DNA of 64,000 nucleotides from Gammaproteobacteria bacterium (GTDB taxonomy: Bacteria; Pseudomonadota; Gammaproteobacteria; Pseudomonadales; Azotimanducaceae). The stretch covers positions 1 to 64,000 of the forward strand of contig DUBB01000025.1 of NCBI GenBank assembly GCA_012960535.1, in the 5' to 3' direction. A program made the position numbers and the translations under genes. Below the pieces are notes generated by a model. That model saw nothing but the letters and a program-made list of their open reading frames with translations. It had not been told where the DNA came from and searched no databases. Positions 1 to 64,000 of the stretch are shown in pieces. Position 1 is the stretch's first letter, and every line of letters starts with the position of its first letter.

Positions 1-50
1 TTAACGAGCTTGCGGGCCAGTCCGCTGAGCTTTGCTGCCTGTGAAGCCAT
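1..50 (-). CDS. pilB: Type IV pilus assembly ATPase PilB, N-terminal fragment (cut by window edge)
   Basis: Only the first 16 codons are inside the window, reading leftward from an ATG at 50-48. The peptide begins MASQAAKLSGLARKLV. The LSGLxRxLV pattern is the usual opening of PilB, the hexameric ATPase that drives pilus extension at the inner membrane. The position supports this: pilB commonly lies divergent to the pilin gene, and a pilin gene follows on the other strand. There is no stop before the edge. The call rests on a very short stretch plus context, so it is likely rather than certain. Confidence 0.68.
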   Translation of the reverse strand, partial: MASQAAKLSGLARKLV

Positions 51-370
51 TTCATTATTACTGTTAATAGACTTGTTTAGCGAGTTTAGACCCAAGCACG
101 GGATAAAGGGAAGCGTAACTTAGGCGGTGTGAAGGCCGTCTTGCTCGAGATGTTTTATTTAACCTGCTGCGTTGCTACTGCTTAGCAGCCCGCTTTACCG
201 AAGCGCAAGAATGCCTGTGATGGTACTCAATTCGGTACGCAGCAAAGGATGACAGCGAGATGTGCCAGAACCAAAGAAGGTTGGCAAAAGGGAAATTGAG
301 TGGCATGATAAGTTGTTAAGAGGTTCAGGGTCGCCTAAGCGACAGACTATTGACTGATGGAGAGACATTT
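51..370. other. Intergenic region between pilB and pilA
   Basis: About 320 bases separate the divergent pilB and pilin starts and should carry both promoters. I see no open frame of note. A TGGCATGATAAGTTGTT string at 301-317 resembles a sigma54 -24/-12 element, which would suit a PilR-controlled pilin gene, but its second half is one base out of register. No other structure stands out. Confidence 0.5.
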
Positions 371-844
371 ATGAAGACTGTTCAGAAGGGTTTCACGCTT
401 ATCGAATTGATGATTGTGGTGGCGATTATTGGAATACTGGCGGCCGTGGCGCTGCCGGCTTATCAGGATTATATCAAGAACGCCAATATGGCCAAGGTCA
501 ATTCGCAGTATTCGTCAGCGGTGGATTATGCCAGGAATACCTATGTTAAGTTCGAGACTGCGGCAGCAACAGGGGCTACAGTTGCTGCGTTACCTACCAC
601 TGCTGCTGCCTGGGTAGTACTATTAGCAGCTGGGGGCGGCAGCTCTCCATCTGGTGATGCAGCCTATGTTGCTGCCGCTATTGGGGATGGGACTTCAAAT
701 GCAGACGGTCAAGTGTTTATTGTTGCTCCTAGTGCTACTTCTGTTGCTATTACGCGTCCATGTTATGAAGATTACGATCCATATAACACAACAACCATCA
801 CCAGCGCAGGAGCCGTTACAATAACGACGCCAGCTTGTCCTTAA
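371..844 (+). CDS. pilA: Type IVa major pilin
   Basis: This is a 157-residue type IVa pilin. The prepilin leader is MKTVQKG, and cleavage after Gly7 would leave an N-methylated Phe followed by [17 protein letters not shown], the class IVa signature with Glu at mature position 5. The hydrophobic N-terminal helix is followed by a variable Ala/Thr-rich globular part and a C-terminal Cys pair that would form the D-region disulfide. The start at 371 was chosen because GGAGAG lies 7 bases upstream and it gives a short leader; an ATG at 350 would add seven residues. PilD should process it and PilB should drive its assembly. A terminator follows at once. Confidence 0.93.
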
Positions 845-897
845 TAGTGACTAGTGCTAAATCAGGCTAGCCTTGAGCTGTCTGAAGCGATAGGTTG

Positions 898-931
898 AAA
901 AGGCATCCCCATCTTCGGCGGGTGCCTTTTT
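898..931 (+). terminator. Rho-independent terminator after pilA
   Basis: The left arm AAAAGGCA-t-CCC pairs with GGGTGCCTTTT around a short loop containing TTCG, and a run of T follows. It lies 54 bases after the pilin stop and probably separates the abundant pilin transcript from the next gene. Confidence 0.85.
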
Positions 932-979
932 CATTGTCTATACGGCGCTAAACCAATTGAATTCGCAAGTGACACGACA

Positions 980-1399
980 ATGAATCGAGGATTCAGCCTG
1001 GTTGAGTTGATGATCGTTGTTGCTGTGTTAGGAATTATATCGGCCATCGCCATCCCCGCTTACCAGGGTTACATCGAAGATGCCCGTACAGGCACCATGT
1101 TGCAGAGTATCGAAACCATTCGGGTGTTTCAGGAAAATAGGCGTCTGGAACAAGGCGAATACGTGGAAGGTAGCTACGACCCAGCGAGTCCGGACGCTGC
1201 TGGCGGGTTAAGAGAGGCTGCCGTACTGGACTGGTCACCCCATTCTTCAAGTGACGTGGTAACCTTTGTTATCGCCTGCCAAACCGATGCCACCAGCCCG
1301 GAATGTGCGCGTGCCAGTGGTTATCAGGTTACCGCCACGCATAGTGAAGGTGGCATTGTTTGTAGAATTATCAACCGGTCGAGCGTGGCCAGTTGTTAG
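980..1399 (+). CDS. Type IV pilin-like protein (minor pilin or second pilin)
   Basis: This 139-residue protein has a very short prepilin leader (MNRG) followed by FSLVELMIVVAVLGIISA, so PilD should process it and Glu5 is kept. The C-terminal half has four cysteines in two close pairs, compatible with two disulfides. It resembles PilE-type minor pilins and could equally be a second major-like pilin; the sequence does not decide. No strong ribosome-binding site precedes the ATG. It lies beyond the pilA terminator, so it may have its own promoter or rely on readthrough. Confidence 0.85.
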   Translation: MNRGFSLVELMIVVAVLGIISAIAIPAYQGYIEDARTGTMLQSIETIRVFQENRRLEQGEYVEGSYDPASPDAAGGLREAAVLDWSPHSSSDVVTFVIACQTDATSPECARASGYQVTATHSEGGIVCRIINRSSVASC

Positions 1400-1458
1400 A
1401 CCAGATCATAGAGTGTGTTAGGTTCAGTAATTGATTCAGTGAGAAGGAGACATCGACC

Positions 1459-1554
1459 ATGCCTATAATGGGCGCAGTAATTGTTGTATTTATAGTGGTG
1501 TTAGTCGCGGTGATATCCACGCGCCGACGGAAAAAAGAGCAGGATCTCAGTTAG
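1459..1554 (+). CDS. 31-residue single-span membrane peptide
   Basis: A short frame preceded by a good ribosome-binding site (AGAAGGAG, 8 bases before the ATG) encodes MPIMGAVIVVFIVVLVAVIS followed by a basic tail with TRRRKKEQ. That is one hydrophobic helix with positive residues behind it, the layout of small inner-membrane peptides. I do not recognise a family. The strong SD and clean topology argue that it is translated. It lies between the pilin-like gene and tRNA-Thr and may be expressed with the former. Confidence 0.5.
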   Translation: MPIMGAVIVVFIVVLVAVISTRRRKKEQDLS

Positions 1555-1642
1555 AACAGGAGATTGGGGTCTGCATTCAATTTATGTTTCGAAAATGAAA
1601 TCTTTGTCTTTTAGGCTGTGTTCAGACTTGTCACAATATAAA

Positions 1643-1718
1643 GCCGGAATAGCTCAGTTGGTAGAGCAGTTGCTTCGTAAGCAATTGGTCGGAGGTTCAA
1701 GTCCTCTTTCCGGCACCA
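1643..1718 (+). tRNA. tRNA-Thr (anticodon CGT)
   Basis: This is a complete 76-base tRNA with CCA encoded. The acceptor stem GCCGGAA pairs with TTCCGGC. The D arm is AGCTCAGTTGGTAGAGC, and the anticodon stem GTTGC/GCAAT encloses loop TTCGTAA with anticodon CGT, reading ACG. The T arm contains GGTTCAAGTCC. The discriminator base is A. A tRNA next to remnants and an apparently acquired gene is a common integration point, but no repeat of its 3' end was seen downstream. Confidence 0.97.
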
Positions 1719-1804
1719 CTTAAGCCTTGAAAGCCTATTTTTATTGAGTTTAATCAATCTCAATTCACTGTCAAAGGCATCTTTTTGTCTACTGTGACTG
1801 TTAA

Positions 1805-2281
1805 AAGCTGCTAAATCCCGGCATAAGCTTTAAAGGCAGGGGGGTACAACCTGTCTTGCACGATCTTCCCAGTGAGTTCACTGTTGATACGTCCGGAGAC
1901 GGGCCAATCCATTTTAGGAACAGGCCGTTCGACCGCAATTATGTCGAAATTGCAGTCGGTGGACGGACAGCCGCTTGGATGGAGAAGTCCGGACAGAAGG
2001 CGACGGTCGCATTTATCCTGGAAAAACTTCGGCGTGTGGCGGGTCGCCAGGCAGTGCTGGATCCAGTGCAGCAAATTGTTTCAGCCTGGGATGGTGACAA
2101 CTGCATAAGAGGTGCTTATAGCTGTGCACGTCCTGGTGCAGCAGATCAACGCCCGCTGCTTGCATGTCCTATCGATAATAGGCTTTTCTTTGCCGGTGAG
2201 GCGACATCAAGAAATTACTATGCGAGCGTACATGGAGCCTGCAGTTCCGGTCGCGAAGCGGCACGCGCCGCAACGGATTAG
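1805..2281 (+). pseudogene. C-terminal remnant of a flavin monoamine oxidase-family protein
   Basis: The frame has no convincing start and encodes about 150 residues. They match only the last third of flavin-dependent amine oxidases: a W-x-x-D-n-x-x-x-GAYS segment, then RLFFAGEATS and YYASVHGACSSGREAA, the FAD-contacting C-terminal motif. Full-length members are roughly 450 residues with an N-terminal GxGxxG dinucleotide fold, which is absent here. The open frame extends back to a stop at 1802. This is most likely a 5'-truncated relic left beside tRNA-Thr. It could be linked historically with the methylamine-type methyltransferase that follows. Confidence 0.8.
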
Positions 2282-2495
2282 CAACTAAAATTCTAGATTT
2301 GCTCACTAAAATCACTTAACTAAAGATCGCCGCGCTATCGGAATGCGCGCAGTTCGGATTTCTAAGATGATTTTTGCCTCGCCTTTCACGGAAAAGTGAG
2401 GGTTTATTCAAGCGTCTTGACCGCATTCTAGTGACACAGTAGAGTCCCTACATCAATTTTAATAAACATTCAATTTAGTTTGCAGAGAAATCAAC

Positions 2496-4061
2496 ATGGT
2501 CGACAGATCGCGCCGGCGCCACGGGGGTGCTCGCGCTGCACGCCTCAGAATGCGCGAGGATGCAGCCAGTAAGAGCCCGGTGCATGCTGGCCTGATCGGT
2601 GGTGCCTACAAGCCGTTGCAGCAGGCTGACCTGGAAAAAATTCATCAGACCGCGCTAGAAGTGCTGGCAACCATCGGTATCGGTGAGCCTACTGCCGAGG
2701 TGGTCGAGTATGCCACCGCCGCCGGTTGTCACATCGATAAAAATGGGCGCCTGTGTTTTCCTAAAACTCTGATTGAGGACGTCATTGCTGGCGCGGCGCG
2801 CGAGTACACCATTTACAGCCGTAGCCCTACGCACGCCGACGTGCTGGTCGGTGGCTATCACGTCAACTATGCCACCAGCGGCGAAGCCGTGACCATATAT
2901 AAAGCTGACGAGCGCCGGTTTCGCCCATCGACGTTAGTGGATCTATACGATCTCGGGCGCCTCACCGACAGGCTCGATCACATTCACCAATTCGGCCAGA
3001 TGGTAATCCCGACCGAGCTGAAGGATCCGTATGAGCATGACTTGAATGTTGCTTATGCGCTTTGCGCCGCCACGCAGAAACCCTGCGAAATGGCTTTTAG
3101 CGACGCGCACAACGTGCGCCCTGCAATTCAGATGTTCGATATGGTGCTCGGTGGAGAGGGACGTTTTGCAGAAAAACCGTTCCTGTCGTTTGGTGGTTGC
3201 CCCATCGTCTCGCCTTTGCGTTTCGGTGAGGACAACCTAGATCTGCTGGTCGAAACCAGCAAACTGGGTCTGATCAATGACATTGCAATTGCGCCGCAAG
3301 CGGGTGCCACAGCGCCAGCGGCACTGGCTGGTTCGCTGGCGCAGGTTACCGCTGAGGGACTTGCGTGTCTGGCGATCGTCAACATTATCAACCCGGGCTG
3401 CCCGATGACCTTTGCAATCTGGCCGTTTATCTCAGACCTGCGCACCGGCGCGTTCAGCGGTGGCAGTGGCGAGGAAGCACTGGCAATGTCGGCTTGTGCG
3501 CAACTGGGACGATTTTACGATTTACCCACCAGCGTCGCTGCCAGTATGACTGACTCCAAGCTGCCGGATGCGCAGGCAGGTTTCGAAAAAGGCATTACCG
3601 CGGTTAGCGCTGGCCTTGCGGGTGCCAACCGTATTCTCGAATCAGCCGGCATGCTGGGTAGTTTGATGGGCTGTAGCTTTGAGAGTTTGATGATTGATAA
3701 CGATATGCTTGGTATGGCCCAGCGGGTAGTCGCCGGTATCGAGGTCAATGACGAAACCCTGTCGCTAGACGTTATGCGCGAGGTTGCATTGGGCCCCGGG
3801 CATTACCTCGGTCACCCGCAAACGCTCGAATTGATGGAAACCGATTATCTCTACCCGGAACTTGCTGATCGTTCTGCTGCCGGCACCTGGGAACAGGAAG
3901 GCAGCCTCGATATCATGCAGCGAGCGCGTGACGGGGTACAGCAGACGCTATCGACCCATTATCCGGTAACTATTGATCCGCGAACCGATGCTGCGATTCG
4001 AAATCGATTTCCGATTAAGCTGGCACGGCAGGACATGCAGATAGGTAACGGACGCTGGTAA
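2496..4061 (+). CDS. MttB-superfamily (trimethylamine/betaine-type) corrinoid methyltransferase, non-pyrrolysine
   Basis: This is a 521-residue member of the trimethylamine methyltransferase (MttB) superfamily. It opens with the Arg/Gly-rich RRRHGGARAAR stretch common in bacterial members and continues with the long TIM-barrel body. Archaeal MttB needs an in-frame amber codon for pyrrolysine; none occurs here, so it belongs with the non-Pyl group that includes glycine betaine methyltransferase MtgB. Such enzymes pass a methyl group from a quaternary amine to a corrinoid protein. No corrinoid-binding or MtrH-like partner gene lies nearby, so the substrate is open. The coding sequence looks richer in G+C than its neighbours and lies between two relics beside a tRNA, suggesting acquisition. 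The ribosome-binding site (AGAGA) is weak. Confidence 0.85.
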   Translation: MVDRSRRRHGGARAARLRMREDAASKSPVHAGLIGGAYKPLQQADLEKIHQTALEVLATIGIGEPTAEVVEYATAAGCHIDKNGRLCFPKTLIEDVIAGAAREYTIYSRSPTHADVLVGGYHVNYATSGEAVTIYKADERRFRPSTLVDLYDLGRLTDRLDHIHQFGQMVIPTELKDPYEHDLNVAYALCAATQKPCEMAFSDAHNVRPAIQMFDMVLGGEGRFAEKPFLSFGGCPIVSPLRFGEDNLDLLVETSKLGLINDIAIAPQAGATAPAALAGSLAQVTAEGLACLAIVNIINPGCPMTFAIWPFISDLRTGAFSGGSGEEALAMSACAQLGRFYDLPTSVAASMTDSKLPDAQAGFEKGITAVSAGLAGANRILESAGMLGSLMGCSFESLMIDNDMLGMAQRVVAGIEVNDETLSLDVMREVALGPGHYLGHPQTLELMETDYLYPELADRSAAGTWEQEGSLDIMQRARDGVQQTLSTHYPVTIDPRTDAAIRNRFPIKLARQDMQIGNGRW

Positions 4062-4099
4062 TCGCGCGGTCAACCTATACAGCCAATATTTTTTGGTCT

Positions 4100-4140
4100 C
4101 ACCCGTTAGATTGTCATGATAGTCTGGTCGGGGTGTTTTT
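4100..4140 (+). terminator. Possible terminator after the MttB-family gene
   Basis: CACCC pairs with GGGTG across a 26-base loop that itself contains a palindromic TCATGA core, and five T follow. It lies 39 bases after the stop. The base stem is short, so this is tentative. Confidence 0.4.
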
Positions 4141-4526
4141 CATGGTATTGATACGATGCCTGCAGGTTCAACCAGATTCCTGAATATTCTTGCCGGCACA
4201 TCACAAGATCGGCGATTACTGCGGGCCAGTAACAGCAACCAGATCAGTATTTCGTTGTTCTGCAAATTCTAGTGCCTTATCTAGGCAGGGAATATTTCCA
4301 TCAGAATCCTCGCCGCTATTGCACGAGTGAAAATGGGGGCCGATCAGCTCTGCTGGTTATGCACAGAGGAGTTCCTATGTTCGCTAAGATTCTTCAGCTC
4401 AATGGCCGTAACTTAGTTGCGCAATGAGGCTCTCAAGTAAAATCTGGTAATCGGTCCCTTGCTCATCGTAGTCGAATTAAAGGTGTGTTCTATGACCCTT
4501 ACTCTAAGGAAGGAACCCGCAGACCG
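4141..4526. other. Non-coding stretch between the mttB-like gene and the kinase relic
   Basis: About 390 bases without a supportable gene. No long frame, strong hairpin or tRNA was seen. Given decayed genes on both sides, it may be further eroded coding sequence, but I could not match any part of it to a family. Confidence 0.4.
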
Positions 4527-5038
4527 TTACGGCTGAGCTTCATGTTGAGGCATGGTGGCTTGTAAATCCGGTGCACGTTTTAGATAGAGCATCATGCTGG
4601 ACCCTTGCCTGGTTCGTTGGATATCTCCATATAACCGCCAGATGCTGTGGCAAGGCTTTGAACCATGGAAAGGCCCAGGCCAGTACCTGTGCCAATCTCC
4701 CTAGTCGTAAAGAAGGATTCAAGGGCCTGCGCTAGCACTTCCTTTGCCATACCATGACCTGTATCTGTGACCGACGATACAACATATTCATTGGATTTAA
4801 TGTCAGCTTCGAGTGTTGCTTCACTATCGCTAAATCCATTAGGATTATCTCGCTCTTGGTCGGCAGCAATATCGCGGTTATCCAGGTGGTGGTTTGCGCA
4901 TTTGATTGTTAATATGCCACCGCGTGGCATAGCAGCTTTAGCATTTAGTGCCAGGTTCAGTAGGGCACTTTCTTAAGTGCTATCAAGAATCAGGAAAACT
5001 TGCGTAGCTATACGTCCTAATGTGAATGAAGATATCAT
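4527..5038 (-). pseudogene. Histidine kinase ATPase-domain relic (nonsense and frameshift)
   Basis: Read leftward, this is the GHKL ATPase domain of a sensor kinase. The N box is ESALLNLALNAKAAMPRGG, the G1 box DTGHGM, the F box FFTT, the G2 box GTGTGLGLSMV, and then ISNEPGKG. Two lesions break it. An in-frame TAA at 4973-4975 falls just before the N box, at the position where family members usually have a Gln-Leu-Glu segment. A one-base shift near 4600 puts the expected ending (LYLKRAP and onward) in another frame, closing at TAA 4527-4529. No dimerisation or sensor domain is left. It is the 3' remnant of a hybrid or two-component kinase. Confidence 0.85.
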
Positions 5039-5137
5039 AGGTTTTTTTGATCCGAGATTGAACGCTTTGGACGAAACTGCTGATTCTTTCCGGTTGCAAA
5101 TTAATTAATTGAAACAAACCTGCCCCTGGATAGTAAG

Positions 5138-5161
5138 CCAAGGCCAGTATACTGGCCTTGG
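5138..5161. repeat. Perfect 24-base palindrome
   Basis: CCAAGGCCAGTA is followed directly by its exact reverse complement TACTGGCCTTGG, with no spacer. It lies between the kinase relic and the 3' end of the exported methyltransferase. Neither strand has a T run right after it, so it is not a textbook terminator. It could act as a factor-assisted terminator, a transcript-stabilising hairpin or a protein-binding site. Confidence 0.7.
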
Positions 5162-5218
5162 TTGCATCCCGGGTGTTTTAGCTGACTGCTTATTTGCATT
5201 GTTGATATTAGCGGCAAT

Positions 5219-5971
5219 CTAATTGGCTGGTTTTATAGCCCTGATTACAAAGCGGCTGGTTTTTCCCCGTACATCGGGTGCGAATACCCTCTGATGCAAT
5301 CCATCCTTGGGATTACGTAACATCTCAGAGGTACCACCAATCTCAAATCCGGCTGCCTCAAGCGTCGCAAATGCTTGTCGACTCTGCATCCTGTGCAGGG
5401 CACTATTGTCCTGGTCGGCACTGCCCTCATGATCAATAACACCGAGCACGCCACCTGGTTTGAGTAAGGCGAAGACTGATTCAGCAAAAGCAATGGTTTT
5501 CTCCCTTCCGCTGGCATTATAGACATCATGAAAATTGAGCGCGGTGACTGCAGCATCAACGCTCGCTGGCAAGAGTCCCAGATCTGGGAATGCTTTATCG
5601 ACGCGGATGACATTAACAAGACGATTATGGGCGAGTCTTTTGCTTAGTGCCTTGTCGTTAGCACCGTCTCGAAATTCAAGTATTCGTTTTGGGTTCTGTG
5701 CATAGACCTTGCCAGTGGTTCCAACTGCGAGGGATAGAACTTCAGTGTAGTAGCCGCCCGCAGCCCATATATCGATTACGGACATACCTTCTGATATTCC
5801 CAGAAAGGCCAGGACTGCTGCTGGCTTTCGACCCGCATCACGTGCTTTGTCTGCCGTAGCGCGGGCATCGTTTTGCAAGGCGTTTTCGAGTCCTGCTAGA
5901 GGTTCTGCGGATGCTGCTATAGAAAGCAGCAGGCATGAAATGAAGGCATAGATTGTGGCTGTTGCGCGCAT
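5219..5971 (-). CDS. Exported class I SAM-dependent methyltransferase-like protein (COG4798 type)
   Basis: This 250-residue protein has a signal peptide (MRATATIYAFISCLLLSIAASAEP) and a Rossmann methyltransferase fold. Motif I is degenerate (VIDIWAAGGYYTEVLS instead of DLGCGxG); a TALNFHDVYN segment and the LKPGGVLGVIDH motif common in this group follow. Periplasmic proteins of this type are widespread in Proteobacteria, with no established reaction that I know of. The start at 5971 was preferred because AGGAGT precedes it and it begins the signal peptide; an upstream ATG at 6016 adds 15 residues. It appears to be a single-gene unit. Confidence 0.82.
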   Translation of the reverse strand: MRATATIYAFISCLLLSIAASAEPLAGLENALQNDARATADKARDAGRKPAAVLAFLGISEGMSVIDIWAAGGYYTEVLSLAVGTTGKVYAQNPKRILEFRDGANDKALSKRLAHNRLVNVIRVDKAFPDLGLLPASVDAAVTALNFHDVYNASGREKTIAFAESVFALLKPGGVLGVIDHEGSADQDNSALHRMQSRQAFATLEAAGFEIGGTSEMLRNPKDGLHQRVFAPDVRGKTSRFVIRAIKPAN

Positions 5972-6033
5972 GAAAGACTCCTGTTGGTGTAAGTTGGATA
6001 GATGCTTAGTAAACATGGGATTACCAGATCGTG

Positions 6034-6055
6034 CAACTTGCTGCGTAGCAAGTTG
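6034..6055. repeat. Perfect 9-bp hairpin with GCGT loop
   Basis: CAACTTGCT and AGCAAGTTG pair around GCGT. It lies 63 bases upstream of the exported methyltransferase start, between that gene and uppP. There is no T tract, so a leader structure or factor-dependent terminator is possible. Confidence 0.5.
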
Positions 6056-6188
6056 AGTCGGTTTGCCTCAATAGGCTCTGTAGAAGACAGTCGCGGCTAT
6101 AGCTGGGCGAGAAAGGAAAGGGTGTTTTCTCGCCGGGAACAAGCATTGTTAAGTCTTTTCCAGGCACTGGTTTAGTTGCTGGCTCAGC

Positions 6189-6986
6189 TTAGAGAGTGTT
6201 TACGGCATAGCCTATGGCTAGAGAGCCTACAATAAAGCAGTAATAGGAGAAATAGCGGAGCTGGGCATTGCGTACCAGCTTGATCATCCACTGACAGGCG
6301 AACAGACCGGTGACAAAGGCTGCTAGGAATCCAGTGCCGAGAACGCCTAAATTTTCGTCATAGAGGTTGATGCCGCCGTCAAGGATATCTTTAGCCACTT
6401 TACCCAGAATCAGGGGTACCACCATCAGGAAAGAGAAGCTGGCAGCTTTGCTGCGATCGATCCCGAGTAGTACAGCAGTTGCAATGGTGGCGCCTGAGCG
6501 GGAAATGCCGGGCAGGATGGCGATGGCCTGGGCAATACCGACAACAATGGCATGACTGAAGCTGACCTCTTTATTTGTCTGTTTGGCTCTGTCCGCCACA
6601 AATAGCAACCCTCCGGTTAACCAGAGCATGGCGCCGACCAGTATAATTTGCCGGTCGAACAGTCTCTCCATCTCCTGGCTGAACAGAAATCCGACAGCAG
6701 CGGCAGGGACCATACTGATCACGATCTTTATCGTGAACTGCAGTTCTGCGTTATTACTGAATCGGAAAATTCCCCTGATAACTTGGCTGACTTCCGCTCT
6801 GAAAATAACCAGCGTACTCAGCGCAGTGGCAAGGTGCAGTACGATAGTAAACATCATACTGTCCTGTGGCAGGCTGGTATCACCCAGTAAGGCTTTTCCA
6901 AGTTCAAGGTGACCACTGCTGCTGACGGGTAGAAATTCGGTCAAGCCCTGAATGATGCCCAGAATGATAGCTTCCATAAATGACAC
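6189..6986 (-). CDS. uppP: Undecaprenyl-diphosphatase UppP (BacA)
   Basis: This 265-residue polytopic membrane protein removes a phosphate from undecaprenyl diphosphate, recycling the lipid carrier used for peptidoglycan and other envelope glycans. Both family signatures are present: GLTEFLPVSSSGHLELG near residue 15, with the catalytic Glu, Ser and His, and LPGISRSGATIATA near 158 with the conserved Arg. Length and hydrophobic pattern are those of the family. The start is either the first Met or Met4. High copy of this activity gives mild bacitracin tolerance. It stands alone, transcribed leftward. Confidence 0.96.
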   Translation of the reverse strand: MSFMEAIILGIIQGLTEFLPVSSSGHLELGKALLGDTSLPQDSMMFTIVLHLATALSTLVIFRAEVSQVIRGIFRFSNNAELQFTIKIVISMVPAAAVGFLFSQEMERLFDRQIILVGAMLWLTGGLLFVADRAKQTNKEVSFSHAIVVGIAQAIAILPGISRSGATIATAVLLGIDRSKAASFSFLMVVPLILGKVAKDILDGGINLYDENLGVLGTGFLAAFVTGLFACQWMIKLVRNAQLRYFSYYCFIVGSLAIGYAVNTL

Positions 6987-7312
6987 GGGCTTACTCCGAT
7001 AGCATGCACATCCTTGTGTGCGAGTGACATGCAGAATATGAAGAATTAATTCGCTTTACAAGTTTGCAGTAGATTTCGAAATAAGGCCATTGGATTACCC
7101 GGCTTGTGATCTTGCTTGAACTGTTCGAAGCATACTTATCCGGGCTGGCCAGGATTGATTCTCAGCACAGGCATAGCCCGGCTAGGCGACTGCATGAGCA
7201 AGTCCTGAAGGCGGAGATTCTAAGTAAGCAGGGAGTGCAATTATCGGCGTATTAGATGACAATGAGTTCAGATTCTATTGGCTGCATTGACGCAAGATTT
7301 TAAGGTATTGCT
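6987..7312. other. Intergenic region upstream of uppP
   Basis: These 326 bases separate uppP (leftward) from a small basic protein gene (rightward) and should hold the uppP promoter. A 49-codon GTG-initiated frame at 7106-7255 reads like a soluble helical peptide but has no ribosome-binding site, so it is not called. Nothing else stands out. Confidence 0.4.
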
Positions 7313-7486
7313 ATGAGTGACGAGGAAATCATCGATTTTAACCAGGCCAAGCAACCGCATGTTTTTGCCAGAAAAGATGAGAAGCTGAAGAATATGAAAA
7401 GTGCTTTCAAGGCAGCCAGGGAAAAAGCTGGATCAAATTCGAAATCACCACGGCACACTAGCCGACGGAAAAAGAAAAAGCGCTAG
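7313..7486 (+). CDS. 57-residue lysine/arginine-rich protein, unknown
   Basis: A short frame encodes MSDEEIIDFNQAKQPHVFAR, a helical middle (KLKNMKSAFKAAREKAG) and a strongly basic end (SRRKKKKR). An acidic start followed by a basic tail suggests nucleic-acid or ribosome association, but this is a guess from composition. The upstream TAAGGTATTGCT gives only a modest SD. It resembles the short conserved basic proteins annotated as hypothetical in many gammaproteobacteria. No family is claimed. Confidence 0.5.
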   Translation: MSDEEIIDFNQAKQPHVFARKDEKLKNMKSAFKAAREKAGSNSKSPRHTSRRKKKKR

Positions 7487-7519
7487 GTAAGTACTGATCA
7501 TGAATCAGCATGGCCGGTA

Positions 7520-7591
7520 GCAACTGGCCAGATGGCAAATACCAATGAATTATTTGGAATGCAGGGTAAGCCAGCTCTGGTGCCGGGGTAG
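7520..7591 (+). repeat. Decayed duplicate of the start of the downstream SDR gene
   Basis: Bases 7520-7591 align without gaps to 7646-7717, offset by exactly 126 bases. The shared part covers the ribosome-binding region and the first 19 codons of the next gene. Here the copy reads MANTNELFGMQGKPALVPG and then TAG; the real gene reads MANMDELFGMQDKTALVTG. By eye roughly four fifths of positions agree, so the duplication is not recent. It is either a relic of a tandem gene copy or a short leader frame. Confidence 0.8.
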
Positions 7592-7657
7592 CCTCTTGTC
7601 GAATGTTGAAAAAGTGATAACCTGATTATCCCAGATATAAAAATAGGAACTGGCCAC

Positions 7658-8527
7658 ATGGCAAATATGGATGAATTATTTGGAATGCAGGATAAGACTG
7701 CCCTGGTTACGGGAGCTTCCTCAGGGTTGGGTGCTTTTTTTGCCCGTGTGTTGGCTGATGCAGGCGCCAGGGTTGTTCTCACAGCGCGACGTGAAGACAG
7801 GCTGGATGCTCTGGCTCAGGAGATTAATGACGCGGGCGGTGCAGCCATCGCAATGGCTTGTGATGTCGATGATTCGTCCAGTGTGGCCGCAGTAATGGGC
7901 CAGGCGTGGTCAGAATGTGGCCGGTTGGATGTAGTGGTTAATAATGCCGGTATTGTCGCTGATGGGGGATTTGTGCCGGAAAAACTTCCTCATGAAGTAT
8001 TCGAGGCGACCCTTAAAACCAACCTGCTGGGCGTCTGGTATTGCTGCAGGGAAGCGGGTCAGAGAATGCTCGAGGATGGCGGTGGAGGGTCCATTATCAA
8101 TATTACCTCTGTTCTGGGGATTGGCGGAAGCTGTGATAATCCAGCAGCCTACCAGACCTCGAAAGCGGGCGTGATCAACTTAACACGTAATCTTGCCTGC
8201 AGTTGGGCGGACAGGAAAGTCCGAGTTAACGCGATTGCGCCCGCTTATTTCCCAAGTGAAATGACAGGCCCCTACTGGGAGGTAGATGGATATACCGAAT
8301 ATGTCGAGGGCGCAACCCCCATGGGCCGCATCGGTGAGTTGGAAGAATTAGCAGGGCCACTATTACTGTTGGCCTCTGATGCCAGTAGCTACATGACCGG
8401 CACTACCATGCCCGTAGATGGTGGCTATAGCAATGCAATTGGACATGTTCGCTGGACTGATAACATCTACCAGGGTCTCAGGGCAGTGATTCCAGAAGAC
8501 GGTTCGATCCCCATTGGTTATGAATAA
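7658..8527 (+). CDS. SDR-family oxidoreductase
   Basis: This 289-residue classical short-chain dehydrogenase/reductase has the cofactor motif TGASSGLG at 18-25, NNAG at 95-98, and catalytic Ser151, Tyr165 and Lys169 (YQTSK). Arg43-Arg44 after the second strand favour NADP(H). The C-terminal 40 residues after the PVDGGYS motif are longer than usual and end with IPEDGSIPIGYE, perhaps a lid or subunit contact. The substrate is unknown; family members act on steroids, acyl chains or polyketide-like alcohols. It is preceded by a decayed copy of its own 5' end. A P450 gene lies convergent downstream, which may or may not be related. Confidence 0.92.
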   Translation: MANMDELFGMQDKTALVTGASSGLGAFFARVLADAGARVVLTARREDRLDALAQEINDAGGAAIAMACDVDDSSSVAAVMGQAWSECGRLDVVVNNAGIVADGGFVPEKLPHEVFEATLKTNLLGVWYCCREAGQRMLEDGGGGSIINITSVLGIGGSCDNPAAYQTSKAGVINLTRNLACSWADRKVRVNAIAPAYFPSEMTGPYWEVDGYTEYVEGATPMGRIGELEELAGPLLLLASDASSYMTGTTMPVDGGYSNAIGHVRWTDNIYQGLRAVIPEDGSIPIGYE

Positions 8528-8804
8528 GCAGTACTCACAAGTCAGCATTCTATGAAGCGATAGCGTAAATGGTAGGGGTAGTCGCAGCCTAAGTATCTGG
8601 TGATGGATGTTGCACTGCTTTCTTGGGTTTCTGCGATTGCCGATCTTGGCGGGTTAACTGGGCTGGCTTGGTCTGTGAAGATCGCCCGCCGGGCAATGGT
8701 GGGCAGATAAAAGCAGCGTTGTTAATATAGTGTTTAGCGCTGTGTTTTTGCCCTGATTTTCGGGTAAACTCAATTTCAATGGTCAGCCGCAGCTGATCGC
8801 TTCT

Positions 8805-9950
8805 TCAGCAAACCTGCAGAGACACGTTAAGGCGCTTCGGTCCGCCGAGACCATACATTTCCGGTGACTCAGTTTCGGTCAGGCGAATAGAAGAGAAATG
8901 TCGGGCCAGACAGTTCACTGCAATCTCGCCTTCCAGTCTGGCCAGGTGTGCGCCCAGGCAGAAGTGTATGCCAAATCCGAAAGCGAGGTGCGGATTCGGG
9001 TTTCTCGCAATATTAAATTGATCGGCCTGTTCAAAGACGCGTTGGTCGCGATTGGCTGATGCTATCAGTGGCAGGACGAGCTCGCCTTTAGGTATTTTCT
9101 GGCCAGCGATTTCCACCTCGGACGTGGTTCGTCGCACGGTAGCGGAAAAAGGAGAATAGAACCTTAGCGCCTCTTCAATAAAAGTGGTTGTCAAGGAAGG
9201 ATCAAGCTTCAGTTGGCCAAGGGTTGCCGGGAAGGCGTGAAAGACCCGTGCTGAGGCGGTGATGAGCCCGGTTGTGGTTTCGTTACCGGCAATGAGCAGT
9301 AGGCGGCAGAAGCTAAGCAGTTCATCGTCTGAAAGGTAGCCTTCTTCGGTTTTTGTCTCTATCAGTCTGCCCAGTAAATGCGGTTGCGGGTGTTGCCTGA
9401 TAAAAGCTATTTTATCCAGGAAATAGTGATCCATTTCATCAGCTGCAAGCAAGGCTTCGGGACTCGGTGTGGCAAACAGGATGTCAGCGATATTGCTGAA
9501 TATGGCATCGGACCAATTCTTGAAGACCTGCATGTTGCCATCTTCCACGCCCAGCATTTTAGCGATGACCATCACCGGCAGCGGCGCTGCCAAGGCACTG
9601 ACAAGGTCTACTTCTGTCTCGGTCAGTATTTGGGAAACCAACTGCTGACAGCTACGCGTGATCTGGTCCCGTTGTTGTTCGATGTGGGATGGCTTGAAGG
9701 CGCGACTGACAAGTTTTCTTAGGCGATGGTGAATAGGCGGGTCGCTGAACAGCATTGTTGGTGTCTGCCGGCCTTCAACTGGTCTCAACGAAACCTCTGA
9801 GGAGAAAGTTTCATGGTTTCTTAAAACAGTGTTTACGTCCTGGTGACAGGCAATCTGCCAGGGCCCGTCACCGATTTTACTGACCGGAGCAGTTTCACGG
9901 AGATGGCGATAGATATCGTAAGGGTTCATGGTAGGCGCGGTTTCTGTCAT
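8805..9950 (-). CDS. Cytochrome P450
   Basis: This 381-residue soluble bacterial P450 has the oxygen-activation motif AGNETT at about 221-226 in the I helix, ExxR at 260-263, and the haem-binding loop FGFGIHFCLG with the thiolate ligand Cys331. There is no membrane anchor. It presumably hydroxylates or epoxidises a small hydrophobic substrate using a ferredoxin and reductase encoded elsewhere, since no redox partner is adjacent. Length and the DPPIHHRLRKLVSRAF segment match the actinobacterial/proteobacterial class I type. Terpenes, fatty acids or steroids are all possible substrates; nothing in the locus decides. Confidence 0.95.
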   Translation of the reverse strand: MTETAPTMNPYDIYRHLRETAPVSKIGDGPWQIACHQDVNTVLRNHETFSSEVSLRPVEGRQTPTMLFSDPPIHHRLRKLVSRAFKPSHIEQQRDQITRSCQQLVSQILTETEVDLVSALAAPLPVMVIAKMLGVEDGNMQVFKNWSDAIFSNIADILFATPSPEALLAADEMDHYFLDKIAFIRQHPQPHLLGRLIETKTEEGYLSDDELLSFCRLLLIAGNETTTGLITASARVFHAFPATLGQLKLDPSLTTTFIEEALRFYSPFSATVRRTTSEVEIAGQKIPKGELVLPLIASANRDQRVFEQADQFNIARNPNPHLAFGFGIHFCLGAHLARLEGEIAVNCLARHFSSIRLTETESPEMYGLGGPKRLNVSLQVC

Positions 9951-10237
9951 GGCAGGCTGTCAGTAATGGGATTCGGGATATTACTTTAATTCACGGCTTG
10001 TGTCTTTTACCGGGAGGGCGATTATTTTTTCTTGTTATGCTTCGCGCGACAGGCATGATATAGAGGTTGAATTGCATTTGATTTAAGAGATAGGCTGTTA
10101 TCAGGTTGGCGTTGGTTTACTAAGCTTAAGCATTATTGTTGAGATAGCTGGGAGAGATACGTTTGCTGAACCCCTGACTTCAGGGCGAGAATCCATTGAG
10201 GACCCGTCAGATAAAATTGCACAATAGGAGGGATATC

Positions 10238-12313
10238 GTGAATCATCAGACTAGAAGGTGGGGTCGGTCAGTCGTCACGGGCATGGCTTGTTGTATCATG
10301 TTTTTGCTTTTCGCTGGCTGTGATCAGAAAGAAGTTGCCCTAGAAGTTACCGTAGATGCCGGCAGTGCAGTCGCATCTGCTATGGTTGATCCGGTGAGTG
10401 ACCAGGTAGCGCCGCGTCGCTTTGGTGGTGTGTTTCTACAGATGCCAGAGCTCACTATCAGTGGCAATGCGGAACGCAGTGCCGCACGCGAGGTATTTTT
10501 CGGCGACTTACATGTGCATACTGATTATTCCTTTGATGCTTTCGCGTTTGGTACTATAGCAACGCCTTATGATGCTTATCGCTATGCCAGGGGAGAGCCA
10601 CTGGCTCACCCGGGTGGTTTTAAGGTGCAGCTACGACAACCGCTCGATTTTTATGCCGTAACAGACCATGCCATGTTCCTTGGTGCAGTGAAGGCAGCAG
10701 CCGATACAGAGACTAATTTTTCTAAATTAGATTATGTGCAGTACATCAACAACCTTAATGCTCCTGAAAATCTGAACATCGGAACTATCCTGCAGAGGCG
10801 AGAGGTCTTCTCGACCTTCCTGCCCAAGACTATTGCGAAGGTTCAGGATGGTTCTTTAGATGAAGATGTGCTCAATGCGATTGCCCGGGACGCCTGGCGG
10901 GATTCCGTTGACGCAGCCAATGCTTTTTATGCGCCTGGAGAATTCACGACTTTTGTCGCTTATGAATATACCTCGTCTACTGATGATCGAGGCAATCTGC
11001 ACCGCAATGTGATTTTTAGGCGTGCCGACAAGCTGCCAGCTATGCCTTTTTCAAGATTTCACAGTCAGGATCCAGAAGGTCTATGGGACTGGATGGATGG
11101 ATTAAGGGCGCAGGGGATAGAATCCCTGGCGATACCCCATAACTCCAATGGCTCCAATGGTCATATGTTTGCCCTGACCGATTGGGGCGGTGCTGCGCTG
11201 GATAGCACTTATGCGGCAAAACGACTGCGTAACGAGCCTTTGGTGGAGATTACCCAGGTCAAGGGTACCTCAGAGACTCACCCTTTGTTATCGCCAACCG
11301 ACGAATGGGCGGATTTCGAAATTATGCCCTATAGAATCGCCACCACGTTATACAGCGAACCCGAGGGCTCCTATGCCAGGAAAGCGCTGCTCGATGGCTT
11401 GTCCCAGGAACAGGCAGGCTTGGGTAATCCTTTTCAGTTTGGTTTTGTCGGCGCATCTGACTCTCATACTGGTGCGATCAGCGATGATGAATCTAATTTT
11501 TTCTCTAAAGTGGGATTGCTGGATAGTACCAGTGCTTTACGGGGTTCGACGCCGTTAAGTGAGGCGGCGCTAGCCGTGCGTAGAAAAGCCGGAGCAACTA
11601 ACCTAAAAGAAATTGCGGGCAGCACCTATCAGACAGGTGCTTTCGAAACCTGGGGAGCCTCAGGTATTACCGGGGTCTGGGCGGAAGAAAATACCCGGGC
11701 GGCCTTGTATGCAGCTTTTCGTCGAAAAGAGACCTTTGCAACATCAGGCCCGCGCATCAGGGTTCGTTTTTTTGCTGGATATGGATTGGGAATCGAGGCC
11801 TTGGATGATCTGGATTCGTTACGTATCGCTTATGACCGGGCAGTTACCATGGGAAGCAATTTGACTGTGCTGGGTGAGCACAGCCCCGAGTTTTTGCTAT
11901 GGGCCGCTCAGGATGCAAATTCGGCCAGATTACAGCGATTGCAGATAATCAAAGGCTGGCTGGAAAATGGCAAGGCTCACGAAAAGGTGTTTGATGTGGC
12001 ATGCTCTGACGGTGGCATTGTTGATTCAACAAACTATCGTTGTCCTGATAATGGCGCCAGGGTCGATCAGGATACCTGCGCGATTTCCCAGGGTGTGGGC
12101 GCCGGTGAGTTAAGTGGGCTCTGGCTCGATCCGGAATATGACCCAGGTCAGCGAGCATTTTACTATGTGCGAGTGCTGGAGAATCCGACCTGCCGCTGGT
12201 CCACCTGGGATGCAATCAAGGCTGGCGTTCCTCCCCGCGAGGATCTTAAGGCATTGATCCAGGAGCGTGCCTGGTCTTCGTCTATCTGGCTTGTGCCTGA
12301 TCACCTTCCGTAG
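10238..12313 (+). CDS. DUF3604 lipoprotein (PHP-like metal-binding fold)
   Basis: This 691-residue protein starts at GTG 10238, preceded by AGGAGGG at 5 bases; a TTG at 10196 lacks this signal. The N-terminus is a lipoprotein signal ending FAGC, lipidated at about Cys28. The body is DUF3604: FFGDLHVHTDYSFDAF early on, then VTDHAMFLG, a conserved IPHNSN segment, and ASDSHTG. These His/Asp motifs resemble the PHP phosphoesterase metal site. Such proteins are abundant in marine bacteria but their reaction is not established. It is probably periplasmic or outer-membrane anchored. It stands alone between P450 and nadC. Confidence 0.88.
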   Translation: MNHQTRRWGRSVVTGMACCIMFLLFAGCDQKEVALEVTVDAGSAVASAMVDPVSDQVAPRRFGGVFLQMPELTISGNAERSAAREVFFGDLHVHTDYSFDAFAFGTIATPYDAYRYARGEPLAHPGGFKVQLRQPLDFYAVTDHAMFLGAVKAAADTETNFSKLDYVQYINNLNAPENLNIGTILQRREVFSTFLPKTIAKVQDGSLDEDVLNAIARDAWRDSVDAANAFYAPGEFTTFVAYEYTSSTDDRGNLHRNVIFRRADKLPAMPFSRFHSQDPEGLWDWMDGLRAQGIESLAIPHNSNGSNGHMFALTDWGGAALDSTYAAKRLRNEPLVEITQVKGTSETHPLLSPTDEWADFEIMPYRIATTLYSEPEGSYARKALLDGLSQEQAGLGNPFQFGFVGASDSHTGAISDDESNFFSKVGLLDSTSALRGSTPLSEAALAVRRKAGATNLKEIAGSTYQTGAFETWGASGITGVWAEENTRAALYAAFRRKETFATSGPRIRVRFFAGYGLGIEALDDLDSLRIAYDRAVTMGSNLTVLGEHSPEFLLWAAQDANSARLQRLQIIKGWLENGKAHEKVFDVACSDGGIVDSTNYRCPDNGARVDQDTCAISQGVGAGELSGLWLDPEYDPGQRAFYYVRVLENPTCRWSTWDAIKAGVPPREDLKALIQERAWSSSIWLVPDHLP

Positions 12314-12331
12314 GATCAGTCGATCCGCACT

Positions 12332-12352
12332 GAGCAGATTTGGAGTCTGCTC
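12332..12352. repeat. 7-bp hairpin between convergent genes
   Basis: GAGCAGA and TCTGCTC pair around a 7-base loop, between the DUF3604 stop and the nadC 3' end. It may end transcription in both directions, but there is no T run. Confidence 0.4.
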
Positions 12353-12400
12353 TCTAGGTCGGTATGCTGCTTGCCTTTTCAGGTGACTGCGGTGCTACTG

Positions 12401-13243
12401 CTATTGTGAGTGCAGTCGCATAGATAGATCGATGGACCGGCAGTTTTTGGTGATCGCGCCCATGGAAATAAAATCGACCCCGGTCTCGGCTATGGCAATG
12501 AGTTCATCTTCGCCATCGATTCCGCCAGAGGCTTCAAATAATACATTGGCGGGGCGATTTGCAACCGCTAGCTGCAGGTCGGACAGGCTAAAATTATCGA
12601 GCATGATCCAGTCTGGCGTTTCCTGTAGCGCCTCATCCAGTTCTGCAAGGGATTCGACTTCAATCTCCAGCCTTAGTTCTGGCGCCAGTGTTCGAGCCTT
12701 TTGAATCGCGGTGGCGATGGAACCCGCCGCAAGGATATGGTTCTCCTTGATCAAGAAAGCATCGAATAAACCGACTCGATGGTTCAAGCCTCCCCCAACA
12801 GAGACGGCGTATTTTTGTGCCAGCCGAAGGCCAGGGATGGTTTTTCTGGTATCGAGCAATTTTGCTGAAGTGTGACGAATCAGGTCTGCATAGTGTCGAG
12901 TGATAGTAGCTGTTCCACTTAAGGTCTGCAGAAAGTTTAGACTGGTTCTTTCGGCGGTGAGGATGCTTGCCGCCTTACCCGAACAGGTGAACAGTTCAGT
13001 GCCTGCTGCTACGCTGGCACCTTCTTCGACCAGCCAGGTAATTTCGATGCCAGGGTCAACTTGCGAGATGACCTCGTCTACCCAGGGTTTGCCCGCAATA
13101 ATCGCTTGTTGGCGTGTTATTACTGTTGCTTTTGCCTGTTGATGGTCGGCAATCAGCTTGGCTGTGACGTCGCCGCTGCCAACATCTTCTGCGAGAGCCG
13201 TTTTTACGGTATCAGTAATAAGGTTAAAAAAATTAATCGTCAT
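12401..13243 (-). CDS. nadC: Nicotinate-nucleotide pyrophosphorylase (carboxylating)
   Basis: This 280-residue quinolinate phosphoribosyltransferase makes nicotinate mononucleotide from quinolinate and PRPP in de novo NAD synthesis. Diagnostic stretches include EDVGSGDVTA near the start, the LNFLQTLSGTAT segment, the DTRKTIPGLR motif at about 140 with substrate-binding Arg and Lys residues, and EVE, IMLDN and EASGGI in the barrel. Length is typical. It lies beside ampD, as in many gammaproteobacteria. Its start overlaps the end of the protease-like gene by 11 bases, so the two are probably co-transcribed. Confidence 0.97.
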   Translation of the reverse strand: MTINFFNLITDTVKTALAEDVGSGDVTAKLIADHQQAKATVITRQQAIIAGKPWVDEVISQVDPGIEITWLVEEGASVAAGTELFTCSGKAASILTAERTSLNFLQTLSGTATITRHYADLIRHTSAKLLDTRKTIPGLRLAQKYAVSVGGGLNHRVGLFDAFLIKENHILAAGSIATAIQKARTLAPELRLEIEVESLAELDEALQETPDWIMLDNFSLSDLQLAVANRPANVLFEASGGIDGEDELIAIAETGVDFISMGAITKNCRSIDLSMRLHSQ

Positions 13244-13769
13244 GAGTTGATGGATAATATTGTCGGATCAGTAGTTCGTTTCCAGATTGGCTAAATTCTA
13301 CCTGACTAAGCGCGCTCATGCCTAACAGCACAGCCTGGCCCTGCATCCCGGGATTGATGGATGCAGCTACGTTTTCTAATACAATATCACCAATGGACAA
13401 TCTTTTTATGCGAGTCCGATAAACCTTGACGGTGCCATTTGCCGTAACCGCTATAGCGCCTCTACCCTGCTTCAGTTCCAGTTTTTCGGCAATTTGCTGT
13501 GGAACAACCACATCAGTTGCCCCCGTATCGATGAGAAAGTCAGTGGTGCGGCCGTTGATTTCGCCTCTGGCGAGATAGTGTCCTTGGCGGTTTCTATCGA
13601 GGCGTACCAGCGTGTGGACCGCTGTCCTTTCCGACACCAGTTCCTGATTGGGGTGCATCTTTTTTTCTTCTGCCCGATTAAACCACATGGTTATGACAGC
13701 CAGTGTCAGCATCATGCCAGCGGCCATCATACCCGTGCCTATACGCGGTGAGCTTGACATTGGCTTCAT
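13233..13769 (-). CDS. Membrane-anchored retropepsin-like aspartic protease (TIGR02281 type)
   Basis: This 178-residue protein has an N-terminal membrane helix (MMAAGMMLTLAVITMWF region) and a single retropepsin-like domain. The active-site triad is in FLIDTGATDVVVP, and the flap/second half contains AVTANGTVKVYRTRIKRLSIG followed by LLGMSALSQ. The domain would dimerise to form the active site, on the periplasmic side. Physiological targets of these clan AA proteins are unknown to me. It precedes nadC with an 11-base overlap and is divergent from ampD, sharing a promoter region with it. Confidence 0.85.
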   Translation of the reverse strand: MKPMSSSPRIGTGMMAAGMMLTLAVITMWFNRAEEKKMHPNQELVSERTAVHTLVRLDRNRQGHYLARGEINGRTTDFLIDTGATDVVVPQQIAEKLELKQGRGAIAVTANGTVKVYRTRIKRLSIGDIVLENVAASINPGMQGQAVLLGMSALSQVEFSQSGNELLIRQYYPSTHDD

Positions 13770-13831
13770 TTCCCCTTCAGCTTCGTTTTATACTCGAAGA
13801 TCATACCTATGACAGCGATAATACTTTGATA

Positions 13832-14371
13832 GTGGAGATCAGATCACACAAGCTGGTAAATGCAAAGTTTGTTGCATCTGCACATTCGGACGCGCGGCCC
13901 GGTGCGGAATTGAGTTTGATAGTTATTCATAATATCAGTTTACCGTTAGGGCACTTTGGAACACGATATGTTTCAGAATTGTTTACCGGTCAGATTGATC
14001 CCAGCCGCCATCCTGACCTTAAAGGACTGGCTGGCGTTAAGGTTTCCAGCCATTTATTGATTGATCGCAATGGGGCAACGACCCAGTTTGTAGAGTTTGA
14101 TCGCAGAGCTTGGCACGCGGGTAGCTCAGAATTCAGGGGCAGAACAGCGTGTAATGATTTTTCCATTGGCATTGAGCTGGCAGGAACCGATGATTCGGCG
14201 TACACCGATGTTCAGTATCAGGTGCTGTCAGCCATCTGCAAGGCTTTAATGATAGAATACAAGATCGGGGTTGAATGTATCGTTGGCCATAGCGATATTG
14301 CCCCAGGCAGGAAAACAGACCCAGGACCTGGATTTAAATGGCAAGCTTTCCGTGACACACTAGGGCCCTGA
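13832..14371 (+). CDS. ampD: 1,6-anhydro-N-acetylmuramyl-L-alanine amidase AmpD
   Basis: This 179-residue cytoplasmic zinc amidase strips the peptide from anhydromuropeptides during cell-wall recycling. Family residues are in place: IHNISLP with zinc ligand His33, a conserved RAWHAG, the catalytic Glu in SIGIELAG, and GHSDIAPGRKTDPG carrying the remaining His and Asp ligands. The start is uncertain. GTG 13832 was chosen because it aligns the N-terminus with known AmpD proteins, although no clear SD precedes it; the frame is open further upstream into the divergent gene. With ampE downstream and ampG at 21865, the window holds much of the muropeptide-recycling set. Confidence 0.93.
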   Translation: MEIRSHKLVNAKFVASAHSDARPGAELSLIVIHNISLPLGHFGTRYVSELFTGQIDPSRHPDLKGLAGVKVSSHLLIDRNGATTQFVEFDRRAWHAGSSEFRGRTACNDFSIGIELAGTDDSAYTDVQYQVLSAICKALMIEYKIGVECIVGHSDIAPGRKTDPGPGFKWQAFRDTLGP

Positions 14372-14404
14372 TAAGTAACTATTAGATGAAAGAGGTGTTT
14401 CCTT

Positions 14405-15259
14405 TTGGAATTCCTGGCTGTCGCCATATTAGTTTTACTACAGCGGTATTGGTCCGGGCCTTTGCCTCTTTCAGGATCTATTAACGTCGCTGACTGGCTG
14501 GCTTTATCAGGTCGAATACCAGGATCGGAAACATTAATTTATGTCGTTTCTGTGGGTATTCCCGCTGTTATTATCTGGCTGATCGCAGAAAGTATCTCTG
14601 ATACCTTACTGGGGCTTTTATATCTATTCGCCTGTATAGGGGTCTTGATGGCCTGTATTAACCGGGTTGATATCGCCGTACTGTTTGATCAAGCACATCA
14701 GGAGTTGCGGTTGCTGGATGATGAGCAGGACCTGATGTCGGCGGAAAATGGATTTGCTGAGCTGCAGGCAGTTGTACACAGGCAACTCCATCTGGACGTG
14801 ACCATCTACCTGTTCTGGTGTTTGCTGCTTGGGCCCGCGGGGTCTATCTTATGCCTGTTTAATCGAATTTACTGTGATCAACTGGAAGCAGATTCTGACC
14901 TGGTGTTATCCGATGAACTGGCTTCCAGCTCTGTCGCGGAGAGGCCGCATACATTTCCAATGAAGGTTCAGTACTGGCTTGAATGGCCGTCAGCCAGGGT
15001 CAATATTATGATTATGATGTTTGTTGGTCAGTTCAATGCTGGCTGGAAGGTTTTGTCCGAGTCTTTGCTTGATTTTCAGAGTGCTGCCCTGGAGTGGCTG
15101 GTTCGAGCCTATCATAGTGGTGTTGTTCGAGAGGACTATGATGGATTGCAGGATTTTAAAGCCAAGCAGGTTGCTTATCTCGATGAATGTGAACAGTTCC
15201 TCAATCGACAGTGTATGGGTTGGATAGGGTTTGCAGCAGTTTTTGCGATTTTTGATTAG
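14405..15259 (+). CDS. ampE: AmpE-like membrane protein
   Basis: This 284-residue polytopic membrane protein has the length and layout of AmpE, which is regularly encoded after ampD. Several hydrophobic segments surround a conserved soluble loop, and the sequence ends near MGWIGFAAVFAIFD. AmpE has been discussed as a sensory partner in beta-lactamase induction, but its activity is not settled. The start is TTG at 14405 with GAGGTG upstream. It lies 33 bases after ampD, so the two form an operon that probably continues into the binding-protein gene. Confidence 0.85.
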   Translation: MEFLAVAILVLLQRYWSGPLPLSGSINVADWLALSGRIPGSETLIYVVSVGIPAVIIWLIAESISDTLLGLLYLFACIGVLMACINRVDIAVLFDQAHQELRLLDDEQDLMSAENGFAELQAVVHRQLHLDVTIYLFWCLLLGPAGSILCLFNRIYCDQLEADSDLVLSDELASSSVAERPHTFPMKVQYWLEWPSARVNIMIMMFVGQFNAGWKVLSESLLDFQSAALEWLVRAYHSGVVREDYDGLQDFKAKQVAYLDECEQFLNRQCMGWIGFAAVFAIFD

Positions 15260-15266
15260 CCGCTCA

Positions 15267-16136
15267 ATGAAGGTCTGGAATGTTTCAGGCGCCTTGGCCC
15301 TGGCCAGTCTGTTTTACGCTATGGCTGGGCTTGCTGCTTTGAAGACAGTGGATGATTCGAGGCAGGAAGTTGTCCTGTATGCTGCTGCCAAGAAGGTGGT
15401 CTCTCTGGCACCTCATCTCACTGAGGTTTTATTTGATTTAGGGGTGCAGGATACCTTGGTTGGCACCTCGCGTTATTCTGATTACCCGGAGGCGGCTAAA
15501 CATATTGATATCATTGCTGATGCATTCCAGATTAATGTGGAAGCAGTCATCGCTAGGCAGCCTGATCTGATATTAGCCTGGAGTTCCGGAGGCGATTCTC
15601 GGGCGTTGCTCAGATTGGAGAAATTGGGTTTCCCTGTTTATCGAAACGAAGCCAGAAAGCTGGCGGATATAGGCTCTACATTTGTTCGTCTCGGTACGTT
15701 ATTTGACCTGAAAGACAGAGGGTTGGCTTTGCAGGCCAGGTTTAGCAGGCAGTTACAGCGCGTCAAGCGCCAGTATGCCGACCATAAAGTAAAGCGTGTC
15801 TACCTGCAGATATCAGAGCGTCAGTTGTATAGCATCAACGATCATCACTTAATTGGCCAAGCGCTCCAGTTGTGCCATGCAACCAATATTTTTGGTAAAG
15901 AAGCGATGATGGTTGCACCGGTTTCAAAGGAGAGTGTGCTTGTTCGCAAACCGGATGTTCTTATCATTAGTAGCTCTGAACGAGGGTTCTCAGAATCGTT
16001 GCGGATGTGGGGTCAGTTCCAGCAGTTCAGGGACAAAATAAGGTACGTTGATTCAGGGAAGTTATCTCGACCGTCCCTCAGAATGTTAGATGGTATCGAA
16101 GATCTTTGTCGGCAGATTCATAGCAGTGAAGGCTAG
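15267..16136 (+). CDS. BtuF-like cobalamin/iron-complex ABC substrate-binding protein
   Basis: This 289-residue exported protein has an N-terminal hydrophobic signal and a helical-backbone binding-protein fold. The opening AKKVVSLAPHLTEVLFDLG and the VGTSRYSDYPEAA segment are typical of BtuF-type periplasmic B12-binding proteins; haem and siderophore binders share this fold. The start at ATG 15267 gives a proper signal peptide; a TTG at 15231 would overlap ampE. It follows ampE by 7 bases. No permease or ATPase gene is adjacent. The nearby cobalamin adenosyltransferase (20567-21130) makes a B12-related role plausible. Confidence 0.78.
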   Translation: MKVWNVSGALALASLFYAMAGLAALKTVDDSRQEVVLYAAAKKVVSLAPHLTEVLFDLGVQDTLVGTSRYSDYPEAAKHIDIIADAFQINVEAVIARQPDLILAWSSGGDSRALLRLEKLGFPVYRNEARKLADIGSTFVRLGTLFDLKDRGLALQARFSRQLQRVKRQYADHKVKRVYLQISERQLYSINDHHLIGQALQLCHATNIFGKEAMMVAPVSKESVLVRKPDVLIISSSERGFSESLRMWGQFQQFRDKIRYVDSGKLSRPSLRMLDGIEDLCRQIHSSEG

Positions 16137-16215
16137 CTTCATCGCATCGGCTAATCATCTCTTACCTTTTTGAGGTTATTATTATAAAATCTGTTGATAA
16201 CTAAAGAACACTCTT

Positions 16216-18882
16216 ATGAATGATCAGACCCACGTCGATCCCGATCCAGAAGAAACAAAGGAATGGCTTGACGCGCTAACTTCAGTACTGGAAACCCAGG
16301 GTGTCCAGCGTGTTCAATATCTGCTGCAGAAGCTTTCAGTAAAGCTGACTGAAACTGGCACCCAGTTACCCTATGCTATAACCACACCCTATCGAAATAC
16401 CATCCCTGTGCATCAGGAGGCTCGTATGCCCGGGGATTTGTTTATGGAGCGCAGCATTCGCTCTTTGATAAGATGGAATGCCATGGCAATGGTGATGCGG
16501 GCGAACCTGAAGGACGGAACCCTGGGCGGCCATATATCGACCTTCCAGTCCTCGGCAACCTTATATGACGTTGGCTTCAATTACTTTTTCAGAGCCAATA
16601 CGGCAGAGGCTATGGGCGACCTGCTCTATATCCAGGGACATAGTGCGCCCGGTATTTATGCCAGATCTTTTCTGGAGGGAAGGTTTTCTGAAGCGCAGTT
16701 AGATCTGTTTCGCCAGGAAGTTGAGGGTAATGGTTTGTCATCCTACCCGCATCCCTGGCTGATGCCCGATTACTGGCAGTTTCCGACGGTGTCCATGGGG
16801 CTGGGACCACTGCAGGCTATTTATCAAGCGCATATCATGAAGTATTTGGGTAATCGAGAACTGGCGCCGCCTGGAGATCGCAAGGTGTGGTGCTTTGTTG
16901 GCGATGGAGAAATGGATGAACCGGAATCCCTCGGTGCGATTTCTTTAGCAGGGCGTGAGAAGCTGGATAACCTGATCTTTGTTGTCAATTGTAATCTGCA
17001 GCGTCTTGATGGGCCTGTCCGTGGCAATGGTAAAATTATTCAGGAGTTGGAAGGCGTGTTCCGGGGTGCGGGCTGGAACGTGATCAAGGTCATCTGGGGC
17101 CGGCAGTGGGATTCACTGTTTGAAAATGATAGATCGGGATTGCTTCAGCAACGCATGGATGAGGCTGTCGATGGTGACTATCAGAATTATAAAAGCCATG
17201 ACGGAGCTTATGTCAGGGAGCATTTTTTTGGCGCTTATCCAGAACTGACAGAGATGGTAGCGCATCTGACCGATGAGCAAATATTCAGATTGAATCGGGG
17301 CGGTCATGATCCTTACAAAGTCTATGCCGCTTATGCTTCCGCTGTCGGCCACAAAGGTCAACCTACTGTTATCCTGGCTAAGACAGTTAAAGGCTATGGA
17401 TTAGGGCTGGCTGGTGAAGCACAGAATTTCACTCATTCAGTTAAAAAATTAGACACCGAAGCGTTACGCGTTTTCAGAGACCGATTCGATATCCCAATCA
17501 GTAATAAGGAACTTGAATCGATCCCTTATTATCGCCCGGCTGAAAATTCCAACGAGATACGCTATTTAAAAGAATGCCGGGCTAAGCTGGGTGGACCCAT
17601 ACCGTCTCGGGTCAATGAATTTGATGGACTGGCTATTCCGGGTCTTGAGATTTTCGAATCTATTACAAGAGGCAGCGGTGGTCGTGAGATTTCGACCACC
17701 ATGGCTTTCGTGCGGATTCTTTCAGCCCTGATTAAGGATGATCAAGTAGGACACAGAGTCGTGCCCATCGTTCCCGACGAGGCAAGAACTTTCGGTATGG
17801 AGGGCATGTTCAGACAGTTGGGTATCTATTCCAGTGTGGGCCAGCTTTACGAACCGGTTGATACCGGCCAGATCATGGCTTATCGGGAAGATGAGCATGG
17901 TCAGGTAATGGAAGAAGGCATTAACGAAGGTGGTGCATTTGCAGCCTGGCTTGCCGCTGCAACTGCTTATTCGAATCACAGCAGTACCCTCATTCCATTT
18001 TATATTTTTTACTCCATGTTTGGTTTTCAGCGCATTGGTGATTTGTGCTGGGCTGCTGGTGATCTCAGGGCGAGAGGGTTTCTACTGGGTGGTACTTCAG
18101 GTCGAACCACATTAAACGGTGAAGGCCTTCAGCATCAGGATGGCCAGAGCCATATCCTGGCAGGCACGATTCCCAATTGTATTTCTTATGATCCTGCCTA
18201 CGCCTATGAACTAGCCGTGATTGTCCAGCACGGCATGCAGGTGATGTACGTTGACAAAGAAGCCAAGTATTTTTATATCACCGTTACCAACGAGAATTAT
18301 GTGCAGCCAGAAATGCCTGAAGCATGCCAGAGCGGCATTATCAAGGGTATGTATCAGGTAAAGAAGAAAGCCAGTTCAAGCGGTAAAAAGGCGGTTCAGT
18401 TGCTTGGTTCCGGAGCAATTCTAAGAGAAGTTTTAGCTGCAGCGGAGCTGCTCCAAAAACGTTATGGTATCGACGCTGATGTCTGGAGCGTAACCAGTTT
18501 CAATGAACTAAAACGGGATGGTGATGATGTCGACAGGTGGAATCGTCTTCACCCTGAGGTTAAACCGCGACGCACTTACCTGCAGGAGTGCCTGGCTGAA
18601 TCATCCGACCCAGTGATAGCAGCCAGTGATTACCTGAAGTTGTATGCTGATCAGATCAGATCGCAGATAAGTAGTTCCTATACCGTGCTAGGTACAGATG
18701 GTTTTGGAAGAAGTGACACTCGCGCTAAATTGAGGTCTTTTTTTGAAGTCGATCGTTATTTTATCACGCTGGCAAGTTTAGACGCTTTGGCTCGCGAAAA
18801 TGTGATTGATGTGAGCGTAGTAAAAACTGCATTGTCGGAGCTGGGCATTGATCCTGATAAATCAAATCCGGTTAGTACATGA
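16216..18882 (+). CDS. aceE: Pyruvate dehydrogenase E1 component (homodimeric)
   Basis: This 888-residue thiamine-diphosphate enzyme is the length of E. coli AceE. It decarboxylates pyruvate and loads the acetyl group onto E2 lipoyl arms. Visible marks are HISTFQSSATLYDVGFNYFF near residue 100, the ThDP/Mg motif GDGEMDEPES followed by the conserved NCNLQRLDGPVRGN segment, and the C-terminal transketolase-like half with EARTFGMEGMFRQLGIYSS. The stop overlaps the aceF start by 4 bases (ATGA), showing translational coupling. No pdhR or lpd lies adjacent. Confidence 0.98.
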   Translation: MNDQTHVDPDPEETKEWLDALTSVLETQGVQRVQYLLQKLSVKLTETGTQLPYAITTPYRNTIPVHQEARMPGDLFMERSIRSLIRWNAMAMVMRANLKDGTLGGHISTFQSSATLYDVGFNYFFRANTAEAMGDLLYIQGHSAPGIYARSFLEGRFSEAQLDLFRQEVEGNGLSSYPHPWLMPDYWQFPTVSMGLGPLQAIYQAHIMKYLGNRELAPPGDRKVWCFVGDGEMDEPESLGAISLAGREKLDNLIFVVNCNLQRLDGPVRGNGKIIQELEGVFRGAGWNVIKVIWGRQWDSLFENDRSGLLQQRMDEAVDGDYQNYKSHDGAYVREHFFGAYPELTEMVAHLTDEQIFRLNRGGHDPYKVYAAYASAVGHKGQPTVILAKTVKGYGLGLAGEAQNFTHSVKKLDTEALRVFRDRFDIPISNKELESIPYYRPAENSNEIRYLKECRAKLGGPIPSRVNEFDGLAIPGLEIFESITRGSGGREISTTMAFVRILSALIKDDQVGHRVVPIVPDEARTFGMEGMFRQLGIYSSVGQLYEPVDTGQIMAYREDEHGQVMEEGINEGGAFAAWLAAATAYSNHSSTLIPFYIFYSMFGFQRIGDLCWAAGDLRARGFLLGGTSGRTTLNGEGLQHQDGQSHILAGTIPNCISYDPAYAYELAVIVQHGMQVMYVDKEAKYFYITVTNENYVQPEMPEACQSGIIKGMYQVKKKASSSGKKAVQLLGSGAILREVLAAAELLQKRYGIDADVWSVTSFNELKRDGDDVDRWNRLHPEVKPRRTYLQECLAESSDPVIAASDYLKLYADQIRSQISSSYTVLGTDGFGRSDTRAKLRSFFEVDRYFITLASLDALARENVIDVSVVKTALSELGIDPDKSNPVST

Positions 18883-20561
18883 GTGCAGATAAAGTCATAG
18901 CTGTGCCCGATGTTGGTGATGCTGAGCAGGTCGAAGTTGTGGAAATTCTGGTGCGTCAGGGTGACAGAGTTGAAAAAGACCAGTCACTGCTGGTACTTGA
19001 ATCTGATAAAGCCAGCGTTGAAATACCCTCGCCGTCCTCGGGCATCATTAAACAATGCTTCATTGATGTAGGCGCGATAGTAGAGGAGGGGGATAAGCTG
19101 CTGGAACTGGGTGTCAGTTCAGAGGATGCAACTGAATCTGCCGCTGTTGCGGATCACACCCGCTCGGATGAATTAACGCCTACCGAGAGCCCAGCGGGAA
19201 GTACAGGTGCACCCCTGCATGATGAACCTGGGCGGGTACAAACCGTCGATGCAACCCTCGGACATCAGATTGTTTCCCTGCGCATGCCGGATATGGGAGA
19301 AGTTGAATCGGCAGAAGTTACCGAAATAGTCTGCGCAGTTGGCCAGACTATTGCGGCAGAACAGATACTGCTGGTTGTCGAAACAGATAAAGCCAGCGTT
19401 GAGATACCCTCGCCGTGTGCGGGTGTTATTGTGCAAATCCTGACGTCCGAGCAACAGGCTGTAGTCTCTGATGAATTGCTGATTGAGATTCGCACGCAGG
19501 AAGTAGACGATTCATGGTCAGATCGGAACAGAGCGGCTAGCCAGAAGGATCGGCCGAAACGGTTGGAAGCTGCCGTAATAAAAGCACCTGCCACAACCGG
19601 CCAGAAGAAAGGACGGAATCGCCCTCAAGAGCAGCCCCTACACCAACAAACTAATCCCTCCAGCGCCGTGCAGGTACATGCGGGCCCAGCTGTGCGTAAA
19701 TTAGCCAGAGAATTTGGGGTAAACCTTCAGCAGGTTGCAGGTTCGGGTAAGCGTGGTCGCATTATCAAGGAAGACGTCCAGCTGTTTGTAAAAACCAGCT
19801 TCAACGCAGGTAGAACCCAAGTACAGGCCACGGAAAATCGGCCTTTACCCGATTTTTCAAAATTTGGATCGGTTAACAAAGTAGCCCTGCCCAGGATAAG
19901 GCAGGTGAGTGCCAGGAATTTGCAGCGCAACTGGCAGGCGATTCCCCATGTAACACATTTTGACGAAGCCGATATCACTGAATTGGAAGACTTCAGGAAG
20001 CTGACCAATAAAGAACAGGCGCCCGGCAAATCAAAACTGACGCTATTGGCTTTTCTGATTAAGGCCTGTACATTGGCTCTTCAAGCCTACCCAAGGTTTA
20101 ATTCATCGATAGAACCAGATTATCAGCACTGGCTTGAAAAAGAATTCTACAATATAGGGATTGCCGTCGAAACGGACGCAGGTCTGGTAGTCCCGAATAT
20201 TAAAAATGCAGACCGGAAGAGTTTGTCCGATGTTGCTGAAGAAGCAGCTTTACTGGCCGGTCAGGCTCGTCAGCGCAAGTTGTCACCCTTGGACATGCAG
20301 GGCTCCACGTTTACTATCTCAAGCTTAGGCGGCATCGGCGGGAGCGGCTTCACACCCATCGTCAGTGGCTACGAAGTTGCTATACTGGGGGTGGCCCGGG
20401 CTCAGATGAAGCCTGTTTACGAAGGTGATGTATTTGTTCCACGCTTGTGCTTACCTCTGGCCTTATCCTACGATCATCGCGCAATTGACGGTGCCGAAGC
20501 GGCGCGATTTTTGGTTCATCTGGGCGGCTTACTCAGTGATATACGCAGCTTTAGACCCTAG
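18879..20561 (+). CDS. aceF: Pyruvate dehydrogenase E2, dihydrolipoamide acetyltransferase
   Basis: This 560-residue E2 has two lipoyl domains with lipoylated lysines at about 44 (ESDKASVEIP) and 171 (ETDKASVEIP), joined by flexible linkers. Then come a peripheral subunit-binding domain (GPAVRKLAREFGV to GRIIKEDV, about 268-305) and the catalytic acetyltransferase domain with the active-site motif SYDHRAIDG near residue 530. Lipoyl number varies among bacteria; two is within the normal range. The E3 gene lpd is not in the window, so E3 must be encoded elsewhere. Confidence 0.97.
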   Translation: MSADKVIAVPDVGDAEQVEVVEILVRQGDRVEKDQSLLVLESDKASVEIPSPSSGIIKQCFIDVGAIVEEGDKLLELGVSSEDATESAAVADHTRSDELTPTESPAGSTGAPLHDEPGRVQTVDATLGHQIVSLRMPDMGEVESAEVTEIVCAVGQTIAAEQILLVVETDKASVEIPSPCAGVIVQILTSEQQAVVSDELLIEIRTQEVDDSWSDRNRAASQKDRPKRLEAAVIKAPATTGQKKGRNRPQEQPLHQQTNPSSAVQVHAGPAVRKLAREFGVNLQQVAGSGKRGRIIKEDVQLFVKTSFNAGRTQVQATENRPLPDFSKFGSVNKVALPRIRQVSARNLQRNWQAIPHVTHFDEADITELEDFRKLTNKEQAPGKSKLTLLAFLIKACTLALQAYPRFNSSIEPDYQHWLEKEFYNIGIAVETDAGLVVPNIKNADRKSLSDVAEEAALLAGQARQRKLSPLDMQGSTFTISSLGGIGGSGFTPIVSGYEVAILGVARAQMKPVYEGDVFVPRLCLPLALSYDHRAIDGAEAARFLVHLGGLLSDIRSFRP

Positions 20562-20566
20562 CCTGT

Positions 20567-21130
20567 TTATTCTTGCTTCTGCCAGAGAACTTCGGCGGTC
20601 TGTGTCCCTTTCGCACAATACCGGGCAATTACAAAAAGGCAGTCCGAAAACCGGTTTAAGAATTGTAGACTGATTGGGTTGACAGCTTCTGCATCAGCCA
20701 GTACCAGGGCACGTCTTTCGGCTCGTCTGCAGACACTCCGAGTGAGATGGCATTGAGAGATTAGCACCGATCCGCCTGGTAAAATAAAATTCTCCAGCGG
20801 TTCCAGGTCATTGTTGAGCTCATCCAGAAACGATTCGATTGCTTTAACTTGACCGTTGTTTATTAACGTATACCCTGGGATAGACAACTCTCCACCCAGA
20901 TCGAAGATGCGATGTTGATGATTTCTGAGGAAGTCAATAACGGGCGTTAACTGGGTATTTTCTTCTTTCTTTAGTAATTCGATCAGTAAACCCAGCGAGG
21001 AATTTAACTCGTCAACCTCGCCTATTGCTTCGATTCTAGGGTGAGTTTTGTTAACTCGAGAGCCGTCTCCTAAGCCAGTCGTGCCCTGATCTCCGGTACG
21101 GGTGTAGATTTTTGATAGCCGTTTTCCCAT
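20567..21130 (-). CDS. Cob(I)alamin adenosyltransferase, PduO type
   Basis: This 187-residue protein belongs to the PduO/MMAB family, which transfers adenosine from ATP to cob(I)alamin to make adenosylcobalamin. The ATP-binding N-terminal motif IYTRTGDQGTTGLGDG is intact, followed by EVDELNSSLG and a C-terminal helix with CRRAERRALVLAD, where conserved Arg and Glu residues contact ATP and cobalamin. It ends 5 bases from the convergent aceF. With the BtuF-like protein it suggests the cell salvages B12, but no cobalamin riboswitch was seen upstream. Confidence 0.94.
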   Translation of the reverse strand: MGKRLSKIYTRTGDQGTTGLGDGSRVNKTHPRIEAIGEVDELNSSLGLLIELLKKEENTQLTPVIDFLRNHQHRIFDLGGELSIPGYTLINNGQVKAIESFLDELNNDLEPLENFILPGGSVLISQCHLTRSVCRRAERRALVLADAEAVNPISLQFLNRFSDCLFVIARYCAKGTQTAEVLWQKQE

Positions 21131-21357
21131 TATCTTGCTCGACTCGTTGTGCCAGAGTAGAATTTCTGAGCACAGTTTACGATATTGTCACAGTTCCTCC
21201 CAGCCCTATTGCAGCATAGCCAGTCTTGCTATTTTAAAGGTTCAGGGTTTGCAGTTGGCTCGTGCTTTAAGAGTGTTCAGAAGCGGATAGTGCTGTTTGA
21301 TTATCTGACTAATCGGTTTAATAATGTATTTAAAAAGTAATTTACAGGAGTCTAGCG

Positions 21358-21840
21358 TTGCCATCATTTGATATTGTTTCAGAAGTTGATCTTCAGGAAG
21401 TTCACAATGCGGTGGATCAGGCTAATCGGGAATTGTCCACTCGATATGATTTTCGCGGCGTCACAGCAGAATTTATCCGACAGGACAGCGAGGTGCAGTT
21501 GACGGCGCAGGCCGATATTCAACTGGATCAGATGCTGGATATGCTGCGCAGTAAACTGATCAAGAGAGGTGTTGATCCTAAAGTGATGGACGTGGCAGAT
21601 CCTACGGCGAGCGGTAAATTACTGCATCAGGTTGTTCTCTTGCGCCAGGGCATTGAGAGCCTGTTAGCCAAGAGAATTGTTAAGTTGATTAAAGATCAGC
21701 GTTTGAAAGTTCAGGCAACCATTCAGGGAGAACAGGTCAGGATTACCGGTAAAAAGCGGGACGACCTGCAGAAGGTAATCAGCTTTCTAAAGGAAACTGA
21801 ACTAGATGTTCCCCTCCAGTACCAGAATTTTAGAGATTGA
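21358..21840 (+). CDS. yajQ: YajQ-family cyclic di-GMP-binding protein
   Basis: This 160-residue protein opens with PSFDIVSEVDLQEVHNAVDQ and continues with YDFRG and the terminal QYQNFRD, all diagnostic of YajQ. The family has two RNP-like folds; a Xanthomonas homologue binds cyclic di-GMP and acts with a transcription factor. Initiation is at TTG 21358, supported by ACAGGAG 8 bases before it. ampG follows 24 bases later and is probably co-transcribed. Confidence 0.95.
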   Translation: MPSFDIVSEVDLQEVHNAVDQANRELSTRYDFRGVTAEFIRQDSEVQLTAQADIQLDQMLDMLRSKLIKRGVDPKVMDVADPTASGKLLHQVVLLRQGIESLLAKRIVKLIKDQRLKVQATIQGEQVRITGKKRDDLQKVISFLKETELDVPLQYQNFRD

Positions 21841-21864
21841 CTTGAATTTGTTTGCGGAGGTCAG

Positions 21865-23190
21865 GTGAACTGGATTGAAGCCTTCAAAGTCTATGGCAGA
21901 CCTCGTGTACGATCGATGGTTTTTCTGGGGTTCTCAGCGGGACTGCCTTACTTACTGGTATTTTCTACGTTAACTGCCTGGCTTCGTGATGAACAGATTA
22001 GTCGATCTGCCATCGGATTTTTTGCTTGGGTTGGTATGATTTACTCAATTAAGGTGTTCTGGGCGCCGGTGGTTGATGGTTTAAGACTACCAGTATTGCA
22101 TACCTGGTTAGGGCAGCGACGCAGCTGGATATTTTTAGCACAGATGGGCATTGCTCTGGGACTGTGGGGCATGACCCTGGCAGGACCTGAATCACTACTG
22201 ATACTGTCTTTAGCCGCCCTGATGGTTGCCTTTTCATCGGCAACTCAGGATATTGCAATCGATGCATTTAGGATTGAGTCGGCTGAATCCAGTTTGCAGG
22301 GTGCGATGTCAGCGGCCTATATTCTCGGTTATAGGATTGCCTTGCTGGTAGCTGGGGCAGGGGCCCTTTATCTGGCGGAATTTTTTGATTGGGATATGGC
22401 GTACCGGCTTATGGCCTGCCTGATGCTGTTAGGCATGGTGACTATATTATTGGTGGCAGAACCAGTCAGAGAAGCGAACGCAAGGGCGGAGAATAACAAC
22501 TTCAGTGGTATTCATGAGTCGAAAGATTATTTTGGTAAGCCTGGGCCTGGTAAGGGCAGGCTGAGCGGAGTTTTTGCTTCCTATTGGGACCCTGTATTGG
22601 ATTTTTTTCATCGTAATGGCAGATTTGCTTTTTTTCTATTGCTGCTGATTGGCTGTTACCGTCTTAGCGATATTGCCATGGGTATTATGGCAAATCCCTT
22701 TTATCTGGATCTTGGATACAGCAAGGTTGAAATTGCTAACATAGCCAAGGTATTTGGTTTTGTAATGTCCATCGGTGGTTCTGCCCTGGGCGGGATTCTG
22801 GTTGTTAAGTGGGGTATTTTAAAGCCCTTGTTGCTGGGCGCGGTTCTGGTAGCGGCTACTAATTTACTGTTTGCTGGATTGGCGCTCATTGAGCCGGATT
22901 GGATTCATCTTGCTATCGTCATCAGTGCCGATAATCTAAGTGGAGGATTAGCGGCAACGGCGTTCATAGCTTATCTGTCCAGCCTGACCAATACGGCCTA
23001 CACTGCGACACAATACGCTTTATTCAGTTCGTTGATGACTTTACCTGGCAAGTTTGTAAGTGGTTTTTCAGGTTTGCTAGTTGACGCTTCGGGTTACGCT
23101 GTTTTCTTCACAGGCGCAGCCCTGATTGGCTTACCCGCAGTTATTCTTGTGAGCCTGTTGATCAGAAAGGAAAGATTAGTACAGCGTTAA
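21865..23190 (+). CDS. ampG: AmpG-family muropeptide permease (MFS)
   Basis: This 441-residue major facilitator has about 12 membrane helices and the AmpG opening GFSAGLPYLLVFSTLTAWL, followed by the SATQDIAIDAFR motif of the family. AmpG imports GlcNAc-anhydromuropeptides that AmpD then processes in the cytoplasm, so this gene completes the recycling theme begun at 13.8 kb. The start is GTG 21865 with GGAGG 6 bases upstream. A hydrophilic loop of some 30 residues falls between the two halves. Confidence 0.92.
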   Translation: MNWIEAFKVYGRPRVRSMVFLGFSAGLPYLLVFSTLTAWLRDEQISRSAIGFFAWVGMIYSIKVFWAPVVDGLRLPVLHTWLGQRRSWIFLAQMGIALGLWGMTLAGPESLLILSLAALMVAFSSATQDIAIDAFRIESAESSLQGAMSAAYILGYRIALLVAGAGALYLAEFFDWDMAYRLMACLMLLGMVTILLVAEPVREANARAENNNFSGIHESKDYFGKPGPGKGRLSGVFASYWDPVLDFFHRNGRFAFFLLLLIGCYRLSDIAMGIMANPFYLDLGYSKVEIANIAKVFGFVMSIGGSALGGILVVKWGILKPLLLGAVLVAATNLLFAGLALIEPDWIHLAIVISADNLSGGLAATAFIAYLSSLTNTAYTATQYALFSSLMTLPGKFVSGFSGLLVDASGYAVFFTGAALIGLPAVILVSLLIRKERLVQR

Positions 23191-23301
23191 CGCAATTGAC
23201 GGAACAGGGGGACATGAAATAGCTATAAAAGCTGTTTCATCGATGGGTTAATTGATCCGTGGCCATTGTGGAGCAGATTTGGGCGCCGGGTCGTGCCTTA
23301 C

Positions 23302-23604
23302 TTACAGTTTCCAGTGGTGCATTTTAAGAGATACTCGGTTATCGCGGCAGCTGACATTCTCGTCTTCAAGTCTGGCGGCCTGCGCCAGGGAATTTGGGTT
23401 TGTAATTCTACCACCACTGTTTACGACCCTGTGCCAGGGCAGAGAAGAGTCTTCTGGTAAATTTGCCAGAAGGTGTCCTACAAATCTGGCGTGACCTGGG
23501 ATTTCTGCCAGGGTCGCGATCTGCCCATAGGTTGCAACTTTGCCATAGGGAATCTGAGCAATAACACTCCAGACAGCTTTTCTATTTTCAATTGATTGAT
23601 TCAT
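23302..23604 (-). CDS. Alkyltransferase-like protein (ATL)
   Basis: This protein of about 100 residues has the MGMT DNA-binding fold but lacks the methyl acceptor: the usual PCHR is PWHRVV here, with Trp in place of Cys. That substitution defines ATL proteins, which bind O6-alkylguanine and flag it for nucleotide excision repair without removing the alkyl group. The flanking helix-turn-helix with VATYGQIATLAEIPGHARFVG is intact. The start at 23604 gives the usual ATL length; an ATG at 23643 adds 13 residues. Neither has a strong SD. Confidence 0.88.
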   Translation of the reverse strand: MNQSIENRKAVWSVIAQIPYGKVATYGQIATLAEIPGHARFVGHLLANLPEDSSLPWHRVVNSGGRITNPNSLAQAARLEDENVSCRDNRVSLKMHHWKL

Positions 23605-23803
23605 AAGGTCGTGTTTATCGCTGTGATTTTTATCAGATAGCATTTCCGAAGGGTTATTTTCAGCCCAGTGGTATTGCCGGAGAGTCCTGAGGCAGGGATA
23701 TTTTTAGGGTTGTTTTTCTGGCTTGCTAAGGCTTGCATAGCGTAGATTTCAGCATCAGATCCTAGTTCAGGGAATTCTTTCAACAAAATATAGCACTCTA
23801 CCC

Positions 23804-23831
23804 TTGACTCTGCTAAATCTGCCCCTATTAT
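23804..23831 (+). promoter_or_regulatory. Sigma70 promoter for groESL
   Basis: The -35 box TTGACT (23804-23809) is 16 bases from the -10 box TATTAT (23826-23831). Transcription should begin inside the CIRCE element, which starts at the last base of the -10 box. Confidence 0.75.
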
Positions 23832-23857
23832 TAGCACTCCCTTAGGGAGAGTGCTAG
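23831..23857 (+). promoter_or_regulatory. CIRCE operator (HrcA binding site)
   Basis: The inverted repeat TTAGCACTC - 9 bases - GAGTGCTAG matches the CIRCE consensus at all but the last base. It overlaps the groESL promoter, so HrcA bound here would block initiation and heat shock would relieve it. hrcA itself is not in the window. Confidence 0.93.
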
Positions 23858-23972
23858 AACCTCTGATTCGATGAGTTCGTTGAGTTCTCTGAAGACAGAG
23901 GCTAGCTGGGTTTAATTTTTAATTAGGTATTAGCAGAAAACTGCTGGTGATGACCTAGATTAGGAGAAAAGA

Positions 23973-24260
23973 ATGAGTATTCGTCCATTACACGATCGAG
24001 TGCTGGTACGGCGCCTGGAAGAGGAAACGAAATCAGCAGGGGGGATTTTTATTCCTGATTCTGCTGCCGAAAAACCTTCTCAAGGTGAGGTTCTAGCGGT
24101 AGGGCCAGGTAAAAAATTAGATAATGGTGATGTCCAACCAATGGATCTCACGGTTGGCGATAAAGTGCTATTTGGCCAGTATGCGGGTAGTGCAGTCAAA
24201 TTAGACGGTGAAGAACTTCTCATTATGAGTGAAAGTGAAGTTTTTGGTGTCGTTGGTTAA
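23973..24260 (+). CDS. groES: Co-chaperonin GroES
   Basis: This 95-residue protein forms the heptameric lid of GroEL. It opens with the canonical [14 protein letters not shown], has the mobile loop [16 protein letters not shown] that docks on GroEL, and closes with ILIMSE-type sequence ([13 protein letters not shown]). AGGAGAAAAG precedes the ATG. It heads the groESL operon under a CIRCE-controlled promoter, with a leader of about 115 bases. Confidence 0.98.
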
Positions 24261-24295
24261 GCCAATAGATATAAGTGTATTAGTAACTATATTAG

Positions 24296-25972
<1,677 letters not shown>

Positions 25973-25986
25973 ACCATCCCATGGAT

Positions 25987-26017
25987 AAAAGCCCCGCTGT
26001 TATGCGGGGTTTTTTTT
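25987..26017 (+). terminator. Terminator of groESL
   Basis: GCCCCGC, a short loop and GCGGGGT are followed by eight T, 15 bases after the groEL stop. Confidence 0.93.
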
Positions 26018-26064
26018 GCAGTCAAAAATGGTGCTGAGTAAGGTTCCAACCTTTGTTTTGGGGC

Positions 26065-26243
26065 ATGATGCTTAAAAAAGTTTTCTGAATATATCCCCGG
26101 AAGAAATGCAGAGATATTATCGGGGTGAAGTGAGCAATGTGGTCACGATAGCAGATGACCAGACCCGGTTGCAGTTCTCTGCTAAAAATATACGCCAGTT
26201 CGTAACTGCAGATGGCGTGAAAGGCCGTTTTGAAATTGAATAA
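26065..26243 (+). pseudogene. DUF2835-family protein gene, apparently frameshifted at an A6 tract
   Basis: Bases 26076-26243 encode KSFLNISPEEMQRYYRGEV and onward through FVTADGVKGRFEIE, a clear DUF2835 protein, but a stop lies just before this frame and it has no start codon before Met at 26106. The ATG pair at 26065-26070 reads CTT AAA AAA and then runs out of frame to TGA. One extra A in the run would give MMLKKSFLNIS, the normal opening. Either one base was lost by mutation, the assembly miscounted the run, or slippage on the A tract restores the frame. The protein would be about 60 residues; its function is unknown. Confidence 0.65.
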
Positions 26244-26409
26244 GATAGATACTCAAAGCTTATCGGGATTTCGAAGTTGAGTTGATGGTTAGGATTAGTT
26301 TTGGGTTTTTGTTTAGCCCGAAATTGCTATAGTATCGGTTCTATTGTTCTTTATAGGTATTGAAAAAGAACGAAGGGAATAGAAGTAACTAAATTAGAGG
26401 ATAGAAAAG

Positions 26410-27084
26410 ATGGACACTTTATTTTCCATGGACGGCGTTAATTATTTGTTTCGATGGGGCCACTTCCTGGCCGGTATCACCTGGATAGGCCTGCTCTATT
26501 ATTTTAATTTTGTGCAGACGGAATACTTCAAAGAAGCAGACGGCGAGCATCGTTCCGGCGCCATACAGAAATTAGTCCCCAGGGCCTTATGGTGGTTCAG
26601 ATGGGGTGCTGCATTGACCTTCCTCACCGGGCTTTATCTGCTTTATGTACTGCATGGCGCATGGACCTATGATATTGCTGTTGGCGCGATTCTGGGCACG
26701 CTCATGGCGTTTAACGTCTGGTTTATTATCTGGCCGAATCAACAGATTGTTATTGCATCGGCGACGCAGGTTGCAGGCGGCGGTGAGCCGCTGGCAGAGG
26801 CAGCATCTGCTGCGCCTAAAGCAGGGCTGGCATCGAGATCAAATACCTTGTTCTCTATTCCAATGCTGTTTTTCATGGGGTCTTCGGCCCATATGCAGAC
26901 GTCGATGTTGTTAGATGAGGTGTCTACCTCGACCGCCAGCCTCGTTGCAGTTTTTGTGATTATACTAGCACTGGAAATCAATGCGATTCGCGGCCAGTTG
27001 GGGCCAATGGCTTCAGTTAAGGGTGTCATTCATTGTGGTCTGTTATTGACAGCGGTCCTGTATGGATTGATGGTGTTGTTGTAA
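26410..27084 (+). CDS. Urate hydroxylase PuuD N-terminal-like membrane protein, lacking the cytochrome c domain
   Basis: This 224-residue protein has five or six membrane helices and matches the membrane part of PuuD: LFRWGHFLAGITWIGLLYYFNFVQ near the start, LVPRALWWFRWGAALTFLTG, and FNVWFIIWPNQQ. Invariant His and Trp residues suggest haem binding. True PuuD proteins carry a C-terminal cytochrome c; none is present here and no CxxCH occurs. No purine-catabolism gene is nearby, so urate oxidation is doubtful. It is a free-standing gene followed by a terminator. Confidence 0.8.
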   Translation: MDTLFSMDGVNYLFRWGHFLAGITWIGLLYYFNFVQTEYFKEADGEHRSGAIQKLVPRALWWFRWGAALTFLTGLYLLYVLHGAWTYDIAVGAILGTLMAFNVWFIIWPNQQIVIASATQVAGGGEPLAEAASAAPKAGLASRSNTLFSIPMLFFMGSSAHMQTSMLLDEVSTSTASLVAVFVIILALEINAIRGQLGPMASVKGVIHCGLLLTAVLYGLMVLL

Positions 27085-27110
27085 ATTCGTATTGAAGGGC
27101 AATCTCAGCC

Positions 27111-27136
27111 AGGGCCCTATGGGCCCTGTTTTTTTA
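27111..27136 (+). terminator. Rho-independent terminator
   Basis: AGGGCCC and GGGCCCT pair around TAT, followed by a T run. It closes the PuuD-like gene and lies just 11 bases before the next start. Confidence 0.9.
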
Positions 27137-27146
27137 AGAAAATCAC

Positions 27147-27932
27147 ATGAATCAAGACAACAGAAATCAAGACAGCAGAAATCACGGTATTTTACCTTCT
27201 ATTAAACCAGACGCTGATGAAGTTTCTTCCTATAGAAAGAGCGGTCGTTCAGACGCACCCAAGCAGAGTAGCTTTAATGGAATACTGGTTTTTGTCTTGT
27301 TTTTGATGGTGATCGTCATGGGTTTTGGCGGTTATGTACTGTATGAAGTTCAGAAAAAACTGGTCGAGGCCAATGCGCTATTGTCCAAGGGCCAGGAGAG
27401 CATCCTGGAGCTGGAAAGCCGGCTTGCTGCCACCGGTACTGATGTCTCCAAAACTTTGCAGGAGATGCAGGATCAGTCAGAGACCAATATTGTTGAAATA
27501 GACAAGCTATGGGCTGTGGCCTATCGGCAGAATAAACCCAAAATTGACTCGTTAGCCCAGGATCTGGAGAATTCGACTACTAGTTTCAGAGCCCAGCTTG
27601 ACCCAATTGCAAGTGCAGTGGCAGGTTTCACAGGAAGTCTGGATTCAGTCAGCAAGGGCCTGATTGAGCTTGAAAATGGCCTGGTCACGGGTTCAAAGGA
27701 GCAGGCCACAACCATTGCTCTGCTCAATCAGAGGCTTCAGGATCAGACGGATCTGGCGGAGACCTATAGGCGTAGTGTCGATGTGCTGGGCAAGCAATTG
27801 AAAGAGGCCAGATTGGATATTCGATCTAATCTTGAATATAGGGCGCGTCATAATACTGAAGTACTGGAGATGAAGCGACACTTGCAAGCACTCAGTGCCC
27901 GGCGTATGGATTCATCCAGCCCTACCCCCTAG
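27147..27932 (+). CDS. Single-span membrane protein with periplasmic coiled coil, unknown
   Basis: This 261-residue protein has a polar cytoplasmic N-terminus of about 45 residues (Asn/Asp/Arg-rich), one membrane helix (ILVFVLFLMVIVMGFGGYVLY) and a long helical domain with heptad-like repeats. The rest is low in Cys and aromatic residues, as expected of coiled coils. I recognise no catalytic motif. It is convergent with gspB, ending 2 bases from it. A scaffold or envelope-tethering role is possible but only a guess from shape. Confidence 0.75.
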   Translation: MNQDNRNQDSRNHGILPSIKPDADEVSSYRKSGRSDAPKQSSFNGILVFVLFLMVIVMGFGGYVLYEVQKKLVEANALLSKGQESILELESRLAATGTDVSKTLQEMQDQSETNIVEIDKLWAVAYRQNKPKIDSLAQDLENSTTSFRAQLDPIASAVAGFTGSLDSVSKGLIELENGLVTGSKEQATTIALLNQRLQDQTDLAETYRRSVDVLGKQLKEARLDIRSNLEYRARHNTEVLEMKRHLQALSARRMDSSSPTP

Positions 27933-27934
27933 TT

Positions 27935-28570
27935 TTAGTTGTCAGCCCAATTACTGAGAACGCTGATAGGGATGAGTTGGTTTTCGTGCTCGACGATAAC
28001 GCCGTCCTGAGAAATTGCATGCAACTTGAGGTTTTTGGATATTTGATCGCCTTCTCTGAAGCGTTTACCATCGATAACTACCATCCTGAGCGAGCTATCA
28101 TCGGCATAGATATGGCTGGAAAATCTAATATTATTGATTGAGATGTTCGAGGATAAAAGGCCTTCCGGTTGTCCTGGTTGTGATGTCTTAGCTCGTTGCG
28201 GGCTTGGCTGCAGGGCTAAGTTTGATTGTGGTTTCGGAGCAGTATCGGTGGAACCAGCATTGCCTGTTCCCCGTTTTGGGTTTGCCGATGTGATTCCCCT
28301 TCTTTCAGACTGTTCGACTGGCCTACGCCCCTTTCCTGAAGGGACTGCAGGGGTGTTCTGACTGGTTACGCTGGGGGTGTTATCTGAGGTAAACCAAAAC
28401 ACGAAAAGAAGATTGATTGTCACTAGTAGAATGCCAACCGTTGGCCAGAGCCATCGATTGTTGCCAGCACTGTTCCGATCAGATCTTAAATGTATGGTAT
28501 TGAGTCTTGGCGTCTTATGCTGTTTCTTTTCTTCTTCAGATTTATTGAGAGCATCCAGGATATAAGACAT
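27935..28570 (-). CDS. gspB: General secretion pathway protein GspB
   Basis: This 211-residue inner-membrane protein has a short cytoplasmic start (MSYILDALNKSEEEKK, the typical GspB/ExeB opening), one membrane helix near 41-63, a Pro/Ser-rich linker and a C-terminal domain with RMVVIDGKRFREGDQI and LISVLSNW-like ending. GspB works with GspA/ExeA to help the type II secretion secretin assemble across peptidoglycan. Its start overlaps the exeA stop by one base (TAATG), so the pair is translationally coupled. Core T2SS genes are not in the window. Confidence 0.88.
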   Translation of the reverse strand: MSYILDALNKSEEEKKQHKTPRLNTIHLRSDRNSAGNNRWLWPTVGILLVTINLLFVFWFTSDNTPSVTSQNTPAVPSGKGRRPVEQSERRGITSANPKRGTGNAGSTDTAPKPQSNLALQPSPQRAKTSQPGQPEGLLSSNISINNIRFSSHIYADDSSLRMVVIDGKRFREGDQISKNLKLHAISQDGVIVEHENQLIPISVLSNWADN

Positions 28571-30300
28571 TAGCTGTTACCCCCAGTCAATCTAGGCGTA
28601 TTGCTATCGTCCTCATCATTTATCTTGATCCAGGTTTTTACGCCTGCTATCCCATCTGGTGTTAATCCAGATGATAGTTGAAACTGTTTCACCTTAGATT
28701 CCAGTTCGCCATCAAAGATATAACCTGCAGTGAGCACCAGGGGCTCAGCGTTAATCAGGGCAAGGCGATTTACCAGCCAGTCTATGGCAGGTCCACGATC
28801 CCCCCTGGATAAGGGTCCTTTGTAGGCTGGCGGTGCACGCCATAGCAAGGTGAAGTTGCCATCCCAGTTATCAATAAACTCGAGGATTGGCATGTCGTAT
28901 GTTCGAGTTCCTGCTTTTAACGAGGCGCTACCCTTGTCGAGAGACTTCAGGGTGAACCACTGATTTCTTAGCCGAACGACGACTGGTCGGTTGAAGTCGT
29001 TCATCTCGTTCATACCGGTAATACTGGAGTAGCAGATTAAACCGATTGTTTCTGCCGTCTGACAAGATGCTGTGACGTTCCGGGTGAACCCCACCCCCCA
29101 GATGTTGAGTAGATCACTTAGCGCTGCACCGAGGGTTTCATGCCCTAGAAACTGCTGCGCTGATGGGCCTGATTTGTCGTCCAGAACGGCGTCCCGCCGA
29201 TCGATTCCTGCCGCGCTGGTAGGATCCCCAGATGCAGTTGAGGCCGGTGCCCTTTGGGCTGAATTGTCTCTGGGATCAATTGCTATCAGAGGTGCTGCCG
29301 CAGTGGGCAGGGTTTGGACAGGTTGGTTCACACTAGGTTCCAGCGAACCTGGATGGCTCGTGTTGCCTACTAGCTGTTGTGAAGGCTCCTGATGGGTTCC
29401 AGCATAAATGAACATGAATATTGTAACGAACAGCGCCGCAGTGGATGTGATGGCGGCATATTGCCAGTTAATCCTGATCGCAGGCCGATAGCCCAGGATT
29501 TCTTTAGCCGCTTTTTTAACGATGCCGGGTGATACCTGTATCTCGCCCTCAGAATAGGCTCCCAGCAAGGATCGATCACAGATCAGATTGATCACCCGGG
29601 GAATACCAGAACTGATTTTGTATATTCGATTAATTGCCGAGTTAGGAAAGAAAGTTCCTTTGGCGCCTGCAACAACCAGCCGATGCTTGATATAAGCAGC
29701 GATTTCATTCCTGTTCAGCGCATCAAGATGGAATCTCGCGGTAATTCTCTGGGAAAGTTGGCGTAACTCAGGCTTTGCCAGAATGGTTAATAATTCAGGC
29801 TGACCGAGCAGTATTATTTGCAGTAGTTTTCGCTGATGGGTTTCAAGGTTGGTCAGCAGGCGGAGTTGCTCGAGTACTTCAATGGACAGATTTTGTGCTT
29901 CATCGATGATCAGAACCGTTCTTCTATCCTTACTGTGGGCATTCAAAAGGTAGGCGTTAATCCGATCAGTTAGGACCTTGATACTGGCTTTTTTTGGATA
30001 CTTTATGTTCAGGTCATCGCAGGCTGCTGCAAGTAATTCCGCGGCAGTCAGTTTAGGGTTAAGGATAAATGCAGTATCGACTTTCTTAGGTATCTGATCC
30101 AGCAAGCAGCGACAGACAGTCGTTTTCCCCGTGCCGACTTCACCGGTCAACAGGATGAACGCGCCGTCACCTCGAATACCATAGGTTAGATGTGCCAGGG
30201 CATCGCGATGCCTGTCGCTCATGTAGAGATACTGGGGATTCGGGGCTATGGAAAAAGGTGATTCTTTCAGTCCGAAATAGTCGTTATAAATAGCCGTCAA
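28570..30300 (-). CDS. exeA: ExeA/GspA-type AAA ATPase with peptidoglycan-binding domain
   Basis: This 576-residue protein has three parts. The cytoplasmic AAA domain has Walker A GEVGTGKT at 53-60 and Walker B VLIIDEAQNLS near 140. A membrane helix lies near 277-298. The periplasmic region ends in a PG_binding_1 domain (LSRGDRGPAIDWLVNRL through LTPDGIAGVKTW). Family members bind peptidoglycan and, with GspB, help place the type II secretion channel. The linker of about 90 residues between helix and C-terminal part is Ala/Ser/Pro-rich. It leads the two-gene exeA-gspB operon. Confidence 0.93.
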   Translation of the reverse strand: MTAIYNDYFGLKESPFSIAPNPQYLYMSDRHRDALAHLTYGIRGDGAFILLTGEVGTGKTTVCRCLLDQIPKKVDTAFILNPKLTAAELLAAACDDLNIKYPKKASIKVLTDRINAYLLNAHSKDRRTVLIIDEAQNLSIEVLEQLRLLTNLETHQRKLLQIILLGQPELLTILAKPELRQLSQRITARFHLDALNRNEIAAYIKHRLVVAGAKGTFFPNSAINRIYKISSGIPRVINLICDRSLLGAYSEGEIQVSPGIVKKAAKEILGYRPAIRINWQYAAITSTAALFVTIFMFIYAGTHQEPSQQLVGNTSHPGSLEPSVNQPVQTLPTAAAPLIAIDPRDNSAQRAPASTASGDPTSAAGIDRRDAVLDDKSGPSAQQFLGHETLGAALSDLLNIWGVGFTRNVTASCQTAETIGLICYSSITGMNEMNDFNRPVVVRLRNQWFTLKSLDKGSASLKAGTRTYDMPILEFIDNWDGNFTLLWRAPPAYKGPLSRGDRGPAIDWLVNRLALINAEPLVLTAGYIFDGELESKVKQFQLSSGLTPDGIAGVKTWIKINDEDDSNTPRLTGGNS

Positions 30301-30338
30301 TAGGTTGCCTCCGTGATCACAGCAGCATAGCCTCCAGA

Positions 30339-31217
30339 CTATCGTCCTAGCAACTCAGAGAGCAAATTATCTTTGTTTTGCCAGCGATCTGCAATCCAGT
30401 GCTGGGTTGCTTTGGCTGATGATATGGAATTGGCGCTAATTTCAGCCGGTACCGGGATTTGATCTATAGTGAAGAAAATTTCTGGCTTATGTCCACACAG
30501 GAATTCAAAGAAAGTAGGGGTTCGCTGTTTGTATGCGATAGTGACGTCGAGGATCGAATCCAGATGGTCCTTGAGTGAGTCAACGACCATAGCGGCGCCA
30601 CCGCTTTTGGGTTTTAGTAGGCGTTGGTAGGGGGATTTTTGCTTTTCCTGTTTTTCTTTTGTGAATCGGGTGCCTTCAAGGAAATTTAGCACCGAGACGG
30701 GTGTGAGCTTAAATTTCTCTGCAGATTTGAGTGTAGTTGCCAGATCCTTGCCTTTTAGATGAGGGTTTTTCCTTAGCTTGTCTCTGGAATATCGTTTCAT
30801 GATAGGGAAATCTAACACCCACCAGCACAGACCAATAATTGGTGTGTAGATTAATTCCTGTTTGATGAAAAATTTGAGGAAAGGAATTTTCCGGTTCAGC
30901 AGCCGCTGTAATATTAGAATATCTGTCCAGCTCTGGTGGTTACAGATGACCAGATACCAACGATCTCGGCTTAGCTCGGGTTCTCCTGTCACGGTAACCG
31001 TCAGGTTTTGGAATGTATCTATAATGATATTATTGACACTTATCCAATTTTCAGCTGCAGCCATCGAAAATCGCGTGCAGGCTGGCTCATAAGAGGCTGG
31101 TAGAAGAGCACGAACCAGTGCGGTGACATAGAGTGGAATGCAAAAAAATACAGTGTTGAAAAATATTAACACCAGACTCAGGCAACCTTTAGCTGGACCC
31201 GGTAAAAATCTAAGCAC
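30339..31217 (-). CDS. 1-acylglycerol-3-phosphate acyltransferase-like protein (YihG type)
   Basis: This 292-residue membrane acyltransferase has an N-terminal hydrophobic stretch, the NHQSWTD (NHx4D) catalytic motif near residue 92, and FLEGTRFT as the second conserved block binding glycerol-3-phosphate. It resembles E. coli YihG more than PlsC in length and in the WVLDFPIMKRYSRDKLRKNP segment. It would acylate a lysophosphatidic acid-type substrate on the cytoplasmic side. It stands alone, 38 bases upstream of exeA on the same strand. Confidence 0.9.
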   Translation of the reverse strand: MLRFLPGPAKGCLSLVLIFFNTVFFCIPLYVTALVRALLPASYEPACTRFSMAAAENWISVNNIIIDTFQNLTVTVTGEPELSRDRWYLVICNHQSWTDILILQRLLNRKIPFLKFFIKQELIYTPIIGLCWWVLDFPIMKRYSRDKLRKNPHLKGKDLATTLKSAEKFKLTPVSVLNFLEGTRFTKEKQEKQKSPYQRLLKPKSGGAAMVVDSLKDHLDSILDVTIAYKQRTPTFFEFLCGHKPEIFFTIDQIPVPAEISANSISSAKATQHWIADRWQNKDNLLSELLGR

Positions 31218-31538
31218 ATTTATCTCCCGTCATTTGGCAAGCATAATAGGCTGGATGCTGGCATCGCTATTTTGTCAGATTGGGCTGAAGATGACTATTG
31301 ATTTGGTGACCAGCTGCCTGGGCAGGATCACCGAGGGGGTACATCAGCCCTGCCTTGAAAAGACCGCAGACGTGTTATCTTGTGCAAACCTGAACTCATG
31401 TAAACCTAAATATATTTTCTGCGCGGTTGGTTAGCCCACTAGATTTGTTCAGCAGGGTCGAGGCGACTATTGCCAGGCCTGCTGATAAAATCAGTAAATG
31501 TATTTGTTTCGGACGTGTTTACGTAGGACTAGTAAAAG
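31218..31538. other. Intergenic region between acyltransferase and RoxA-like genes
   Basis: This divergent region of about 320 bases must hold the promoters of both flanking genes. A 47-codon frame at 31291-31434 with five cysteines is open but lacks a convincing ribosome-binding site or family likeness, so it is left uncalled. No clear hairpin or operator was seen. Confidence 0.4.
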
Positions 31539-32477
31539 ATGACTGCATTTAAAAATATACTTGGAGACCTGAGTGCTCAGCAGTTTCTGCAGTCGCACTG
31601 GCAGCGCAAGCCCTTGATGGTGCCGGGCGCGTTTGCCGGGTATTCATCTCCGATATCTGCTGATGAACTGGCGGGCCTTTCACTGGAGCCCGATGTGGAA
31701 TCCAGGGTGGTTCTCGGCGCTGATCCTTCTGGGCCATGGCAGGTGCAGCAGGGCCCATTTCAAGAAGCTGATTTCAGCAGGTTGCCTGAAAGCGAATGGA
31801 CGCTAATAGTGCAGGCAGTGGATCTCTGGGTGCCTCAGGTAAAAGAGCTGCTATCCCATTTTAGTTTTCTCCCTCCTTGGCGATTTGATGATGTGATGAT
31901 CAGCTACGCTCCTGTTGGCGGTAGTGCCGGGCCGCATTTTGATGAGTACGATGTTTTTCTTATACAGGTTGAAGGCAGTAAATGCTGGCAGCTAGGGCAA
32001 ATCGAAGACGACAATCCACCTTTACTGGATAATTCCGATTTGCGGATTGTGAAGAATTTTCAGCAGACACAAGAGTGGCTGCTTGCCCCCGGAGACATGC
32101 TTTACCTGCCCCCCAGGCTGAGTCACTGGGGCATTGCCGAAACCGAGGGCATGACTTTTTCTGTTGGCTTCCGGTCACCGAGTTTGGCTGAGCTTCTGGC
32201 GGACCTGGCAATAGAGTTATCGGCAGGAAATAATGATATCTATTACAGAGATCCTCAACTCAGCGTGGATATGGCTGGTGAGCGAATCCATCCGGCTTTT
32301 ATTCAACAGGTACAGGCATTGCTGGGACAGCTTCTCAGCGATGATAGCCTGATGGAGGATTGGTTTGCCCGGTTTATGACTGCGCCGAAATACCCAGGTT
32401 TGGAAAAACAGACCAAAGAGTTGCGCAAGGCTCGGATTGATGGTCGTCTATACCACAACGGCGATATTGTTAATTAG
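31539..32477 (+). CDS. roxA: RoxA/YcfD-type ribosomal protein L16 arginine hydroxylase, shortened C-terminus
   Basis: This 312-residue JmjC/cupin 2-oxoglutarate oxygenase matches E. coli YcfD, which hydroxylates an arginine of ribosomal protein L16. The iron ligands are visible: HFD with His133 and Asp135, and His196 in PRLSHWG. SVGFRSPS follows as in YcfD. The protein is about 60 residues shorter than YcfD (373); the lost part is most of the C-terminal winged-helix region, and its end (RKARIDGRLYHNGDIVN) resembles a mid-domain segment. The catalytic core is complete, so activity is still likely. Confidence 0.87.
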   Translation: MTAFKNILGDLSAQQFLQSHWQRKPLMVPGAFAGYSSPISADELAGLSLEPDVESRVVLGADPSGPWQVQQGPFQEADFSRLPESEWTLIVQAVDLWVPQVKELLSHFSFLPPWRFDDVMISYAPVGGSAGPHFDEYDVFLIQVEGSKCWQLGQIEDDNPPLLDNSDLRIVKNFQQTQEWLLAPGDMLYLPPRLSHWGIAETEGMTFSVGFRSPSLAELLADLAIELSAGNNDIYYRDPQLSVDMAGERIHPAFIQQVQALLGQLLSDDSLMEDWFARFMTAPKYPGLEKQTKELRKARIDGRLYHNGDIVN

Positions 32478-32652
32478 CACTGCTAACCCAGATTATAGAG
32501 CCGCCCGGGAGATCTACCTGGCTTGACGTTTAGGCTGACATTAAAGCCATATTAAGGCCAGTTTTGAAGCCAGGCTGATCACCATTGGATGACCGTGAAC
32601 ACACGATACGAACCGGTTGGGCCGGAAGGGCGGGTTTGATCCGTTGCCTGGT

Positions 32653-34059
32653 TTATTGCAACCACAGGCAGCAGAAACTGATTACAGCAACACCTATCAG
32701 GTTGAGGATAAAGCCTTCTTTAGCCATGGTTCTGGTGGTGAAATAGCCGGTACTGAACATGATAGTGTTGGGCGCTGTTGCTACCGGCAGCATGAAAGCA
32801 CAGCTTGCGCTCATAGCAGCAGGGACCATAAGCAGGGTCGGATCTAAGTTTGCACCTAATGCTGCTGCTGCCAGAATGGGTAACATGAGGGTTGTTGTTG
32901 CAGTATTGCTGGTCATTTCTGTCATAAAAGTGATGGTAAAGCAGATCAGGCATACGACTAGGATAATGTTCATTGATGCTATAGCAGAGAGCCATTCGCC
33001 CAGCATGCCTGAGAGTCCGGACTCTACAAAAGCGGTGGCAATGGCGATGCCTCCACCAAATAGAATCAGCATTCCCCAGGGAATCTTGTTTGCCGTTTCC
33101 CAGTCCAGAAGTCTCGAACCTCTGCCATCGGGGACAAGGAACATACAGACGACGGCGAGCATGGCGACACTGGCATCGTTAGCGCTGGAGATACCAAACC
33201 AGTCACTCCAGCCGCCAAAGGGTTGGCTTCGGGTAATCCATGCCAGCGCTGTCAGTGAAAAAATCAATAGGACCCGTTTCTCGGAAGTAGTCCAGTTGCC
33301 TACCTCCGGGAGATCAAAGTTGCCCTTATAGTGGAGGTTTCTGGTTATCCAGATAGCTGTCAGTGGGAGCATCAGCAAAACTACAGGAATACCCCACGAC
33401 ATCCAGGTTAAAAAGCCGATCTCGCTGCCCATGTTAATTTCATAAACTTCCCTGAACACCAGATTAGGGGGTGTTCCAATGGGCGTGCCGATACCGCCGA
33501 TACTGGCGGCATAGGCAATCCCCAGAAGTAAGGGCACGGCCATGGCTTTATCATGGGACTTCTCCAGGACAGCCAGTGCTACCGGTAGCAGCATCAACGT
33601 TGTGGCCGTATTAGAAATCCACATGGATAGGAAGGCCGATGCTGCCATAAAACCAAATACCAGGCGTTTACTGCTCTGTGATCCGAAAGCATTTACCATG
33701 GTCAGCGCGATACGCCGGTGCGCGCCGCTTTTGGCCATTGCTGTAGAGAGGATAAACCCACCCATGAGCAACAGAACCAGCGGGCTACCATAGGCTGCGC
33801 CAACCTGAGAAGGGGATAAAATACCAAAAAAGGGTAGCAAAGCCAGGGGAATCAATGATGTGATGGGAATGGGGATTGGTTCGAAGATCCACCAGATCGC
33901 GGTCCACATGGAAATCGCCGCGGTCATCCTTATTACCGTGGGTATATCCCAGATCCCCAATGTGGTGTATAACAGCAGGGCCAGCAGTGGCCCTAAAAGG
34001 CTGAACAGAATCTTGGAGGATACTGTAAATGAGGTTTTTGGAGATGCTTCGAATGTCAT
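32653..34059 (-). CDS. DASS/SLC13-family sodium-coupled anion transporter
   Basis: This 468-residue polytopic transporter has the duplicated DASS substrate motifs SNTATT, in WISNTATTLMLLPV near residue 150 and TSNTATTTLMLPI near 380, and GTPPNLVF. Members import dicarboxylates, sulfate or phosphate with sodium. The specificity cannot be read from the sequence. It is divergent from sbcB and stands alone. The genome region also encodes NhaD, fitting a sodium-rich habitat. Confidence 0.92.
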   Translation of the reverse strand: MTFEASPKTSFTVSSKILFSLLGPLLALLLYTTLGIWDIPTVIRMTAAISMWTAIWWIFEPIPIPITSLIPLALLPFFGILSPSQVGAAYGSPLVLLLMGGFILSTAMAKSGAHRRIALTMVNAFGSQSSKRLVFGFMAASAFLSMWISNTATTLMLLPVALAVLEKSHDKAMAVPLLLGIAYAASIGGIGTPIGTPPNLVFREVYEINMGSEIGFLTWMSWGIPVVLLMLPLTAIWITRNLHYKGNFDLPEVGNWTTSEKRVLLIFSLTALAWITRSQPFGGWSDWFGISSANDASVAMLAVVCMFLVPDGRGSRLLDWETANKIPWGMLILFGGGIAIATAFVESGLSGMLGEWLSAIASMNIILVVCLICFTITFMTEMTSNTATTTLMLPILAAAALGANLDPTLLMVPAAMSASCAFMLPVATAPNTIMFSTGYFTTRTMAKEGFILNLIGVAVISFCCLWLQ

Positions 34060-34121
34060 ATGGGTATTCGTTGTGATATTGGCTATGGAACAATTCTGCT
34101 TGTCATGCTAGCGAGAATACC

Positions 34122-35549
34122 ATGAAAGATACCCTTTTTTGGTATGATTTAGAGACAACCGGCCTTGATTCGATTCTCGACCGCGCGATACAGTTCGCTG
34201 GTATCAGAACTGACCTGAATTTAGAAATCATCGCGGAGCCAGTTAATATTCTGTCGTCGTTATCTGACGACATTTTGGTAGACCCTGAGGCGATTTTAAC
34301 CACGGGTATTGATGTCGAAACCTTACAGTGCGACGGTCTGATTGAATTCGATTTTTTAAACCGGATTATGACCGAGTTCATGGAACCGCAGACCTGCGTG
34401 GCCGGCTATAACAACCTCAGTTTTGATGATGAATTTATTCGTCAGGCGCTATACCGCAATTTATTTGATCCGTATGCCAGGGAATGGCAGGGTGGAAATT
34501 CTCGCTGGGATGTCATGAACCTGATGAGAATGTCTCATGCCTTGCGTCCGCAGGGGTTTTCCTGGCCGAAAAAGGCCGATGGGACAACCAGCTTCAGGCT
34601 TGAGCACCTGGCGGCTGCTAATGAGATCGGTCACGAACAGGCGCATGATGCCTTATCGGATGTATTTGCTACAGTGGGCGTCACTAAGAAGCTTCGCCAG
34701 GTTCAGCCAAAGCTATTTGACTTCTTTTTCAATCTGCGTAGTAAATCTTTTGTTCTGAACCAGTTATACCCCCTGAAAAAGCAGATGATTATTCATGTGG
34801 CGGCGCATTATCCTGCTTCCCGGGCACACATTGGCGTGTTACTACCAATAGCAGCACATCCGGTTAACCGTAACAGCATCATTTGCGCTGATTTACTGGT
34901 TCAGCCCGAGTTTCTGCTGGGACTCACCTCGGCCCAGATTCAGCAAAGACTGTTTGATGGCAAGGGCGAACAAAGTAGGGGCAACAGACCGGGTCTACAA
35001 TCCCTGCAGATAAATCGGTGTCCGGCGATAGCCCCCATGGCAACACTTTCAGCTGCGAGAGCGGATTCTTTGGGAATTGATCTCGCGTTATGTGCCGAGC
35101 GTCAAAAGCTATTACAGAATTCGGCGGGCTTGGTCGAAACGGTAACGGAAGTGTTTGCCAGCCAATCCAGAGATAGCCAGGTGGATCCTGACTTTATGCT
35201 CTATGGAGGCGAATTTTTTTCGAATCAGGATGCCGGTCGAATGGCTGAGGCTCGTGGTCTTGGACCCAATTGCACGCAAATATCAGGTCATTTTGATGAC
35301 GGCAGACTGGATGAATTGCTTTTCCGGTTTAAAGCTCGAAACTTCTGCAGTGAACTCGATGACGACGAGAAACTGCGGTGGCACAGTTTTAAGCAGGACC
35401 GATGGCAACAGCAGAATCGAATTGGAGACTACTACCAGCGTACCCAGCATTGCCTTGCCGAAAACAAGGCCGATAATGCCCTTGAAAGTCTGATTCGGCG
35501 TTTGTTATGGCAGGCTAAGCAGATCGATCTCGATCTGCTTAGTCGCTAA
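34122..35549 (+). CDS. sbcB: Exodeoxyribonuclease I
   Basis: This 475-residue 3'-5' single-strand DNA exonuclease is the length of E. coli ExoI. DEDDh exonuclease residues appear in FWYDLETTGLD near the start, YNNLSFDDEFIRQALYRN near 96, and EQAHDALSDVFATV near 180. The SH3-like and helical C-terminal parts follow. It acts in mismatch repair and recombination end trimming and contacts SSB. It stands alone. Confidence 0.96.
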   Translation: MKDTLFWYDLETTGLDSILDRAIQFAGIRTDLNLEIIAEPVNILSSLSDDILVDPEAILTTGIDVETLQCDGLIEFDFLNRIMTEFMEPQTCVAGYNNLSFDDEFIRQALYRNLFDPYAREWQGGNSRWDVMNLMRMSHALRPQGFSWPKKADGTTSFRLEHLAAANEIGHEQAHDALSDVFATVGVTKKLRQVQPKLFDFFFNLRSKSFVLNQLYPLKKQMIIHVAAHYPASRAHIGVLLPIAAHPVNRNSIICADLLVQPEFLLGLTSAQIQQRLFDGKGEQSRGNRPGLQSLQINRCPAIAPMATLSAARADSLGIDLALCAERQKLLQNSAGLVETVTEVFASQSRDSQVDPDFMLYGGEFFSNQDAGRMAEARGLGPNCTQISGHFDDGRLDELLFRFKARNFCSELDDDEKLRWHSFKQDRWQQQNRIGDYYQRTQHCLAENKADNALESLIRRLLWQAKQIDLDLLSR

Positions 35550-35620
35550 CTTATGAACACAACGATGGTGGTTAAAAATAGGCGCCAGTTTCCGTATTGA
35601 CAGACTCAAGACTGACAGGT

Positions 35621-36928
35621 TCAGGGTTCCGAGATGCTGCTGATTGAAATCGGTTTTACATCACAGGTAAAGGCATTCAGGGCCTGCTGTAACAGATAGG
35701 CATCTTTGACACCTGCCAGTTCACGAATGGAGTGCATGGCAAAGGTAGGCACACCCAGATCGATGGTTTTAATGCCGATTGTCTTAGCAGTGATAGGACC
35801 AATGGTACTACCACAGGCCAGATCGGTTCGGGTAACAAATTTCTGGCTTGGGATGTCTGATTTATGACACAGGGTAAGGAAATAAGCCATGGTTTCGCTC
35901 GATGTGGCATAGCGCTGGTTAGCGTTTATCTTTATAACCGGACCGCTGTTAAGTATAGGACCATGCTGATTGTCGTGTTTAGATGAAAAATTAGGATGAA
36001 TGCCATGGGCATTGTCTGTTGAAATCAACATCGATTTAGCAAGCGCTCTTAACCTTTTTTCAGTATTGGGCATGATTCTCTGGAGAATATCTTTGAGAAA
36101 ACTTCCTTCAGCACCTGCCGCTGATACACTGCCCACTTCCTCGTGATCATTGCATACGATCAGGCTGGTAATACTCGAATCAGCCTGTTGCAATGCTTCA
36201 CAGGCAATATAACAGGACAGAAGATTGTCGAGCCTTGCACTGGCTATGAAGTCCTGATCGTGGCCGACGATGGCAGGCGCCTGGGTGTCATAGAGGCTCA
36301 GATCCCAGGACAAAATGTGAAGGAGTTCAACACTCGGATATTGGCAACGGACCTGTGCCGCCAGCAATGAACTAAATTGATCGTCTGACTGGTTAATAAT
36401 GGGTGGGATATCCGTCTGTGCGTTGACTTTGCGTTTGTTGTTAGCTTCTCTGTCCAGATGGATAGCTAGGCTGGGTATGGTTGCGATGGGCCTCTCAAAA
36501 TCGATCAGGCAATTAATAATAGCGCCCGCTTTGTTTTCAATTGTGACCCGTCCCGCAATGCTGAGGTCTCTGTCAAACCAGGGATTGAGCAATGCCCCAC
36601 CGTACACCTCTACACCGATCTGGTGGTAGTTGTGTTCGGATATGTCAGGTGTCGGTTTTATTTTCAGACAGGGGCTGTCGGTATGGGCGCCGATCATTCG
36701 AAGACCGGTCTCGTCGGGCGCCTGTTCTCCTATGTAGAAGCCAATAATGGATGATTGATTGCGGGTAACAAAGTATCCACCGGGCTCCAGGTGCCAGTTA
36801 TCTTCTTCTTTGAGTTGTCTGAAACCCTGCTCACTGAGCCGATTGGAAATCTGCTGAGTGGCGTGAAAAGGTGTCGGTGAATCCTTGAGGAATTGTAAGA
36901 GCCCGTGATTGAATTGTGTTTGTTCCAT
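35621..36928 (-). CDS. apeB: M18-family aminopeptidase
   Basis: This 435-residue dinuclear zinc aminopeptidase has the M18 metal-binding segments MIGAHTDSPCLKIKP near residue 80, DNLLSCYIAC, CNDHEEVGS near 260, and STDNAHGIHPNF, plus a C-terminal IGPITAKTIGIKTIDLG and MHSIRE. These enzymes form large tetrahedral dodecamers in the cytoplasm and remove N-terminal acidic or neutral residues. It stands alone. Confidence 0.95.
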   Translation of the reverse strand: MEQTQFNHGLLQFLKDSPTPFHATQQISNRLSEQGFRQLKEEDNWHLEPGGYFVTRNQSSIIGFYIGEQAPDETGLRMIGAHTDSPCLKIKPTPDISEHNYHQIGVEVYGGALLNPWFDRDLSIAGRVTIENKAGAIINCLIDFERPIATIPSLAIHLDREANNKRKVNAQTDIPPIINQSDDQFSSLLAAQVRCQYPSVELLHILSWDLSLYDTQAPAIVGHDQDFIASARLDNLLSCYIACEALQQADSSITSLIVCNDHEEVGSVSAAGAEGSFLKDILQRIMPNTEKRLRALAKSMLISTDNAHGIHPNFSSKHDNQHGPILNSGPVIKINANQRYATSSETMAYFLTLCHKSDIPSQKFVTRTDLACGSTIGPITAKTIGIKTIDLGVPTFAMHSIRELAGVKDAYLLQQALNAFTCDVKPISISSISEP

Positions 36929-37038
36929 AGTTGTAATTTATATCATCTTGTGAGCAGAGGATTGTAACAGTGAAAATGGGATTACGGCATTACCTGATAT
37001 GATTTGCAATTATTGGGTAACTCAGCATAGAATTAATC

Positions 37039-37090
37039 AGCGCCGATTTGACTATCAGCTTGCGGGCGCTTTAAGAAATTCCGCTAAAGT
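37039..37090 (+). promoter_or_regulatory. SAM-II-like riboswitch aptamer
   Basis: AGCGCC (37039-37044) and GGCGCT (37065-37070) form P1. GATTTG follows the 5' strand, TTGCG precedes the 3' strand, and TTTAAGAAATTCCGCTAAAG runs after it. The order (stem, GATTT, TTGC, stem, TAA, GCTAAA) matches the compact SAM-II pseudoknot that binds S-adenosylmethionine. The gene downstream is a methionine/cysteine PLP enzyme, as expected. The pseudoknot pairing in this copy needs a covariance-model check. Nearly all SAM-II examples I know are in alphaproteobacteria. Confidence 0.78.
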
Positions 37091-37096
37091 GTTCTG

Positions 37097-37124
37097 ACCC
37101 GCTTTAATGGCGGGTTTTTTTTTT
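37097..37124 (+). terminator. Intrinsic terminator between the riboswitch and its gene
   Basis: ACCCGC and GCGGGT pair around TTTAATG, followed by nine T. It lies 16 bases before the ATG, so it must act within the leader. The aptamer's 3' strand CCGCTAAAG (37081-37089) can pair with CTTTA and GCGG (37102-37106 and 37110-37113), an alternative that would prevent the terminator. Confidence 0.9.
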
Positions 37125-37139
37125 GCTTGGAGAAAGGCC

Positions 37140-38360
37140 ATGGGGTTTTCGTCTAAAATTCTACACGCGGATAGGCGATTCGAAATTGAGCATGGTTCGG
37201 TACATAAGCCGATCCACACATCGGTAGCTTATACCTATAATGATTCAAGAGAATTGGCCAGAGTGTTTCAGGGAAAGCAGGCAGGTTATAGCTACGGTAG
37301 GCAAGTCAACCCAACTGTTGATGCTCTGCAGAAAAAAATATCATTGATGGAAGATGGCCTGGCATCCATTGGTTTTGCAACCGGCATGAGTGCGATAGGG
37401 ACTACGATATTCTCCTTGCTGCGGGCAGGGGATCATATTGTTACTTCACAGTTTCTATTTGGGAATACCAACAGCCTGTTTCAATCGTTTGCTGCACACG
37501 GCATCAAAGTCTCTTTTGTGGATGCGACCGACGTTACCAATGTTGAGGCGGCATTAACAGCTGAGACAAAACTTGTATTTACTGAAACAATCGCAAATCC
37601 ACGAACACAGATTTCCGATCTGTATCGCATCGGTGAGCTGTGTAGGCAAAGGCAATTGCTTTATGTTGTTGATAATACACTTACATCACCCTATCTCTTT
37701 AAGGCTAAACTCGCTGGCGCTAGTCTGGTCATTAATTCGCTGACTAAATATATTGGTGGCCATGCAAATGCACTGGGTGGATCGGTTACTGAAACAGGTC
37801 TGTTTGAATGGCAGGCATTCGAAAATATTTATGATAGTTATCGGGTCGGCGAACCTGGATTGTGGGGTTTAAATCAGATTAAGAAAAAAGGTCTCAGGGA
37901 CTTCGGCGCCACGCTAAGTGCTGAGGCTGCCCATCACCTTTCCATCGGTTCTGATACTCTAGCATTAAGAATGGACCGGGCCTGTGATAATGCTGGCAAA
38001 TTGGCGGTTTTCTTTGAAGACCATGCGAGAGTAAAGAAGGTTCATTATCCGGGCTTAACTGGCCATCCTGATTACATAAGAAGTAGAGAATGGTTCCGTT
38101 ATCCAGGTGCAATACTGAGCATTGAATTAGAAGATGATTTGGATTGTTTCGATTTCTTAAATTCACTTGATTTAGTGATTTGTTCCAGTAATCTGGGTGA
38201 TACTCGCACGCTTGCAATTCCTGTAGCGCATTCGATATTTTATGAAGCTGGTGCAGACAAAAGGGCGGATATGGGCATAGCTGATTCTTTGGTTCGTTTT
38301 TCCGTTGGAATTGAAGAAAGTGAAGATCTGCTCATGGACTTTGAGCAGGCTTTAGCCTAG
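37140..38360 (+). CDS. Cystathionine gamma-synthase family PLP enzyme (methionine/cysteine metabolism)
   Basis: This 406-residue member of the Cys/Met metabolism PLP family has YSYGRQVNPTVDALQKKI near residue 50, GFATGMSAIG, VVDNTLTSPYLFKAKLAGA, and the PLP lysine in SLTKYIGGHANALGG. It may be an O-acyl-homoserine sulfhydrylase, a cystathionine gamma-synthase or a lyase; the sequence alone does not separate them. ATG 37140 is preceded by TTGGAGAAAGG; a frame open from 37107 would start inside the terminator and is rejected. SAM-II-like control upstream argues for methionine biosynthesis. purC follows 39 bases later. Confidence 0.9.
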   Translation: MGFSSKILHADRRFEIEHGSVHKPIHTSVAYTYNDSRELARVFQGKQAGYSYGRQVNPTVDALQKKISLMEDGLASIGFATGMSAIGTTIFSLLRAGDHIVTSQFLFGNTNSLFQSFAAHGIKVSFVDATDVTNVEAALTAETKLVFTETIANPRTQISDLYRIGELCRQRQLLYVVDNTLTSPYLFKAKLAGASLVINSLTKYIGGHANALGGSVTETGLFEWQAFENIYDSYRVGEPGLWGLNQIKKKGLRDFGATLSAEAAHHLSIGSDTLALRMDRACDNAGKLAVFFEDHARVKKVHYPGLTGHPDYIRSREWFRYPGAILSIELEDDLDCFDFLNSLDLVICSSNLGDTRTLAIPVAHSIFYEAGADKRADMGIADSLVRFSVGIEESEDLLMDFEQALA

Positions 38361-38399
38361 TGCTAGTTAGAATGATTCACTGGTAATTTTTGTTTTTTA

Positions 38400-39329
38400 A
38401 TGGATGAGAGTATGACTGAGGTGACAGAAGCCGTGATGAAGACGGATTTACCGTTTGCTAACAAACGGCAGGGTAAAGTTCGTGATTTGTATGATATTAC
38501 GTTACCCGATGGCGGCGATGGTTTGCTGATTATTGCCACCGATAGGGTTAGTGTTTTTGATGTTGTTCTGGCCAATGGTATTCCTGGCAAGGGAGTCATG
38601 CTGACTAAAATTTCTGAATTTTGGTTTAATTTTTTTGAGGGACATTATCGACATCACCTGATTAGTACGGATGTCTCACAAATACCTGGCTTGACAGAAC
38701 CTCAGCGACAGATGCTGGATGGCAGAGTTATGATTTGCCGAAAGAGCAAGGTCGTCCCGGTAGAGTGTATTGTCAGAGGGTTTCTCACCGGTAGTGGCTA
38801 CAAGGACTATCTGGTCTCAGGTAAGGTGTGTGGGATTAAATTGCCTGCTGGAATGGTGAATAGTGATCGAATAGAAGATCCTATATTTACGCCGTCCACT
38901 AAAGCGGATGAAGGCCATGATGAAAATATCAGCTATGAGGAAAGTTGTCAGATTGCAGGTGAGGATCTTATGTCAAGGATTCGTGATATTGCCATGTCCA
39001 TCTACATTGAAGGTAGAGAATATGCTGCGAGCAGAGGGATTATTATTGCGGACACCAAATTTGAGTTTGGATTAGAGGGTGATAGTTTAGAGCCTGTCCT
39101 TATTGATGAGGTATTGACACCGGATAGTTCCAGGTTCTGGCCAGCTGATGAGTGGCAGCCAGGTCAGGAACAGAATAGTTATGATAAACAGTATGTTCGC
39201 AATTATACTGAAACACTGGTCGAGCAGGGATTATGGGATAAACAGTATCCAGGACCTGCTCTACCTCAAGAAGTTGTTGACAATACTTTATTGCGCTATC
39301 AACAGGCTTACAGATTGTTGATAGCTTAG
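38400..39329 (+). CDS. purC: Phosphoribosylaminoimidazole-succinocarboxamide synthase (long form)
   Basis: This SAICAR synthase of about 309 residues (305 from Met5) is the longer type seen in yeast Ade1 and some bacteria, not the 237-residue E. coli type. Marks are [39 protein letters not shown], and [10 protein letters not shown] followed by [13 protein letters not shown]. It joins CAIR and aspartate in purine synthesis. The 3' end overlaps convergent msrA by 4 bases. Confidence 0.96.
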
Positions 39330-39961
39330 TCAGCGTAACAGACGCCGGTTCCACCTAAACCACAGTAACCATTGGGTACTTTGGCTAGATACTGCTGATG
39401 ATAGTGCTCAGCATAGTAAAAGCCGTCGTTAATACTGATATCGGTGGTAATCTCTGGATAACCCTGTGCTATCAGATTGGTCTGAAACCGAGTTTGGCTG
39501 TATAAAGCTGACTGGCAATGGCGTTCATTGGTTGTGTAAATGGCGGAGCGGTACTGGCTGCCGATATCGTTTCCCTGGCGCATACCTTGGGTAGGGTCAT
39601 GACCTTCCCAGAAAAGCTCGAGCAAGCCTTCAAAAGTGACTTTTTGAGGATCCCATACCACTAGAACAACTTCTGTGTGACCGGTCATGCCTGAGCAAAC
39701 TTCTTCATAAGTGGGATTAGGTGTTAGCCCACCCGCATAACCGACCGCGGTAGTATAGACACCCTCACACTGCCAGAATATTCTCTCTGCACCCCAGAAA
39801 CAGCCCATAGCAAACAAGGCTGTTTGGAAATTCTCAGGAAATGGTGGTAACAGTGCGCTGCCATTAATGAAATGAAATTCAGGAACATCCACGGCAGAAT
39901 CTCTACCGGGTAAAGCGGTTTGCTTGGTAGGCAGTTCTAAAGATCGGGTGAAAAAACCCAT
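39326..39961 (-). CDS. msrA: Peptide-methionine (S)-S-oxide reductase MsrA
   Basis: This 211-residue enzyme repairs oxidised methionine. The catalytic Cys is in [16 protein letters not shown], followed by [33 protein letters not shown] and [13 protein letters not shown], all family hallmarks. The C-terminus has [14 protein letters not shown] with the resolving Cys residues. There is no signal peptide, so it is cytoplasmic. It is divergent from the MalY-like gene and shares a 97-base upstream region with it. Confidence 0.97.
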
Positions 39962-40058
39962 AATTTGATCCTTTTTTTGTTAAGTATAGCGTGCTTGTTA
40001 CATTCTGCTAAGCGCGTTTAAGGTAACATGATAATGGTTAATTTTGTGAGATAGTTGT

Positions 40059-41192
40059 ATGTTTAGATTCGATGAACTGGTAGATAGACAGGGAACCGGC
40101 AGCAAGAAATGGGATAAATACCTGGGTCAACCAGTGATTCCGATGTGGGTTGCTGACATGGATTTCAGGTCACCGGAACCTGTGATGGAGGCGATACACA
40201 GGCGAGTTAATCACGGTGTATTTGGCTACAACGAGATCCCTAAGCAATTGTTAGAAGTCGTCGTAGCAAGGCTAAAGCATCGTTATAACTGGGTTATCCA
40301 GGAGAGCGATGTCATTTTTTCTCCTGGCCTGGTGCCCGCTTTGAACCAGGTATGTCGAGGCCTAGTAAGCGAGAACGGGGCTGTGATTACGGCGATTCCT
40401 GTCTACCCACCGTTTCTAGATGCACCTGGTAATATGGGCAAGGAGCTCATTACGCTTGAAATGAAAGAAGATGAAAGCTGGCAATTTCCTGTCGAAGAGT
40501 TTGCCCGTCAGGCAGAGATCAGACCTGATATTGACTTGCTGCTGCTGTGTCATCCACTTAATCCGCTGGGGCGGATGTTGAGTGTGGCCGAAATGCAGGA
40601 CATCGTGGCTATTTGCAAGCGCTTCGATATTAAAATCTGTTCGGATGAAATCCACTGTGAATTAGTACTTGATGGTCGCCAGCATACTCCGATTGCGTCA
40701 CTTGGCCCGCAGGCTGCTGAAATGACCATTACGCTTATGGCTGCTTCCAAGACCTTTAACCTGGCAGGGTTAGGATGTGCCATGGCTATCGCTGAAAACT
40801 CGCTGCTCAGAGATCAATACCGAAAAGGTGGCGAGGGTATTATGGCCAATGTAAATACCTTCGGTTTTGTAGCGACTGAAGCCGCCTGGACTGATTGTTC
40901 AGATTGGCATGAGGCGTTGCTTGATTATCTTGCAGCTAATAGAGATTATGTTTATGAGAGATGCCAGATGATTACGGGTATTAGTGTTAACTGGGTTGAG
41001 GCAACTTATCTAGCCTGGCTGAATGTTCAGGAGTTGGGTTTGCCTGACCCGCGCAGTCACTTCGAACAGGCAGGTGTAGGTTTGTCATCTGGGGCTGATT
41101 TCATGGGGCCAGGTTATATGAGGCTTAACTTTGGATGTCCCAGGCCTTTGTTGGAAGAAGGCCTCAACCGGTTAGAAAAAGCCTGTAACTGA
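40059..41192 (+). CDS. MalY/PatB-family PLP aminotransferase or cystathionine beta-lyase
   Basis: This 377-residue fold-type I PLP enzyme opens MFRFDELVDRQGTGSKKWDKY, with PMWVADMDFRSPEPVMEAI, typical of MalY/PatB C-S lyases. The PLP lysine is in MAASKTFNLAGLGCAM near residue 230, and DEIHCELV carries the Asp that contacts the pyridine nitrogen. It probably cleaves cystathionine, returning homocysteine, which would tie it to the sulfur theme around it. E. coli MalY also modulates MalT; no such link is visible here. Confidence 0.9.
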   Translation: MFRFDELVDRQGTGSKKWDKYLGQPVIPMWVADMDFRSPEPVMEAIHRRVNHGVFGYNEIPKQLLEVVVARLKHRYNWVIQESDVIFSPGLVPALNQVCRGLVSENGAVITAIPVYPPFLDAPGNMGKELITLEMKEDESWQFPVEEFARQAEIRPDIDLLLLCHPLNPLGRMLSVAEMQDIVAICKRFDIKICSDEIHCELVLDGRQHTPIASLGPQAAEMTITLMAASKTFNLAGLGCAMAIAENSLLRDQYRKGGEGIMANVNTFGFVATEAAWTDCSDWHEALLDYLAANRDYVYERCQMITGISVNWVEATYLAWLNVQELGLPDPRSHFEQAGVGLSSGADFMGPGYMRLNFGCPRPLLEEGLNRLEKACN

Positions 41193-41322
41193 TGATCGAT
41201 CAGGCCAGTTGACGCCGCAAGAATTCACGTTATAAGTGGTGTTTCTAATGATAACCTTGACAAGTACCGCGGTGATTGATGCAATTGCCAGTGATTTGGT
41301 TTGTCCTTAAAAACAGCATGCC

Positions 41323-41352
41323 AATGCTTTACAGGGAAATGCTTTACAGGGA
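41323..41352. repeat. Tandem 15-bp duplication
   Basis: AATGCTTTACAGGGA occurs twice in direct succession in the leader of the enoyl-CoA hydratase gene. The copies are identical. It may be a chance slippage event in the 223-base intergenic region. Confidence 0.8.
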
Positions 41353-41415
41353 ATTGACGGACTGGGAATTGAAGAACTGAGAGTTACTGTTTTTTATCAG
41401 CCAAAATAAAGGAGA

Positions 41416-42195
41416 ATGCAAGTGGGAGAATTTTGTAGCGTTCAAAAAGAGGGTCGTCTGACCATCGTTACAATTCAGAGAGCTGAGGTAATGAATGCTT
41501 TACATCCACCTGGTAATTTTGAGTTGGCAGAAGCATTTGACGAATTTACTGCTGACCCGGAACAATGGGTGGCCATTATTACCGGTGAGGGAGGAAGAGC
41601 CTTCAGTGCAGGTAATGACCTTAAATACCAGGCTAGTGGTGGTAAAATGGGCGGTCCCAGCACTGGCTTTGCTGGGCTGACTTCGAGGTTTGATAATGTA
41701 AAACCAGTCATTGCCGCCGTTAATGGTATAGCTATGGGGGGAGGCTTTGAAATTGCCTTGGCCTGTGATTTGATTATCGCGTCAGGCAATGCTGTATTTG
41801 CATTGCCTGAACCAAGAGTCGGTCTTGCAGCTCTGGCCGGCGGTGTGCATCGCCTGCCTCGAGAAATAGGGATGAAACAGGCCATGGGCATGCTGCTGAC
41901 CGGTCGCCGCGTCAGTGCTGAAGAAGGTCGATCCCTGGGATTTGTGAACGAAGTGGTACCAGAAGGCGAGTCTTTGACTGCTGCTAAACGGTGGGCAGCG
42001 ATGATGCTGGAGTGTGCACCTTTGTCGGTGCGTGGAAGTAAGCAGGCCGCTACGCAGGGGATGTCAGCCGAGTCGCTTGAGGCTGCTATCAGGGGCAAGT
42101 ATGACCAGATAAGAGCCATGGCGAAAAGTGAAGATTTTGTTGAAGGGCCAAAAGCGTTTTCTGAAAAGAGAGCGCCCGACTGGAAAGGTTATTGA
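41416..42195 (+). CDS. Enoyl-CoA hydratase/isomerase-family protein
   Basis: This 259-residue crotonase-fold protein has the oxyanion-hole motifs GEGGRAFSAGNDLKYQ near residue 60 and NGIAMGGGFEIALACDLIIA near 108, and PEPRVGLAALAGG carrying the glutamate of classical hydratases. The substrate chain is unknown. AAAGGAGA precedes the ATG. nhaD follows after 24 bases, with no obvious functional link. Confidence 0.93.
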   Translation: MQVGEFCSVQKEGRLTIVTIQRAEVMNALHPPGNFELAEAFDEFTADPEQWVAIITGEGGRAFSAGNDLKYQASGGKMGGPSTGFAGLTSRFDNVKPVIAAVNGIAMGGGFEIALACDLIIASGNAVFALPEPRVGLAALAGGVHRLPREIGMKQAMGMLLTGRRVSAEEGRSLGFVNEVVPEGESLTAAKRWAAMMLECAPLSVRGSKQAATQGMSAESLEAAIRGKYDQIRAMAKSEDFVEGPKAFSEKRAPDWKGY

Positions 42196-42219
42196 AACCA
42201 TCATGTTGAAAGGAAAAGA

Positions 42220-43605
42220 ATGTTGAATTTGTTAAGAATATTAGCTGTATTGTCATTTACCTGTATGCCCTTGATTGGGTTTGCCAGTACCGGTGAGAAG
42301 ATAGAAAATCTGGGCTTAACGCTATCGCCCTTGGGCTTGCTGGCATTGGTTTTCTTTGTCCTTGCTTATGCCCTGGTGATGGCTGAAGAGTTCATTCATC
42401 TGAGAAAATCAAAACCGGTTATTCTGGCCGCAGGCATGATTTGGGCGATTGTGGCTATATTGACCATAAATTCAGGCCGGGACCCCCATGATTTAAGAGC
42501 AGTCCTGGAGCATAATCTGCTGGAGTACGGCGCATTAATGTTGTTCCTGCTGGTGGCAATGACTTATATCAACGCAATGACCGAACGAAAAGTGTTTGAA
42601 GTACTCCGGGCCTGGTTGATCAATCGTTCATTTGGTTATCGAAAGTTGTTCTGGATTACCGGTACCATAGCGTTTTTTCTTTCTCCAGTTGCTGACAATC
42701 TGACTACCGCGTTACTGATGGGGGCGGTCTGTCTGGCAGTCGGCTCATCCAACCCCAAATTTATCAGTTTAGCGTGTATTAACGTGGTCGTTGCTGCAAA
42801 TGCTGGTGGTGCATTTTCACCTTTTGGGGATATAACGACCTTAATGGTCTGGCAAAGTGGCAGAGCTGATTTCTTTGATTTTCTGCAATTATTTTTACCC
42901 TCAGTCGTAAATTATCTAGTACCGGCAATTTTAATGAGCTTTGCTGTCCCGAATATGGCACCCGCTGCAGAGACAGAAACGGTTGAATTAAAACGAGGTG
43001 CTTTGGTTATTTGCGGTTTGTTTGGTTGTACTATTGCAACCGCAGTTTCTTTTGAGCAGTTCCTGCACCTCCCGCCCTATCTGGGGATGATGACAGGTCT
43101 TTCCTATTTGTTCTTTTATGGCTATTACGTAAAGATCACTTCAACGCCAGAGGAAGCAGAATTCGAACAGTTCAATATTTTTAATAAAGTTGCCAAGGCA
43201 GAGTGGGACACTTTGTTCTTTTTCTTCGGCGTCATATTTTGTGTTGGTGGGTTAGGATTCATTGGTTATCTGGAAATCATGTCTTCTTATTTTTACGATG
43301 GCTGGGGGCCAACCAATGCCAATATAGCCATGGGCATTATCTCAGCTGTAGTGGATAATATTCCTGTCATGTTTGCTGTTCTGACCATGGATCCCGGAAT
43401 GAATTTATATCAGTGGTTGCTTATTACTCTTACAACTGGCGTGGGCGGTAGTATTTTGTCCATAGGTTCTGCGGCGGGTGTGGCTCTGATGGGACAAGCA
43501 CGGGGTGTTTATACTTTCTTTAGTCATATTCGTTGGAGTTGGGCCATTTTGCTGGGCTATTTTGCAGCGATTTATACCCATTATCTGATCAATGGGGCTG
43601 GTTAG
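42220..43605 (+). CDS. nhaD: Na+/H+ antiporter NhaD
   Basis: This 461-residue ion-transporter-superfamily antiporter has about 12 membrane helices and an N-terminal signal-like helix. Conserved blocks are FFLSPVADNLTTALLMGAV, NVVVAANAGGAFSPFGDITTLM and SAVVDNIPVMFAVLTMDP. NhaD exports Na+ or Li+ in exchange for protons, mainly in marine and halophilic bacteria and at alkaline pH. The habitat inference for the organism rests partly on it. moaB follows by 30 bases. Confidence 0.95.
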   Translation: MLNLLRILAVLSFTCMPLIGFASTGEKIENLGLTLSPLGLLALVFFVLAYALVMAEEFIHLRKSKPVILAAGMIWAIVAILTINSGRDPHDLRAVLEHNLLEYGALMLFLLVAMTYINAMTERKVFEVLRAWLINRSFGYRKLFWITGTIAFFLSPVADNLTTALLMGAVCLAVGSSNPKFISLACINVVVAANAGGAFSPFGDITTLMVWQSGRADFFDFLQLFLPSVVNYLVPAILMSFAVPNMAPAAETETVELKRGALVICGLFGCTIATAVSFEQFLHLPPYLGMMTGLSYLFFYGYYVKITSTPEEAEFEQFNIFNKVAKAEWDTLFFFFGVIFCVGGLGFIGYLEIMSSYFYDGWGPTNANIAMGIISAVVDNIPVMFAVLTMDPGMNLYQWLLITLTTGVGGSILSIGSAAGVALMGQARGVYTFFSHIRWSWAILLGYFAAIYTHYLINGAG

Positions 43606-43635
43606 GATCGCGATATAGGAGCTTGGAATTGTATT

Positions 43636-44145
43636 ATGAAAGAGAAACTTAACTTTGCTGTGCTTACTGTCTCGGATACACGAACGATTGAAACTGACAC
43701 ATCAGGCCAGTTCCTATGCGAATCGCTGCAGGAGGACGGTCATTTCCTGGCCGATCGGGCCATTGAAATAGATGATATTTATCGCCTTAGAGCTAAAGTC
43801 AGTGCATGGATCGCTGATCCTGAAGTACAAATAATTCTGTTGACGGGCGGCACTGGTTTTACAACCAGAGATTCCACGCCGGAGGCAATAAAGCCGTTGC
43901 TGGATACGGAGATTACTGGCTTTGGTGAAATATTCAGGCAGTTATCTTTTCAGGAGATCGGCAGTTCAACTATTCAGTCCAGGGCGTTGGCGGGGTTGTC
44001 AAATAACACCCTGATTTTTTGCATACCGGGTTCGACCGGCGCCTGTCGAACAGCCTGGAATGGTTTGTTGAAACAGCAGTTGGACAGCGAACATCAGCCA
44101 TGTAACTTTGCTGAACTGTTGCAGCGAGGGCACCACCAACACTAA
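43636..44145 (+). CDS. moaB: Molybdenum cofactor biosynthesis protein MoaB
   Basis: This 169-residue MoaB/Mog-type protein adenylates or handles molybdopterin. VLTVSDTR near the start, the LLTGGTGFTTRDSTPEAI motif and CIPGSTGACRTAW are typical. It forms a pair with moeA 25 bases downstream, so the products act consecutively: MoaB-type adenylation of molybdopterin, then metal insertion by MoeA. Confidence 0.95.
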   Translation: MKEKLNFAVLTVSDTRTIETDTSGQFLCESLQEDGHFLADRAIEIDDIYRLRAKVSAWIADPEVQIILLTGGTGFTTRDSTPEAIKPLLDTEITGFGEIFRQLSFQEIGSSTIQSRALAGLSNNTLIFCIPGSTGACRTAWNGLLKQQLDSEHQPCNFAELLQRGHHQH

Positions 44146-44170
44146 ATACCATCAGAAACCAGGGATTAAA

Positions 44171-45367
44171 ATGGCTCTTTTGCCTGTTGATGACGCACTA
44201 AAACACCTTTTAGAGCAGGTCTTCCCGTCACAAGAGAAACTCAAAGTTGAGCTGAAAGCTGCCTTTGGCGGTACCCTGGCTCGAGACGTGTTCTCTGCCA
44301 GTAATGTCCCGCCCATGGCCAATAGTGCTATGGATGGTTATGCTCTTCGTTTTCGGGACCTTGTTGAAGGGTCTTCCCTGCCATTGAGTGACTTTATCCC
44401 TGCCGGTTCGGTTGGCAAACCTCTGGCAGCGGCTTCTGCAGCAAGAATTTTCACCGGTGCAGCTATACCTGTCGGGGCTGATACCGTTGTTATGCAGGAA
44501 CATGTGGTTGAACACCAGGGACAGATAACCATTCAGAAGTTACCCGGTTTCGGCGAAAATATTCGCCCTGCTGGACAGGATATAAGCGCGGGGCAGCGAG
44601 TCTTTAAAGCGGGCAGGCGACTCAGTCCTCAGGACGTTAGTCTCCTGGCAAGTACGGGTATGGCACAAGTCGAGATAGTCAAACCGCTAACGGTGGCTCT
44701 ACTAAGCACCGGTGATGAATTAATTGACCCGCCGTTACCGCTGCAACCTGGGCAGATTTACAATTCAAACCGGTATGCCATGGCAGGCATGCTCGAACAG
44801 ATGGGGATGACGGTGATTGATTTTGGTGTGGTTGCTGATACCGCGACTGCAACGGAAGCAGCACTCGTTCGAGCGGCACATGACAGCGACTGCATTCTCA
44901 GCTCGGGTGGTGTGTCGGTGGGAGAACTGGACTTTGTTAAATCAACAGTTGAAAAACTTGGCCGGATAGACCTGTGGAAACTTGCCATCAAGCCTGGCAA
45001 ACCGCTTGCTTTTGGGCAGGTAGCAGGGACACCCTTTTTTGGTTTGCCTGGTAATCCTGTGTCTACCTTTGTCACCTTCATTATATTGGCAAAACCTTTT
45101 CTGCGCGCCTTACAGGGACAGACTGATGTTTTGCCGAAATATCTTCCGGGTACTGCTGATTTTATATTCAGCGCTGGATCCCGGAGGGAGTACCTGCGGG
45201 TCAGGGTGGAGGCCATGGATAATGATCTTGTACTAAAACGTTTTGAAAACCAGGGATCCGGCGTAATGTCATCAGTTTCCTGGGCCAATGCTCTGGCAGA
45301 AGTCGAAGTAGGCCAATCTGTGAAACCTGGTGATAGGCTTCGTTTCCTTAATTTAGATAGATGGTAA
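44171..45367 (+). CDS. moeA: Molybdopterin molybdenumtransferase MoeA
   Basis: This 398-residue enzyme inserts molybdate into adenylated molybdopterin. MANSAMDGYALR near residue 50, GDELIDPPLPLQPGQIYNSNRY, SSGGVSVGELDFV and LPGNPVSTFVTF are family hallmarks. ATG 44171 with AGGGA upstream was chosen; a frame open from 44108 overlaps moaB. Users of the cofactor are not in this window. Confidence 0.96.
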   Translation: MALLPVDDALKHLLEQVFPSQEKLKVELKAAFGGTLARDVFSASNVPPMANSAMDGYALRFRDLVEGSSLPLSDFIPAGSVGKPLAAASAARIFTGAAIPVGADTVVMQEHVVEHQGQITIQKLPGFGENIRPAGQDISAGQRVFKAGRRLSPQDVSLLASTGMAQVEIVKPLTVALLSTGDELIDPPLPLQPGQIYNSNRYAMAGMLEQMGMTVIDFGVVADTATATEAALVRAAHDSDCILSSGGVSVGELDFVKSTVEKLGRIDLWKLAIKPGKPLAFGQVAGTPFFGLPGNPVSTFVTFIILAKPFLRALQGQTDVLPKYLPGTADFIFSAGSRREYLRVRVEAMDNDLVLKRFENQGSGVMSSVSWANALAEVEVGQSVKPGDRLRFLNLDRW

Positions 45368-45407
45368 CAAAACGCGGGAACCATGCCGCTCGAGTGGAGA
45401 GAGGAAA

Positions 45408-45587
45408 ATGGGGTTGCTACTATTGAGTATTGCCATAGGTGTCGGATCAGGATGTGTAATCTGCTTGAACATAGGTAGCCAGATACCTGTCGCGCGCGAG
45501 GAAAAATGGTCTTTGCCCATCAATCTGATTATATATTGCCTGTTTTGTGCCATCGTAGTTTTTTTATTGTCTTTTGCTCTGGCGTAA
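45408..45587 (+). CDS. 59-residue membrane protein with two predicted helices
   Basis: The frame encodes an N-terminal hydrophobic segment (LLLLSIAIGVGSGCVICLNI), a short polar loop (ARE EKW) and a second helix ending LLSFALA. GAGAGAGGAAA precedes the ATG at the right spacing. The stop is only 5 bases from the methyltransferase start, so the two are probably co-translated. I recognise no family. The loop would face one side of the inner membrane. Confidence 0.6.
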   Translation: MGLLLLSIAIGVGSGCVICLNIGSQIPVAREEKWSLPINLIIYCLFCAIVVFLLSFALA

Positions 45588-45592
45588 TTAAT

Positions 45593-46204
45593 ATGGATCT
45601 GCTTATTGACATTGATGAGGTAAAAGGTTTCTTAGATCCGGAGGAAGGACAAGCCCTTTATCATGCTGCGAATCAGGTTATGGCTTTAGGTCCGTGTCTG
45701 GAGGTTGGCAGTTATTGTGGTAAATCTACGGTATACCTTGGCGCAGCCTGCCTGAAATCGAGGAATACCCTGTTCGCGGTAGATCATCATCGTGGTTCAG
45801 AAGAACATCAGTTGGGTGAGGCCTATCATGACCCGGATTTGTATGATTCCTCTCTGGGTCAGGTGGATTCATTTAGCGCGTTCCGTCAAACCATGCTAAG
45901 AGCTGGCCTGGAAGAGGTGGTAGTGCCCGTTGTTGCATCCTCAGAGGTAGTCGCACGACATTGGGCAACACCACTGAGTCTTGTTTTTATTGATGGAGGT
46001 CATAGTCATCAGGCGGCATTGACTGACTACCAGAGCTGGTCCAGGCACATTGTGCCGGGGGGATATCTGGCGATTCATGATATCTTCCCTGATCCCGAGG
46101 ATGGTGGGCAGGCGCCCTTTGAAATCTATCAGCTGGCGCTGGCTTCAGGCTTTTTTGAAGCGCAGCCAACTATAAAAACGCTGGGTCTATTGAAACGTAT
46201 TTGA
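45593..46204 (+). CDS. Class I SAM-dependent methyltransferase (Methyltransf_24 type)
   Basis: This 203-residue protein has motif I in LEVGSYCGKSTVYLGAA and a later block VFIDGGHSHQAALTDYQSWS, then GGYLAIHDIFPDPEDGG, typical of CmcI/Methyltransf_24-type sugar or small-molecule O-methyltransferases. The DHHRGSEEH segment may supply metal or substrate contacts. ATG 45593 was chosen as the first Met of the conserved part; upstream is the small membrane gene. It is convergent with the barrel protein, 16 bases away, and may serve the same pathway as the next three genes. Confidence 0.88.
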   Translation: MDLLIDIDEVKGFLDPEEGQALYHAANQVMALGPCLEVGSYCGKSTVYLGAACLKSRNTLFAVDHHRGSEEHQLGEAYHDPDLYDSSLGQVDSFSAFRQTMLRAGLEEVVVPVVASSEVVARHWATPLSLVFIDGGHSHQAALTDYQSWSRHIVPGGYLAIHDIFPDPEDGGQAPFEIYQLALASGFFEAQPTIKTLGLLKRI

Positions 46205-46220
46205 TATCCAACGAGGCCTG

Positions 46221-47294
46221 TTATGAGCTGCCCGTAGGAAACCGAGCTCTACCTAGCAGGACCGTTTTATTATGGTTAGCAAAAAGCGCATGTCCATCTG
46301 TTATCTGCGCTAGAGAATCTGCGGCGAGCAGGACCGCACCCGCTGTCCAAGTAGTTCTTTCTTCAGGCCAGATTGCTTTATCGGGATAGACATAACCAGT
46401 CCAGTAGGATCCATCTTCCTTGCGGAACTGGTGAATCCAGCTGAATACCTCCACCGCACGCTGGTATTGCCCAATAGAGATAAGAGACATGACTAATTCA
46501 CAGGTTTCGGCAACAGTCACCCATGGTTCGTCATTAACGCAGCGGCAGCCGAGTTGGTCAACGACGAACTCGTCCCATCGGGCATTGATGCGATCTACGG
46601 CTTTCTTGCCCTGTATAACACCGGTAAGAACAGGATAGAACCAATCCATGGCAAAACGTTGTTTGCTCTCCCAGGTCTGGTCAAAACTTTCGGGTCGGTC
46701 GGTTAACGCTTTACCCAGGGCATTTCTCATCGATATCAGTTGCTCTGCGGGTTCATTGAGAACCTCCGCGATGTTGATGGCGCAGGCCAGGCTCTTGTAT
46801 ATAGAACTGCAGCCGGTAACTAAAGCATCTTTTCGAATGCCGTCACGGCAATCCAGGGCCCAGTAAATCTGACCTTGTTCGGACTGCAGGGTCGAAATAA
46901 AATCCATTGCACGAGATACGGTAGGCCAGAATGATCTGAGGAAGTCCCGGTCTTTAGTTATTAAATAGTGGTGCCAGATTCCAGTGGCAACATATGCCAC
47001 GAAATTGGATTCGATGCGACTGGTGTCTTCAGCCTTGGACCCTTTATAAGAGACATACCAGCCGCCGTTGTCGAGTTGCCTGTCTTTCAGCCAGTCGTAG
47101 GCTTGCTCGGCTTGCTTGTGTCTGTTGCCAATGGATAGAGCCATGGCGGCCTCAACATGGTCCCACGGGTCTGTGATACCATTATCGAACCAGGCAATGT
47201 CGCCACCCGGAGACTGTACGCAAGCAATATAATCTATGGTTTTTTCAAAGTAGGCTTGAGGATAAAAGCCTTTGGCGACATAAACTTTGGTCAA
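46221..47294 (-). CDS. Alpha/alpha-barrel (six-hairpin glycosidase or prenyltransferase-like) protein
   Basis: This 357-residue soluble protein is built of helical repeats. ITDPWDHVEAAMAL, QLDNGGWYVSYKG, and ITKDRDFLRSFWPTVSRAMDFI look like alpha/alpha-toroid repeats; the last resembles six-hairpin glycosidases. Automatic annotation of similar proteins usually says prenyltransferase or squalene oxidase repeat. I see no squalene-cyclase DxDD. Several Asp/Glu-Trp pairs could form an active site, so a glycan hydrolase or epimerase-like role is possible. It overlaps the preceding methyltransferase by 4 bases and is the last gene of a three-gene operon. Confidence 0.75.
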   Translation of the reverse strand: MTKVYVAKGFYPQAYFEKTIDYIACVQSPGGDIAWFDNGITDPWDHVEAAMALSIGNRHKQAEQAYDWLKDRQLDNGGWYVSYKGSKAEDTSRIESNFVAYVATGIWHHYLITKDRDFLRSFWPTVSRAMDFISTLQSEQGQIYWALDCRDGIRKDALVTGCSSIYKSLACAINIAEVLNEPAEQLISMRNALGKALTDRPESFDQTWESKQRFAMDWFYPVLTGVIQGKKAVDRINARWDEFVVDQLGCRCVNDEPWVTVAETCELVMSLISIGQYQRAVEVFSWIHQFRKEDGSYWTGYVYPDKAIWPEERTTWTAGAVLLAADSLAQITDGHALFANHNKTVLLGRARFPTGSS

Positions 47295-48040
47295 GCTGGG
47301 CTCCCTTCAGATGTACGCTCTCGGTGAACAAAATACATGACAACACTCTTGCCCAGGATGGGATTAAGCAGGCTGTCGGCTATACCCGTGATCCATGGTT
47401 GTTTCATCAAGTCCCAGACCAGAAAGCGATGATATTGTTTTAATATCCAGTTTTCAGCCTGGGGATCATCTTCCTGCCAGAATAAGCATTTTAGCCACCA
47501 GTAAGGCACGTGTAATGAGTGGGCATAATGTTTATCGAATTTGGCAAAGCCGATAGATTCGATTTGGCCCTGGAGCTTTCTGGCATTGAATATTCTTACA
47601 TGGCCTCCCTCTACCTCGTGATAAGCTTTGCTCAGCATCCAACAGACCCACTCTGGGAAAAATCTTGGCACACTGATACCCAGAATTCCTCCAGGCTTGA
47701 GAACGCGTTTTATTTCAGCTAACACCAAAGGATAGTCATGGATATGTTCGAGAACTTCTGAGCAGATTACTTTATCAAATTGATGGTCGGCAAATGGCAG
47801 TGCCTGGCCATTGCCTGAAATAAAGGATAGATCTCTGTCGGGATGGTCTGGTTGCTGGAAATCAGCAAATCGCTGCTTAGCTGTATTGAGGTCGTTAATG
47901 GACAGGTCCAGGCCAATGGCAGACACATTTTTCAGAAGGTAGGCACTGATGCTATGCCGGCCTTCGCCGCAACCCAGGTCAAGAAGCTGATCTCCATCGG
48001 TTAGAGCAAGGCGTTTAAAATTGATTGTTTCAAGGGACAT
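47291..48040 (-). CDS. Class I SAM-dependent methyltransferase (Methyltransf_11 type)
   Basis: This 249-residue protein has a clear motif I (LLDLGCGEGRHSISAYLL), ALPFADHQFDKVICSEVLEHI and LKPGGILGISVPRFFPEWVCW. The C-terminal half has several aromatic and hydrophobic stretches that may contact a lipid substrate or membrane. It sits between a GT4 glycosyltransferase gene (11-base overlap) and the barrel protein gene (4-base overlap), so the three products are likely to act together on one glycan or glycolipid. Confidence 0.9.
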   Translation of the reverse strand: MSLETINFKRLALTDGDQLLDLGCGEGRHSISAYLLKNVSAIGLDLSINDLNTAKQRFADFQQPDHPDRDLSFISGNGQALPFADHQFDKVICSEVLEHIHDYPLVLAEIKRVLKPGGILGISVPRFFPEWVCWMLSKAYHEVEGGHVRIFNARKLQGQIESIGFAKFDKHYAHSLHVPYWWLKCLFWQEDDPQAENWILKQYHRFLVWDLMKQPWITGIADSLLNPILGKSVVMYFVHRERTSEGSPA

Positions 48041-49403
48041 TGGCAGGGACTCCTGGAATAGCGCGGTACAGGGTGACTATGGCATCGGCCACGCGTGCCC
48101 AGCTGAATTTTTGTTGTATTCGCTTGCGCGCGCGTTGGCCTAGTGACTTCCGCTTTTCGGGCGAGTCCAGCAGGTCAACAATAGCAAGTGCGATAGCTTC
48201 TCCGCTCCGGGTTGGCACAATGATACCGCAGTCACCAATGACTTCCGGTAAGGCCCCGCCATCGGTTGAAACAACCGGCAAACCACAAGCCATGGCTTCG
48301 GCGGCAGGTAGTCCAAACCCTTCATAAATAGAAGGAACAACGACGATACAGGCCTGGGCATAGAGTTGTACCATTTCATCTGCTGTGACCTGACTGTGTA
48401 TGCTAATTTGGTTTTGTATGTTCAGAGCCCTGATAAGCTTGTCTGATTCACCGCCCTGTTTTAAGTTCCCAATCAGGCACAGTTCTATTTCCGGGTGCGT
48501 GGATTTGACAATGGCGATAGCCTCCAGCAGATAGTTAATACCCTTCAGGGGTGCATCGGCGCTGGCGGTCGTCATGATAGTGAAGGGTTTGCGGGCGATA
48601 TTATTCATAGGTTTGAATAGTTCTGTGTCGATGCCATTGTGAACGACATCGATTGACCCTAGGGCTATACCAAACGCCGCTGCGATGTCCTGCTGCGCTG
48701 CACGGGAAACGGTAACGATGTGTTTGAGCCTGGGTACGACCTTTTTTTGCATTCGCAGAAAAGAATGCCATCTTTTTATCAACAGACGCATACCCCAGTG
48801 TTTGGTTTGCGATAAAGCAATTTTCAAGTCGCTTGTAATAGGGTGATGAATGGTGGTCAACACCGGATGGCCCAATTCTTGAAGTTTCAATACACCGTAA
48901 CAGAGACTTTGATTGTCGTGAATGATGTCATAGTGGGGCTTGTTAATTTTAAAGTGACGGACCAGCCGGCGGCCGAAAGTATAAGGTTCAGGAAAGCCAC
49001 CGGTTAAAGTGCTGAAATATTCGAAGCTGTCGGTGAGAGATAGCAGGATATTGGGCCGAAAGGCGGATACATGGTCCATTTCGGCGTACAGATCCAGGCT
49101 TGGTAAGGCGATCAGTCCTACTCGGGGATCCAGGTCGGGGTAGGGTGGCCCTGAGATTACATCGACTTTATGACCGGCCTCGACCAGGGCCTGACTGAGA
49201 TAACGGATGTAGATACCCTGTCCACCACTATAGGGATTGCTGCGATAGCCCAGCAGGCAAATCTTCAAGGGCTTTAGCCCATGGCCGTCACCGGATGGCC
49301 CAGAATTTCCTTGAGGCGCTGTCTGCGCTGAAGGTTGCTGAGTCTTGGTAAATTCTGCTGCGGTCAATGCTGAGTATCCATAAAAGACAGCTATGTTACC
49401 CAT
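48030..49403 (-). CDS. Family 4 glycosyltransferase
   Basis: This 457-residue GT-B enzyme has the donor-binding block PSIYEGFGLPAAEAMACGLPVVSTDGGALPE near residue 375 and an N-terminal acceptor half with the RSNPYSGGQGIYIRYLSQAL glycine loop. It should transfer a hexose from a nucleotide sugar with retention. The first 45 residues are Gln/Ser/Pro-rich and poorly conserved, so the true start may be later. It leads the operon with the methyltransferase and barrel genes. Its upstream region (142 bases) is shared with metR. Confidence 0.93.
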   Translation of the reverse strand: MGNIAVFYGYSALTAAEFTKTQQPSAQTAPQGNSGPSGDGHGLKPLKICLLGYRSNPYSGGQGIYIRYLSQALVEAGHKVDVISGPPYPDLDPRVGLIALPSLDLYAEMDHVSAFRPNILLSLTDSFEYFSTLTGGFPEPYTFGRRLVRHFKINKPHYDIIHDNQSLCYGVLKLQELGHPVLTTIHHPITSDLKIALSQTKHWGMRLLIKRWHSFLRMQKKVVPRLKHIVTVSRAAQQDIAAAFGIALGSIDVVHNGIDTELFKPMNNIARKPFTIMTTASADAPLKGINYLLEAIAIVKSTHPEIELCLIGNLKQGGESDKLIRALNIQNQISIHSQVTADEMVQLYAQACIVVVPSIYEGFGLPAAEAMACGLPVVSTDGGALPEVIGDCGIIVPTRSGEAIALAIVDLLDSPEKRKSLGQRARKRIQQKFSWARVADAIVTLYRAIPGVPANVP

Positions 49404-49520
49404 TTAGGATGAAAATGCGAATGACTTGTGCTGCCTGTTTGACGCTCCGTTGTCGATATTTGAATTGCTCGCTTTGAGGCGTTATATTGTGAATAAATTT
49501 AATGTAAAATATGAAAACCA

Positions 49521-49533
49521 TGAATATTATTCA
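49521..49533 (+). promoter_or_regulatory. MetR-type operator upstream of metR
   Basis: TGAATATTATTCA fits the TGAA-N5-TTCA recognition consensus of MetR exactly and is also palindromic. It lies 12 bases before the metR ATG, where binding would allow autoregulation, and 118 bases from the start of the divergent glycosyltransferase operon. Confidence 0.7.
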
Positions 49534-49545
49534 AGGGTGTGGCGC

Positions 49546-50502
49546 ATGATAGAACTGCGTCACCTTAAAACCTTACAGGCGCTCCGGGAAACTGGAAGTT
49601 TAGTTGAGGCAGCCGATAGATTGTATTTGACTCAATCTGCTCTTTCCCACCAGATTAAGGATTTGGAAGATAGGCTTGACTGCAAACTGTTTGTCCGTAA
49701 AACAAGACCTCCCAGGTTTACCAGTGCAGGCCGGCGGCTGTTGACTCTGGCTGATGAGGTGGTTCCGCTGTTTAAGACAACTGAACGGGATATTGCCCGG
49801 CTTTCAGGGGGAGAAGCGGGTCGTTTGCACATCTGCATAGAATGCCACAGTTGCTTTCAGTGGTTGGTGCCCTGTATCAATCGCTATCGCCTAAATTGGC
49901 CTGAAGTTGAGTTGGACTTGTCGGGGGGATTCAATTTCACGCCATTTCCAGCGTTGGCAAGGGGTGATATTGATCTGGTGATCACTTCTGATCCTGTTGA
50001 AATGGCTGGCATTCATTATGTTCCCCTTTTTCACTATGAAGCCATGCTGGCACTGGCCAAGAATCATCGGTTGACCAAGAGAGGTTATGTCACGCCGGAC
50101 GAAATGGCAGGTGAAACACTGATTACCTATCCCATCGACCGTAATCGACTGGATATTTTCACCCGCTTTTTGGATCCTTATGATCTGGAACCCGAAAATA
50201 CGCGTACCGCTGAACTTACCCCAATGATGGTGCAACTTGTTGCCAGTGGTCGCGGTGTCGCCTGCCTGCCGAATTGGGCCCTGACAGAGTATCTGGATTC
50301 GGATGTCATTACAGCGAGAAAACTGGGTCCGGATGGTCTGTGGTGCAAGCTGTATGCTGCCATTCGTGAGGAGCAGTTGGATACGCCTTTTATGGAGGAT
50401 TTCCTAACAACTGCGGTAGTGAGCAGCTTCGAGTCCCTAAATGGTATCGTCAGGATTAATGATAATGAAGCGGGACCAGGCCAGGTACCGCGGACGACAT
50501 AG
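49546..50502 (+). CDS. metR: LysR-family regulator MetR
   Basis: This 318-residue LysR-type regulator has a helix-turn-helix in SLVEAADRLYLTQSALSHQI and a substrate-binding domain with LHICIECHSCFQWLVP near residue 92 and GDIDLVITSDP, all specific to MetR, the homocysteine-responsive activator of methionine genes. AAGGGTG precedes ATG 49546; a frame open from 49426 lacks similarity. The methionine theme links it with the SAM-II-controlled gene at 37140 and the MalY-like enzyme. Confidence 0.94.
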   Translation: MIELRHLKTLQALRETGSLVEAADRLYLTQSALSHQIKDLEDRLDCKLFVRKTRPPRFTSAGRRLLTLADEVVPLFKTTERDIARLSGGEAGRLHICIECHSCFQWLVPCINRYRLNWPEVELDLSGGFNFTPFPALARGDIDLVITSDPVEMAGIHYVPLFHYEAMLALAKNHRLTKRGYVTPDEMAGETLITYPIDRNRLDIFTRFLDPYDLEPENTRTAELTPMMVQLVASGRGVACLPNWALTEYLDSDVITARKLGPDGLWCKLYAAIREEQLDTPFMEDFLTTAVVSSFESLNGIVRINDNEAGPGQVPRTT

Positions 50503-50530
50503 GCTTGTTTCCAAACGGCTAAACAGATAA

Positions 50531-50565
50531 GAAAAAGCCCCTGGATACTTTTATACCCAGGGGCT
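50531..50565 (-). terminator. Intrinsic terminator of the minus-strand RNA
   Basis: On the minus strand AGCCCCTGG pairs with CCAGGGGCT, the helix extends through wobble pairs around an AAAA loop, and TTTTTCTT follows. On the plus strand the T run is displaced, so it would end metR transcription less well. Confidence 0.9.
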
Positions 50566-50722
50566 CTGTCTTTTCTTACGGGAGCATACTCCGAGCTACT
50601 GTAACTCGGAGGCTCCCTTTATAGACTGACTATTGATGGGATCACCTCCTTTACGTTCAGGGTGTTGAAAGGAGCGCCTTAGGTCCCCCCTGGTCAGAAC
50701 TGGTTGGCGACGAGAAATCTAT
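50531..50722 (-). ncRNA. Candidate structured small RNA, about 190 nt
   Basis: A strong promoter (50729-50757, minus) and a terminator (50531-50565) bracket this stretch. Two further hairpins lie inside. CTCCTTT and AAAGGAG (50668-50674 and 50646-50652) pair and enclose the Shine-Dalgarno-like tract. A longer stem of CCTCCGAG/CTCGGAG with GGGAGC/GCTCCC lies at 50580-50617. The tract AAAGGAGGTGATCC is fully complementary to the 16S rRNA 3' end except for one extra base, but no frame follows it: the only ATG gives a three-codon peptide. Hence it is called an RNA gene, not an mRNA. No known family is assigned. Confidence 0.65.
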
Positions 50723-50728
50723 GTAGTT

Positions 50729-50757
50729 AATTTAAGGATGAATGGGACGGCTGTCAA
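50729..50757 (-). promoter_or_regulatory. Sigma70 promoter for the candidate small RNA
   Basis: Read on the minus strand, TTGACA is 17 bases from TAAATT, close to the ideal -35/-10 pair. It lies 17 bases past the stop of the PNPOx-family gene, so the transcript is independent of it. Confidence 0.8.
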
Positions 50758-50773
50758 AGTGTTTTTGATAGCA

Positions 50774-51361
50774 CTATGGTACAAGGGTTTCGGTTGACCA
50801 GTTGGTTTCTTTTTTTGTATGGCGTTCTCGGAAATGAGGTTCTTCATTCTGAGTCAGTCGCAGGTAATCAACTTGCTGGATTTCAACGGTAAAAGCACCA
50901 GCCGAAGCAGGCATCTTAAGTTCTTCTACCGGCATTTTCTTACCGAGGGTCTTCAGGCCGTGGGTTAACACGGTTCTTGATTCAATGGGTCCGCTCTGCG
51001 GATGGCCTGATTGATAGAAATAGTCTAAGAGCTTACTTTTATCAGGGCGACGCTGCCAATCGTTTTCAAGGCTGTCCTGGGCAAGCGCGCTGCAATTGCC
51101 TGAGAGTCGATACTGAATCTGGATGCTGGGATACCACAGGAGTATCTGACAGCAGGGGTTAGCTGTCAGTATCTCCCATTTGGGACTGGTTTTATTGGAA
51201 AACAAGGTCAGTGAACTGTGAGAGATTGATCTTAGGACCAGCGTTCTGACACTCGGCAGTCCGTTTTGATCAGCCAGTGCAAAGTAGCATACGTTGTGAT
51301 TGGGATCGTCCAGCGCTTTGGCTCTTTCCAGATCATTTTGTAATTGCAGCAATATTGTCAT
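50774..51361 (-). CDS. Pyridoxamine 5'-phosphate oxidase-family flavoprotein
   Basis: This 195-residue protein has the FMN-binding split-barrel fold. VRTLVLRSI near residue 39 and SNKTSPKWEILTANP correspond to the FMN and substrate-loop blocks, and the C-terminus (EPHFRERHTKKETNWSTETLVP) parallels the PdxH ending. It is shorter than PdxH (218) and lacks the strict RxxDxxW-type C-terminal signature, so PLP synthesis is not assured. It is co-transcribed with an unknown 89-residue gene 15 bases upstream. Confidence 0.82.
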   Translation of the reverse strand: MTILLQLQNDLERAKALDDPNHNVCYFALADQNGLPSVRTLVLRSISHSSLTLFSNKTSPKWEILTANPCCQILLWYPSIQIQYRLSGNCSALAQDSLENDWQRRPDKSKLLDYFYQSGHPQSGPIESRTVLTHGLKTLGKKMPVEELKMPASAGAFTVEIQQVDYLRLTQNEEPHFRERHTKKETNWSTETLVP

Positions 51362-51376
51362 GTTAACCCCTTGTTT

Positions 51377-51646
51377 TTAAAAAATGTCAGGGTCGAATTT
51401 CTGGTCGGCAATTGTTTCGTTGTTACAGACTAGTGTTAATTGAATCTGTTGTTGCCTGATCAGGAAAACACCTTCAACCCATTCGTGCCATTCGTAGCCT
51501 GTCTGTACTGAGGTCGTCAGTTTAAGATAATCTGCTTGCTCTGCCTTGTCCCGAATGATGCCGTTAACCTTCAATTCAACGGGATCCCTACCAGAATAGC
51601 CGATGCTAATAGTTGAACCATGATACTTGCTGGTCAGTTCTGGCAT
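51377..51646 (-). CDS. 89-residue hypothetical protein
   Basis: This small, acidic, soluble protein is rich in beta-type sequence (ISIGYSGRDPVELKVNG, IQLTLVCNNETIADQKFDP) and has no signal or membrane segment. It lies 15 bases upstream of the PNPOx-family gene on the same strand and is probably its operon partner. I recognise no domain. Confidence 0.65.
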   Translation of the reverse strand: MPELTSKYHGSTISIGYSGRDPVELKVNGIIRDKAEQADYLKLTTSVQTGYEWHEWVEGVFLIRQQQIQLTLVCNNETIADQKFDPDIF

Positions 51647-51757
51647 AGTGTGGGCATGACCTTGTTGTACTCAATTGCTCAATGAATGCATTGTGTATGA
51701 TGAATGAGCGCCGGAGTTGTTGTATGATTTGCGTCATCAATATACAGGGTGTTCAGC

Positions 51758-51928
51758 ATGAGTCAAATCTCCGAGTTAAAGGCATCGGTTGAAGAAATTT
51801 TAAACGCTTTACATCGGCTTGGACCGAATCGAGTTGTGGCCTTGTCAACCCATAAGACTAAGGCGTTAATTGCTGAAATAGAAGGCCATGCCAGGCAAGT
51901 AGCCAAGCAGTTGGACGCAATGGAATGA
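51758..51928 (+). CDS. 56-residue helical protein, unknown
   Basis: The frame encodes two amphipathic helices (SELKASVEEILNALHRLG and HKTKALIAEIEGHARQVAKQ), suggesting a small dimer or coiled coil. A modest SD (CAGGGTGTTCAGC) precedes the ATG. It precedes the TauD-like gene by 82 bases. No family is recognised. Confidence 0.45.
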   Translation: MSQISELKASVEEILNALHRLGPNRVVALSTHKTKALIAEIEGHARQVAKQLDAME

Positions 51929-52010
51929 GATTGACCGCTGGGTTGATGATGTGATAGTTGCCTCTCTGGCATAGGTCCTTTTTCAATGATTAATTGAGGT
52001 ATTACGAGCG

Positions 52011-52838
52011 ATGCTGCAAGTAAATCCCATGTCGGGTGCGATTGGCGCTGAAGTATCGGGTATTGATTTATCAGAAGACCTCACGGATCTTGAATTCTCC
52101 GAACTTGAAAGCCTGTTTCTGCAATACGAAGTGCTTTTTTTTAGAGATCAGCCTTTTCCACCAGAGGCCCATGCCAGGTTTGCTCGAAGGTTTGGTGAGC
52201 CTCAGTGCCATGAGGCTTATCCACATATTAGTGGCTTCCCCGAATTGACTATTCTAGAGAACGATGAAGCGCATCCTTCAAAAATTGAAATGTGGCATAC
52301 CGATATGACTTTCCGGCCTTGTCCGCCGGTGGGTTCGATATTGCATGGTGTTGTTATCCCAGAGCGTGGTGGGGATACTTTATTTGCCAGCATGTCAGCA
52401 GCTTATGATAATTTATCAGAAACCTTGCAATCATTTCTGTCCGGGTTGACAGCAATTCATGATTTCAGCCATGGGTTTCAAGAGTCGCTTGACGAGCCAG
52501 GCGGGCGCGAACGTCTTGGCCAGATGCTGTCCGACAATCCCCCTGTGGAACACCCGGTAATCAGAACGCACCCGGTAACGGGTAAGAAAGGGGTATTCGT
52601 AAATTCGTTGTTTACTGTTGAAATCTGCGGCATGAAGGCAAGGGAGAGCGATGCTCTGTTGCAGTTTTTGTATGATCATGCAGTGCTGCCAGAACATACC
52701 TGTCGTTTTAGCTGGCAGCCCAATTCCATTGCGTTCTGGGATAACAGGATTACCCAGCATAAACCTGTCAATGACTACTGGCCGCAACGTAGAAAAATGC
52801 AGAGAATTACTATCGATGATGGAATTCGGCCTGTTTAG
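52011..52838 (+). CDS. TauD/TfdA-family 2-oxoglutarate dioxygenase
   Basis: This 275-residue non-haem iron oxygenase has the metal motif WHTDMTF near residue 91 (His-x-Asp), a distal His in RITQHKPVNDYWPQRRKMQRI, and the 2-oxoglutarate-binding Arg in the last segment. The family hydroxylates taurine, herbicides, fatty acyl or sulfonate substrates. The target is unknown here. It is followed by a four-copy 12-bp repeat and a convergent alpha/beta hydrolase. Confidence 0.92.
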   Translation: MLQVNPMSGAIGAEVSGIDLSEDLTDLEFSELESLFLQYEVLFFRDQPFPPEAHARFARRFGEPQCHEAYPHISGFPELTILENDEAHPSKIEMWHTDMTFRPCPPVGSILHGVVIPERGGDTLFASMSAAYDNLSETLQSFLSGLTAIHDFSHGFQESLDEPGGRERLGQMLSDNPPVEHPVIRTHPVTGKKGVFVNSLFTVEICGMKARESDALLQFLYDHAVLPEHTCRFSWQPNSIAFWDNRITQHKPVNDYWPQRRKMQRITIDDGIRPV

Positions 52839-52842
52839 TCGC

Positions 52843-52890
52843 AGTAAAGGCCACATTAAAAGCCACAGTAAAAGCCACAGTAAAAGCCGT
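52843..52890. repeat. Four-copy 12-bp tandem repeat
   Basis: AGTAAAGGCCAC, ATTAAAAGCCAC, AGTAAAAGCCAC and AGTAAAAGCCGT follow one another with no gaps. It starts 4 bases after the TauD-like stop, in non-coding sequence. Such short arrays arise by slippage and may vary in number between strains. Confidence 0.9.
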
Positions 52891-52927
52891 TACAGCTGTT
52901 CGCCAGCGCTACCCTGAATTTGCGGGG

Positions 52928-53830
52928 TTAGCCGAAGCGATGCAGTAAGACTTTCAGTGAATTAATAAAGAGTTGCGGTTTATCCAGAAAGACATGGTGT
53001 CGCGCGCCGGGAATCACCATCAGATGGCTGTTTTGGCAGAGCGATTGGAGGGTGGTGATGTTGCTGCTATTCACGCCAGTAAAGAAGTGGCTGTCCTCTC
53101 CAATAATGAATGCCCTGCTTCCCGAAAATGCCTTAATCATATTGTAACCATCGGGTAGGTTTGGGCTTTCCTGCAGTTTTGGAAACAGTTTTCGATCCAG
53201 TTTGAATGCGAAGCCCATTTCGGTTTTCTTCAGAGAATGCCTGGAAATATGCTCAATGATATAGGCGTTTTTGCAAGGTTGCGGAGGTTTTAGTCGAAAC
53301 CGCCTTTGGCCTTCCTCGATAGTCTGGTAATAACGGTTTCTGGGTGTTGTTGGGCGTAAAGGTGATCGAATCGTTCTTTTCGGGGCTGCGCCATTTTGAT
53401 TTGAGCGTCTGACAACACTATCCACAAGGATCAGGTTTTTCACCAGTCCCGGTTTTAGATAGCAGGTACTGCGCGCCATGGCACCTCCAAAACTGTGAGC
53501 AACCAGGGTAACCTCGCTTAGTTCTGCCGAAGCAATAACAGTGGCTATTTCTTCTGCAAAAACCTCGGCGCTGTACACCGGCCTGTGCTCACTATCGCCT
53601 GAGCCGCTGAGGTCTAGAGCTACAATATTGTAGTCATGCGCCAGACCTGGAGCAATAAAATCCCACCAGTGAGCGTGCGCAGCATGGCCATGAACGAACA
53701 TAAGTCCAGGCTTCTCAGGATTAGACCAGCTGAGGTAATGAATGATTGCGTCTCTGGCAGTGACAAAGTGTGATGTGGGTTTCTGACTCAGGCTTTCTTT
53801 GAACCAAGTGGGCATCATGGGTGCTACCAA
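52928..53830 (-). CDS. Alpha/beta-fold hydrolase
   Basis: This 300-residue hydrolase has oxyanion-side HGHAAHAHWWDF near residue 45, a nucleophile elbow VAHSFGGAMARS with Ser near 111, and a late GARHHVFLDKP with the catalytic His. There is no signal peptide. The substrate is unknown; esterases, lactonases and haloalkane-type hydrolases share this layout. Two or three N-terminal Met choices exist (Met1, Met5, Met6). It is convergent with the dioxygenase gene. Confidence 0.88.
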   Translation of the reverse strand: MVAPMMPTWFKESLSQKPTSHFVTARDAIIHYLSWSNPEKPGLMFVHGHAAHAHWWDFIAPGLAHDYNIVALDLSGSGDSEHRPVYSAEVFAEEIATVIASAELSEVTLVAHSFGGAMARSTCYLKPGLVKNLILVDSVVRRSNQNGAAPKRTIRSPLRPTTPRNRYYQTIEEGQRRFRLKPPQPCKNAYIIEHISRHSLKKTEMGFAFKLDRKLFPKLQESPNLPDGYNMIKAFSGSRAFIIGEDSHFFTGVNSSNITTLQSLCQNSHLMVIPGARHHVFLDKPQLFINSLKVLLHRFG

Positions 53831-53887
53831 TAATGAATCGCGTTAGTATAGGCCAGTCAACCACAGATTATCAGAGTCGATGGCTTT

Positions 53888-54997
53888 ATGAACCACTGGA
53901 ACAACCGAACGGCACTGATCGCGATCGCAGTTGCATTCTTCTTTGGCCTATTAGCGGCATTAAGTCTTCGTTCCGCTGAGGTAGACGGTAGGACGTCGGC
54001 TAATGCACCTGCTCAAGCCGTAATCAAATGGCGAACCCCGGTCGCTTTTGGTACTAATTTGCCAGCACTGGGCGATAATGTACTGCGCCTATCTGAACGG
54101 TTGCGTACTGCAACTGCAGGCAGGATTCAACTGGAAATATATGAACCGGGGACGCTGGTACCAGCATTTAGCATAACTGAGAGTGTCAAGGACGGTAAGC
54201 TTGAAGCAGGTTATACCTGGCTTGGATACGATCAAGGGCGAATACCGGCAACGCCACTGTTAGCTGCTGTGCCATTTGGAATGGAACCCTGGGAGTTCAC
54301 CGCTTGGTATTACGAGGCAGGTGGCCAGGAACTCGCTGAAAAACTTTACCAGCCTCATAATATACATCCCATTCTGTGTGGGATTATTGGCCCTGAAACG
54401 GCTGGGTGGTTTCGATTTCCTATAGTCGACCTGAATCAGTTTGATGGTCTTAAGATTCGTTTTGCGGGGCTGGGGGGTAGAGTCCTTCAGGAATTGGGCG
54501 CTTCCGTTACGCTTATCCCATCCGGTGAAATTTTTCAGGCGCTGGAGAAAGGCGCCATAGACGCGACGGAGTTTTCGCTTCCCAATGTTGATCAGTTGCT
54601 GGGGTTCGATAAAGTGGCGAAATATAACTATTTTCCAGGCTGGCACCAGACTTTTACCGCATCGCATTTTATCGTTAACCTGGATAAGTGGAATGCGTTG
54701 GATATAGCTGACCAGGCTCTGCTTGACTTGGCCTGCACAGCCGGTGTGATCAGAAACTTAGCTCGTGGCGAAGCCTTGCAGGGTAGTGTTATCGCCGGTT
54801 TTGCAGATAAAGGTGTAACCCCCATTAAGTTTGACCTGGATATGCTTACCAACCTCCGTGAGATTTCCACGAAAGTATTGCAGGAAGAAGCAGACAAGGA
54901 TGCTGATTTTGCTGAGATATGGGCTTCGCAGAAAACCTTCATGGCGCTTTATCGGGGCTGGAAAGAACTGGCTTACTTGCCCAGGGATTTTCAATAA
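53888..54997 (+). CDS. dctP: TRAP transporter substrate-binding protein DctP
   Basis: This 369-residue exported binding protein has a signal/anchor helix (ALIAIAVAFFFGLLAALSL) and the DctP core, with the conserved DLNQFDGLKIRFAGLGGRVLQELGA segment and Arg that fixes the substrate carboxylate. It delivers an organic acid to the membrane subunits. The ligand cannot be read from sequence. Next come dctQ (directly, TAAATG) and dctM, making a complete operon. Confidence 0.93.
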   Translation: MNHWNNRTALIAIAVAFFFGLLAALSLRSAEVDGRTSANAPAQAVIKWRTPVAFGTNLPALGDNVLRLSERLRTATAGRIQLEIYEPGTLVPAFSITESVKDGKLEAGYTWLGYDQGRIPATPLLAAVPFGMEPWEFTAWYYEAGGQELAEKLYQPHNIHPILCGIIGPETAGWFRFPIVDLNQFDGLKIRFAGLGGRVLQELGASVTLIPSGEIFQALEKGAIDATEFSLPNVDQLLGFDKVAKYNYFPGWHQTFTASHFIVNLDKWNALDIADQALLDLACTAGVIRNLARGEALQGSVIAGFADKGVTPIKFDLDMLTNLREISTKVLQEEADKDADFAEIWASQKTFMALYRGWKELAYLPRDFQ

Positions 54998-55546
54998 ATG
55001 ATCCAGGGTCAAGACCAACCAGATTATCCCCTCACGCGATTTTCGGAGGTTGTGGAATCATTACTTGTGACTTTAGGATTATGGACAGGGGTGATCTGGT
55101 TGCTGCTGTTGGCTGTAATTATGGTGAACGTAATTGCCAGATACTGGTTTGCCCAGGGTTTTATAGAACTTGAAGAACTGCAATGGCACCTGTATTCCAC
55201 AGGGTTTTTAATTGGACTAACCTATGCTTTTGTTCAAGATGCTCATGTCAGGGTCGATGTTTTGCATCAGCGTTGGTCTGCGGTTACTCAGGCCTGGATT
55301 GAACTTTACGGCATCATCATTTTTTTAATGCCTTTTCTGTTGTTGGTGATTTATGCCTCAGTGCCCCTAGCACAATATTCATTTAATACTGCTGAAATAT
55401 CTCAAGCACCTGGAGGATTACCCTTTCGCTGGTTAATCAAGGGGTTGTTACCCGTAAGTTTTGTACTGTTGCTGCTTGCAGCTTTATCCAGACTGACCCG
55501 AGTGTCCAGTTTTCTGTTTAACTGGCCTTGCAAGGTTCAAGTCTGA
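54998..55546 (+). CDS. dctQ: TRAP transporter small permease DctQ
   Basis: This 182-residue membrane protein has four helices and the typical VIARYWFAQGFIELEELQWHLYSTGFLIG segment, with the conserved DAHVRVDVLHQRW loop. It is the stator-like partner of DctM. It begins immediately after the dctP stop and overlaps dctM by one base. Confidence 0.93.
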   Translation: MIQGQDQPDYPLTRFSEVVESLLVTLGLWTGVIWLLLLAVIMVNVIARYWFAQGFIELEELQWHLYSTGFLIGLTYAFVQDAHVRVDVLHQRWSAVTQAWIELYGIIIFLMPFLLLVIYASVPLAQYSFNTAEISQAPGGLPFRWLIKGLLPVSFVLLLLAALSRLTRVSSFLFNWPCKVQV

Positions 55547-56895
55547 TGTCAGCAGGGGATTGGTTGAGCCTGATGATGTTTGTGTCCTTCATCGTCCTGA
55601 TATTTTCAGGATTCCCTGTTGCCTGGGTACTAGGCGGGTTGGCGGTGCTGTTTACCGCCATTGGTATTGTTGCTCAGATTGATTTCAATCTTGATGTTGC
55701 TATGAGTTGGGATTATTCAACGCTGGTAGCAGACCGAATCTGGGATGTCATGAACAATTGGGTTCTGGTCGCCCTGCCAATGTTCATATTTATGGGCATT
55801 ATGCTGGATAGATCAGGCATGGCAAAACGGTTACTGGAGAGCCTGTCAGGGGTATTTAATTCTATTCCGGGCGGGTTAGCCCTGTCTGTTGCTCTGATTG
55901 GCGTACTGCTTGCCGCCTCTACCGGTATTATCGGTGCATCGGTCGTGTTATTGGGGTTGCTGGGTATTCCGCCTATGCTGGCGCAGCGTTACCAGCCTGA
56001 ATTGGCCGCAGGTACAGTGTGCGCTGTAGGTACTCTGGGAATCCTGATTCCGCCCAGCATCATGCTGGTATTGATGGCTGACCGCCTGGCCTTACCTGTG
56101 GGAGACCTGTTCCTGGGTGCCTTGTTACCGGGGCTCCTATTGGGAGCAATGTTTGTAGTTTATATTGTTACCATAGCCTATTTGAGGCCGGAGCTGGCAC
56201 CGCCTGCCGATAAACTAGAGAGGATTTCCGGTAAGCTGATAATTAAGGTTCTGGTGTCGATTTTTCCGCCTGTCATTTTAATTCTGGCCGTTCTCGGGTC
56301 GATATTTTTTGGTGTGGCAACGCCTACTGAAGCCGCTGGTGTCGGTGCTTTTGGCGCCATGTTACTGGCCTGGGTAAATGGTCAGCTGAATCGTGCTGTA
56401 CTCCGGGAGGTTGTTGTTGAGACAACTAAAACAACCGGATTTATTTTTGCCATTTTCATTGGTGCAACTGCGTTTTCACTGGTACTGAGAGGCTTAGGCG
56501 GTGATCAGTTGATTGCAGATGCGCTACTAGGGTTACCTTTTGAATCGCATGGGATTATTATCGTTATTTTGCTGGTCACATTCCTATTGGGTTTTTTCCT
56601 GGACTGGATAGAGATAACCCTGATCGTACTGCCTCTGGTCAGTCCTGTGGTTGCTGACCTCGGTTTTAATCTAATCTGGTTTACAGTGTTATTTGCGGTC
56701 TGTTTACAAACTGCTTTTTTAACTCCACCCGTTGGCTTTGCGATCTTCTACTTAAAAGGGGTAGCGCCCCCTGAGATATCAGTTGCAACCATATACCGGG
56801 GTGTGACGCCCTTCATTTTGCTGCAATTGATTGGATTGGTATTGATTTATATCTTCTCGGATCTGGTTCTCTGGCTGCCAGCCCAAGCTTACTAG
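55546..56895 (+). CDS. dctM: TRAP transporter large permease DctM
   Basis: This 449-residue membrane protein has about 12 helices in the elevator-type TRAP fold. LPMFIFMGIMLDRSGMAKRLLE near residue 72, AASTGIIGASVVLLGLLGIPPML, LGILIPPSIMLVL and the late FLTPPVGFAIFYLKG are typical. It couples sodium to organic acid uptake. ATG 55546 in the overlap TGATG was chosen; a TTG at 55528 would overlap more. Confidence 0.95.
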   Translation: MSAGDWLSLMMFVSFIVLIFSGFPVAWVLGGLAVLFTAIGIVAQIDFNLDVAMSWDYSTLVADRIWDVMNNWVLVALPMFIFMGIMLDRSGMAKRLLESLSGVFNSIPGGLALSVALIGVLLAASTGIIGASVVLLGLLGIPPMLAQRYQPELAAGTVCAVGTLGILIPPSIMLVLMADRLALPVGDLFLGALLPGLLLGAMFVVYIVTIAYLRPELAPPADKLERISGKLIIKVLVSIFPPVILILAVLGSIFFGVATPTEAAGVGAFGAMLLAWVNGQLNRAVLREVVVETTKTTGFIFAIFIGATAFSLVLRGLGGDQLIADALLGLPFESHGIIIVILLVTFLLGFFLDWIEITLIVLPLVSPVVADLGFNLIWFTVLFAVCLQTAFLTPPVGFAIFYLKGVAPPEISVATIYRGVTPFILLQLIGLVLIYIFSDLVLWLPAQAY

Positions 56896-57087
56896 GCAGC
56901 GGCTAACGGCTCCCACCAGTTTTTTGCGGGATAGGAACCGGATCTTTATTTCAGGCCTGGTGTTCTGCCTTCTGTCCCACTTTCACGGGCGCGGTGGTTT
57001 TCCGGCTGCGTCGACACTAGTCATGGCTGCTTAAGTTGAAGCGCCAGAGTTTATGCCATTGGTGGCTAGTTTTCGCAGTGAGGTGTA

Positions 57088-57639
57088 CTATGGCGCCTTT
57101 GCACCCTGCCATGGCTGAAGTGGTTCATCCGGTAGTTGGATGGTAAAGCTTTCTTCCCTGAAGACTTTGAAATCTCTAGATTGATAGTTCTGCAGGGCTC
57201 TGCGATGGTCCAGCGTGCAGGTATGTAGCCAGACTCGATTGCCACCGAGTATGAATGCCCTGTTAATGGCATCAGTTAAAAGTGTTCTACCAAAACCTCT
57301 GCCAATAAAATTCGGTAATAATCCAAAATAGGTGATTTCTACTGAACTGCCGGCTTCCAGCGAAAGTTCGAAGTAGCCTATTGGGTCTGCCTGCAGATAG
57401 GCTACCCACACTTCTATAGCCGGATCTTGCAGGTAACTTTGCCAGTCGCCATAAGACCAGTTAAGTCTTTCATACCAGTACCAATGGCTGCCTACTGCAG
57501 TATAGAGATAGCGATTGAATTCAGGCGCTAATTCGGTTTGCTGGTCGAGCCGATAGCTACCGTCACGGGGTACTTTAATGGAGGGATTATGAAATAGTTC
57601 CAAATGCCAGACTGTTACTTCTCGGGAAATCGTCCCCAT
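57088..57639 (-). CDS. GNAT-family N-acetyltransferase
   Basis: This 183-residue acetyltransferase has the acetyl-CoA loop GRGFGRTLLTDAI near residue 129, preceded by the beta-bulge segment VEITYFGLLPNFIG, and WLHTCTLDHRRALQNYQSRDFKVFR at the end. It acetylates a small amine or protein N-terminus. ATG 57639 was chosen as it follows the SDR-like stop (57653) by 13 bases; the upstream frame overlaps that gene. It is the last gene of a four-gene operon with the halohydrin-dehalogenase-like enzyme. Confidence 0.88.
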   Translation of the reverse strand: MGTISREVTVWHLELFHNPSIKVPRDGSYRLDQQTELAPEFNRYLYTAVGSHWYWYERLNWSYGDWQSYLQDPAIEVWVAYLQADPIGYFELSLEAGSSVEITYFGLLPNFIGRGFGRTLLTDAINRAFILGGNRVWLHTCTLDHRRALQNYQSRDFKVFREESFTIQLPDEPLQPWQGAKAP

Positions 57640-57652
57640 TATGCTGAATCCA

Positions 57653-58333
57653 TCACAGGCTCGTGACCCAGCCTCCGGAGAAAGGAAAAATCTGCCCAAC
57701 AAAAAAATCGCTATGGTCTGAGGCCAGGAACAGGGCTAATTCCGCCTGCTCTTCTGGTTTTGCGATTCTGCCGATGGGTACGTTCCTCTCCAGGTGTTTC
57801 TTAAAGCGTTCACTGCTCACCAACTGTTCAGGATAATAGACAGGATTGCTGACATAATTCTGTGCAATCGCATTGATCTGCACGTTCTTGGATGCATATT
57901 CAAGGCCGCAGGCCCGAATAAAAGCATTCTGGGCCCCCCTGGCTGCACAGTAGGCGGTGGAGCCAGGGATACCGCGTAATGGCGCTGCGCTGGTAACGGC
58001 AATAATCTTACCTCGACCTCTTGCCGCCATGATCGGCGCAAAATGCCTTATGAGTACCATGAGCGGGTGGACCATGGTGTTGAACAAGGCCTGCCAGTCT
58101 TCATCAAGGATGTTGCTTACAGGCGCGTTGCAGGGATCGTGGGCAAGATTGGCTATGAGTACATCAATGTCATTGCAATCGCTAGCATAGTCTTCTAGAC
58201 CGCCCTGGAATGGAACCAGTTCGCTTTTACTAACGACTTGTGCGCCTTCAGCCAGGAAGAGCTCAGCAATCGCGGGTCCCATGTAATCTTGGCTTTGGGT
58301 TACCAGGATTTTCTTTTTGGTCAGTCTTTTCAT
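57653..58333 (-). CDS. Halohydrin dehalogenase-like SDR-fold protein
   Basis: This 226-residue protein has the SDR fold but not the cofactor motif TGxxxGxG; instead it has T12-X4-Y17-M-G19 (VTQSQDYMG). Its triad is Ser115-X12-Tyr128-X3-Arg132 (S.. TAYCAAR), with Arg where dehydrogenases have Lys. Both features define halohydrin dehalogenases, which turn vicinal haloalcohols into epoxides and halide without NAD(P). A later NYVSNPVYYPEQ segment resembles the family's substrate/halide loop. Known ones are mostly about 230-255 residues. The natural substrate is unknown. DUF2237 and cupin genes precede it in the operon. Confidence 0.82.
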   Translation of the reverse strand: MKRLTKKKILVTQSQDYMGPAIAELFLAEGAQVVSKSELVPFQGGLEDYASDCNDIDVLIANLAHDPCNAPVSNILDEDWQALFNTMVHPLMVLIRHFAPIMAARGRGKIIAVTSAAPLRGIPGSTAYCAARGAQNAFIRACGLEYASKNVQINAIAQNYVSNPVYYPEQLVSSERFKKHLERNVPIGRIAKPEEQAELALFLASDHSDFFVGQIFPFSGGWVTSL

Positions 58334-58334
58334 A

Positions 58335-58724
58335 TTAGTTCACTGTGATTGAATATTCTGTCAGCAACTCAATAGGGACGATTTTCAGCGCACTGACATG
58401 GGAGCTATTCAGAAAAACACGCGGCGCGGCACCCTCCTGGTATGCCTGGAGCCAGCGAGCTGCACACAGGCACCAGCGGTCTCCCTGCTTGAGGCCCTGG
58501 AAGGACGACGCTGGCTGAGGCGTGGATAAATCGTTGCCAACGGTCCTGGAAAATTCCAGGAAGTGATCACTTATTTCCACGCATAGGGTATGAGAGCCCA
58601 CATCCTGTTGGCAGGTATTACAGCAGCCATCCCGAAAGAACCCTGTGAGTGGTTCTAGACTGCACGGGCTTAACTCGCTACCCAAGACGTTGACAGGATC
58701 TTCTTTGTTGGTCTGGTCAGTCAT
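58335..58724 (-). CDS. DUF2237-family protein
   Basis: This 129-residue protein has the DUF2237 marks: NVLGSELSPCSLEPLTGFFRDGCC near the start, GSHTLCVEISDHFLEFSRTVGNDLSTP, and GLKQGDRWCLCAARWLQA. Several Cys and acidic residues could bind a metal. Its function is not known to me. The stop is one base from the halohydrin dehalogenase-like start, so the two are tightly coupled. Confidence 0.93.
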   Translation of the reverse strand: MTDQTNKEDPVNVLGSELSPCSLEPLTGFFRDGCCNTCQQDVGSHTLCVEISDHFLEFSRTVGNDLSTPQPASSFQGLKQGDRWCLCAARWLQAYQEGAAPRVFLNSSHVSALKIVPIELLTEYSITVN

Positions 58725-58751
58725 ATTCAGAATGCAGTTTGCAGTTTAATG

Positions 58752-59234
58752 TTAGTTGATTTCAGGCTGTACTGGACTGAGGTCATCCCAATTCACGGCT
58801 TCTCGCTTGCCATTTACCCTGAATTGTCGGCGTTTCAGTCTGGGGTAGTCGCAAATATCGATTTCGCAGCGACTACCTCCCATGAGATAAACCAGGTCTT
58901 CGCTGTTGGCGTTAAACATAGCATGCGCAGGCGAATTTTTCTCAAAGCCCATAAAGTCACCCGCTGATACCTGGAACTGCTCTTCGCCGATGGATGCGAT
59001 GCCCTGTCCCGACAAGATGTAGATGAATTCTTCGTCCTGCTGATGGCTATGGAATTCGGTGGAGTCTCGACCCTGCTGCACCCGAACAAGATGAACTCCT
59101 ATGCTCTTTATGCCCGTAGGCTCGCTCAGCGATCGAGTTAGCCGAATCGCATTGTCATTGTGTTGATGGATATGTTCTTTCTCGTCGAGCTGTAGAATCT
59201 GGGCTGCTGTTAAAAGGGCTTTTGTAGCATGCAT
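58752..59234 (-). CDS. Cupin-domain protein
   Basis: This 160-residue protein has one cupin barrel: HSHQQDEEFIYILSGQG (motif 1, with His/His/Glu) near residue 61 and PAHAMFNANSEDLVYLMGG (motif 2 with His). It likely binds one metal ion; enzyme or regulator roles are both possible. It is the first gene of the operon with DUF2237, the dehalogenase-like protein and the acetyltransferase. Confidence 0.88.
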   Translation of the reverse strand: MHATKALLTAAQILQLDEKEHIHQHNDNAIRLTRSLSEPTGIKSIGVHLVRVQQGRDSTEFHSHQQDEEFIYILSGQGIASIGEEQFQVSAGDFMGFEKNSPAHAMFNANSEDLVYLMGGSRCEIDICDYPRLKRRQFRVNGKREAVNWDDLSPVQPEIN

Positions 59235-59292
59235 GGCTTTTACCTATATTCTGCTGCGGGTCTGGCTTATCGAAGCTGCCAAAAGGCGATAG

Positions 59293-60654
59293 TCAGCGTC
59301 TACGACGCGGCGCTGGCTTGCCAGGTGATCTGGATTTTCGGTGAGGAGGCTGCAGGGGTGCCAGCAACTGGTCGGGCGGATACTGGAAAGTAAGAGATTC
59401 GCCCAGTAACGCCTCGATGCTGGGCATCATGAAGGCATCGCTTTCACAGACCAGACTGATGGATGTCCCGGTCGCACCAGCTCTGCCTGTACGGCCGATT
59501 CTGTGGATATAGTCTTCCGGATCTTCAGGTAGATTGAAATTGACCACATGGCTTATATTGTCAACATGAATTCCTCGACCGGCGACATCAGTTGCTATCA
59601 GAACCTGGATTTTACCCTCCTTGAACTCGGTTAAGGTTTTGATCCGTTTACGTTGAGGTACTTCGCCGGTTAACAAGCCTGTATTGAAGCCACGGCGGTA
59701 AAGGCGGTCTTCAAGCCGCCGGGTATCGTCCCTGCGATTGACAAAGACAATGAGTTTACTGTTTGGGTTTTCTGATATTAGGTTACCCAGAACGGTGAGT
59801 TTTTCCTCTGTTGCCGTGAAGTAAACTATTTGTTCAATCGAATCAACCGCTAATTTTTCTGGTTCTATGGCGACCTTGACTGGGTTCATAGTCCATTGAT
59901 TCGCCAGCCTCTTAATATCCTCGCTAAGTGTCGCACTGTATAACTGGGTCTGCCTTTTGTCTTTTTTAGGGGTGCGCTGTACGATCGCTTTCACATCGGG
60001 GATGAAGCCCATATTAAGCATGCGATCGGCTTCATCAATTACCAGCATTTCAACTTTAGACAGGTCTATTATATTAGAACGGCAGAAATCCAGGAGGCGC
60101 CCGGGTGTTGCAACAATGATCTCTACAGGCCCTGCCAACTGGGTTTTTTGTTTTTCATAGTCGATTCCACCAACGACTGAGATTACCTTGATGTCCGTGA
60201 ATTTTGTCAACAGTATAGCGTCCTGACTGATCTGTAGAACCAGTTCGCGGGTGGGCGCTATAATCAAGGCAAATGGGGTTCCGGCCTTGCGATTATTGTA
60301 TTCTGGGTTTTCCAGATGGTAGGTGATGATCGCGATCAGAAATGCAGCGGTTTTTCCGGTTCCGGTTTGCGCCTGGGCAATGACATCCTCACCGTCAAGG
60401 CTGTGCGGCAGGACTTCTTTTTGGACGGGCGTACACTGGCTGAAACCGAGCGAAACAATCGCCTTGTTCAGAGAATCTGGTAAATCTAACTCTGCAAAGT
60501 CTTGCCCTAATATATTCTTCTTTTCTGGCTTTGGCTGCGGTGTCTTTGATTCAGGTTCTGATTCGTGGTTCCAGGCTGTAGATTGGGCTGATTCCATCTG
60601 TGTCGTGGTCTGCTTTTGGGTAGATGGGTTCAGCCATTTTTTTATTAGATTCAT
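59293..60654 (-). CDS. DEAD-box ATP-dependent RNA helicase (RhlB-like)
   Basis: This 453-residue helicase has the Q motif region (FSQCTPVQKEVLP), Walker A AQTGTGKT near 97, DEAD box VIDEADRM, SAT box LYSATLS, and HRIGRTGRAG near 388. The basic C-terminal tail ends PAPRRRR. The N-terminal 50 residues are Gln/Glu-rich. It unwinds short RNA duplexes; candidates are RhlB or another DEAD protein of mRNA decay or cold adaptation. Confidence 0.94.
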   Translation of the reverse strand: MNLIKKWLNPSTQKQTTTQMESAQSTAWNHESEPESKTPQPKPEKKNILGQDFAELDLPDSLNKAIVSLGFSQCTPVQKEVLPHSLDGEDVIAQAQTGTGKTAAFLIAIITYHLENPEYNNRKAGTPFALIIAPTRELVLQISQDAILLTKFTDIKVISVVGGIDYEKQKTQLAGPVEIIVATPGRLLDFCRSNIIDLSKVEMLVIDEADRMLNMGFIPDVKAIVQRTPKKDKRQTQLYSATLSEDIKRLANQWTMNPVKVAIEPEKLAVDSIEQIVYFTATEEKLTVLGNLISENPNSKLIVFVNRRDDTRRLEDRLYRRGFNTGLLTGEVPQRKRIKTLTEFKEGKIQVLIATDVAGRGIHVDNISHVVNFNLPEDPEDYIHRIGRTGRAGATGTSISLVCESDAFMMPSIEALLGESLTFQYPPDQLLAPLQPPHRKSRSPGKPAPRRRR

Positions 60655-60709
60655 AATATAATTGTGTTACCTGCTAAGGAAATGCTGGGTAAGAGCCATT
60701 CCCGGGGTT

Positions 60710-61933
60710 TCATTGTTGAGATCTGGCCAGGGCCAGTTGGAGGCAGCAGACCAGCACATCCAAGGCCTGCTCGAGTTCGATTATATCAGGAAAGGTGGGT
60801 GCTATACGGATGTTTCTGTCTTCTGGGTCTATTCCTAGAGGGTAAGTTGCTCCTGCGGGTGTTAATTTTACACCTGCCTGAGCTGCCAGGGAAATAGTCT
60901 CTTGTGCTAATCCAGGTTGGGTGTCGACTGAGACGAAATATCCGCCCATCGGCCGAGTCCAGTTAATAACGTTTAATTCCCGTAATTGTAAGAGTTTATG
61001 CTCAACAAGTGCGAATTTAGGACTGAGAATTTTTCTGTGCTTGATCATGTGGCGGTCCAGAGAGCCTGGATCTTGAAAAAATCGAGCATGACGCAATTGA
61101 TTCACCTTGTCGTAGCCAATGGTCTGTGACGAGAGGTAGTCTTCAAATCGTTCCAGGTTATTGGTGCTGCTACCCAGGAACGCCATGCCAGCACCGGCAA
61201 ATGTGACTTTGGAAGTGGATGCTATCATCAGCACGCTATCCTGGTTGCTTTTATCCTCGGCCAGTAACATGAGATTGTCCAGTTTGCTTCCCTGTTCTAC
61301 CAGATCATGGATAGCATAGGCATTGTCCCAGAATATTCGGAAATGGTCGCCGGAATGTGAAGCTAATTCGGCGAACCGTGCTACCGTTGTGGCAGCGTAG
61401 GTAAGGCCGGTAGGATTGCTGTATTTAGGTACACACCAGATACCTTTTATCATGGGGTCGGCTTTAATCAGCTGGGCTATTTCATTCATATCTGGGCCGC
61501 TTTCCAGAAGTCTGACTGGCAGCATCTGTATACCCAGATGCTGGCAGATTTTGAAATGCCTGTCGTAACCCGGAACAGGACATAAAAACTTTATCGGTGT
61601 ATTGGTCTGCTGTTGTTCGATCCGCCAGACGGGCATCATTGAGCTGACATAATGAAACATTAGAGTCAGGCTGCTATTGCCTGCAGCCATCACTTGTGCT
61701 GACTCAAGGTTCAGTATTTCTGCGCCCAGTCGGCGAGCTTCCGGAATGCCTAATAGTCCACCATAATTTCTGGCATCACCACCATCTTCCAGAGTGTAAT
61801 TCTCCTTTAAAATCCCATCGAGACCATTGGACAGGTCTAGCTGTTCTGAGCAGGGCTTGCCTCGCGTCAGATCGAGATCAAGGTCCGCTTGGAGAAAATT
61901 TGAAAACTGAATTTCAAGTTCCTGGAGGTTCAT
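60710..61933 (-). CDS. Aspartate aminotransferase-like enzyme (subclass If, PF12897 type)
   Basis: This 407-residue PLP aminotransferase opens MNLQELEIQFSNFLQ and has DLDLTRGKPCSEQLDLSNGLDG, the mark of this actinobacterial-type aspartate aminotransferase branch. The PLP lysine is in MIASTSKVTFAGAGMAFLG, with WDNAY and PKYSNPTG nearby. ATG 61933 was chosen because AGGAAA precedes it; a frame open from 62020 overlaps argC. It lies 43 bases after argC on the same strand, so it may be co-transcribed in amino-acid synthesis. Confidence 0.9.
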   Translation of the reverse strand: MNLQELEIQFSNFLQADLDLDLTRGKPCSEQLDLSNGLDGILKENYTLEDGGDARNYGGLLGIPEARRLGAEILNLESAQVMAAGNSSLTLMFHYVSSMMPVWRIEQQQTNTPIKFLCPVPGYDRHFKICQHLGIQMLPVRLLESGPDMNEIAQLIKADPMIKGIWCVPKYSNPTGLTYAATTVARFAELASHSGDHFRIFWDNAYAIHDLVEQGSKLDNLMLLAEDKSNQDSVLMIASTSKVTFAGAGMAFLGSSTNNLERFEDYLSSQTIGYDKVNQLRHARFFQDPGSLDRHMIKHRKILSPKFALVEHKLLQLRELNVINWTRPMGGYFVSVDTQPGLAQETISLAAQAGVKLTPAGATYPLGIDPEDRNIRIAPTFPDIIELEQALDVLVCCLQLALARSQQ

Positions 61934-61976
61934 AAATTTTCCTGTGCTCGGGTCATTCTGGTATGCAGCCAAGATA

Positions 61977-62927
61977 TTAAGGCTGGGCCACGGATAAACT
62001 AGATAGTTCTGGTAAATCAAGCATGATGTTCATGTTCTGAACTGCGGCCCCGGCAGCGCCTTTCCCCAGGTTGTCGAGTCTCGCAATAACCAGGCTCTGG
62101 CTATCATGGCCGTAGCTGAACAGGTCCACCCGGTTAGTTTTATTGGCACCTTCTGGGTCGAGGAATCCGCCATCAAGTTCACTGGCCAGATTGGCTGCAT
62201 GAACTTGGATGCAGGGTTCATCTTTATAACGCTCTGCCAACAGAGCGAAGATTTCATCTGGACTGCTCTGATGGTTAAAGTTGTCCGCGCCCAGGGGAAT
62301 TTCTACCAGCATGCCCTGTGCAAAGTGGCCAACATGAGGCAGAAAAAGAGGCGCATGGCTTAAACCTGCATGAATTCGCATTTCTGGCACATGCTTGTGA
62401 TCGAGGTCCAGCGCATAAGGGCGGCAGGGCCATCTCTGATCATGCTGTTCAGCTTCTGAGTAGCGTTCAATCATAGCTTTACCACCACCACTGAATCCGG
62501 ATACAGCGTTAATGCAGATGATCGACTCGGTGTTTATCAGGCCCGCAGCTAGCAAAGGGGTAATGGCCGTCAGGAAGCCAGTGGGATAACAGCCAGGGTT
62601 GCTGACTTTTTGCGCATTCCTGATGTTCTGGCGCTGCGCTGGATTAAGCTCAGGTAAGCCGTAAACCCAATCGGGATGGGTCCGATGGGCTGTGCTGGCA
62701 TCGATAATTCTAGCCCCTTTACCGAGCTCGGCAGCTTGCCTGGCGGCATCATCTGGCAGGCATAAAATGCTGATATCGGCATTGTTCATGGCGTCACGTT
62801 TGACCCGCGGGTCTTTCCGGTCCTGATTGGGAATTTCGAGCAGCTCAATGTCCTGCCTTTGTTTCAGGCGCTGCTCAATTTGCAATCCGGTCGTGCCGAT
62901 CTGGCCATCGATAAAAATTTTGTACAT
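61977..62927 (-). CDS. argC: N-acetyl-gamma-glutamyl-phosphate reductase (short form, type 2)
   Basis: This 316-residue enzyme of arginine synthesis reduces acetylglutamyl phosphate. GQIGTTGLQIEQRL is the NADP-binding start, SNPGCYPTGFL has the catalytic Cys near 114, and HKHVPEM carries the conserved His. Its length fits the shorter ArgC type. It precedes the aspartate aminotransferase-like gene in what is probably a two-gene unit. Confidence 0.95.
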   Translation of the reverse strand: MYKIFIDGQIGTTGLQIEQRLKQRQDIELLEIPNQDRKDPRVKRDAMNNADISILCLPDDAARQAAELGKGARIIDASTAHRTHPDWVYGLPELNPAQRQNIRNAQKVSNPGCYPTGFLTAITPLLAAGLINTESIICINAVSGFSGGGKAMIERYSEAEQHDQRWPCRPYALDLDHKHVPEMRIHAGLSHAPLFLPHVGHFAQGMLVEIPLGADNFNHQSSPDEIFALLAERYKDEPCIQVHAANLASELDGGFLDPEGANKTNRVDLFSYGHDSQSLVIARLDNLGKGAAGAAVQNMNIMLDLPELSSLSVAQP

Positions 62928-63014
62928 AGGGCTCCTCGCTGGAGCAGAATAATATCACGAGACAGGGCAGAGACCCTATAATGGCATCGGGCAAATCCTT
63001 TAGTCGTTGATTTG

Positions 63015-64000
63015 CTAGGGGTCAGTAACCTGAGAAGGCAGTATGCCCAGTTTTTTGAGCAGGTCTCTTTCCCGATTTCTGTCGGTTTCAGGCTCAATCA
63101 ACCATGCAACATTAGCCAGACTGGCCGGCGAAACATCAGATAGACCCTGGTCGCGAAGGTAGTGAATCAGTTTTAGGGTCTTGAATCCATCGAACCATTG
63201 AAAAGCGGCCTTTCGAAAGGTCTCGACGTTACCGCATTGTTTGCGAAGCTTGCTGATTTTGCTTTCAAGCGCCTGTTGCTGAGCATAATGGAGCAGGCTT
63301 TGATCCAGGATGGACCGTTCAAGTCCATGCTGCCAGCTTGCATCAAGGGCTGTTAGGAATGTTTTCAGCAACTCAAATATGGCTGGATTATAGAAAGTCT
63401 CGGTATTGAGTGGGTCAGGATCGCGAAGAAGTTTAACAATTCCCTGGCCTGTGCCAATCGGTACCCTCGTTGAGGGCCTGCCTGACAGCATAATGGCAGT
63501 GCCGTTCAGCTGGCGGATAGAGCCCGTTTTGCGGAGCTTATTGAGCAGGTAAAAATCCTCTGCCGCTGCTCTTTTGGGGAATCCCCTGACCTGGGCATAG
63601 CTTAGAGGATTGACGATGATGGTAGAGCCTAGGCTATGAAATGCGTAGGCAGAGTTTGCATGTTGTAGGCCTCTTACGTAGTAACACAGGTACAATTCAT
63701 AGAGATGCATTGCTTGCTGGTATTCCAGACTGGCGTCAGCAGGCGGCTGGTGACAGTAGGCATGGAGCAGCCCGGCATCTGCCTTGTTCAGGCTGTGCTG
63801 GAAATAATCTGCTGGCAGTTGAGCGTCTGCATCCGTAACACATAACTGCTGCGAGACAATTTTACCCAGCCTGAAAAGTTTTAAAGCTGCATCGGTACCG
63901 ATTTTCCGTGCCAGGCCAACGCCCTCTTTGCTGGGGACGAATAAACTATCTGAACAGCGGTTGAAAACCAGTAAATCAGGCTGGCCCTGGATGTGATGCC
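63015..64000 (-). CDS. Glycosyltransferase-like protein (GT2/GT-A type), 5' end beyond window
   Basis: The frame runs off the right edge and its last 328 codons are inside. Upstream of an internal Met at 63710 it continues without a stop, so the gene is longer than a Met-started frame suggests. TDADAQLP supplies a DxD-type motif for sugar-nucleotide binding, and AEDFYLLNKLRKTG an ED catalytic block, both as in GT-A family 2 enzymes. A SGRPSTRVPIGTG segment follows. It is not membrane-spanning in the visible part. Its acceptor is unknown. Confidence 0.75.
   Translation of the reverse strand, partial: HHIQGQPDLLVFNRCSDSLFVPSKEGVGLARKIGTDAALKLFRLGKIVSQQLCVTDADAQLPADYFQHSLNKADAGLLHAYCHQPPADASLEYQQAMHLYELYLCYYVRGLQHANSAYAFHSLGSTIIVNPLSYAQVRGFPKRAAAEDFYLLNKLRKTGSIRQLNGTAIMLSGRPSTRVPIGTGQGIVKLLRDPDPLNTETFYNPAIFELLKTFLTALDASWQHGLERSILDQSLLHYAQQQALESKISKLRKQCGNVETFRKAAFQWFDGFKTLKLIHYLRDQGLSDVSPASLANVAWLIEPETDRNRERDLLKKLGILPSQVTDP

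Follow-up and report, generated by a model that had tools for sequence, protein, structure and literature searches.

The window is the whole 64,000-nucleotide stretch of gammaproteobacterial DNA that was analysed. On its forward strand, a gene of the cystathionine gamma-synthase family is preceded by a leader that holds a promoter-like sequence, an aptamer, an intrinsic terminator and a Shine-Dalgarno-like motif (Table 1). Membership of NF004609 makes the gene a target in the methionine/SAM pathway and is a family label, not an exact reaction. The name MetZ (O-succinylhomoserine sulfhydrylase, NF006003) was rejected at 278.4 bits against a cut-off of 522, and the MetZ models were all under their cut-offs for the protein from 37140. 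The terminator loop holds an in-frame ATG (37107), which was also rejected as the start, since position 5 of the NF004609 profile aligns with residue 2 of the protein from 37140 and most of the listed homologues are 406–413 aa long. The gene is among six near-full-length PF01053 profile matches in its own genome. It is followed by purC on the same strand and then msrA on the opposite strand, and a PatB family C-S lyase (TIGR04350, 405 bits, cut-off 340), a sulfur-amino-acid enzyme, lies three genes downstream at 40059–41192. Elsewhere in the window, 3546–3645 matched Rfam PYLIS_3 (the pyrrolysine insertion sequence of mttB; 54.6 bits, cut-off 38); the aligned start has no UAG, so this is probably an mttB-like gene without pyrrolysine.

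Table 1. Features of the leader and its gene in the window.
Feature	Position	Strand	Basis
Promoter-like TTGCAA-18-TAGAAT, directly 5' of the aptamer	37004..37033	+	pattern; position of the -10-like hexamer in order leaders
RF00521 SAM_alpha (SAM-II) match	37030..37108	+	41.2 bits, cut-off 36
P1, 5' strand	37039..37044	+	sequence, alignment A1
Loop with GATTTG (37045-37050) and pseudoknot 5' strand CAGCTTGC (37056-37063; CTTGC 37059-37063)	37045..37063	+	RF00521 consensus
P1, 3' strand	37065..37070	+	sequence, alignment A1
Putative antiterminator, 5' strand	37081..37091	+	11 bp, 3-base bulge, -11.3 kcal/mol
Pseudoknot 3' strand GCTAAAGTG (including GCTAAAG 37083-37089)	37083..37091	+	RF00521 consensus CGCUAAAg
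Intrinsic terminator: 8-bp stem 37096-37116, T run 37115-37124 (ten U)	37096..37124	+	sequence, folding
Putative antiterminator, 3' strand (CGCTTTAATGGCGG)	37100..37113	+	explicit structure, duplex calculation
Shine-Dalgarno-like GGAG	37129..37132	+	sequence
Cystathionine gamma-synthase family gene (NF004609), 406 aa	37140..38360	+	651.8 bits, cut-off 555

Aptamer and terminator in the leader

The covariance model RF00521 (SAM_alpha, SAM-II) aligned end to end with its match (E 7.2e-6 over 64 kb), and the SAM-II-like aptamer proposed in the sequence-only reading was thereby confirmed. P1, GATTTG, CTTGC, GCTAAAG, the terminator, GGAG and the ATG were all found where that reading had placed them. 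The P1 stem and the blocks GAUUUG, GCUUGC and GCUAAA are present, and the inner base pairs of P2, the pseudoknot, are presumably those of standard SAM-II pairing. The model for SAM-II with a long loop (RF01726) gave 18.2 bits on the leader, under its cut-off of 44. An aptamer that no longer binds SAM, or that binds a related ligand, is highly improbable here. The score is just 5 bits above the RF00521 cut-off, and the outer P2 register of the relatives is incomplete: the pairs L1-3:+8 and L1-4:+9 are weakly supported by a swap test in relatives, and the window forms the first and has U-U at the second. Against such a loss or change of ligand, the consensus blocks GAUUUGA, GCUUGC and CGCUAAAG are all retained, and the SAM-V, SAH and SAM/SAH models had no match in the leader up to E 1. 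By all tests run, 37030–37108 is a SAM-II riboswitch, for which the sensing of SAM is predicted.

The terminator with its U tract had a folding energy of -13.2 kcal/mol (z -4.8), and none of 200 shuffled sequences was as good. The strong terminator described earlier is thus present, and the gap between its T run and the ATG at 37140 is 15 bases rather than the 16 first given. The upstream gene, for an M18 aminopeptidase, lies on the opposite strand, which means that the terminator is not its own and must be assigned to the leader. The promoter-like sites found, two against a shuffle mean of 1.6, were alone no better than chance. A -10-like hexamer occurred at the equivalent place in 42 of the 48 leaders collected from the same order (shuffle mean 15, maximum 23).

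Putative antiterminator and mode of control

The sequence-only reading had paired the 3' strand of the aptamer with the terminator across a three-base bulge. This pairing exists and is longer than described, because the extra pairs U37090-G37101 and G37091-C37100 extend it from nine pairs (-6.3 kcal/mol) to 11 pairs between 37081–37091 and 37100–37113. When the bulge was free to move, the duplex of 37081–37091 with 37096–37116 reached -12.4 kcal/mol, a value attained by 3 of 1000 dinucleotide shuffles of the terminator; the longest unbroken helix, of 7 bp, was not significant alone and was reached by 9.5% of 200 shuffles. In the explicit-structure comparison the terminator had -12.9 kcal/mol, a difference of 1.6 from the antiterminator. 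This value lies inside the range of the 32 order leaders with an intact complement of GCUAAA (median 2.0, range -2.7 to 7.7), among which the window is not counted since its own complement is interrupted. In a leader of the same genus (L006), a C at the position of U37090 turns the G-U pair into G-C and gives -11.9 kcal/mol. The antiterminator of the window is a compact, shortened derivative of the conserved CUUUAGC element, and its details are less certain than those of the family.

Taken together, the region 37039–37124 is very probably a SAM-II aptamer joined to a terminator, a predicted transcriptional OFF switch for the gene at 37140, and SAM-induced termination is the best model. When SAM is scarce, 37081–37091 would pair with 37100–37113, which would occupy parts of both terminator arms and let the polymerase read through. 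When SAM is plentiful, 37083–37091 would be held in the pseudoknot and the antiterminator would be blocked; the terminator would then fold, and transcription would stop 5' of the ribosome-binding site. A point against the model is that, at full length, the minimum-energy folds of the leader combine the terminator with a structure other than the aptamer; read-through would then require kinetic control. Known SAM-II elements include OFF-switch candidates with terminators, as described in the available parts of PMC1273637 and PMC2258182. The OFF model is also consistent with the second SAM-II copy of the same genome, which lies 5' of a metA-like ORF, and with the lack of a MetJ match there, an absence that is not certain because the genome is 93.6% complete.

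The same OFF switch might instead work through the 3' strand of P1, with 37062–37066 pairing with 37098–37102 and 37067–37073 with 37085–37091. Such an antiterminator could form before the 3' arm of the terminator exists and would break both P1 and the pseudoknot. At -12.2 kcal/mol it is about as stable as the main antiterminator, and transcripts with their 3' end at 37103–37109 had it as their minimum-energy fold. In the window transcript cut ahead of the terminator's 3' arm, upstream pairing of the 5' arm amounted to 0.55, of which the P1 3' strand took 0.29 and the aptamer strand 0.24. The relatives point the other way: in 44 order leaders cut likewise, the 5' arm was paired upstream at a mean of 0.69, with 0.59 for the aptamer strand versus 0.05 for the P1 3' strand. 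This route is therefore considered unlikely, and pairing by the aptamer strand is preferred.

A second alternative is a fixed attenuator, or an action of SAM on translation or RNA stability, with the antiterminator pairing incidental. In 4 of the 48 order leaders the aptamer stands without a detected terminator, and the SAM-II element of Sinorhizobium meliloti metA is reported to combine translational control with mRNA stabilisation (PMC9373788, available part). Three points count against this alternative: in the window the ATG lies 49 bases past the 3' end of the pseudoknot, none of the helices considered includes GGAG, and the antiterminator covaries in the order. The probability left to this alternative is very small, and SAM-induced termination is retained below.

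The platform and its distribution in relatives

Leaders were gathered in three sets, 48 from the same order, 29 from a phylum sample and 118 from a pattern scan of named genomes (among the matches listed). These 195 are what was left of 204 places once duplicates, one spurious place and those having an N close to the element had been taken out; among the loci L001–L204, four (L044, L045, L049, L050) had no core readable by the pattern, and the 118 rows keep some second places per locus that resemble the core by chance. Within 150 bases, 44/48, 27/29 and 84/118 leaders, respectively, had a terminator, the last among the matches listed. A strong complement of GCUAAA occurred in 66 of these 155 terminator leaders, always overlapping the hairpin (order 32/44, phylum sample 0/27, named scan 34/84, the last again among the matches listed). 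In most relatives of the order, an intact CUUUAGC in the terminator probably fills the role proposed for the window. Two leaders of the same genus and gene family (L003, L018) had no long complement of GCUAAA. Whereas GCUAAA is the strand that pairs with the terminator in the order leaders, a GGCCGG-type strand pairs instead in many of the phylum sample.

Covariation, which had been proposed as a check on the antiterminator helix, was found in part of its columns. In a swap test that takes no account of kinship, columns +6 and +7 of the order set paired better than in 1000 of 1000 swaps and column -1 better than in 973, and the flank columns -2, -3 and +8 did not exceed the swaps. The other set had an excess at +7 and +8 (1/1000 swaps each) and none at +6. 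The pairing GCUAAAG/CUUUAGC is an example; metK leaders have GCUAAACAG/CUGUUUAGC instead. In Marinomonas (L031–L037, L040, L041, L043, L047, L051, L055) the aptamer lies 5' of metK (SAM synthetase), and the antiterminator strand there, CUGUUUAGC, matches without a mismatch. Among the 30 best-scoring loci of the class, whose fractions lean towards canonical copies, 26 had a terminator and 22 of the 26 the complement; among 28 loci of a family sample, the figures were 25/28 and 23/25, and L271 and L272 of this sample had no readable core. The predicted family antiterminator, an intact CUUUAGC within the terminator, is thus clear. Both the covariance score and the relatives, in which the same arrangement recurs, support the logic of terminator and antiterminator and the target gene first read from the letters.

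At E<=0.001, RF00521 had matches in every one of 15 searched genomes from the own genus (the source genome included), in 6 of 22 from elsewhere in the family and in 1 of 21 from the rest of the order, a total of 22/58. Broader searches gave 43 of 390 order genomes at this threshold with 16 above the cut-off, and 84 of 398 genomes of the phylum sample with 70 above it. A subtype model, R1, was built from 106 aptamers, the window's own among them, so the R1 score of the window is no independent test. R1 matched 184 of the 369 gammaproteobacterial genomes of the class sample (168 at E<=1e-7), 71 of the 390 order genomes (53 at E<=1e-7) and 31 of 81 genomes of the own family. Genomes whose best R1 match was worse than E 1e-7 are doubtful (counted by eye, 16 in the class, 18 in the order, 1 in the family), and several of these matches cover model positions 4–32 only. 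Two genomes of the class sample (G1014, G1122) carried 10 and 6 R1 matches, unusually many SAM-II copies. By ORF reading, the downstream genes were metA and gamma-synthase in the own family, metK in a single genus, Marinomonas, and, in two further families, a gene for a transporter ATPase resembling metN.

The pattern scan of named genomes returned at least 119 stretches, by title mostly from beta- and gammaproteobacteria with some from alphaproteobacteria; since most columns of the core are fixed in the pattern, alignment A1 is invariant partly by construction. The matches listed also included three Acidimicrobiia bins (L117, L134, L204), one Planctomycetota and one Deltaproteobacteria bin. 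A binning error is possible for the Acidimicrobiia, in two of which (L117, L204) the core is followed by an apparent homocysteine methyltransferase ORF. Halomonas leaders carried two SAM-II-type aptamers in tandem (L048, L104). Those of L048, at G410:C21:133931-133987 and 134042-134098, had R1 E values of 1.8e-12 and 2.2e-17, and the second aptamer of L104 was recognised by eye. A literature text search found no paper in which SAM-II, riboswitch and Halomonas occur together.

Many genomes of the class sample and each of the 15 searched in the own genus carry the element, with a second copy 5' of metA in the source genome, so the transfer suggested by the sequence-only reading is not supported and would not be needed to explain its presence in this lineage. 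Spread beyond alphaproteobacteria, the other suggestion, was partly in print in 2005, 2007 and 2009 (PMC1273637, PMC2258182, PMC2704228). In its available part, PMC2258182 gives SAM-II in gammaproteobacteria and also in Bacteroidetes, suspects transfer, and describes terminators as frequent in alpha- and betaproteobacteria; the available part of PMC2704228 gives SAM-II in alpha-, beta- and gammaproteobacteria. The riboswitch of the window is an unexceptional representative of its class, which is less confined to alphaproteobacteria than the name implies. Moreover, the Rfam threshold hides many copies of the own order (16 of 390 genomes above the cut-off against 71 by R1). Methionine regulation in many beta- and gammaproteobacteria may consequently be listed as unknown despite a known riboswitch.

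Comparison with known systems

The metXZ element of betaproteobacteria was presented in 2014 as a new element without a known ligand; it has two interleaved helices and a terminator, and it lies 5' of metX in 30/35 genomes and 5' of metZ in Methylophilales, Nitrosospira and Thiobacillus (PMC4239095, available part). The window has the same arrangement of interleaved helices and terminator, a likeness judged from the description, and its SAM-II subtype occurs at metX and metZ places. Among the matches listed, 28 of 93 named places, from which those classed as alphaproteobacterial or other are excluded, lay 5' of metX by a motif rule that misses some metX and left 29 of the 93 unlabelled; metZ-like ORFs followed in Nitrosospira (L098) and Novimethylophilus (L087). 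That study applied Rfam profiles to 199 proteobacterial genomes and, in its available part, gives SAM_alpha in Rhizobiales and Rhodobacterales only. Six metX/metZ leaders had RF00521 scores of 26.5 to 36.9 bits, five of them below the cut-off, which would explain how SAM-II was missed there. From placement and description, the metXZ element is probably SAM-II overlooked because of the Rfam cut-off. In a literature text search, metXZ and SAM as whole words occurred in no paper other than PMC4239095.

RF02424 (Burkholderia sRNA Bp2_287) matched SAM-II leaders and their terminators on the opposite strand at 9 of 12 loci scanned (L002, L048, L104, L166, L187, L087, L098, L142, L155; 26.3 to 39.3 bits, cut-off 70). 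This family may be filed on the wrong strand.

A broader view is somewhat more likely than not: SAM-II would be a major and old methionine regulator of gamma- and betaproteobacteria (about half of the class), with one shared platform in which a terminator copy is complementary to the invariant SAM-binding strand, and metXZ and RF02424 would be the same riboswitch. The widely shared platform and the probable identity of metXZ are the more interesting parts, the aptamer class itself being already known. The window leader is a compact gammaproteobacterial SAM-II OFF-switch candidate with a consensus expression platform, so its mechanism could be read from sequence.

The system of PMC2704228 shares with the window a SAM-II element with a role at the level of transcription, as far as its available text goes; in the window, as a difference, the aptamer is single and SAM-V had no match up to E 1. 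The metZ riboswitch of S. meliloti (PMC9373788, available part) is likewise a SAM-II element for which termination induced by SAM is predicted, and it lies 5' of a gene for a related enzyme, whereas the gene of the window belongs to NF004609 and is not MetZ. With the metA element of Agrobacterium tumefaciens (RF00521; PMC1273637, available part), the window shares P1, the pseudoknot core, the consensus blocks, a promoter just 5' of P1, a methionine-pathway target and a terminator, but it belongs to a different phylogenetic subtype (P1 GCGCC/GGGCGC).
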